Assembly: GCF_020382885.2 (NCBI RefSeq)
Contig: NC_058496.1
Location: forward strand, 7,928,501 to 7,992,500
Direction of reading: 5' to 3'
DNA: 64,000 nucleotides
DNA from: Scatophagus argus
Lineage: Eukaryota > Chordata > Actinopteri > Scatophagidae
The notes below the pieces were generated by a model. That model was given only the letters and a program-made list of their open reading frames with translations, was not told the DNA's origin and searched no databases. Of this stretch, positions 1 to 64,000 are shown in pieces (position 1 is the first letter of the stretch; every line of letters begins with the position of its first letter). Position numbers and translations under genes: made by a program.

Positions 1-393
1 TAGTTCAAATCCATTTTTTCCTCTTATGTGAGTTAGATTCTGGGCGATTTGTGCTGTTAACATTGCCATGAGGAAAAACAGATCTGTTCCTTTCAATTCT
101 GATTTTATTCACTTTCTTATGTGGTCTTACAGGTCTGTTTTTTTGCTGTGTGACTGTCAGAATTCATGTGAATTTTATGTAACTCACTTGCCTGAACTGA
201 GTGTCTTGCAAAAAGAGAGAGGTGCTGACAGATGAAGTTTGTGAATGTAGTGTGAATGTAGGAATCTGATTTATACTCTTTGACAGTTAGATAACATTTG
301 TAAGTTTCCAGTGAAAGAAGTTAAAGTGAACTTATGCCAGTGATTGACAACAGTCAACATGTTCTATTTTTTTTTGTTTGTTTGTTTTGGCAG

Positions 394-3300
394 ATCCGTA
401 CAGAGTTGGAACAACATATGAACTGTAACCTGAAAGAGTACAAAGAGTTCATTGACAACGAGATGCTGCTGATCCTGGGCCAGATGGACAAAGCCACTCT
501 CATCTTTGACCACGTCTACCTGGTGGGACAGCTGATATCTTTTGTTTCCTGTTGAAAAAACTGAGATTAAATTGTTCTCTTTTCATCAGAAAGGAAGACG
601 GCTTCCCTGTGAAATTATTGTTTTTGGATGAACAAAAAGCTTACAATGATTTAAAAATACACTGAGTCTAAACAGTGTTTCTCCTCATTTGTTTGTAGGG
701 ATCTGAATGGAATGCATCTAATTTGGAGGAGCTGCAAGGGACCGGGTGATTTATTTTACATTATAGAGGAACTGAGATAGCCAAATCAAAAACATTTTCA
801 TTATGATTTTAGCAAGAAGGAATGTTGTTGATGAGTTAACATTATCTTTCCTCCCCAGGGTGGGCTACATCCTTAATGTTACCAGGGAAATAGACAACTT
901 CTTCCCAGGCACATTCAGTTATCACAACATACGTGTCTACGATGAAGATGCCACTGACCTGCTGGCTCACTGGAATGACACATACAACTTCATTGTTAAA
1001 GCGAAGTGAGTCCTGACTGGAGCAGAAAACATGTTGTTCATGTTTGGATCAGCTGATGAAGATAATTCATCATCACAGATGACTCGCATGTCAAATCTCA
1101 TTTCACACATTTACTCAGTATTTGGAGGATCAGATTATTGCAGTTGATGTGTTTCATGTATAACAAGCTCTAACTTTATTTATTATATATATACATAAAA
1201 TATAGAATTAAGCAAGTACAAGTACAAGTATGTAGTGAAGCAGTATTTACTTAAGTAGTGCAGCAAATACAGTGCAATTGCAGAACCAGTTTCTCAGTCT
1301 GTTGCCTCAGAGTGTCTGATGGTCACAGGCAGAAACGACCTCCTGTGGTGTCTGTGGAGCATCGTAGTAGAACTCCTGTGCCTGACCAGGACGTTGTGGA
1401 GTGAGTGGGGGACATTGTCCACTATAGTGTGTAACTTAGACAGCACCCTCCTAGCTGCAAATGGCTTTGCTCACACCATGTGAAGTTGTCCACCGTAGCC
1501 CTGTACTCAGTCTCGTCACCCTTGTTGATACATCCAGCTATAGCCAATTCATCAGCTAACTTCTGAAGATGGCAAGAGTCTTCTTGGTAGTTGACGTCCG
1601 TGGTGTAGAGGGTGAAGAGGAGGGGAGAAAGGACAGTCTCCTGTGGGGCTCTAGTGTTGCTAACCACTCTGTCTGACACACCGTGTTACAGGTGCTCATA
1701 CTGTGGTTTTCCAGCCAGGTAGTCAACAATGGACAGATGGTGTTAAATGCACTGGAAAAGTCAAAAAACACCACCCTCACAGTGCTCGCTGGCTTGTCCA
1801 GGTATAGACACGATTTATCAAGTGGATGATGACATGCTCAACTAACAGTCGGGGCTGGTAGGCAAACTGGAGGGGGACCAGAAGTGGCCTAACCATAGGC
1901 CTTAGCTGCTCCAGAAAAAGTCTTTCCAGGGTCTTCATGATGTGGGAGTTCAGTGTCCATGAAGCCACGAGGACATGGCGTCTTTGCCACAGAAACAAGG
2001 CAGCTGATGTCTAATGCATACTCGTATTTCAACTGTTTTTATTAAGCATGAAAGTTCATTCTTGACCTTTAGAGGTAGTGGTTTTACAAGGAACTCTGTG
2101 AGGTCTGCTTACCAGGCTTTCCTGAAGCCCTTACCCCCTACCCCCAAAACCACTTACCATGAGCCTGAAGCTCCTCACTCAAGTCACTTCATAACAACTG
2201 AGTTATCTGCATGGCAACTGAACAACTGAGATGCAGTTGATGCAGATTTTTCTTTTTCTTTTTTTTCAGAATTTTTTTGTTTCAAACTATGTATTAGTGA
2301 TTACGTTTTAAATTCTCCTCCACAGAAAGAACCACTCCAAATGTCTAGTCCACTGCAAGATGGGTGTCAGTCGGTCTGCCTCCACTGTCATTGCTTACGC
2401 CATGAAAGAGTATGGCTGGTCGCTAGAGAAGGCGTACAACTTTGTCAAGCAAAAGAGAAGCATCACACGACCAAACCCAAGTTTCATGAGACAACTGGCC
2501 GAGTACGAGGGCATCCTGGATGCTAGGTACAATCCTGTGTATATATGTACAGTGTTGTTTTCTACATGTCTTTTCCCGGCTGACCTGTTGTCTTGACTTT
2601 TGCACACTGTATTTTTATATTTCCAGTAAACAGCGTCACAACAAGCTGTGGCATCCAGACGCAGACTGTGAGATGGCTGAGGGGCAGCAGGGACTTCAGT
2701 GTTGTGGAGGAGAGGAGGGAGGCCACCTGACTCCAGAGCCAGGGATGTCTCCCTGCTGTGAGGAGGTGCTGTCTGATAAGGGGGCAGCATGTCCCTCCCC
2801 ATGCAGGACTGTTTCACTGGAGATTGACCCTGCCTACAACAACTACTACTTCCGTCGGCTGTCTGACTCAGCGCTGGACAGTGAACCATCGACACCTGTG
2901 CGCGGTCCTCCTCTTCTAGGCATGGAAAAAGTCTTTATAGAAATTGAGGATGTGGAGAGGGATGCTCTGTTGGACGATGAGGCCTTTGATAGTCGTGAAG
3001 GACTGCCTCTCTCCCACTTTGGGGCTTCAGCAGCGGGAACTGCTGCCCAGACAAGCTCTCGGGGCCCTGAGCCCCTGGAGGAGCTTCGTCTAAGGCTGGA
3101 GTTCAGCACAGTGGAGGAGGAGGATGAGGAGGAGGTGCAGAAGGAGGAGGCAGAGATGGAGGTTCTAATGCAACCAGATGATGGAGGGGGTGGGGAAGCA
3201 GGTGGAGGAGAAGAAACAGAAAGTGTAGATACAGAGGGTAATGGGATGGACCTAGCTACCCTGAATGAAAACTCCAACAATAACAACCATTTGAGCACTC

Positions 3301-4524
3301 CACATAACCTTAATGTAAGTGTGAGTCATGTGGTTTAGCTGCCTGTTATTAATTTCATGAATCCACTTTAAAAAATAACCATATTCCGTCTTATATTTTT
3401 TTTTCTTTCCTCTTTTTATTTAGGTAAAGGCTTCCTCCTTCGCTCCTCCAGCTGATGCTTCTGCTTTGTCTTCTTGGGATTCAAAGTCCAAGCAGACAGA
3501 AGAATTTCCACCTCTGGTCTCCAAGCTTTGCCTTAACCCTAGTCCTCCTGAAGTCCCAAATGCTTCATTTCCATTGTCCCATACCTCTTCTGAAGGCTTC
3601 GCATCTTCAGTGGTACTGCTGCGCCGCTGTGGCTCTTTCTGTGATTGTGCCAACTGTGCTGCCTCCACACCCACAGCTCCACTCGACGGTGATGAGCAGC
3701 CAGTACCACTGTATTTACCAGAGCCAAAGGATGATGGTGATCTATTGGAAGTGAACACGGAGGGTCAGAAAAGTGAATCTGCAGCTTCCTCAGATGCCCT
3801 CCCTGAGCTGATGAGAATGGATCTGGGGGAAGAGAATTCTGTCGTGACTTGTTACATTGGCCAACAACAGGACACGCTTTTGCAGCTGCAGAGGTCCGGG
3901 CTGGTCCGCCGGCGTGCAGAGAGACTAGAGAGACTTTCAGGTTTATCCAAGGAGAGACTGCACTCTCCTTTGCACGCATGCCAAAGGTCCAAAAAGAGCC
4001 TCTCTCATGCTGAGGATGAAGAGGACTTTTCTGGCTTCTCCGGAGACTTCCCTAAATCTTCTACACCATGCCAAGTGCGGTTAGAGCCACTGGTGGTGCC
4101 ACTGACCAATGAAGCCTTGTTGGGGGTGGTGGGGTCTGGATTGCTCACACCCACTTCCTCACCTCATGGGTCAACCCTGACACGCAGCTCCAGCAGTGAC
4201 AGTCTGCGCAGCGTGAGAGGGAAACCTGGCCTTGTGCGTCAGAGGGCACAGGAGATCGAGACCCGCATGCGTCTGGCAGGCCTAACCGTGCCTTCCAAGC
4301 TGAAGAGGTCCAACTCGCTGGCCAAGTTGGGCAGCCTCAACTTTTCCTCGGAGGACCTGTGTTCGGCTTGCTCTTCGGATGCAGGAACACTGCTGCTCCT
4401 CTCTCTGTCCCCAGAGCCAAACTCTGGCCTGGAGTGGGACTCCCCCACCACCTCTGCTCTGCCCCCACCCTGCAAGGACCTGTACACTCCAGAGAGAGCA
4501 CTGTCAGGTGAGCCCAGAAGCTGA
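394..4524 (+). CDS. ssh1: Slingshot protein phosphatase 1, 3' part (last six exons)
   Basis: Slingshot phosphatases dephosphorylate and reactivate cofilin/ADF and so drive actin filament turnover. Exons read by splice sites and phase: 394-522, 699-745, 859-1005, 2326-2526, 2627-3314, 3424-4524 (2313 nt, 770 residues plus stop). The 5' exons lie left of the window. The first exon carries the DEK-C-like helical segment (IRTELEQHMN...ILGQMDKA). Exons 2-4 form the dual-specificity phosphatase domain with the signature HCKMGVSRSAS; the catalytic Cys codon is 2354-2356. The long last two exons are a Ser/Glu-rich tail ending in the family's conserved block (SVRGKPGLV, QEIETRMRLAGL, LKRSNSLAKLG), which contains RxxS-type serines like the 14-3-3 sites of mammalian SSH1. 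I choose ssh1 over ssh2/ssh3 from the tail and from the coro1c neighbour. The stop lies 17 nt beyond a donor-like CAG|GTGAGC at 4507, so an alternative 3' end is possible. Confidence 0.93.
1290..2010 (-). mobile_element. Decayed LINE (non-LTR) reverse transcriptase fragment, antisense in ssh1 intron
   Basis: Minus-strand frames contain recognisable reverse transcriptase pieces in order: a segment with LERLFLEQLRP and PLQFAYQPR, then VVFFDFSSAFNTI, then SDRVVSNTRAPQETVLSPLLF and CHLQKLADELAIAGC. The pieces sit in different frames, and a stretch is missing between FNTI and the SDRVV block. It is therefore a frame-shifted, internally deleted and non-functional copy. The fish L2/Rex-like class fits best, but the family assignment is from memory. 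The 3' coding end runs to about 1290. It lies in the intron between ssh1 exons 859-1005 and 2326-2526. Confidence 0.8.
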
Positions 4525-4545
4525 CGCATCAAAGCAGAGGTTTTA

Positions 4546-4584
<39 letters not shown>

Positions 4585-6015
4585 TATATGGAGGGATGAG
4601 TCATACAAAAAAAGAAAAACAAAAGAAACAATGCCAACTGTTGTTATAAGGATTGTACACTGTCCTTTGCCACATTGTTTCTCAAACTGCTGTTCACAGT
4701 GATGAAAGTCATATTGCTGTATCTGACAAATGTGTAAAGCCATCAGTTCACCTCTAACTTGGTTTGATTCATGGATGAACAAGTGCCTTACCTATGAGAC
4801 CAGAGGCACAGAGCTGTGTGTTTGACTGCAGGATGAGATGGTAATAGATGCTCTATAACCTTTAACTTCACAGTACCTGATATGTACCAAATTATGGTAT
4901 CCGTTGGCACTTAGATGAATTTTACCTGTCTGGTACAAAGTGGTAGCCCACATTGATTGATGAACTTGAGTTCCTCATTGAAGCTTGATGGAAAGCAAAG
5001 TGTTAATAAATGTAATTGTTTACCGCACAGTCTTGTTTTAGATGGTAGAGGGTTGTAAAATTAATGGTTACCTCATGTTGCATTCATGGAGCTCAATCCA
5101 GTTCATTTGCTGAAGTGAGGAAATCAGTCTTGAACTCATTTTAATGCAGATGTGTGTGTGTGTTAATGCATTAATGCGTAACAATATGTGAGTCTGTGAA
5201 TGAGTGAATGGGATGAAAGAGAAGAGAAAAGGTTTTGACTTTGTTTCACCGGAGGCTTGCTCACTGTTTTCAACAAACAGAACAAAAAGATTTCTGAGTT
5301 TGTTGTTCCTTTGCACTGTTTTTTAATTGAGTGAATACTGGTACATAGCAAGCTATCTTCCAAAATAACATTAGAATAATGTTATCGACCTCATCATTCC
5401 CTACATTGTCCTTGGGAGAGCAGAGTGAGGAGTCACACTGCATGGCTTGAAATCACAAAATGCCCAATGTGGCAGTCGAATCATATAATTTATATGAAGG
5501 TTTTTCCCATGCTAAAGTTATCTGCTTGTCAGGAAATGAATGCAAAACATTAAACATCTACATCCAAACTTTCTTTATGTTAAATTAGCTCATCCTCGTG
5601 CTTTTTTGCAATGTGAAAGACCAAAGTTCTTTGGCTGTTGGAAAATTGGAAACACCATTGAAGCTGTACTAAATATGTGAACCGTAATGTCAATCATGTA
5701 TGTATTTTAAATGCTGTCACATCTTTTTTGCACCTTTTTGGGAGAAACGAAAAGAGACTCAGTCAAGTCATCGGGCTCATAGCTGTTCTGCTCATATCAT
5801 CAGTGAGTCCGAAAGCTTTTGTCACAATGACGTGGCAACGATCACAATAGGTTACTTCACAGTTTTGTAACCATTTTCTTTTTATATTTAAGTATGCAGT
5901 AACTTTTGTACTGTACATTGCTGTAGTTTGAATGCATCTTGCACTTTTTACGTTGTTCAGAATAATCTACTGTATGTTGTCATGATGGAAATAAACATTT
6001 CTTTTACATATTATG
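4525..6015 (+). other. ssh1: ssh1 3' untranslated region with polyadenylation signal
   Basis: No coding potential follows the ssh1 stop at 4524. An AATAAA signal lies at 5990-5995, giving a 3'UTR of about 1.5 kb. A TA-dinucleotide tract begins about 20 nt after the stop. The exact cleavage site is not visible. Confidence 0.6.
4545..4589. repeat. (TA)n microsatellite
   Basis: Nearly pure TA dinucleotides with one G interruption, in the ssh1 3'UTR just after the stop codon. Likely length-polymorphic. Confidence 0.95.
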
Positions 6016-7113
6016 CCATAGATGTGTTCTTTTTCTTGTCAACAGAGTTCATTCAAAACCAATAGTATCAGGAAAACAGAGATGGGATTATATACTGTGT
6101 TGTGGATGCTGTGTGGCCTTACTGAATGGAGAAATGAATCACAGGCATAAGTAAATATCTGCGCAGTGACTCAACTGTGATGTGTCTGCATCCTGAAATT
6201 ACATCATTATGCCCCCATCTGTATGCTTTGGCAGGAGAACAATTTTCTAACAGCCAGGTTATATAACATTTGGCTCCCCATGGCTGTTTGCATGACATCA
6301 GTGAATTACTTGGGTTACATGCTCTTGTTCCTCCTATGTGACTGTGTGTGTCTGTATAATGAATGGTAGGCCATGTGTATAGTAAAGTATGTGGTGGTGG
6401 GGCATTGAGGTGATAAAGATGTTATTTATGTGTGAATTGACATTGGTGTAAAGCAGTTCAGCATCTGCGATTTTATGTTATAGTTACCCTGGCATTTCCA
6501 GAGATGTCAAACAGAAAGCTTATATTAACTACTGTAAACATTTAGGATTAAACAAGAGGGCTCATAAAACACCTCATCCTTGTGCCAAGAAGCCTGTGGA
6601 GTCCATCTTGAATTAATTATGACATTGAATTAGAGACAGATTGGCCTTTTGTTTTGATAGGATTGAGAGTGACCTGCAACTCTTTACAAACACAAACCAC
6701 TGACTGACAAGAACACGAGGGTTTCTAGTTGCACACATGTCAACACTGCCGCCTTCATCCTGCAGGGTGTGGGCTGCTCTCTTTCCCTTCTTCTGCTGGT
6801 GAATTCTTGGCCGCAGAACCGCCACTTTTGTTTTATTACCTGAGGACGTATCCTGTTTTGGACGTTACTGTAGAGACCAGGAGAAACAAAAGATAAAGGT
6901 CTGAGCTATTTTTCGGCTGATTTCCCACACTCATGGATGCATTCAGGTCTCTTACTATCTCCAACTTATCTTTACTAGCTTCCTGGAGGGAAGCAGTATC
7001 TGTGCAGCCCATGACACTGGTATGCAAACACTGTTGTTTAAGGGAGACAGAAAAAATCTAAATTACTTCACTCTTGTCTTCTCTTTATCTGTGCTTGTCA
7101 TTGGCTATAACAT
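6016..7113. other. Intergenic stretch between ssh1 and coro1c
   Basis: No open frame here has coding character or splice-compatible borders. The longest frames are about 70 codons on the minus strand and match nothing I recognise. Nothing else stands out. Confidence 0.6.
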
Positions 7114-7347
7114 CCATTTTTGGTGAAAAGGTGAAAAGATCACCACTTACTTGTATGTACCTAACACCTTCACCATGAAGCAAAATGCACACATGCAAAC
7201 AAAGAAACAGACATATTAAAGATAACTTCTCCGAGCTTTCTCAAGGCAGCAAGAAGCAAAGCTACAAGTTCCCCTGATTGTGTTAGTCAAATGTGCTGTG
7301 ACATCACATGGATGTAATATAAGGCTCCCATTGCTTGTGCATTTGAG
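7114..7347 (+). promoter_or_regulatory. coro1c: Candidate upstream TATA/CArG promoter of coro1c (long isoform)
   Basis: A consensus CArG box (CCATTTTTGG, 7114-7123), two E-boxes (CAAATG 7288-7293, CACATG 7305-7310) and a TATA-like box (TATAAGG, 7318-7324) lie upstream of a sequence ending in a perfect splice donor at 7434/7435. CArG boxes bind SRF, and E-boxes plus TATA are common in muscle-restricted promoters. Mammalian CORO1C is known to have a muscle isoform made from an alternative first exon, which would fit. This is inference from motifs only; transcription has not been seen. Confidence 0.45.
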
Positions 7348-7434
7348 GGAGGACTGAACATCACCAAACAACCAACAAAGAGCACTCTGTCAGTCTTGAG
7401 AAAGAGCGATCGACACTGCTACAACATCTAACTG
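7348..7434 (+). other. coro1c: Candidate non-coding first exon (5'UTR) of the long coro1c transcript
   Basis: The segment starts about 30 nt after the TATA-like box and ends at the donor CTG|GTAAGTG (GT at 7435-7436). It contains no ATG. The next good acceptor in the right place is TTTCTCGACAG ending at 9366, six nucleotides before the ATG of the large open reading frame. The start point is estimated from the TATA position. Confidence 0.45.
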
Positions 7435-9366
7435 GTAAGTGACAGCCTCAGTGTGTGATAAGGGATCAATATTATGTGCATGTCATTGGAAGAGTAGGGA
7501 GCCGTAGTGATCCAAGCCTGTGCCCAGCTTGTTTGGTTGTATCTGTCGGGGCAGATTAAATAAAAAACAACAAACGATAAGTTGCCTATTTTCCAGCGAC
7601 TTGTGAGAGGTTCCTGGTTCGTTGTTTTGAATTCCTGTATGTCTGAATATGTTGAGGCAGCAGAGCACATGGTGATCAAGTGATCAGCACTGGGCTTTCA
7701 GGGAGGATGAGACAGGATAATGGAGCAGTTGTTAACAGGGGCAGACTGCCTTAGGGGAAGGGGCTCCCCACACTGATTGATGCAGTAGGTGGAGGATAAT
7801 CAATGAATGCAAATTCCACTGAGTTCTACTATTTAACCTGAAGAGTTCACATGATCTGACAGAGGAGAAACTACGACTTTGTAACTTCTTTTTTACTGAG
7901 GTCCTCCCATATTTCTGCTCTCTTTCGCAATGTCAGCCACAAAACAACACATTTGTATCTCCTCACAAAGCTATGCCACCATTGTAGGGTGATAACATTA
8001 GCTCCGTTAGCCATGTGTCTGGCCTGTGTGCAGGCCTGTCAGATGATAAGACAACAGTAGTCATATGTTGTCACACAGACGAGGGATGAGGCCACAGACA
8101 GGAAACAGACTCATGGTCCAGGTCATTGTTCATTGTGCCTCACCATTTTCTCTGCTTACTGCTGCAGTTTGGTGGATAAAAATTCATTAAACAATCAGGT
8201 GATCTCATGGAGAAGTTTGTCTGTGCAACATGATAATGCAGGTTTTGCCTCATGTTCTGCTTTCTTGTTAGCAAGAACCGCTATTATTATGCCTTCTCCT
8301 ATGGGTATTACTAATACTAACATACTTTCTGACTACTAATCATCAGCAGCACAATAACCACCAACATCATGATAAGACCATGCAATGCAGGAAAACATTC
8401 ATGAGAGAATGTTAATTAAATACAAAACATCCAAAGCAAGATTAACATGGTACAGGGCATCTGTTCAATTTTCATATTATTCATTGGATTAAACACTGAG
8501 ATTAAGTTTTTTAAATATCCTCCTCTTATATGCAACATGTGGGAACACAAAAGACTGCACTGACTGGTTCCTAATCAATTAACTGGATCACATGAAACCA
8601 AATCAGGAAAGAAATTTGAAAAAAGTATGAGGAAAACAAGTTGAATTTCATCAGACTTTGTGAAGATTTCACACTAACAGAGAAGGATTAATCGGTTAGT
8701 CAGACTCAGTGTTCAAGTTGTTCTGCTGTGATGCTGATTATGCCAATAACACTCATCACAGGTTATAATTAACAACACAGTTATTCTAAGGATGAGGCTT
8801 TAAATCTTAAATTCAAATCATCCCTTCAATTTGTGTGAATGAGTGAAAATAGAACATAACATACAGTGTAAGAAGAAAATAATGCAGTACTGCAGTGTCA
8901 CTGAAGAGTTTAACACAAAGGACTAAAAATCTTGTGTGTATAATTTGACTTGAAACTGTGGACCTGGCAGATGCATAAATAACCCAACAGAGGGTATATT
9001 ATAGCAGTTAAAGTCATAAGATACTCCAATTCATGACTCCCATGAAAATAGCTCCTGTGTGACGATGAGTTGTTTGCTACATGCTACATGGTCTCATCCC
9101 AAGACTGAAACCATTTCTCATCTCTAGACAGTGATCCCAGGTGTCTGCTCCTCTTCTGTTTCAGCAGCCTCTAGATTTCAGTTTTATTTAAACTGGAAAT
9201 ATGAATGGAGACACTCAGAATAACCAATGCTGTGGTTGAGCACAGATCAAGCGTGGTCAGCAGGCAAAAGAAACTGCTTCTGGGCTGACATTCCTTCCTA
9301 ACACGTGGCATGATTTGGGAGGATCAGTGTTGTGTTGTGAGGTTAACACCATGTCTTTCTCGACAG
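7435..9366 (+). other. coro1c: Putative intron between the upstream exon and the large coding exon
   Basis: Bounded by GTAAGT at 7435 and a pyrimidine-rich acceptor ending AG at 9365-9366. The interior is AT-rich with no frame that looks coding on either strand. Confidence 0.4.
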
Positions 9367-9372
9367 ACCAGT

Positions 9373-11563
9373 ATGGGACAGAACCAGGATAAACTGGAGG
9401 AGGGGGAACAGGCCCTCAGTGAAGGATCAGAGGAGACAAAGCCAAGCCCCGATACTGGAGGCGCAGGCAGTCATACAGGTGATGTCATGGAGGGAGGAAA
9501 CTCCTGTGAGGAGGAAGCTGGTAACACCGGGGAACATTCAAGGGAGCCAGACGCTCAGGATCTGGATGGGATCCCCAGCCAGGAGCCAACAACACCTTCT
9601 AACGAGAAGCATATAAATTTGTGTCCGAGTCCTTTTGCTGTAAGGGAGGTGAGACAGGGAGGGGCTGCAGGAAAGGAGGGAGGAGGAGAAGGAGGCAGGA
9701 CCGCTCCGTTGGTTCCACAGGAGACACACGAGAACCGAAAGAGTGGTGCGAAGGCTGAAGAAAGAGCCGGCATATACAAGCTGTACAATCAAATCAAGAG
9801 AGAGGAGAAGACTGCTGAGGAGGGGCTTCACAAATCTTCAAGTATCAAGATGGAGAGAACCGTCCCACATGAGGAGATCCAAGATGGAAACCTCTTAGCT
9901 GGAGTTGCCCTTGAAAGGTATGGCCATGCTTTTTCTTCAGACAATGCAAAATCACTTGAAAACACAGTAGAGGACTCTGTGATGATGAAGATGAGCAGAT
10001 ATGGAGCTTGTGCAGAAAGTGAGTTTTTACCGTCTGTTCGTCAAGATCAGAATGATCTTGTCGTCATTGCTGATGTTGTGGATGGAGATATTCAACTCTG
10101 TGCAGAAACAGTGGGCCGCTTGAGTGAGAGGATGGGACCACCTACAGCTCAACCCCAACATCCTTTGAAAAACAGTGTGCAGAAAGAGTCTCTATCAGAC
10201 ATGAGTGACACCATTCACTGCAGACCTCCAGAAGAGAGAACAGAGAATAATACCAATGAGGAAACGTGTGAGCTGAAGCCAGTTTCGAAAGCCTACTCTT
10301 CAACAAAACCAAAGGTCGCTGACACCGATGATCAAACGGAGTCCGCGGGATCTTATCTACAAATGGACACAGCTGAAACAACCATAAATCAAAAGATAGA
10401 CTCATCAAATCCAGCCTCGCCCACTGAACCCAGTTCTATTTTGGAGAAGCTACTGCAGAGAAACAGAAAGCAGACAACCCCTGCTCTCTCAGATATAGAA
10501 GAAGTTGACATAAATGAAAAGGATACCTTGGATGTTACTGAAAAGAGGATCCTTGACAGTGCAGCAAGAGAGCCATCCACTGATACAATCAATCAGTCAG
10601 ATGTAAATACACCATTATCAGTACATGACATTAAGGGGTTGAAAGAGAAACTACCAAAAGAAAGCCTCGTAGCCAAAGATCATCACATCAAGGGCCCCGA
10701 CTTGAAACAGACAGATATGTCAGATGTACATTGTTTTCAGTCTGGAATAATTGGAAATACTACGAGTGAGACCTCACTCACAGTCTCACATTATCCCAGA
10801 GCTGATTGTCAGAGTTCAAAGAAGCCGGATATAGGCTCATGTAAAAACCAGTCCCCGGATAACTTACAATCAGCTGTTTCACATGAAAGAATGTCATGTG
10901 AAGTGAGTGGTGTGATCACTGAGGAATCTACACCTTCCTCATTGCCTGATACAAAGCCTCCACCCACAAAAAGTGATGGGCAAATAGCAGCCCCATGTCA
11001 TTTGCTTAGTGCTGAGAGGACAGATACTGCAAGACCACCTCAAGAAATGAAGAATGACAGCAAAAGCACAGCTGATTCAAAGTTATCTGGCTCTGCATGC
11101 TCAGACGCTCAATCTTTGAGAAGGAAGAAGGTGAAGGACTCCACTGAGAACACTACTGCACCACCCGTGGATGCTGGCTCTGTTTTGGTTGTAGCCGGAC
11201 CAGCTATATCAGAGGAGAGTCACCAAGTCAAGGCAGGGGTGAAGCAGGATCTTCACGTGACACTTCACACAGAAAATATTATGCCAGACCAAAGTGATAG
11301 AAATCTTGGCAGAGAGAGCGATGACAGTGTCTCAGAGAGAGAGAAATCTCAAAGCATTCCCAAATCTAGGCCTGTTTCAGAACTCATAAAGGAGACCATT
11401 CAACTGCATGAAAAGCTGCAGCACCAGGACCGACCAAAACCAGCTGAAGTTAAGTCTGATGAGCAGGCCCAGTCTGTAAAGGTGGCACAGATGAAGGCTG
11501 CTTTTGACTCAGCTCAGAAATCTCCAGACAAGGCAATTGAGAGGAAGCCATCAGTGAGAAAAG
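9373..11563 (+). CDS. coro1c: Giant alternative N-terminal coding exon of coronin 1C
   Basis: This is one uninterrupted frame. An ATG is possible at 9310, but 9373 (MGQNQDKLEEGEQ) is preferred: it has A at -3 and G at +4 and lies just after a splice acceptor. The frame runs 730 codons to the donor AAAAG|GTAAGG (GT 11564-11565), which leaves one base, G. The coro1c ATG exon begins with AT before its ATG, so joining gives G+AT = Asp and then the coronin Met in frame: VRK-D-MRRVV. The extension is rich in Glu, Ser, Lys and Asp, has no membrane segment or recognised domain, and looks disordered, except for a helical stretch near the end (SELIKETIQLHEKL, then SVKVAQMKAAFDSAQKSP). The predicted long protein is about 1204 residues. 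If the donor is not used, the frame stops at 11721 inside the intron (782 residues from 9373). I do not recognise homologues of the extension outside coronin 1C. Confidence 0.72.
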
Positions 11564-11859
11564 GTAAGGGTAAAATCTGGATTACTGATTATATAATAAT
11601 AGTTGAAACTGTGGATGGTGCAGAAAACACTGGGCATAACAGGATATCAGGTAAATTACTTAGTGAGTCATTTGGTTTCCAAAGACAGTTTCCCAATGAA
11701 GTCTGCTTTCCTGGTCCATGAAAATTTGGGTTGCCAAATTCACCACAAACACTTGCATCAACCCTCATCCACAAGACTGAAAGAGGACGAAGAAAAAATA
11801 GATTGGTGATGGAATACAGCTGTTCTCAAACGTCTGCATCACTCTGGATTTGGGAAATA

Positions 11860-11873
11860 CCGCCATCTTGTGG
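11860..11873 (-). promoter_or_regulatory. CTCF-like motif
   Basis: The reverse strand reads CCACAAGATGGCGG, matching the vertebrate CTCF core CCASYAGRKGGCRS at 13 of 14 positions. It lies between the long-isoform coding exon and the ordinary coro1c promoter. Sequence match only. Confidence 0.35.
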
Positions 11874-11879
11874 TGCTGT

Positions 11880-12329
11880 AACATACTTGTGGTACATGAT
11901 GTTCTTGAAACATATTCTTAAATCATAATATTCTGTTGTTTCACTACCTATCATAAACACTGACATTGACATTATAATCCTTCTGCATAAAAAAGTGGTT
12001 GAAAGAATTACTTTCTCACACAGAACCATTCAGAAAAATTCACTTGTGTTTATGTCCTTACATTTATGGTAGGATCAGTTATTTTACCCACACTTTTTAA
12101 CACACTTTACCCATACTTTCCTAAATTATGTCATATAATGACAATTAGTAGTGTAATTAATAAATGTATTGAAGAAAGGAAACAGGTATATCACAATAAT
12201 AAAAGCCACATTAAAAACCACATTAGATTTAAATGCCAGGGGGCCGCCATGAACACACGATTGATGGTTATTTTTTTCTAACTGGGAACCTAAAGGAAGG
12301 AAAAATTAGTTCTTTTCACTGGTATCCAA
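11880..12329. other. Non-coding stretch upstream of the ordinary coro1c promoter
   Basis: AT-rich sequence with no coding frame or recognised repeat. For the long transcript it is intron. Confidence 0.5.
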
Positions 12330-12460
12330 AACGTCACTATGATTGGTTGTTAGAGCTGTCCATCAAAAGCAACTGGTCCACACAGGGCGCGCCAAGCCCA
12401 GCTAAGGGGCGGGACTAGCGCCAGAGTCGGGAAAGAGCACACAGAGAAACTGGTGTCAGC
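12330..12460 (+). promoter_or_regulatory. coro1c: Ordinary (GC-box) promoter of coro1c
   Basis: A CRE-like half site (ACGTCA, 12331-12336), an inverted CCAAT box (ATTGG, 12342-12346) and a GC box (GGGGCGGG, 12406-12413) in a locally CpG-rich patch precede a non-coding exon with a good donor at 12561. There is no TATA box, which suits a broadly expressed gene. Confidence 0.55.
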
Positions 12461-12560
12461 ACAGCAGCGGCTCCAGCAGAGGGAGAAATCAATTGGGATA
12501 CGCGTCGGGCTGTGTTATATCATTCGGCTTTCGGGAATACCTTCATTTTCCTCTCAGAAG
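12461..12560 (+). other. coro1c: Non-coding first exon of ordinary coro1c
   Basis: Ends at the donor CTCAGAAG|GTAGGT (GT at 12561-12562). Spliced to 23508 it puts the sequence AAGAT directly before the coronin ATG, giving a G at -3. The left border is a guess within tens of bases. Confidence 0.55.
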
Positions 12561-13195
12561 GTAGGTTACAGGTTACGCGAATTTGTTAGTTACGTTCTTT
12601 TCTCCTCTTAAATTGGTCTCAATGGTCTTCGTTTGTCCACCTCAGCCACCCAGACAGGAAAGTGCATGCGCTAGCTAAAATGAATCGGGATAGTCTGTAG
12701 AATGTGAACTGTCTTTTTTTTTTTTTAGCTAGCACTAGCCTTCAGCGGCGGTTAACTGACAATGCCAAAAAGTTTCTAACCGATAACCTGGGAAATTGCT
12801 GTTTCTCAAGCAAGGTTTTTGCTCCTTCTGCTGTTGGGTGGATAATTCACTACATGAAATGTTCAGTTGAACGTTATCGAGTGGGGTGGGGTAGCTAGCG
12901 ATAGTCCGGCAGGAAAACTTATTTCCGAAACGATAGATCCACATACACGGAGGTGCAGGAAGCATAACCGCGCCCTGGCCCTTGGCATCCCGATTGTTAA
13001 TAAAGACTATTCAGACTGAACAATAGGGTGAACACATGAAAGATATCGAAGAATTAACTCTATCATTTACATGGACGTTTTTGGTGAAAATGTACTGCTT
13101 CATTTCAATCCAATATCCGCAACATTCATCCAGATGCCAGGTTCAGATTTGACCCACTAACATACTGGTATGAGAGATATATGGAAAGGGGTCAT

Positions 13196-13262
13196 AGTAA
13201 TATTTATAGTCGCTAGCATGGAAGCAGAGACTGTTTCCATGCTAGCGACTATAAATATTACT
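13196..13262. repeat. Perfect 28-bp inverted repeat (hairpin) with 11-nt loop
   Basis: Left arm 13196-13223, right arm 13235-13262, loop 13224-13234. All 28 arm positions are complementary, and the loop can add a GU pair and three more pairs (CAG/CTG). The centre of each arm contains GCTAGC. It lies in intron 1 of coro1c. Confidence 0.95.
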
Positions 13263-14879
13263 CAAATGCATAATCACAGTGTTCCTCCACCAGCTCCGTT
13301 TGGCCATAACACGTGGAGAATCGTTTGTATGAAATTATCTGTGCAGATGACGACCTCAACCTGCTCTAGTTAATTGGTAATAGGCAGTAAGAGCAAACAC
13401 TGAAATGTCGTGTTGCTGTTGTTGACAGCTGTTTTTAATCTTCACTTTTGTTACAGCAAAACCAGGGTTTGGTTTAATGACGTTCCGGTCAAATTAAGAT
13501 GGGTATTTTATTTATTAGTAAGTGTTTCTTGTGTTCAAAGACACTTTATTGTCTCATTAGTCTCATCTACTGAAATATTGTATTGTAAAGTTTCCATAAC
13601 TGGACCGCGTATGTCGTAATTATATCGAGTTTGCACATCAATGAAGAAGGATTATTAAATTAATAGTAATATAAAACACACAAACACCAAATGTGACTCA
13701 AGGAAGGAATTGTATACCTTTTGAAGGTTCTAGGGCGCCTCTCCTCTCATTTGGTGGTGTTGACCCAAGTAGTCCTTTATGTGACTCCTCCTTCTGCGAG
13801 CCACCACCGGCCCATTGGCTTTCTCATGACAGTAAGGCAGTTTGATTTGTAATAACCGTGCTTAGTGTGCCAAAGGTGCAGCATGATTTGCATATTTGGC
13901 CCCTGTTTTGAACTAGGTTACTCAGCTTCAGTGTGTAATCAGCTTTAGAGTTGTGGGAGTTTCCCTTGCTCAGACCCTCTGTGGGATGCAGAGCAGGTGA
14001 AGGCTGTCAGAGTGACCCCGGGGTCAACAGTCAGCAGTACTACAGCTGTGTTTGGGCTTGTTAACCGTTCCAGACGCATCAACCTCTGCTGGTTGTGCTG
14101 CAGTGCAAGATCTTCAGAAGTGTGTAGCCTGCCTTCCTATGGCTGAGCTGAGAGAGGAAGTGGGTCAGGAAGCAGAGGGAAACTAAGCATGAGATGTGAG
14201 GGAGTGTTGGTTCCTATCAACTGCAGCAAAATGTGTTGGTGTGGGCTGTGGTGAAGTCTCGAGTGCACATTTTTCGATTGGTTTCAGGAAGATCGTTTAA
14301 GTTTATATCTCCTATTCAACATATCTATTACATTTATTTCATCTGTGTTGATTGAGGTATGGCTAAGTACAACCTTTCTGTGCTGTCCATCTCAAGTTAC
14401 TGTTTATAATTGGGCTGAAATTATAAAGAAGTAGCAGCTCATGCTTTGTTTTGTGAACTGAGGAATGTGTATATTGGATATTGGATAGAAAGTAGCTTAG
14501 TAGTTGTTTGATATATTGCCTGGTGCAGTTAGTTCTCTTATCAGTCTGCTGGAATAATCATATCAAGTATAAATATTTATAAATATATTTGGTCAACGGT
14601 GTGGCCTTTGCACCTAAGTTGCACTCAAATATTGCATTCTTTTAACGTGTCTGACATACCTCAGTTTGTGTCCAGTCCTGTCTGTGCAAGATGTAATCTC
14701 AGCCCACGCTTACTGCCAGAAACTGTCTTGATGACATGCCACAGCTTGAAAAGTCAACAGATTTAAATTTGCAGCCAAGCCTAGACTTGATGTGCTAGAT
14801 ATTAATTATTTATTATTTATTTACTTTTTTTTCAGACAAGATATCCACTACTGGTCTTTGTTTTGTTGTTGTGGTTTTT

Positions 14880-14901
14880 CTTGTTCTTTTAAAAGAACAA
14901 G
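14880..14901. repeat. 22-bp perfect palindrome
   Basis: CTTGTTCTTTT followed directly by its reverse complement. It contains TGTTCT and AGAACA steroid-receptor half-sites in everted order. Function unknown. Confidence 0.9.
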
Positions 14902-17900
14902 TGGAGGGAATATCTCATTAACCAACTGCTTAGTATATTAGTGTGTGTGTTTGTTTGGACCAGCCCGGTGATGAAGAGGATCACATGCCTAAATCTGTAC
15001 CACTAATTGCTTACATAGTAGAAAACAAGCACACAACCCATTGACAGTGGATGTTCTTTGTTGAATAAGCCACAATTAAGTGTATTAATTGCATATATAT
15101 CTAAAAAGTTATTGATATCAATTTGTGTTCTGTATGTGTTTTACATAATAAAAGGTAAACTGTATGATTATATGACTAGCAATGCTTGCGCCTTAGTAAT
15201 TCCAGCAGATGTACACAGACTTATACTATTTCTTCACTGGTCTCTCCCACCACAGCTGACAACATCTGTTGAAATAGAGTAGTGGCTTGTGCATTGCTCA
15301 CTGGGGCAGGGAAAAGAAGCTGATCAGGAAGAGGAAGGGACACACTGTGTAGGAGTTGACTTTAAAAAAAAAAAAAATTGATAGGTCGGGTTTTTGTTTT
15401 TGTCATTTTATTATGTTGTCTACTGTGTTTACACGTGAGAACTTTGCCGTTGGTTATATTTTCAGTTTGTGCTGCTGTAGATGGCCAAGTAACACACAAA
15501 CACTCATAAAAACTTGAGCTTTTCCTGTTGTGAGTAATTTTACTGGATTTTAAAGTGGTCTCTTTTAAATCTTGACTTTAAGTAGGATAAGAAGTTTAGG
15601 AGTTCAAGTCTCACACTACAGAAATTTATAGACAGTTGGAATGGAAGTTTGTGCTGGAGTACAGTTTAAGGCATAGTCAGCATTGCACTAGACGTAGGCA
15701 TTTTCGGACACTATAGATTAAGACACATGTCTTAATCTAAAGAATTTGTTGTTCTGTTTTGGAATGAAGAAGTTGGCAAAATCTAATCACTTTATTTCAC
15801 TTGAGGTTGAGGATTTTGATTGTAGCTGGTAATTTTCTTTTTGTCTATGTGTCACACAGTACTGAGTTGAACCTAGAGCCACATTGCTCATTTGTCTGCA
15901 AATCTCATTTCCTCTCCTAAGTATAAAAGAATACAATAGCATTCCTAAAAACACTGGTGTGTAATGTATTGTGTTCCAGTACTATTTAAATTGAGCAGCG
16001 CAAAGACCACATGGCTACTTGGGGTTGGGGAGAGGTGAAAAAACAGCACCTTATCTCATTGTTGCCAAAAGCCCTGGAATGTAGCTGGAATCTGATTACA
16101 ATGGTGGTCCGTGGCCTTGGTTACAGGAAGGGGATTTAGGTGGCGTCTCATGCGGTCTTGGTGACAAAAGGCAAAAGGCAGGCAGTGCATTGGGAGCACT
16201 GAGGCGACATCACTGGTGTGTGTAGTGGTGGTGATGTTTGGCAGGGGTAGCAAAGTGTGGGAAAAGTCTGTGACTGGTAATTGCTGTTAAGATATAAAAA
16301 TTTCAGGCAAAAAAATGCCATTACTGCCGTTACACTTACTAATGTGTATACATTCAGTGCATGCTTTATCCCACGTATATTTGAGGGCTGTTGTTGTTGG
16401 AGAGATGTACTTAATATAAATCCATTGGATATGCACAAAACTGCGCCTGAAAGAGACACACAACATCACAAAGTTGTGATGTCTGCTTTATATTCCATCA
16501 GCAGTGGCTTACTGTCACATTCCCCACCCCTGAAGTGCAGAGGAGAGGACTGGACTGTATTTTTAATTGATAAAATTATCTGCCGCCATTGTAGAAATCT
16601 AAAATATCAAATTTTAATATCAGGAATGAACGACTTCAGAAGGCTTCAGAAGTTTTCAGTACTGCCTTCTAATACTGTGCAGATATCAGTACAATTTTAG
16701 CTCATATTATTTTTGTGTGTAAAATCACTGCAGTGGGCATGTGTTGTCAGGCACACAGAGCACATTGGAGACAGTGTGGTGGCTGTCAGGCACACACTCA
16801 GCCTTCTCCAGTCACCTCACCTGTTACATTTTTACCATCTATGCATATGGATTGTGTAAGTCTGGAAATAAAGCCAGTGACAGCTCTGGCACAGTCATTT
16901 CACTCCATATCATCCCCATGAGTCCTAATCAGAACGCAGGTCATAAATATAAATATTGTGGTGATGCCTGATGCACGTGCATGTTGGTTATTTGTGGCAT
17001 CTTTCATTTTCATGGTTTGTGCACACATGCACTTTAAGTTTGGACCCTACACACTAGGGATGGACATAAATATGGAAGTCCGTATTTGTCCAAAGTATAG
17101 AGACCTCGATTTTTAAAATATTTTAAATATAAATGGATAAATGCTCATCCCTGCCATGCATGGTTTTATAAACGAGACCCCTGGACTCCCAGTGTGAAAT
17201 GGCCACTTTGTAAGGAAGTTGGCAATAACAACAATGATGAAACGTACCAACAAACAAAGGAATTGCAAAACTAAACACGTAGCAGATAAGATCCTTTGTG
17301 AAACATGGTTGAGTCTTTGTTTTATTTGCTGATTGCATGTATCAGCAGAGGGTTTTATGGATTCCAGTGATTTCGGCTTGAGACTTTAGGTGATTTTTAA
17401 GATAAGTGGCTCAAGTTGAGGGAACTGTTGAGTTGTGGTGAACTTGACAAATGAACTACAGATGAACACATGAAAGCACTTCTGCATTACAGTCAAAATA
17501 TACATATTCTTATTGCACATGCTGCAGCTGCTATGTTTGTTTACTTAACTATTGTTGAAGTCTGTTGTGTGGTGATTATTGTTCAATTAGTCAAACAGTT
17601 ATGAAAACTGCTACAATGTAAAAAAAAAACAAAAAACTTTGCTTTTTAAAATGTCTAAGTTCTTTTATTTTATTTTATTTTTTTTAAAAAAGCAACTTTG
17701 CTTGGATGTGTTGTTGTAGTAGTGGGTTGTCAAGCTTAACCTATTGTGAGAAACAGGTCTGGTTTCTGTCAGCATTCCAGTCAAAACCCCCTCAGGGTTA
17801 CAACTTCAGGATGAGCATAATTCTGCTCTAATTCTGCTACCCCTCCCTCTCCCACATCAGCTCATCCTGATTTGTGGCTGGGATTTTCATGTTATGTCAC

Positions 17901-20900
17901 ATTTCACTCACAAAGCAAACACACTGCAAAACACCAAGCATCATGGACGATTTTGCACCCCAGCAACAAAAATATAAAGGCTGTCTATGCAGTTTGAATA
18001 AGCCATCTTTGGGATTCACATAGCTGTAATAGGCTGTGAGTTTTAATCCTGGTTAGGCAGGTTATCTGCTGTTGGAAGAATTGGGGTGGTCTCATGTTTT
18101 ATTTGGAATGTGTAAGCGTAAATGGATGTGGCAGGGATGGGCAGCATTAAATGTCTCTTGTCACTGAAGATGTTCAATAATTTTATAAGCTTATGCACAT
18201 GCTCCAAACTCTATGCAAAGTCACGTCATCACCAGATGATGAATGTCACAGTGACCTCGATAACACGAAGGGACAATTTCAGATGTTCACGTTGGTCACC
18301 TGCAAGTACTCCATTGATCTTTAGTAGCGAGTGACTGAGATGCATCTTGGATTGAGTGACAAATAAAAATTCCTCATTCTTAACAACAAATGTTAGAGGA
18401 GTGACATTCTGGCACCCAGACCAAACATGAGCTTTCTTATTTAAAGAAAAATAGAGGTAGCTCTCTGTAGCTGTTTTGTAGTCTTATGTCAGAGCAAAAC
18501 AATTTCCTCTTGGTTTAATGGTAGGCAGCAGTCTGTACTGCAACTGTGAGGTAGAAATTAGAGGGAAATCTTCCAGCGCCTAACACGGCAAGCTTGACGG
18601 TGAACATGAAAAGCCTAAATTCTTCCATTATCACAAGTGGTGTAATGGAACATAGTTGATTCGTGATCCATGCGCAGAGAGGTGGCTACATTAGAGCCAA
18701 AGTAGCACATTTTAAAAATACTCCAAGCCTTTTTTCTTTTCTTCTGATGCATGAGTTTTGTGATCTGTTGCATTCCTCATTATCACCTTCCTTGTCAACC
18801 ACTTAATTTGTGCTTGTAGTCTTAAAGTAGGTTTGGAATAACCAGTGAAAGTGTGGAGCTCAGTTTGTTATGGGACCCACATTTCCTCAGCAGTACTGTC
18901 AGATGTAAATGGGGTTGAGGAATACAGAGAACGATGCTAAAAACTGTGTCATACTCGTCCATTTTCTGTTGGTTGTTTCCTCAGGCTTTGGGGTCCTCCT
19001 TCTGTCTCTCCACATCAGGGTCAGCTCGGCTGGCTCAGGAGGCAATAAGGTACATAGGTCTGCTTTCATCTGATGTGCCCAACAGATACTTGAGGCCTTT
19101 TTGCTTGAATTAGGGCTGGATCAGTGAGCTGTAAATCTCAGAAGATTATCACTGAGTAGCATGATATTCCCCCAAGGTGTGTCTCTGTCTCTCTCTGATG
19201 TATTTCTGAGGCTGTCAGACTGGTGCCTCAGCACAGACCCTGCTGACGTTGTTACATGCCAGACGTGATCCTTACGATGTTTATTGTTTGGTGAAAGGAG
19301 ATGGGTCATAAACATTGGATATTAAATCAGTAATTTTCAGTATTGACTCTTTAATTTAACTCATGTAGTTATATAGAGGTTTTCCTTTTTTGTCATTCTA
19401 ACAGATTTCACTTTATCGTTTAGTTTTTAATTTATCCTGTGTGTTCCAGTGGATGAGGAAAATCAGTGGTGTTCTATATAAATATTTCCTTTGTGTTGAC
19501 AATGACTGTGTTAGTATTAGTTCCTGGTCTCTATGTGGTAGCCATAGAAATCTAACAGGAAGTTGGCTGTTTGGATAAGGCTTGCTAGTTTTGAGCAGAA
19601 TAACCCTACCCCTCTGGTTCCTGCTCTTTAAGTCCTACCTGACTCTGAGAATTCTTCTAAGTATATTTGGGTTAGTATAATGGTACCATCAAATTGATAT
19701 TGAATGTGAATAAGTAAAGGTGCAGTAAGTACTGTCCCCTGGTCTCTTTGTAGGCTTACTTTTTTCAGCCTGGACTCATCAGGTGCAGCAGAGGGATAAT
19801 CGTGTTCTTACATAAGAGTCCTATTGGATAAAGGAGTTTTTGGTTTGGTATTTGCTGCTAGCAGTTTTAGGATCTTTGACTGTGAAGGAGGTGAGATTTG
19901 TTTGACGCTTCAGTGGATATTCTCGGTGAGGCACAAGTCCTGTCATGTTGTAGCTCTGAGGTACAAGGTGATTAAGTCCTGAGTGTTAAACATGACTCCA
20001 GGTTTCTTTTGAGCCATTATCAGCATTTCAGCTTGACTCTGATTTGAGTCTTAGTCGAGGACTTGACCATTATAGTACTATGTGCAGATGTGGGAATGGC
20101 AATTAAATCTAACCACAGTAAATGTTTAGTGTCTAAGAAATGGTGATAACTTCCTGAAAAGGAAGCAACGAGGCTTAGTCACTGAGGCCTAGTGTGGCAC
20201 AGTGAGCTGCAACAACCCCACCTAGTCTGCTCTGATGTCTAACGTGTACACTGATATAGCTCAGCCCTCTTCTCCATAAAGATTTTATATCCAGTGTCGC
20301 TCAGTTGTTGCCAGAGTGGTGGGTTTGTAAAAAACTAATCAAATATTGAACATTTCCTGCTGTTTGTAGAGCATAAGGATGGTGAGTGGGGATCTTTGTG
20401 CAGGCCCAGACTGACCTCAAGAATGCAGTGATTGTTTTGTCTAGGCTAGTCACACTATTGTGGTGATAAAACAACACATCTTATAAAGCTCTCCTGAATA
20501 AAATAATGTACTATTCTGCTGCAAATTAACAGAGCCAAGAGCAGCAAGATAGCTTCTCTGCTCATTCGGCATTAGTAATGGGAAAGGCTCAATGGCATTT
20601 AAGTAGGTTAGGGATGTCATCATCATGAAACTGGACCAGACCTGATAGATTCCCCTTTTGCCACCATGGAAAGAAAGAAGTGGTTGCTGTTTAGAAAATG
20701 ATTCATTCCCCCTAAATAGTCCAAAATCAGTTTACATTTCAGGTGAGAAATAGGCCATGCAGTCATGCTTCATTTTGTATCTGCAACGCCTAACAGAGCT
20801 TGACAATAATTTTTTTTTCCCATCAAAGAGCACATGTGTTCCTAAATGAAAAAAATTTAGGAAAAACTTGCTTGAAAATGTTCAAGCAAGAGAACAAGAG

Positions 20901-22248
20901 AAGGATTTCGAAGGTGTCATTTTGGCCTCTGTTAAATTATGATGAGAATATTTTAACAGTTTTTTGATATTTCATAGACAAAATGATTAATCATGAGAAT
21001 AAACAGCAGATTAATGAATGAGAAATCTAATCATTAGTTGCAGCCCTAGTAGAAAAATCCGGTGCATTCGGTAGCACTGGTGTGGTCACAAGTTTATTAA
21101 CTAGAGGGAAAACTAGAAGCGATCATAATACATTAAGTGTCTTTTTTCTGGCCAATAAATTGCTGATGAACTGGTGATGACCTCCTAAATCAGTTATTAC
21201 TTTGCTCTGTTTTCTGCCATTACCTCCCTGTTAGTAAAGAGCACTCACTCCAGCCAGAAGAGCATATGGTTCCATTAGACAACCAGTGGTGATTAGCTCT
21301 AATTGACCAGTTGAAATGGCCAAAAATTAGTTTGTCAAATAATTGACAATGATTCAGTTTAAGGTATGTACCACACTCAGCTGTTTCCTAATCCTATGAC
21401 ATGTTTTTTCAGAGTTATACATTTGGCAGGAGAATCAATAGGTTGTTCAAATAACTGGAGGCTTTTCAGCATATTGTCTGTAGAAGAATGTAAAGGAGGG
21501 AATGTCTGTCTGAAAGCAGACACACCAACATGTCTAACTTGTTTAATGCATATGGTACGTGCAAGTTCCTCATTCAGGATTGCAGGGCTTTCTACAGGCT
21601 GTCCATGCCTGACAGTCAGCACTGACGCAACCAGGCTGTAGAAAGCTGTCCTCTGTCTGTCAATAGAACTGTTACATAAAATGAGGGCTTTAAAAACTAT
21701 TGTGTATGTATTGTAAATATTCATTATAGCATCTGTAAGTAAAAAAGTCAATAAACAGAGTAAATCCCTACCAGTTTCCAATAACAGAACTGTTTCTTCC
21801 CTTCAAATTGAATTTAGTGTCTTTTTAGCTATAATTTATCTACCAGGATTTCTACAGACTAGTTATAATTGGATGACAGCTCTTTGTCTGAGTCAGTCCT
21901 TCCAGGACTAATCAAATTCACTTTCCTAGACAAATTCACTTCTGAGCCAGACATATTAAGAGGAAGATTTTGAAAATCTTGTGTAACTCAAGTGAAAACT
22001 GGAAAGTCTCAGTTTAAGGAAGATTAGCACTTAAATGTCACTAAATGTTTAAACTAATTACAGCAAATTTGTCTTTTAGCCCACTGTCAGTGTTTAGAGA
22101 TACCAAAAATAAACAGTTGTAATGACTGACGTGTTTTACAGATGGGCTGTTAGGACACTCCCACATCCCTGCAGGAAGAACTTCCTGCTCGTGTTATGCT
22201 CCTTGTTCTGCCAGAAACATGCCATACAAGCGTTTCTTGCTCACTCTC

Positions 22249-22252
<4 letters not shown>

Positions 22253-22309
<57 letters not shown>
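22253..22309. repeat. (CA)n microsatellite
   Basis: 57 bp of uninterrupted CA dinucleotides in coro1c intron 1. It opens spurious Thr/His and Val/Cys frames on both strands. Confidence 0.98.
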
Positions 22310-22311
<2 letters not shown>

Positions 22312-23365
22312 GGAAAGCCACCTCCAAAACATATCCCACATCCTGTGCTGTGATTTTATCATGTTGGTGATTCAGGCTGGGAAACTGTTACCATGTGCCT
22401 TGTCCAAAAAAAAAAGGACTACTTTAGAGCTTTTGTCTTTCTTTAGGTTGTAGGTTACATTGGACCTTGTTTCTGGTCGTTTATGTCAAATGGGCCAGCT
22501 TTCCATTATCTTTGGAAGTGTTCTGTTATTGTAAGCACAGCACTTGGACTTGTAGCTTTTGAATGGGCATGTTTTCCAAAGCTCTCTTGTCTGCCAGCGG
22601 ATTCTTTTCTTGGTGAAGATTTTAGCTGAACCAGCTTCTAAGTCTGTTTTCATTTGGATTGGGTATGTCCTATTTTCCATTGGATGTGGCTCTTTCTAAC
22701 TGTGCCACACAAAAAGCGTGTTAGTATTTCAGATGTTTAATATTTGGCACAGCTGAACATGAAAAGGAAAAAACAAGGCTGACCAAAGAGTTTGAAGTCC
22801 TGTGAACTGTCACCAAGAATGTTTCTGTTGCTGTGTGTTTTTGAAATCTGAAAAGTTTAGACCCCTTTTAAATATTGCGGTTTCTGCAGTTTTGAAATTT
22901 AGTAATGTGTAAATTTGTATCACTTTTCTAGCCAATCAGTACCCTGTTGGAGGTGCTCCCTGATCACAGGTGTGAGGAGAGCCCACATGGCAGAGTGTCG
23001 ATGGGCACTGACTGAGTTAGGTTCCTGAAACAAAATGTAGAATCTTTGTCAGAGTAGTAGGACTGTCCTTTCAATAAAGAAGCTGTGTCATTCGGTGCAC
23101 GATCATTCCCCTTCCACAATAGGATGTTAAATTCATATTTCCAAGCTTCAGTATGTGTTGGTAATGGTCTTCTTCTGAAACGGTCAGCACTGTGATACTC
23201 TGATATTCCAGGGAGACTCTTGGAGTAGGGGGTAGTCATGGTTTGTTATAAAATGTTGAGTAAAAAGTCTAACACATCTCCCAAGACAATGTGTCGCTGA
23301 ATAATATCCTCACGTATGATCTTCGTTCCTTAAAAGAACTGTGCTGCAGTTTGTGGATGCGGTGA

Positions 23366-38685
<15,320 letters not shown>

Positions 38686-41385
38686 GGACCCTTTACCCAA
38701 CCCGCTACAATTCAGGACGTTCCATTGGCTGGGGGAAAGGCGGGACCGGTCACTGCCAATCTCAATGACAGTGTTTCGTCTGAGGCCTGCCTAGCAACGA
38801 TCCCTAGCAACATTCCAGATGAACTTTTTCTTAGCCAGCCCCAGACCCTCTTTAACACAGGTGGAATAAGGACATGTGGCAAATTTAGCAGAAAACACTC
38901 TTGCTTTTTGGTGACAAAGGACTCTGTTCCTTTTATCATGTGGCAGTCATTTTATATTTTGTCTACCTGCATAAAATAGTTTTGCATATTCTTTTGCATT
39001 TTAGAAATATGACCAAGAAAATTCCAATATCGGTAGTCCTCATTTGTTATTGCATACCCACATATTTTTTTAAGCTGGTATCAGTGTTTCATGTTACTGT
39101 ACCCCAAAATTATAATGTTGCCAAAAATTGAAATTTTGTTTACACCTCCATAACAGTATTTCTTTATTTGATGAAAAATTGAAACTGCAAACATGGGCAC
39201 TCAGTACATTAGACTCATTATGCAAGGAGGAGGAGGAGAATCTCATCAACTATCATTTTACTATGAAACTAAATTAATTTAAATGAAATGGATTGTTACA
39301 CGGTGAGAACTGACATCTTAAACTCTACAATTAGGAGGACATTAATTCTGTTTGAACACACATTTGGCTGCCACAGTCTACACCAAGTCCACAGACGTAA
39401 ATGACATGTCTCGCTGTCTGTGTTGAAGCTGCTCACGTCAGCACCAGCTTTATGCCAACTCTCAACATTCCTGCTGTTTCCTGTCATTCTGACTGTGGAT
39501 ATCTGTCCACGTAAACATGCATTCCTTTCTATCTAGCTTCATTAACATATGACTGTGTGCTTATTGGAGAAATCCCACAATTCAAACACACATTCCCCAC
39601 ATTTTATTGACAGTTCCTGATTCAAGAGTTTAAAAAAAAAAAACAAAAAACAAAAAAAAAACAAACTTCTATAAACTTCATCTTTCTGTTAACACACTAC
39701 TGTAGTGACCCGGTTATACTGGTTGGTTCTTTTTGTGACAAAAGATCAACTTGGTGGATTATCAGTCTCCGCTTCCTTTTGCTGGAGGTTCAGGTGTCAA
39801 CCTCAGCGTTGGGTATCCGCACGTTTTGCTCGACACAACAAGTGCAGTCAAGTGTCTTGGGATTATTTTTTGTCACTGTTTTTTTACTTTGTGCCATTTC
39901 GGATCTGTGGTTTCTGTTCAAACAAAACAGGACCAGATATGAAATGACACCAAGTAATCACACATTGTCTTGACTCTTTTTAACCTTCTGATGATAAAAC
40001 TGGAGATCACTACAGAAACTGTTCATGATAGACCTCAAAGACCTGGATTGTGTGTGAATATGTGCCTCATGTCTTTGGTCCTTTGGGTCTCTGTTGCTCT
40101 GGATGTTCCTGCTTTGTTTCTTATGGGTGGGGAGTAAAACTTCCAAGACTTGCCTCTTAAACTTGGATGAATTTGAAAGTTGGTTTATTGCTTCACTGTT
40201 AATTTTAGCCTGTTTCTTGTTCCAGCTGTGCTTATATCCCTCTTAGCACTTCCACTTCTTGGTTTTTTTAAAGGTTATTTCTCAAGATGTCCCAGTTCAA
40301 TTTAGTTAATCGAGGAACCATTGAATTGTTCAATCTGAGCAGCTGTGGTAAAAGCTCATCCTGATGTTTTAGATTTGTTTCCCAGTGGGAAGCTAAGATG
40401 GGTAATGGTTCAGTCTGTTGTTTGCCTTCAATATTTGTTACCACTGTAAAGACCTGAAAGTGCCATAGAGGTGATCATGCAAGTGTTTGTAGGAGACTGT
40501 TGACTGAGTAGATTTGTGTAGTAATCAGAGGAGTTGATGGGTGCCCGGATTTACAACCACTTTGGGGTACTGTGCTTAGTGCAAACGCTATGTTCGAAGG
40601 ACGCTGTTCGTAAAGTACTGTATATCAGCCCCCCTGGACGACATCGTGAATCACAGTAACAATACACCAGGCAGCGTAACCGCTCAGGCGGGACTTAATA
40701 GAAGCATTGAGCTCCTGATGTTTTGACGCTTTTCGCCTCGGTACATCCTCATGCACGATGTCAGGCTGTCGGCTGAACGCACGACATCGTAGCTTCAACA
40801 TGCAATTTGAACAGTGAGTCGTAGAATATTAGTGACAGGAGATCTGCAGAGTGCAACAGAAATGTGGTTCCGAGACACATTACACTGCCCTATCTTGTAT
40901 ATCAGGCTGCAACTCTATGGATTCTGTAAAGCACTGTTGGCACGAGAGTTTTGAGGAGTCGTAGTGAGTAGCGATCAAAGGGACAATGTAGGTTGGAGAA
41001 ATGTGCAGTTGAAAGATAGATGTATGTTTGTGATTAAGGTCTAGAAAAATGAATGAAAGCTTTGTAAATAACAAGACCATATTTTCTGTATTTTTTTTTT
41101 GTTTGTTTTGTGGTTGTGCTGAAGAGGGTATTTGTATAGGAGGTGGGTTTTAAATGTTTTCCCTTGTCTGTGTTCCCTGCACCTTGCCATAATGCATCAT
41201 GAGAAAAGCAGAACCTCTGTTATGTTGGAGGTCGTATGAATATCAAGACAGAAAATCAGACAAAAAACAAACCGGGATGAAGCCTCATGTGGAGTTCTGC
41301 TCAGCATTTTTGTTCATTATTCTTGCTTCAAGTATCAAACATTGATTATAAGAAAAATTAATAAAGAATTTTTAAAATTGTCTCA
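38686..41385 (+). other. coro1c: coro1c 3' untranslated region
   Basis: Non-coding sequence follows the TAG at 38683-38685 for about 2.7 kb, to AATAAA at 41360-41365. It contains an A-rich run at 39631-39664. Long 3'UTRs are usual for this gene in vertebrates. Earlier polyadenylation cannot be excluded. Confidence 0.55.
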
Positions 41386-43020
41386 TTGTTACAGTTTTGA
41401 ATTGGAAAATGTGCTGATTTGTTTGTGTAACTTTTGCATTTATTTCTTACTAATGACTCATTTTTATGCAGCAGTATTATTTTAGGGCAGCTGTGGAGCT
41501 CTGATATCAGGCCCTGGATGCACAGAAAATACTTTTAGGTGGGATCAATTATTTGTTTTGTTAACAATAAGTGAAATATTGGACATTGAAAGCCTTCTTA
41601 TTTTAGGTTTCATGTTATAATCTGTGCTCTGAAAACTAAACATGTACTCTTTGGTTTAAATATTGCTGTTCTCTTGTCTTGACCGGCCACAACTGTTTAC
41701 AGCATCCAGAGGCAGATAATTAAAAATCAAGCTGAGGGTAACTTTTCATGCATAGATTTGTCTAATGTCTGCAGTGAAACAGCCAAAACACACAATCCAT
41801 AGTAATAATGTGAGCTACCGGAATTGCTTGCATTTGTTGTCTTGGTGCATTGAATTTGAGTTTGAGGTTCCAAGAATAACCAAACACGCTATTTTAGTAT
41901 TTTGCAACAAATGCAAGTGTTGAAGCATGAATTAGAAACCTTCAGCTTTTTTAAGAGAGTTATTTTATGTGCTGTAAGGGTAGACAGAAATAGTCCATTT
42001 ACAGCAATAACATGAATAATCCCTCTCTAGTTTTCCTTATTACATCGTGAACCTGGAAAAATTGCTACCTAGTTCACACCTCAACTCTCAGCCTGAGCAG
42101 CTGTCATATCAACATCTCGCCCCAGCTGTCAAAATAACTGAATGAAATAAGAAAGGAGGCCTGAGCAGCCTTAAATAGATGTCCTGCATATTTAGAGACG
42201 TATCCAGAGATAAGTGCCTATGAAAGACCATAAGGTTTACATGTTGGCTCTGTACATGTGTTTCGGGATGAAAAGGGTGCTTTCTCTCTCTGCCGGCCTT
42301 GTATGCCCTGTAAAGACAGGCTGTAATCAACCAGAACTTAATTAGAGAGGACTCAGTGGGAGGCAGAGGAGTCTTGGGACTCGCCCCGCCAAGTACAGAA
42401 ATACCCATTTCCCTGAAACATGGGACTGATGTACCAACTGCAACATCTTTGCAGTGAGTTTTAAAGCTGAAAACTCAGTTTACTGAGTCCAGCTTTGCAA
42501 GAATGTACACTGGTTATCTGGTTAAATTACACTTTTGAACAAAATGAAGACCTCCCTCTAGAGGCAGTTTATCACTACTCTGAGAATCATCGGTATCATA
42601 TCTGTGGAGATTCTCAGTCATTCAGGTCATATTCACTCAAAGAGTTAAAGCAAGGCATCTGGACTTGTGAAGATTTGGCTTGAAGACGTTTCGCTGCTAA
42701 TCCAAGCAGCTTCATCAGTTCTGATTAGCAGTGAAACATCTTCAAGCCAAATCTTCACAAGTCTTGCTTTAACTTTTTTGAATCATTGGTATCATTACTA
42801 TCTGAGAAAATATCATCATGTACTGAATCAGGACTGTTCTGTCCTTAAAAGTCAGAGAAAATGTTAGTGAAGGAAAACGTAAACCCCAAACAGACGCCCC
42901 AGCAGTGCAGGAGGATGAAGACTGGGAGGTTGAGAAAGAGGGAGGAGAAGCTGAAAATAGAGGGATGGAACATCAGTTTGCAGTGAGCAGACTTTTTAGA
43001 GCTCAGTAAAAAAAAGAAAC
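41386..43020. other. Intergenic stretch between coro1c and tmem119
   Basis: The human gene at this place, SELPLG, is a mucin-like single-exon gene. No Ser/Thr/Pro-rich frame with signal peptide and membrane segment is found here. The only structure seen is the foldback repeat at 42644-42773. Confidence 0.55.
42644..42773. repeat. Foldback (inverted) repeat, fish interspersed type
   Basis: The left half (GTTAAAGCAAG ... GAAGATTTGGCTTGAAGACG) is followed by its reverse complement ending at 42773 (CTTGCTTTAAC). An 11 nt insertion in the left arm and a few mismatches separate the copies. The spacer CCAAGCAGCTTCATCAG and the arms resemble a very common teleost repeat with GAAACGTCTTCAAGC-type sequence. 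A transposon-derived hairpin is the likely nature. Confidence 0.75.
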
Positions 43021-43168
43021 TCAGTATAACAGAGCAGGGAGGGCGAATGCTTGGAAACCTTCTTTCACTCTTACTTTCCTCTAGTCACTTTGTCTCCTCT
43101 TTATTTCCCTGTCGGTCTTCTGCTCTGCGTTGTGCTGATCAGAAGATAAAGCCAGGATAACTCAATCT
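43020..43168 (+). other. tmem119: Candidate non-coding first exon of tmem119
   Basis: A pyrimidine-rich, GC-richer patch ends in the donor AATCT|GTGAGT (GT 43169-43170). The coding exon at 45826 starts directly after an acceptor, so an upstream exon is needed. This is the best donor nearby. The left border is unknown. Confidence 0.35.
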
Positions 43169-43822
43169 GTGAGTATATATTCATTTTTGTAGTTGTTTTA
43201 AAGAATTCAAGTATGCTGAAAGATTTCATTTATTTCAGGGCAGTTTGTGTGTCCAAACTGGCAACATGTTGAGTACAGATTCAGATTTCATGACCCATTT
43301 TGTCATGTTGTTATGTAGAGTTTTCACAGTCTCTAATTCTAATGTGGTGGAATCATCTCAAATAATGTACTTCACTTGGGTTTTTACATTTCATACTACT
43401 GTATATTTCTACTCTACCAAATTTCAGAGGAAAATATTGTGCTTTGTTTGACATTACATTTATTGAATAGCTAATTACTTTACAGATTAATTTTAGACAC
43501 AAAATGTCAGCTCAGTTTGCAAAACATTTGGTATTGTTGCAGATTAAACTAACCTCCAGTATACATGTATGTAGTTAAAATTAGCTTCAACTCCGCAACT
43601 GTAATAATAATCAAATAATATAACAAATTAATTCTGCATATCAAATATCTTAATTTTTGATACTATTGTTTCACTTAATTAAACTTTATAACGCTGTTAA
43701 TATCCTATGCGAGGTTACAGTTTGCGATGGTCTACTGCTGCCATCTTTGCAATTTTGTGATGTCCAGACAAGCGCTGCTAAAACTTTTTTCTTTTATTTT
43801 GATTTTATGGTTGAAACTTCAG

Positions 43823-43850
43823 CTTTCTTTCTTTCTTTCTTTCTTTTTTT
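43823..43850. repeat. (CTTT)n microsatellite
   Basis: Six or so CTTT units followed by a T run. Confidence 0.9.
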
Positions 43851-44964
43851 AAACCACAGACCACATATATGTCACAGACTAAATTTTGGCTAAGTCTCAT
43901 GTAAACCTGCAGCCATGAAAAGGATGGTGAACTCTGGATTTTTCACATGGCTTTCCTGAATACACACATATCTCACATATCTTGTGTGTTAAAAGCTTTT
44001 TTGTGAATCAGAAGAAACTCGAGGGAAAAGTTGCAGGAAAATCTAGAGTTTGAGACATCCATACACAGATGACACAAAATTGATTAATTGCATTTTTGGT
44101 GTCTGATGGCCTTCGGTTGAAGGTTGTAGCTCCTCCAGTAAAAAGCAGGATGTAATTATGGCTGTAATTATGAGGATTCAGGGGGCAGAGCTGTCCTATA
44201 GCTGTACATCCAAGACGAACACCCAGCCTACCCTCTGGTCTGGCAAAGTACATATCATATAATACCACACTGTTTGACCACACAGGGAGGAGCGTTTCAC
44301 TGTGCAGTGTATATCAGAGCAGGTTTACTATAGCATGATGCTGATTAGAGGCTTACCTTCACAGCTTAGCACTGTGTAATTATGCACTGTGTTAAGAGTT
44401 AAACAGGTTTTAAACAGTAGCAGACTGAGCTTCCTAAAGCCCCACTGAAAAGAATGGAAAGAGAATAATGGAAGAAGTTTATTCAGTCAGCTGTGCTGTC
44501 AGTAAATGCAGGTTCCCTTAAAAAGCAGAAATAATGCCATCAGATCTGTGCTGCTGTGGCCTGGTGCACAGCAGCTGCTGCCCTGAGTAAATATAGAGCC
44601 TTCAGCCACAGATCTCCCACGCCTCTGTGCTCACTCTGGCATATAGCTTCCTCCTGGCTTTGGTGTGGTGAATGGGTCGCCTCCCTCTACTTTACAAATT
44701 ATAAGGCCTTCAGCGCCAAACTCGCTGTCTCCACCCCAAATAAGTAATGGCTACTCTGCAGCCTGCTAAAATAGATCTGCTGCAAGATGAGGGACAGCAG
44801 AAAACCTCCTGAGTCAAGATGGATACTGGAGTTTCAGGAGCAGCTCTGAAAACATGATTTTCAGTGTTGCATGAGTTAGTATAGCAGGTTGGCATGAAAA
44901 ATCAAAGGGGTCACAAAATAATTAAAAAAGTGTTAAGGGTTTTTTTTTTAGTTTTGAAATACAT

Positions 44965-45345
44965 TATATGGATAAAAGTATTGGGACACTTGACCATTAC
45001 ACCGACAGGGACTTTAATGACATTGTGTTCTAGACACACAGACAGCTTTGCAGCTATAGTTGTTACAGCTTTCCAGCTGTAACAGCTTCTACCCTTTTAC
45101 TGGAAGGCTTTCCACAAGATTTTGGAGTGTTTCTGTGGGAATTTTTGTCCATTCATGCAGTGTAGCAACAGTGAGGCCAGACACTGATGTTGAGGTCAGG
45201 GCTCTGCGTGGACCAGTCAAATTCTTCTACACCAAACTCATCCAGCCACGTCTTTATGGACTCTGGTTTGTGCACTGGGACACAGTCATGCTGGAATAGC
45301 AAAGGGCCTTCACCCAGACATTTGCCACAACATCACTCTCATGTC
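44965..45345. mobile_element. Non-autonomous DNA-transposon-like fish repeat
   Basis: Contains phrases typical of a repeat family abundant in teleosts: GGATAAAAGTATTGGGACAC at the left, GGCTTTCCACAAGATTTTGGAGTG, AGGTCAGGGCTCTG and CAGTCATGCTGGAATAG. Compared with my memory of other copies it appears internally shortened. It has no transposase frame. Family name not assigned. It lies in the presumed tmem119 intron, about 500-900 bp upstream of the coding exon. Confidence 0.65.
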
Positions 45346-45836
45346 TGTACAATAAATATTTAGCCAAACACAGGAGGTGAGGACCTCAGTTTAGAACAAA
45401 GCGGTAAAACAAGGGGAAAGTCACTGCACCAGGCAGCTGGTTGCTAAGAAACAGTTTGTAACTGCTTATAAGACTTTGCTGTTTGTGTGCAGATAAAAAA
45501 ATACAAACAGAAATTGTTAATTATTGAGCTTCAGAGGTACTGGTAGGTGGATTTTGTTACCTTTGAACAAAGCACAGATGGTTGTTTCCCATAGTTTTTA
45601 GTCTTCGGCTAAGCTAAACCAACCACCTCATAGCCTCATTTTTAACACAAGGACAAGATGGGTATTGATCCTGTCTTGGCAAGAAAATGAATGTTTCTCA
45701 CAATACGTCAAACTATCCCTTCAACGGGTATCAAGCCACTGAGTTAGTGGATCACTACAAGATTAAATGTGAACATATTTCCTCTTTTGATCCTAAATTC
45801 ACCATAGCCGTTGTTATTGTTGCAGGTCGAGAGAAG

Positions 45837-46589
45837 ATGAAGTCCCGTTTGGTTTGTCTCGTCACCTGTGTGACCCTGCTCTCACTGTGGTGTAATGTCT
45901 GTCACGCCGCTCCGATGTTCTACAACATGTCCATGGACAGCAGTGGTGATGGAGCAGAACTGGAGCTCCTTTTCCCCGTCTCTTTCTCCACCCGAGCACC
46001 TGTTCACCTCACCACCGCTACGGGAGCACCCACCCTCACCAACACCATTACCACCACCATGATCCGTCTGAAGGATTTCGTCCTGACCCGAGTAGTGGAT
46101 TTCCTGCAGGAGAATTTGCTCATTATTATTGTTGTGACGTCTCTTCTAATCGTCATGGTCTTCATCATCTGCTGTGCCTCTGCCATGAGTCATAAGCGCA
46201 AGCTGGAGGCCTACAAACCGCCTCCTAATAATCCACCCAGGAAGTACATGGCTGACAAAACAGGTGGACGCAAGAATTCAAGTGAGCTCCAAGACAGGCC
46301 GTACGCTGTCGACCACGTCAAGAGGGTCCAGACTCAGAGCATGGCCTCCCCCAAGAACCTACGCATGCCCTCCAAGGCTCTGGTGGGAGAGAGGGGGAGA
46401 GACGTCAGGTCGTCTCCTCACCAGGGGGTCAGAAAGGTCAGGGAGGCAGAGGAGGTGGAAAAGCAGAGAGACGAGCCCAAGCACAAAGAGCAGCCCAAGT
46501 ACAGGGAGGAGGTGCAGCAGAGCTCCAGTCCCAGCAGCAGCTCCAGTCAGCCAGTCTGCACCTGCCATATGAAGAAGGCCCACCATTAG
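45837..46589 (+). CDS. tmem119: Transmembrane protein 119
   Basis: TMEM119 is a single-pass membrane protein linked to osteoblast differentiation and used as a microglia marker in mammals. The start at 45837 (MKSRLVCLV) lies 11 nt after a good acceptor (TTATTGTTGCAG ending at 45825). The frame is also open upstream, but that part would be intron. The product is 250 residues (human 283). Residues 1 to about 24 are a signal peptide. The short ectodomain is Thr-rich and includes NMS. The membrane segment is at about residues 93-114 (LLIIIVVTSLLIVMVFIICC), directly after VVDFLQEN, which resembles the juxtamembrane motif of mammalian TMEM119. The tail is basic with PRKYMADK, comparable to KKKYVDQ in mammals. 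The C-terminus is low-complexity Ser/Glu and ends in CTCHMKKAHH. Position next to coro1c agrees. Fish usually have two tmem119 copies; which one this is cannot be decided here. Confidence 0.88.
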   Translation: MKSRLVCLVTCVTLLSLWCNVCHAAPMFYNMSMDSSGDGAELELLFPVSFSTRAPVHLTTATGAPTLTNTITTTMIRLKDFVLTRVVDFLQENLLIIIVVTSLLIVMVFIICCASAMSHKRKLEAYKPPPNNPPRKYMADKTGGRKNSSELQDRPYAVDHVKRVQTQSMASPKNLRMPSKALVGERGRDVRSSPHQGVRKVREAEEVEKQRDEPKHKEQPKYREEVQQSSSPSSSSSQPVCTCHMKKAHH

Positions 46590-48340
46590 GGCTCGTTCAA
46601 GGCTGATGGATCTGATGTAGGATGAGGAAGGGCTGGAATGCTGCATCCATGACATAAAAAACACATCAGACAGGTTGGTTATACAGCACACAGATGGAAA
46701 GAAAATGCTTTAAATGCATAGCGATTTCAAACCAGACATAAATAATAACTAATTAGTTAGAACTGCTAACAAGAATTGTATTTGTGAGGATTGTGCCATC
46801 GTATGAGAAAACATTCATCGTGTAAACAGACAAATCTACACAGTCATGAAAATATGACCTAAAATAAAAATGAAAAACAGCAGGACATGAGACAGGTGAC
46901 CAGAAATCGGAAAGCTGCTTACAGTGACTCGTGTCTTTAGTTTTCTTTGACTCATATAAAGATTAAAAAGGCAACACTTGACACCAGGAGATGTGGAACA
47001 ACGCATGGATTTTCTCTTTGACTGCTGCAGCCTTTCAAATTAAAAATGGCTCAGAGGTCTGCTTGTTCTCATGCACGTTAGTCTCGCAGTTTGCCAGTGA
47101 TTAAAACATCATAACACTGTGCTGTTGAAGTAGCATCATTTGACAACGGCAAGATTTTCTTATAGATAAGATCATTTTTTTAAGGATAAAAACCAGAAAA
47201 TAATGGGTAGCCTGTAACTCCCCGTGCTTTGCGAACAGAAATGAGAAGAGTAAGCGTTCCTGTGAGTCGTATTGCTCCTTGTGCCTGACAAGACGGAGGA
47301 ATCTCCTCTGCGTGTCCTGCTGTACACCGTGGCATCTTTTTTGCAGCTAAGAGCTTTGGTTGAACCAGCCTGTCATTTAGCACAAAATCTTTGCTGCTGT
47401 AAATAAAGCAAAGTGAGGTGCCAGTAAACTTGATTTGTTGGTTAAGTAACAATATATTCTCTTTATATTTACAATCTTATTTACTTAATTTTGTTTGCGT
47501 AAAGTTGTTTCATGTCATATCTTATTGTATTTTACTTTAGGAACCCTAATTCACAAAGCTTTACACCAAAAGCACAATTTGCAACTGTGTTATTTCTATG
47601 AAGCTGAAGTTAAAACACACACACACACACACACATCCATTATCTATCTGTCTACATATTAATTTGGTAGCTAAATTTGATCTGCCAAACATAAATCCTT
47701 TGTGAATCAGGGTTTGAGGTTTTTTTTTTTTCAATAAGTAATACTTATGTATAAGATAAATTATGGGGTTTTGTTTTTAGTGTAATAATTTTAAACAAGT
47801 CGAAAACCTGAGTAGAGGGACCAACGTGTGGCGTGTTTGACTCGTGCAATTGGTTTAACTTTAACTCGTTTTGCTAAAGGAGACGATAATAAGAAGATAA
47901 ACTGTCCAACTCACAGTCCCATTACTCAAGTTAAAGACTGAGCATATAAACCAAATGTGTGCTGTTGGGGCTACGTGGACTTGCTTGGGTGATGTATTGT
48001 AAATAATGCAGTGTAAGTTATAGCAGATGGCAGATGAGAAACTTGTGCCATCTTTAATTAAATATTTCATTTTAGTGGAGAAATTTACAGGTTGTTTCAG
48101 ATCTGGCTTTAGTCTATACAGCTTTTCAAAATACTTTTTGGTCAATTTACCCACCCCAATGTGACGTTCAGTTTGTGTGATTTATAACTTTGTCATGTTT
48201 AAATACTCTTTTCCGTTGAACCTCAGACTGTTGTCCTCAGCTGTTTCCAGACAGATGCCTCCTCTGTAAACGACAGTTTTATTGTTTACAAAATGACAAT
48301 GTTGATTTGCATATGTTGAATAAAACAGTTCATAAAAACA
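46590..48340 (+). other. tmem119: tmem119 3' untranslated region
   Basis: Non-coding, AT-rich sequence with AATAAA at 47402-47407 and again at 48319-48324; either could end the transcript. A CA tract lies at 47614-47634. Confidence 0.5.
47614..47634. repeat. (CA)n microsatellite
   Basis: About ten CA units in the probable tmem119 3'UTR. Confidence 0.9.
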
Positions 48341-49560
48341 ATATTTCTGTCATTATTGAAACATGAAAACAGCAACAACAGTGGAGACTTTCATGATGAA
48401 ACACAAACTGCAGCCCTGAAGAAAGCTAAGATTAGAAAAGACGAGGAAGGTTTAAAATAAGAGGATGCTTGCTATGTGCACATTATGTTCAACTCGGGAA
48501 TCTGTAATTTCGAGCTGAGTCCACTCGAGAATCATGGGTAGCTATTTTTACGGTAATTACCCAAAAGTCAGATGTATTATATCTGTTCTTTGGAGACAGA
48601 GGCTGTCTTCTAACTTAACATTTCGAGCCCGAGGTGTGCACACACAACACATTAACACCAAGTCTGTATGTTTCAGATCGGCCTTGGCAGTGTAGCAGCT
48701 GGCAACATCACACTCAAACACAGGACTTCAGAAGGTATTAGAGCCTGGAGATGATGAGAGCTCTTTTTGTCCTTCACTGGCTACTGTACAACATTGTTTA
48801 AATAATTCAAAAGCTGTAAACCAGATACACAGAGAGCCCTTTGCTCCTAAACAAGAGCGGGTGCACCGTCTATGCAAATCTTGGAGACACTGATTTGCTC
48901 CAGTGAAGTTCAAATGAAGTCAAATAACTTTTGTGTGCTGTAAATAGAATGAGAAATGAAACATTGCCTCATGTGAACAGAACAAATCAGTTACGCATTT
49001 CTTTTTTCCATGATATCCACCACTTTCAGCTTGACGTGGCTACACTCTGACCATATCCCAAAGCTGTTGTTAAAATTCATTTCATACAGTATGTATCAAA
49101 ATGTGATTAAGTATTGATGAAGTGGCTGAAGCACAAGCCACCTTTGGAATAAAAAAGTTTGATCTGAAAGTAGGTCAACTTGCCAAAGATAAAACATCAA
49201 AAGCAAGCGTAACCCTGTGGTGGCTGAAACGTGAGCCCTGACACAGCCTCGCACCAGGGTCAGATTCCCTGCTCTTTTGTCGCTGAGGTGCTAAATAATT
49301 CGAGAAAACACTACCCCTTCACTTTCACTCTTCCCACCAGGTGATGGGAAGACAAATGGCTGCAGGATAACTTTGTCCAGGGCCCTGTTTGCTAAATTCA
49401 CTTTATGTCAGAGTTTCAGGAACCTCAACATTTCATACCCACCCAGATAAGGAAATGTTTGGGATACTGGTGTTGCATTTGCCTTTATTTTTACACAAAC
49501 TTGTTTCGGAACTTCTTGCTTTGTGCATTTTGAGCCTTTTCACTGTCTGCCGCTGACAAA
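48341..49560. other. Intergenic stretch between tmem119 and the LRR gene
   Basis: No coding frame or recognised repeat. Nothing seen beyond ordinary AT-rich sequence. Confidence 0.55.
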
Positions 49561-49679
49561 CAAAAGGACCTCTCAATCAATCTGAACAGTGAAGAGGATC
49601 CAGCGTAGGTAACACAGCACCTTAAGACTGTCGTTAAACTTTGATGAGCATCTGCTTGGAATTCTCAACAGCAGCAGCA

Positions 49680-49769
49680 GTAGTTATCTCCTCAGATCAC
49701 GTCAGGACCATGTGGTGATAAGTCTGCCCATCTCTACGGAGGAGGGGATCAAACAAAAATTTAAAAATG
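49680..49769 (+). other. Candidate 5'UTR exon of the LRR membrane protein gene
   Basis: Ends in ATG|GTAAGT (GT 49770-49771). The coding exon begins at 50299 after CCTCCTCGCAG, with TGAGTC just before the true ATG. Splicing would therefore produce ATG-TGA, a minimal start-stop element. The left border is approximate. Confidence 0.45.
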
Positions 49770-50304
49770 GTAAGTGCGCTGGCCTTTATCTGCCTCTTTA
49801 TTCCGGTGAGTCTTTATAAGCGTTTAACAAGTTGTGAAAAATGGCTGATAAATCATTTAGTGAGGAGAATGTTTTCTTTATAGCAAGTGAATCACTAGAA
49901 GCCTAGTCTTATTTCTTTCTAATAAGCCATCAACTCAGCAAAAGGTACTGATTATAAATGTTAATTAAGTATTACTAGATGGTTCTTACAATAATCCATC
50001 AAGCCTAAAGTTGTAAATGCTCTATTAGAAGAGCAGAAGTTTAACATTTTGTCTGAGTGACTACCTGATGAATTCAAGAGGTGAAAAGGACAAAGCGAGC
50101 GTCGTGCTGGATTTTTAACAACCTGATTCCTTAAGTATTACTATTAACCAATAAAGCTGTTAATTGCAGCGTAGATACTCTTTATAAGGAGAGCCTTTCT
50201 ATAAAGTGGTACCCGCTTTTTTAGTTAAAGGCTTCAGCATGTTTCACGATGCCACTTGCTCTGAATGTGTCTGATGTGGTCGTCTCTCCTCCTCGCAGTG
50301 AGTC

Positions 50305-51717
50305 ATGCTTTGGCGCAGATGTGTCGTCCTATTGGTTCTCTGCATCTGTCCTATAGCCTCCCTCGTAATGTCTCCCTGTCCTGCTGGCTGCTGCTGTCCT
50401 CACCCGGGATTTCTGGTTTTGTGCGAGTCCCTGGGTCTCCGGTCACTTCCTCGCTCTGTCCCTCTCAGTACTTCAGCTTTATCTGTTGCCAGAAACCAGC
50501 TCTGTAACGTGGACCACCTGCTCCGGCCATTCTCGGGCCTGCAGGAACTGAGCCTCAGCCATAATCTGCTGGCCCGCTTCCCTCGCGGACTGCCTCCCAG
50601 TCTGGAGTCCCTGCTCCTGCAAGAAAACCACATCACTTATATCACCTCTGGCGCCCTACGGCAACTGAGGAACCTCACTCGTCTGGATCTGGAGGACAAC
50701 CGCATCCGGGCTATCCAACCTGGGGCACTTCAAGGTCTGAACAAGCTCCAGGTCCTGACATTGAAGGGCAACAAGCTCACAAGCCTCCCTCTGAATCTTC
50801 CTCCATCACTGACCCATTTAGACCTCTCAGAAAACTGCATCTCTGTCCTGGACCTGCCCTCGCTGTCTGCCCTGGTCAACCTGCAGGTCCTGAAGATCAA
50901 CAGCAACTGCCTGCGTTCAGTCCCAGAGAGTGCCTTTGACAGCCTGCCACGTCTCAGATCAGTGGACCTGAACAACAACCTGTGGGTATGCGAGTGTGAC
51001 ATTTTGTATCTTTACCGCTGGCTGCTGAGTGGCAGGGTGAGGATGGCCACAGACCTGGTGTGCACCGAGCCCGTCCATCTTGCTCACCGTCTGCTTCTGA
51101 ACCTCTCTGTTGTGGGTATCTGTCCTCGTGTCCTGAAGCCAAATGACAAGACGCACCAGCTGGACCTCAACTCTACACCAGAGAGAAAGCTAAAGATGCT
51201 TACCGTGAAGCCCACACGAACAAACCTATTTGAAAATAAGAGTTATTTGGGAAACTTGTCAAAGCAACTGTTGCAAGTAACAACAGCTGGACTCCTTTCT
51301 AAAGAACCTCCCAAGACTCGTGTATTACTTGAACAGTACTCTTTAGAGACTTTCACCTATGAGGAGTGTTTGTCCCTAAACAAAACACAGCCAGTCAGCC
51401 CACCACATTTAAAAATCACTACTCTTCTCCCTGACGGGGAACAGAAATGCAGAGACAACATCACAGGTCAGTACCCTCAGATTAATGCAACCGTTGCTGA
51501 AGGAACACGATCTTTGCTCTCTACAAACAGAGACTCACCCTGGCCGACTCCCGACCCTCGACCGAATACACAACAAGACTCTGCAGTGGTCATCTCTCTG
51601 CTCACTGCCTTATGTGTATTAGTAGCTCTCCTAATGTTGGCAGTGCTACTTGTACTGAAAAAGGTGCTTCTGCACCAACAGCGGGTGGCTCCACTCGATG
51701 GAGGATCTGGTGCGTGA
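50305..51717 (+). CDS. Leucine-rich-repeat type I membrane protein (unnamed)
   Basis: 470 residues in one coding exon, starting 6 nt after a splice acceptor (AG 50297-50298). Residues 1 to about 20 form a signal peptide (VVLLVLCICPIASL). A cysteine-rich LRR N-cap follows (CPAGCCCPHPGFLVLC). About seven leucine-rich repeats cover residues 55-215 (LQELSLSHNLL, LTRLDLEDNRI, LQVLTLKGNKL, LTHLDLSENCI). An LRR C-cap with CxC and a Trp comes next (NNLWVCECDILYLYRWL ... CTEP ... GIC), then a 150-residue stalk with several N-x-S/T sites and Thr/Pro/Ser enrichment, a membrane helix at about 427-451 and a short tail with no signalling motif (KKVLLHQQRVAPLDGGSGA). The layout resembles GP1BA/GP5, TPBG and LRRC adhesion proteins, but I cannot assign an orthologue. 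Likely a cell-surface binding or adhesion protein. AATAAA lies at 51886-51891. Confidence 0.85.
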   Translation: MLWRRCVVLLVLCICPIASLVMSPCPAGCCCPHPGFLVLCESLGLRSLPRSVPLSTSALSVARNQLCNVDHLLRPFSGLQELSLSHNLLARFPRGLPPSLESLLLQENHITYITSGALRQLRNLTRLDLEDNRIRAIQPGALQGLNKLQVLTLKGNKLTSLPLNLPPSLTHLDLSENCISVLDLPSLSALVNLQVLKINSNCLRSVPESAFDSLPRLRSVDLNNNLWVCECDILYLYRWLLSGRVRMATDLVCTEPVHLAHRLLLNLSVVGICPRVLKPNDKTHQLDLNSTPERKLKMLTVKPTRTNLFENKSYLGNLSKQLLQVTTAGLLSKEPPKTRVLLEQYSLETFTYEECLSLNKTQPVSPPHLKITTLLPDGEQKCRDNITGQYPQINATVAEGTRSLLSTNRDSPWPTPDPRPNTQQDSAVVISLLTALCVLVALLMLAVLLVLKKVLLHQQRVAPLDGGSGA

Positions 51718-52268
51718 CATCAGCACAGACACACTGAAAATGTTTTAATGAATTTAATTCATAATAAGCACACCATCTCATACAGTATTCTGTTATATTT
51801 TTGCATGTGTACATAAAAAGCTGACCTAACTGCACTTCATACTGAATCCTCCAAAAAGGTGGAGTGATTTTATACACTCAGGCCAAATAAAGTCAAAATG
51901 CCAAAAAAAAACTGTACAAAACAAAAGTATGAGAGTTTCTGATTTGATGTATCTTTCTTATGTTCTTTGTAGAAAAACACTGCAAAGAGGCAACAATGCC
52001 AATCTCCTTTGTTCAAATTTAAGGATCATAATTCTGATCACATTATTTAAAACAAATGAACATCTTTAAAATCCGGCACTTGAACAATATGAAAGTCTTG
52101 GCTTGAATTGAAGACAGTGACCCTACATCAATTACACAGGGAGACTTTTAAAGGGTATAAAACACCCAAAAGAATGAAAGACCTGATGTAGTGTAGAGTA
52201 GCCAATCTTCCAGGCAGCACTGCAGTGAAACACTGAGTTGCCCATAATGGATGGCTAATCACAACATA
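51718..52268. other. Convergent 3' ends of the LRR gene and iscu
   Basis: Plus-strand AATAAA at 51886-51891 serves the LRR gene. For iscu on the minus strand only weak signals are seen (ATTAAA, read as TTTAAT near 51744 and 51753), so the two 3'UTRs may overlap. No coding frame. Confidence 0.5.
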
Positions 52269-53427
52269 TTAACTGGTGGCTTGTACACGTTTCTGCTTCT
52301 TGTCCTCTTGTTTTAGTCTGTAGTCTGACAGCGCTGCTTTTATGGCATCTTCTGCAAGCACTGAAAGGAAGTTTAAGAAAACCCTTTAAGCATGAAATGA
52401 ACCACAGAAATAGCTTTGATTTTATCAAGAAATATACAGCCAGGTGACAAATTACAGGAAAAACCTTAAGAAAATAAACAAACATCAAACTTAATTCTTT
52501 ATAATCATAAAACTTTACCAGTTCACTGCTAAGACACTTTGGTTTTCCTTTGACTTGTGATCCCTCTGCATGTTAATTTAGTTTAGAAGTGTATGATGAC
52601 ACTGCCTTTGCATTAGAACATTACATCGCTTTACTTCTTTGCTGTGAACTTACTAGAGCAATGAAGCTTGACCGGAGGAAGGCAGAGTTCTTTGGCAATG
52701 TCTGTGTTTTTGATCTTCAGAGCTTCATCAATCTACAGGATGACAGCCGACAGATCAGATCGTCAACAACAAAGCAGGATTTGTAAAGACATTACTCTCC
52801 TTTAATATTCATCATTGTTATACCCACTCACCGACTTCCCCTTCACCCACTCTGTTGCCAGAGAGCTAGAGGCAATGGCTGATCCACAGCCAAATGTCTT
52901 AAATCGCGCATCAACAATCTTGCCATTTTCATCCACCTGGATCTGTAAACAACATATAGTAAAACAACTAGTTGTACAACAGTAGGCTGAAAGTGGGCTG
53001 TTGTGAGTCATTGTCTTGACCTTCTTACCTGAAGTTTCATAACATCACCACAGGCTGGTGCACCGACCAATCCAGTCCCCACATTCTTAGAGTTTTTGTC
53101 AAAAGACCCCACATTTCTCGGGTTTTCATAGTGGTCCAACACCTTGAGAAAAGTCACAAGACGGAAAAGTTTCCAGAAACATGTCAGAAAGATAAGACTC
53201 AGCTGATAAAGGTAGCTAACATTGTACCTACAGCTAACGTCAGACACACGAAGCTAACCGTGAATAAAACACCAGTGACGTGAGTTTGTTACAATAACGA
53301 ATTTAAAACACATTTAGTTGGTTACCTTTTTGTGATATGAACAGAGCGCACTCAGCTGCGGGCTGCATAACCTTCTGCTAAATAACAACAGCGAGGACGC
53401 AGAGTTTCGTAAAGAGACAATCGCCAT
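52269..53427 (-). CDS. iscu: Iron-sulfur cluster assembly scaffold ISCU
   Basis: ISCU is the mitochondrial matrix scaffold on which NFS1-ISD11-ACP with frataxin builds [2Fe-2S] clusters. Minus-strand exons: 53326-53427, 53029-53142, 52832-52942, 52654-52732, 52269-52360 (498 nt, 165 residues; human 167). Residues 1 to about 33 are an Arg/Ser/Leu mitochondrial presequence ([16 protein letters not shown]) ending in SYHKK. All three cluster cysteines are present (APACGDV, TFGCGSA, LHCSML), with the Asp after the first Cys and the LPPVK motif that binds the HSCA/HSPA9 chaperones. The Met after CS, where substitution in yeast bypasses frataxin, is kept; its codon is split across exons four and five. 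It is divergent from sart3, with 231 bp between start codons. The C-terminal tail is short, basic and variable. Confidence 0.97.
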
Positions 53428-53658
53428 GTTCAGATGCCGATGGTGAACGGAAATCAACGAGAGAGCGCGAGTGAAGAAGAGCACTTTCTGTTGACAAACA
53501 AGTGAAGCGGGAAGGTGTCGGCGAAGAAGGAGCACCTACTAGCGGCTAACAGCAGCCGTTACACTTTGGGGGGTATTCACGGTGAGTTCAGTGACAGGCT
53601 CCACCTCCCACGGTACTCCTTGCTTGTTGGTTGTTACCAGGCAGACAGCATTTCCAAC
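53428..53658. promoter_or_regulatory. Bidirectional iscu/sart3 promoter interval
   Basis: Only 231 bp separate the two start codons. The interval is GC-richer than its surroundings, has CpGs and lacks a TATA box on either strand. The same head-to-head pair exists in human. Sequence GTGAGT at 53582 and TTACCAG ending at 53640 could bound a 59 nt micro-intron in the sart3 leader, but this is speculative. Confidence 0.7.
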
Positions 53659-56600
53659 ATGGCAGCGTCAAGCAGCGCAGAGCAAACGCAGTTGCAAGAT
53701 ATGGAGGAGGAAGATGCAGGAATGGAAGAGAGGGAGATGGAATCGGACGGAGAGGAGGAGGAGGGCATGGGAACAGAAAATTCAGACGATGAAGATGACG
53801 ATACATCGGAAGACGAGAAAGAAAATGAAGCCGAAATCCAACGTCTGGAGGAGCAGGTAATTAGCCAGTAACCTAGTCAAGCTTGGTTAACTGATGTTAG
53901 CCGACTAGCTAATGAGAATGAATGGATGGTAAACACAGTCAGCTACAGGACGGCAGTTCCAAAATCGTGAAGTGCTCTGCCCTGTTCTGGTGTAAATTAA
54001 ACTGAAAATACACCAGTGCTAACTGTTTTTTGTTATCCAGAACGGTTACATGAGCGCGTATGATACGACGTCATTCACGTAGCTATCGTGATTAGCTTAG
54101 CTCACCTGCTAATCTGTGATGCTATTGATTTGTCTCGTGTCACACGCGCCCTTTTTCACTGTGCGAGTTCAGTATGACATTAGAGCTTACAGTTTAGTTA
54201 GAAAGTGCTTGTCTACATATAAAGTACACACTGTCCTAACTTAGTGGCTGTCATATGTGAGGTGTTAAATCTACCGGATTGGTAACATCTTATAACGTAG
54301 CATTTAACGATGCTGCAACGTTTCTTATGTTACACTCAGTTTATTAGGCACACCTAGCTAAAAGTAATGCGGCCAAACGCAACGGCCCTGCAACAAATCT
54401 TACATTCACGAAGGTTATAATATTATTTAATTGAAACACTATGGCAAAATAGTTGAAAAAAATTATTTCCCCCTAAAAATAACATTATCAACTTCATTCA
54501 AGTTGAAGCTATTAGAATGTATTAGAGTAGTGATATACCTAATTACAGGTGTACTTTATTATTACGTCTTACTTCCCCATCTTCTGTGCATTTTTTCAGC
54601 TGTCGATAAATGCTTTCGACTACAACTGCCATGTCGATCTCATCAAACTACTGAAGCAGGAGGGAGAGCTTTTCCGTCTGCGAAAGGCAAGGCAGAAGAT
54701 GAGTGAACTCTTTCCCCTCACTGAAGGTTGGTTTATGTCTAATACTGTTTGGGGGTCAGTTGGTAGCAGCTCTCTATTATTTGCAACTGAAACTGCACTT
54801 TTGAACCCTGCAGAAATCTGGCTAGATTGGCTCAAGGATGAAATACGTCTGACTGGGGAGGAGCCAAACCGGGAGAAAGTTTATGAACTTTTTGAGAGAG
54901 CTGTAAAAGACTATATCTGTGAGTACATCACGCCATTGCCACTGCCTTTGTTTTGACACTCAGTCTTTTCATTATCTTAACATTTAGTTGTGCATCTTCA
55001 ACCCAGGTCCGGATATCTGGCTTGAATATGCTCAGTATTCAATCGGTGGCATGGGGTCACCAGGTGGGATAGACAAGGTGAGATCCATCTTTGAAAGAGC
55101 TGTGACAGCTGTGGGGCTTCACATGACCAAGGGACAGACGGTGTGGGAGGCGTACAGAGAGTTTGAGAACGCCATTCTATCTACAATACAGGTTTGTGTT
55201 TCCATTGCCAGGACCTTATCAGTGTTCAGACATATGCTCTGTTTTTGTTGCTGTTACATGTATGTGCCAGAGAGACATTCTTTGTGATGATGTGGTTTGA
55301 ATGCAAGGTGCAAAGCTGTTCTTTAGTGCACATTGCAGGTAAAACATGGAGAAAGATAGTCTGCTCATTTAACTCAGAATAAATTCAAACACTTTGGACA
55401 CTCTTGAATTGATTTACTTTGACGTTTGAATGAATAGACTTTTGCTAAATTTTGACACAATTTTCTCTGCTATGTTTCCTCTCAGCCTCCCCCTGGCAGG
55501 ATTCCCAGCCGTGAGGAGCAGGAGCTGCTGAACGCTCAGCTTGAGCGAATCCATACACTGTTTCGCCGCCAGCTGGCCATCCCCTTAATGGGTGAGCATG
55601 ATGCCTGTTCTGTAGAGACGAGCTGTACAATGGGCAGGATTCCTGTTGTAAGGGCCATATGTCATGGCCCACCTGCAAAACTGTAAAGTACCTCATTTAA
55701 AAACATAATGCTGCCTTGTAGGATAAGTCAAGGGTTGCACAGCTGTGTCATTTGGCTTTTGAAATACTATACAGATTTAGCTCTCCAGGCCCTGACCACG
55801 CTTTCAGTTTGTTGCAGGAGAAGACAAGTGATAACCAGATGGTCCAGTGTTGTGTTGATTCATTTCTGGTCTAGTCAAATGAAAACTAGAGATGTTTCTT
55901 TATTTTTGAAAACCTCTCCAGTATGGACTTTTCACTTGTTGAAAAGTTCACTGGAGTACTGGACCAAGATTGTGCAGTATACAGTAAAATTTTTGCATGT
56001 TTTCACATTCCTTGCTCTGTTGCTTTGTAGACATGGAAGCCACCTATGCAGAGTATGAGGAGTGGTCTGAACATGGTGTGTCTGAGACAGTCATACATCA
56101 GTATAAAAAGGCTTTGCAGCAGATGGAGAAGTGCAAACCTTTTGAAGAGTCACTGGTAACTGACTTACATTGATTTTCTAAGTCATCTTGGCTGCAACAA
56201 TAGCTTTTCAGTTACTGTTCAAAAAGTAACATTACATTGCATGCTGTTGTCTTGCTGCAGCTGGCAGCAGAACCTCCCAAACTGGCAGAGTATCAGACCT
56301 ACATCGACTTTGAACTGAAGGAGGGCGACCCAGCTCGGATCCAGATAACCTTTGAGCGGACTCTGGCAGAGAACTGCCTGGTACCAGACATGTGGGCAAA
56401 ATACACCACATATCTTGTGAGTATTGGTCAGTGTTTGGCACGATGCTGTTCTTAAACGGCTCCCAGTCAGACTGCTATGTTTACTGTGTAGAGTTTGGAT
56501 TAATTTCACATGCCATTACCTCCCAGTCTGACTGCTCTTATTCAGTGCCTAAAACTTGCCAACTCCATCTCCTGCCAGGAAGGGCTAAACAACTATGATC

Positions 56601-59600
56601 ACAGTGTAGCACTGAGCTTATCTTGATAAATTACAGCCGGTGATTTCTCCAACAGCTCCACAAATTTATGGGTCTTTTAACTGTTATAAATTAGTTTATC
56701 ATTTTAAACACTAATCTTGGACAGTACATCATGACACACTGGGATGATGAATGAATGAATGAATGTTTTACTCATCTAGGAAGAGTAAACTTCCTAGTTT
56801 AGAGTAAAGTTTATTTTTTTTTCTTTTCAAATTTGTGTCCAAAAGTGTCTAGCTTCCTGTTTGGTTAAATGTGTTTCTGTAAAACTCACATTTGGCTGGT
56901 TTTCTCAGCTTGTAAAAACAACAGTGTGTGAGATGGGTGGGATGTTAGAAAATGTGGTTGCTTATAAAAGCAAATGTCTCACCTGGTTTGAGTTCATTTT
57001 AACCTTTTTTTTTTTGTATTCTCTAAAGGATCGTCAGCTAAAGATTAAAGACTTGGTTCTCTCCTCTCATGAGCGTGCTGTCAGGAACTGCCCATGGACC
57101 ATGGGTCTGTGGAAGAGCTACGTGCTAGCGCTGGAGAGGCATGGAGCTGACCATCAGATCATCTCAGGTAAGAGCTAGACTGCCATGTGAAGCTGTTCAT
57201 TTGATCATTTGTTTGCTGTTTTCATGCAGTTTGTGTGTTTCAGTGTCTTGTGTATGTATTTGTGGCAAACATTACTGAAACGGACCCATATGTTTTGTTA
57301 CAGTGAACTATGAAGGATGTAAACATGTGACAAATGTTGGACAGCCATGACTGTCTTGAATATGCTTTTAAATACTAATTCTCTCATGGGGAAATATGCT
57401 TGACTCTTATTTTGATATGCTGAAACTTGCCAGGACTGATCATGTATAGGGATATTCCTGATGTCTAAACAGGAAGTTTAAACTTAGACTAGTCTAAAAG
57501 TAAGAAAACAGTCTAAATTGAGCACAATATAATCTATGAGGTTAAACATTGTGCAAAAAAAATATTGCATATATTAAAAAGCCCTTTGAAAATCTGTGAA
57601 TCATGTTGTTCACTGATATCTCACAGACAACAGTTAACTGGCTTTGTGGTGTCCCACATAAACTAGACATGGCTCCTACATTTACATCAATAGAATAATA
57701 ATCAGTTTGGTATCTGACTAGTATTTCTGTTGCCAGCCGGCGGGAATAGCAGCATTTAAACAACCAGCCAACGGATCATTCACATCTCTAATCATGTCGT
57801 TTCTTCGTCTTCCTCGCAGATGTTTTTGAAAAGGCGCTGAATGCAGGTTTCATTCAAGCAACGGATTATGTGGAAATTTGGCAGGCATACCTCGATTACC
57901 TGAGGAGACGTGTGGATTTCAGCAAAGGTGGGAGCAGCTGTGTGTGAAACAGACTTCGTATTTATGTTTGGAAACTACTGAACTCACCCATGCCTCCGTT
58001 CCCTTGGTGTTTCCTGTTTTTTATTTATTTATTTATTTATTGTTTTTTTTGCAGAATCAAGTAAAGAGTTAGAGGAGTTGCGAGGAGCTTTCTCTCGGTC
58101 TATAGACTACATGAAACAAGATGTTGAAGAAAGTAGGTGAATTTGAGTGTGACAGATTTACTTTCGTGCTATACTTGGTTTGGTTTTTGTTTAATTCATT
58201 GTCTTGTGTCACTGCAGGGTTTGGTGAAAGTGGAGATCCATCTTGTATCATAATGCAGATCTGGGCAAGGATTGAGGTAAGTAGTGCTACAATGACGACC
58301 ATTTTCAAGAGTTAGATTGCCATCATGTTGTGTTGATCCCTCCATTTAATTTGTTTTTGTGTTTTATTTTTGACTTATTTATTTCTTTCATATTTCTGTG
58401 TCTAAAATTAATTATTGTGTATTTTAAACTTAACGTGTACAATTAGGCTATCATATACTTGTTACCAAGTTACCTTGAAGCAAATAACATCACTAATAAA
58501 GGTCCTTTGAAATACATGTTGAAAGACTAAAAAATAAAAAAGTTGCGAAGGTATGGCCACACTTTTTGGAAAATGTGACAGTTTTAGTTGAAATAAGCTA
58601 TTAGAAATAAGCAGGTAATTTATGCTTAAGATTCTAAAGTTAACAATAAAAAAATAAAATTCTGCACAATTTTTGCTTTTTTTTTTCTTTACTTCCAGGC
58701 TCTCCATTGCAAGAACATGCAAAAAGCCAGAGAACTGTGGGACACTATTATGACCAAAGGGAATGCCAAGTATGCCAACATGTGGCTGGAGTACTATAAC
58801 CTTGAGAGGTCTGTGGCCTGTGTGACTACACATTTCACCCCAAATTTCTATACGGTGTCCTTGATGTTGTACTTTATCTGTAGGTCTTATGGGGACCCGG
58901 TTCACTGTCGAAAAGCTCTCCACAGAGCAGTTCAGTGCACTTCAGACTACCCTGAGCATGTGTGTGAAGTCCTGCTCTCCTTCGAGAGGGTGGAAGGTGA
59001 GTGATAATGTAAGGCTCAAAGTTAACATAAGAATAAAGAAGATTTTCATTGATTACACTCTCTCTCTTTTTGCATCCTCACCAACAGGTTCTCTGGAGGA
59101 CTGGGATGTGGCAGTGCAGAAGACGGAGACCCGGCTGAACAGGATTAATGAGCAACGAGCAAAGGTAGGGCAGCGTTGTACTGGGCAGGTGTGTGATTTT
59201 GCTGTTTTTGGCTAATGTTACCGTGTGCTGTCCATCTGTTAGGTGGCTGAGAAAGAAGCCATCATGGCTCGCCAAGAAGAGGAGAGAGCTGAACAGCGGC
59301 GGAAGGCCAAGTCAGACAAGAAGGCTCAGAAGAAGTTCCAGAAAGGAACTCGAGCTGGGGAGAAGAGGAAAGCTGAGCAGGATGACTATGGTGATGAGTG
59401 GAACGAGGACTCAGGTGAAGGAAGATAATGATATGATGAACTCTTTTATTTTCAAACAAAACTGACACGATGACAAAAATGATTGTGTTTCCTAAGGTTT
59501 ATTTTCGTCCTTTACAGAGCAAGCTCCAAAAAGACACAGGGGAAGTGGGGACCAAACCACAGAAGAGCAGATGGAGACCGAGATGGGACTGTCTGGGAGA

Positions 59601-61189
59601 AACGATCCTCCTGGCTTTAAGCCTGCTCAGCTTGGCTCTAAAAAGGCCCAGCAGGCAGTTGCAGCCGCTGCTCTGAGGCAGAAAGATGACAGGCCAGAGC
59701 TTCGTGACGATAAAAACAGCGTTTTCATCAGCAATCTGACATACACGCTGGAGGAGCCAGAAGCAAAGCTCAGGACGCTGTTTGAGTCCTGTGGTCCCAT
59801 CAAACAGATTCGTCCTATCTTCAGCAACAAAGGGAGCTTCAAAGGATATGGCTATGTACAGTTTGAGTCTCCAGTGTCCGTACCTGAGGCCCTGAAGCTG
59901 GACAGGCGGGAGGTTGACGGCAGGCCCATGTTTGTGTCACCGTGTGTGGATAAAAACAGAAATCCTGACTTCAAGGTAAATATGAATACAAGTTGGAATG
60001 TTTTTTATCATAACCACAGTCTCTGCTGGTCTTTAAAAGTTTAAAATCACTGACCCATTAACAGCGTACAATGCAACATATTTTCTATTGCCTTGACCTT
60101 AGTTTGTTTAATCCATTATATACCACTTATCTAGGTCCAGATCATGTTTATTTGATTATATTATGTGGAGCTATTGTAATATACTGCTGCGAGGTACTGA
60201 AAAAATGTGGTAAAACAATCAGTAATTGTATCCTTCTGGTTCCTGCTAGTTTCCCATTTTACTTTGGTCAATATGATAGTAACACAGGTGTAAAATTGAA
60301 TTATATGTGGTTTAAATTGGTGAGCACTGCAGAAATCCTGATGATGTTATCAGTACAAGTAACTGTGTTGCATTAATGTCCATGCAGGTGTTTAAATACA
60401 ACACTTCAATGGAGAAACAAAAAATTTTTATCTCTGGGCTGCCGTTTTCATGCACTAAAGAGCAACTGGAAGAAATCTGCAAAAGTCATGGCACCGTCGT
60501 AGATGCTCGTCTGGTCACGTATCGCTCAGGAAAACCCAAGGTGAGGCTTAAAGGGGGACGCAGTGTGTAGATGTTTGGCTAGTCATAGTCATCTGGATTG
60601 AACTTAAGATAACCGCCTTTGACCAAGCAGATACTGAGCAAGTTCAGGGGTGTGTAGGGACTCTGACTGATGTATTAACTCTCTCTGTCTGTGTGATTCT
60701 GCAGGGTCTTGCATATGTTGAGTTTGCAGATGAGGCTCATGCTTCCCAGGCAGTTCTGAAAATGGACGGCATGGAGTTACAGGGCAACAAAATCTCTGTT
60801 GCCATAAGTAACCCTCCTCGCAGAAACATGGACAAACCTGGTTTCAACAGGCCCATGACAGACATGATGCCTCGGCAGGTCTACGGAGCGTAAGTGTATT
60901 GAAGCATTACTCAGTTGTGCCAACTGAGATGGTTTGAAAATCGGCTGCTTTCAGATCTGTAACTGCACAGAAACACAACTGTCTTTCTTTTTCCAGGAGA
61001 GGAAGAGGACGCACCCAGCTCTCATTGCTCCCTCGTTCCCTGCATCGGCAGAGTGGGCCTGTGAGCAAAGTGGAGAACGGGACTACAGCTGAGCAGGTGC
61101 CGGCGACAACCAGCGCGTCCGCAAACACAGCTGGAGAAACGAAACCTTTGTCGAATTCAGACTTTGCCAGGATGCTTCTCAGTAAGTGA
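53659..61189 (+). CDS. sart3: SART3, U4/U6 snRNP recycling factor
   Basis: SART3 (yeast Prp24-related) reanneals U4 and U6 snRNAs and recruits the deubiquitinases USP4/USP15 in the nucleus. Nineteen exons, all phase-consistent: 53659-53856, 54600-54726, 54814-54918, 55007-55191, 55486-55591, 56031-56155, 56261-56416, 57029-57167, 57820-57927, 58055-58132, 58218-58276, 58699-58808, 58884-58996, 59088-59164, 59243-59414, 59518-59975, 60388-60540, 60705-60889, 60997-61189. They total 2847 nt, 948 residues (human 963). The acidic N-terminus is followed by HAT repeats at about 70-560 (WLEYAQYSIGG, ANMWLEYYNLER), then a Lys-rich nuclear-signal region at about 563-610. RRM1 is at about 685-760 (RNP2 VFISNL, RNP1 KGYGYVQF) and RRM2 at about 783-860 (IFISGL, KGLAYVEF). 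The C-terminal NSDFARMLLSK matches the conserved end that contacts LSm proteins. Confidence 0.97.
58020..58041. repeat. (TTTA)n microsatellite in a sart3 intron
   Basis: About five TTTA units directly before the pyrimidine tract and acceptor of the exon starting at 58055. Confidence 0.9.
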
Positions 61190-61490
61190 GAAGATCAGCG
61201 AGAGAATTACGACCGCCTTCACACTGAAAGCCATCATGTGTCCTTACAAATTAGTGTTGGTGATTTTTCTGTAATTGGTTATATGGCCTCCCTTTAATCT
61301 TGTTCTCATTGTCTGCTCTGCGAGATTGCCTTAATCGCCAAGCACCTGCATCCCTCCGTCACAAACACTCTTCAACCAAGACTTTCCACCAGTGTGACGA
61401 GTCGTTTTCATTTTGGTCTGTTTGAAGGTGGCTAGCAGGCTTTTTTTTTTCTTTTTCTTTTTAAATAAAAAGTGTATCATATTTGTGTGT
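61190..61490 (+). other. sart3: sart3 3' untranslated region
   Basis: AATAAA at 61464-61469 after a T-rich run gives a short 3'UTR of about 300 nt. Further AATAAA hexamers downstream (for example 63382-63387) leave longer forms possible. Confidence 0.6.
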
Positions 61491-64000
61491 AAATATATTG
61501 TATCTAAAATTGTGCGCCTCATGTTGCAGAGTGTCTTCTTGTGTAATGTGAAAGAGAGAGAAGCATGTGGGAGAGTATTTTTTTAAGTATTCAAAACAGC
61601 CAAACTTTTGAATGTTGTTTAAAAAGAGTATATGCAAAAGTGCAGATGTGGTATAACATAACTGGTGTGTATGTGTGTGTGTGTATGTATGTATATACAT
61701 AAGTTGGATGTGCTGCAGTGATGAATAGACATGTTCTCCAGATGTTTTTAGGAAACATAAGGTTTTTGTTGTGTAACTTATTTTGACCTATTGAGGACAC
61801 AGTTAACAAGACTAAAAACAATTTTCTAACTGTACAGTACAACTAACTAATTTTTACACAATGTCATCTCTGTGTTACCATCTGCCGTTTTTATGTCAGT
61901 ATTACGATGCTATGGAGTACCTCTAGAGGCGCCAGCAAATTATTATATGTTCACTTGCTTTATCTTGGCCTCAAGGCATATTAGTACATTATGGAAACTG
62001 CCCTCGTGTCATGTCACACTGCCAACGCTTCATCTCACTTGTAGTACCTGTAGAACCACTCTGAGTATATGGTTTCATCATCGTTAATGTGACCCGTCTT
62101 TGAGGGTAAAAATTAAATCTGCTATGTTAGGCGATTTTATGTGCTGTGGAACTAAAGTGATATTCAGATGAAAATGAACCTTATTTCCTACACCTTTTAA
62201 AAACAGTTCACATGTGTTAAGTGATTCGATGTGCAGACAAATCCCTGAGTAATGTGCCTGTGCTTTGGTTTGATTTATGAAGTGTTTCTAACGGTTTTCA
62301 TCCTTAAACTCCACATTAAAAATGTAGAACCACAGCGATTATTGATAGAAAATTACTTGTTAAAAATTCAATTTTATATAAAAATAGCAACCACTTTCTA
62401 TTTCCAAGGTCTCCAAATTGTTTTCTTACATTATGGCAGAGCAAACATTTTGTGTTGTAGGTTGTTGATGGGACAAAACAAAACATTTGATTGCATCGTC
62501 TTGAGCTCCAGCAGAATGACGGCAGTTTTTGAGTTTTCTCAAGTTTTGTAGGCCAAACACTTGAGAAAATGATCTGCTGATCATGTCCATTGACATGAAT
62601 TAGTTTAAGGTGTTAAAGATTTCTCACATAGAACCGTAAATGCCAGAAAGTGCGTGTGGAACTCTGTTGTGTTGTACAAGTGAATCCTTGAGATGTTACA
62701 AGCTGAACACCTTTTTACAGGTGTTGTTTGGACCTGGTTTTTTTTTCATGTGTTCACTTGAGTTGATTTCACTCTTGCAATGAACTTGGTGTAAGATGAG
62801 TCACAGTTGGCCGACCGAGCCCGAACACTTTGGGCTGTGGCTGTAATCTACACATTAGTTAGGCCTGCAGCTCCTTCTACACAACAGAAGAGAATCTATG
62901 CAGTTTTTCCATTTCTGTTTTTAGGAGTTGACCATGTGTTCACTTGTCTTGTTTGGATATTAACAATTCTGTTTGTGTATATAATGTTCAGTATGATACT
63001 TCAGAAAAGGTCACCCTAGTTTGTAATAAATATAAATCTAAGTTTTCAGAACAGATGGAATACAAGCTATATGTATTGCTCTCACCACAGTGGCCTAATC
63101 TAAAAGAAAAAAAAAAATCTGAATATGTTGGTCTCTATAAGTCACCTTCTCTTTTACGTTCAGTACTAAAAGGTGGTATATGTGCTTTGCTGTTGTTTTG
63201 TATCATTTCTATAGTAAATGTTTTGAATTAGGTATAGAGGTAAATAATAAATGGCTATTTTTGTTCAATCTCAGTATTTATTTTCCCTTTTCTTTCATTA
63301 TATACCCTTGTGTTTTTGAGTTCTGTAACAAAAAAAAAAGTCATGTCTTGTGTTTTTTTTTCTTGTGTAAGAACATGTTTTAATAAATTCATGCAAATCA
63401 TCTTTGATCCCGTTATGACGCTCAGAGTTTTGTTAAAAAAAAAAGGTTTACAACCTAAAGACATGGTGGAAGTTAATAGAATGCTTTTATTTTAAAATAA
63501 AATAAATAATCAAATACACGAAAGTGCTTTACAGTGTTGAGACATCACCTTTATCCCAAAGATTATGAACTAAATATTCACATCTGCAGTGGAAAACACT
63601 GAAGTATCCCCAGTCAAGTGGCAGGATTAGAAAATTTTCTTTCCTCCTCATGTCACCAGTAGTCACACTTGATATTGTGATGGGAAATAAAATGCATTAA
63701 AGCTCCCGTGGGACTAAAACTTTAAATGAGAAGAAGGTTACTTCTGATTGTGTAGGGGAAAGATTTTCATGAAAGCAACCCTAAACACAGCAATATCAGA
63801 TTCTAATTAAACATCATCCTGCAGCAGTTGCCATGAATTCAGCAGGTATAGAACCCAAACTGAAGCAACGGGGTGACAAAGTGGGATATAACCAAATGAC
63901 AAGGCAATTATCACTTATTAGCTTTTAGATGAGTCACAACCATTCGCTGCATGCTAGCCACTCATGCTCCCTTTCTCCTCCCGTTATCCAGCTCAGTTGT
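61491..64000. other. AT-rich right end without a visible gene
   Basis: No coding exon seen on either strand; the small frames are T-rich or GT-repeat artefacts. A GT/GTAT tract lies at 61665-61700. Near 63480-63500, TTTTATTTT on the plus strand reads as AATAAA-type signals on the minus strand, so the last 500 bp could be the 3'UTR of a minus-strand gene beyond the window. In human the next gene converging on SART3 is FICD. Confidence 0.5.
61665..61700. repeat. (GT)n/(GTAT)n microsatellite
   Basis: Mixed GT and GTAT units downstream of sart3. Confidence 0.9.

Follow-up and report, generated by a model that had tools for sequence, protein, structure and literature searches.

A Putative Upstream Exon Shared by Two coro1c Duplicates of Scatophagus argus Predicts a Long Coronin 1C Isoform

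Results

The coro1c Locus and Its Neighbours

The window, i.e., the whole stretch of 64 kb that was analysed (C4:7928501-7992500, in a genome of 570.7 Mb distributed over 48 contigs), carries the gene coro1c on the plus strand. Exon 2 (23508..23704) opens with AT, followed by the canonical ATG at 23510, and encodes the N-terminal DUF1899 domain with which the propeller starts (PF08953; E 7.2e-32). Exons 3 to 11 (33661..38682, plus strand), running from the WD40 propeller to the coiled coil, were mapped by tblastn with a human coronin 1C sequence, after which their junctions were read; nine segments with 51-95% identity to this query identify propeller and coiled-coil exons of the 1C type. The upstream neighbour is the 3′ end of a gene that we take to be ssh1-like (2322..4524, plus strand), recognized by blastn and tblastn to a block on contig C20, on which the similarity also lies upstream. 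Between both genes lies a putative extension exon, the coding part of which occupies 9373..11563 (plus strand) and comprises 730 codons, the first of them an ATG, and a single base of a codon that is completed by the next exon.

Other features of the window include a long single frame with leucine-rich repeats at 50302-51717 (LRR_8, 3e-27) and another with a hydrophobic segment at 45687-46586, which is presumably TMEM119-like given its position. On the minus strand, a fragment at 1556-1837 resembles, by eye, a LINE reverse transcriptase (FFDFSSAFNTI). An Rfam scan of the window found nothing.

Open Frame and Coding Signal

The extension lies in a stop-free frame of 810 codons (9289-11721), the longest stop-free run of the 64-kb window. 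Sequences simulated from a second-order Markov model of the window reached a longest run of 173 codons on average and 232 at most (30 draws of 64 kb), and random sequences with the frame's own composition did not exceed 306 codons (30 draws). The five other frames of 9373-11563 are each interrupted by 24-55 stops, which bears out the earlier note in its description of a single large open frame in stop-rich DNA. The ATG at 9373 has A at -3 and G at +4. In the DNA search of the genome the frame has one place only. Repeats within it, namely five inverted pairs and five families of short direct repeats with two copies each, do not explain it. The encoded protein matched nothing in NCBIfam or, in single-protein and profile searches, among PDB sequences, nor did the extension or its counterpart on C20 (see below) match Pfam.

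For coding potential, we used a codon model whose training set comprised intron DNA and 1,930 codons from the neighbouring exons. In consecutive 300-base windows, the proposed frame is the best of six in seven out of seven cases for the window copy and in eight out of eight for the C20 copy, with positive scores in six and seven of them, respectively; one window of each copy scores slightly negative in frame and is still the best of six. For the window copy, the score is about zero ahead of the ATG, amounts to +0.19 per codon over 11173-11562 and falls to about -0.6 in the same frame past the donor. With stops excluded, the per-codon scores of both extensions (0.18 and 0.13) are higher than those of all 300 intron draws (maximum -0.12) and lower than those of 13 of 15 known segments. 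Part of this margin reflects composition, since shifted frames of the extensions likewise exceed the intron draws, and since known segments and introns had both served to train the model that scored them. GC3 is 0.42-0.43 in the extensions and 0.59 in the known segments. Together, the long open frame, the best-of-six codon signal and the drop of the score at the donor uphold the proposal that this is a coding exon.

Splice Sites, Phase and Promoter Arrangement

The frame meets a 5′ splice donor, AAAAG/GTAAGG, at 11563/11564 (GTAAGG at 11564..11569, plus strand). With a score of 7.43 it is the strongest donor of 9000-23600, and only six of the 4,207 plus-strand GT sites of the window, itself included, score as high or higher. 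The acceptor of coro1c exon 2, CACAG/AT-ATG, lies at 23506-23507. Joining 11563 to 23508 leaves the single base of the extension to be completed by the AT ahead of the canonical ATG, giving VRK-D-MRRVV in frame, exactly as had been proposed. The joined frame reads through exon 9 as an unbroken coronin of 1,084 residues including the extension, and exons 10 and 11 bring the long isoform to an estimated length of about 1,200 residues.

The 5′ boundary of the exon is less sharply defined. An acceptor had been placed at the AG at 9365-9366 (plus strand); the dinucleotide is present as CAG shortly before the ATG, but its pyrimidine tract turned out to be of no more than moderate strength (12 of 17). 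Alternatively, the exon would be the first of a transcript that has a promoter of its own: TTTAAA occurs at -186 in the window copy, and TATAAA stands 68 bases ahead of the ATG in the C20 copy. The extension exon may thus be internal or first. The 600 bases upstream contain three E-boxes in the window copy and five in the C20 copy, as raw counts.

A CpG-rich stretch at 12201..13700 (no strand assigned) separates the extension exon from exon 2. Nine 400-base windows have a CpG observed/expected of 0.72-0.88, compared with a median of 0.23, and in both copies the strongest CpG-rich stretch lies between these two exons (12201-13700 and C20:9554500-9556400). It possibly represents the canonical coro1c promoter with the noncoding exon 1. 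If so, the canonical promoter would seem to be downstream of the extension exon, which would constitute an upstream alternative start. The extension donor is the top-scoring donor of its interval in each copy. The second-best donor on C20 (9554883) falls inside the CpG-rich stretch, whereas that of the window copy (20743) falls outside. No donor scoring at least 6.5 is present within 12201-13700, so that the supposed canonical exon 1 has no strong donor in the window copy.

A Second Copy of the Extension on Contig C20

A search of the whole genome with the extension protein (570.7 Mb; E up to 10; eight candidates scored) retrieved two places, namely itself and C20:9552732-9553082 (36% identity, E 2.4e-4), the latter inside a frame of 864 codons; as this search scores the best candidates only, weaker relatives could be missed. 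Exon 2 of coro1c was also searched against the genome. Eight coronin places were found, of which the second best, C20:9558788, is 91% identical and marks a coro1c duplicate. The extension match lies 5.7 kb upstream of it on the same strand. Used as a query in turn, the C20 extension (840 residues) returned itself, the window (E 4.0e-4) and a weak place on C18, which we attribute to chance (E 0.106, one stop).

Both extensions begin with MGQ and end with AAAG/GTAAGG (on C20 with the donor at 9553084), with one base left over, and in each case the following exon 2 opens with AT-ATG; in both copies the sites and phase of the upstream exon thus fit, as far as the sequence tells, the exon with the canonical ATG. 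Similarity to ssh1 precedes the extension at both loci, from which we conclude that a block of ssh1, extension and coro1c was duplicated as a unit. For exon 2 of the two coro1c copies, dS is about 1.7 over 63 codons, consistent with an old duplication, presumably that of the whole teleost genome. Because a corresponding exon is present at an old coro1c duplicate of this genome, the extension exon is almost certainly real. For the same reason it is not a peculiarity of a single locus.

Despite the shared start, 3′ block, donor, phase and ssh1-like neighbour, the two large upstream exons differ in length and content. The 840-residue C20 extension contains PPPPVPKKPKNPF and a second NPF, the window extension has no NPF and only two isolated PxxP-type matches, and their middle parts cannot be aligned. 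In the C20 extension (L013:2199-2664), the proline-rich stretches PPPPVPKKPKNPF and SPPPVAKKPQNPF enclose a W/Y-containing piece; the window copy shows no counterpart of these stretches. We take PPPPVPKKPKNPF and NPF to resemble ligands of SH3 and EH domains. The canonical start also differs between the copies, being MRRVV in the window (23508-23518) and MLRRVV on C20 (9558783).

Conservation Is Concentrated Ahead of the Propeller

The conserved 3′ block of the extension (11239..11562, plus strand) spans 108 residues with 36% identity, which rises to 48% over the last 65 residues (against C20:9552885-9553082). Used as a query against the genome, the last 68 residues found two places, i.e., the two copies (48% over 65 residues, E 2.2e-5). 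Comparison with 300 shuffles yields z values of 11.3 (global) and 14.3 (local) for the last 110 residues and of 2.4 and 2.2 for the first 60. When the last 110 residues or so are removed, the local z drops to -0.12 (160 of 300 shuffles as good) and the global z to 1.48 (25 of 300). Full-length alignment of both extensions gives 26% identity, which away from the ends does not exceed that of shuffles. Clearly conserved, judging from these alignments, are therefore only the last 65 or so residues, directly ahead of the propeller. A tblastx comparison of the intervals from ssh1 to exon 2 (18.9 kb and 16.1 kb) has the 3′ block as its only match at E < 0.03; this match extends 26 bases beyond the donor. 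Between the two copies, dN of the extension is 0.62 over 105 codons and dS is saturated, which makes dN/dS unusable for the extension.

Upstream regions of other coronins were inspected for an equivalent. Apart from the coro1c pair, the eight exon 2 places are C16, C23:9167150, C14, C2, C23:15024656 and C1, the first three of which were covered by this search. Within about 20 kb upstream of C16, C23:9167150 and C14, tblastn revealed no convincing equivalent of the extension; the two matches with E ≤ 1 (0.49 and 0.56) are minus-strand hits at C16. A third short coronin (C14, with a coro6-like exon 2) has a slingshot-like gene upstream, presumably ssh2, which shares an RHNKLW stretch with the ssh1-like frame of the window. 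Finding a slingshot-like gene beside this coronin as well suggests that the linkage between ssh and coronin genes predates the vertebrate duplications.

Predicted Properties of the Arm

The extension had been described as acidic and probably disordered. With a pI of 5.06 in the window, the first attribute holds, and to a lesser degree for the C20 copy (6.45). Both extensions fall on the disordered side of a charge-hydropathy plot, and AlphaFold models built with two sequences have a mean pLDDT of 36 and 33, in line with the second attribute. Based on both, disorder of the arm is probable and the block ahead of the propeller may form helices, with the reservation that both models are of low confidence. 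In the window model, four low-confidence helices appear, of which the best-scored one (668-683) and another (702-712) lie inside the conserved block; in the C20 model, helices and short strands occur elsewhere and the block is not helical. Of the helical, Lys/Gln-rich end that was put forward, a Lys/Gln-containing segment was recovered in the sequence, where it is the only strongly conserved part, and the helix was recovered in the window model, but not in the C20 model. The block has a net charge of +5 in the window copy and +7 in the C20 copy. N-myristoylation was considered in view of the shared MGQ start and was discarded by eye: the motif calls for a small residue at position 6 after an MG start, and MGQNQD and MGQKLE are acidic there.

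Discussion

Frame, phase and duplicate copy agree on what the earlier note had anticipated, a predicted coronin 1C isoform that reaches about 1,200 residues through a 730-residue N-terminal extension. We consider it very probable that 9373-11563 is a genuine coding exon of coro1c, both old and used as an upstream alternative. Position, phase and the conserved second copy support that it belongs to this gene. From these features we infer an alternative transcript that would start upstream of the ordinary coro1c promoter and have 11563 spliced straight to 23508, the first base of exon 2. In its product, a short conserved linker would connect a long, fast-diverging and disordered N-terminal arm to a propeller and coiled coil that are both complete. 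The exon would predate the duplication of the ssh1-coro1c block, presumably the teleost genome duplication.

Three other explanations deserve weighing. A separate gene between ssh1 and coro1c, with its own stop at 11721 or spliced elsewhere, would account for the continuation of the frame 158 bases beyond the donor, for the tblastx match that overruns the donor by 26 bases and for an ordinary coro1c promoter that may lie downstream of the frame. Yet the coding score falls sharply at the donor in both copies, no match is reported beyond those 26 bases, the C20 frame enters poly-T, and no other conserved coding block precedes exon 2. As both copies also have a donor in phase with exon 2, we leave this explanation a small chance. 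Slightly greater, and still low, is the probability that the exon is real and functional on C20 and decays in the window copy, where it would be rarely or never expressed; this overlaps with the main explanation. The absence of a window counterpart of the proline-rich and NPF stretch and the unalignable middle are what such decay could produce. However, a stop-free stretch of 730 codons, a consensus donor and an overall codon signal that is still positive are hard to reconcile with it, as the dS of about 1.7 in exon 2 (63 codons) represents time enough for an idle frame to break. A chance open frame or a retroelement relic, finally, is extremely improbable: the lack of Pfam, NCBIfam and PDB matches could be expected of either, but not the length of the frame, its single place in the DNA search or the conservation of position, donor and 3′ block in the duplicate.

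Under the favoured reading, an alternative upstream coro1c exon, propeller and coiled coil would retain their actin and oligomer functions. Since both are kept, the arm would add reach and binding sites. The linker, positively charged in both copies, could dock on actin, the propeller or a partner, and the disordered arm could serve as a reach-extending tether or scaffold, a role that we regard as possible though rather doubtful. With SH3- and EH-like ligands on C20 and no NPF in the window copy, the two copies would be differently specialised scaffolds.

N-terminal isoforms 2 and 3 of human coronin 1C (CRN2) were reportedly described by Xavier et al. in 2009. Their N-terminal addition reportedly measures about 50 residues, stems from exon 1b within intron 1 and is expressed in a muscle-specific manner. 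The fish extensions, in contrast, measure 730-840 residues, and their exon seemingly lies upstream of the canonical promoter. Like the human forms, the predicted fish isoform would use an alternative upstream exon that lengthens the N-terminus and leaves the propeller untouched. A survey of the whole coronin family (PMC3203266) credits human coronin-1C with two more transcripts, in which an extra exon upstream lengthens the N-terminus, and describes these variants as apparently confined to modern primates; to treat the fish exon as their equivalent would hence need proof. The same survey gives short coronins a length of 450-650 residues, with the propeller near the N-terminus (PMC3203266). The canonical isoform from the ATG at 23510 would fit this range; the long isoform would share its propeller and coiled-coil exons but place the propeller after a disordered arm and, with 1,084 residues through exon 9 alone and about 1,200 in total, exceed it. 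No long fish coronin 1C is described in the titles and abstract openings of the literature searched, although NCBI or Ensembl gene models may already include such an isoform. The excerpts considered of a zebrafish morpholino study on Coro1C mention no long form (PMC4179493).

A more far-reaching scenario, to which we give somewhat less than an even chance, is that coronin 1C possessed a second architecture, with a giant disordered arm, a separate upstream promoter and a conserved docking module, before the teleost duplication and perhaps in the vertebrate ancestor. In that case, the short muscle isoform of mammals would represent a reduced remnant of it and no invention of primates, and the fish copies would have specialised, one of them gaining or keeping SH3/EH-type ligands.

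Coronin 1C is usually treated as a compact actin regulator with an N-terminal propeller. If it also occurs as a conserved isoform of more than double the length, some of its partners and locations in fish cells would have been overlooked, and zebrafish work may be affected too if the exon exists there. The extension also calls into question the claim, printed in PMC3203266, that N-terminal coronin-1C variants seem confined to primates, and it supplies a precise, conserved module of 65 residues.
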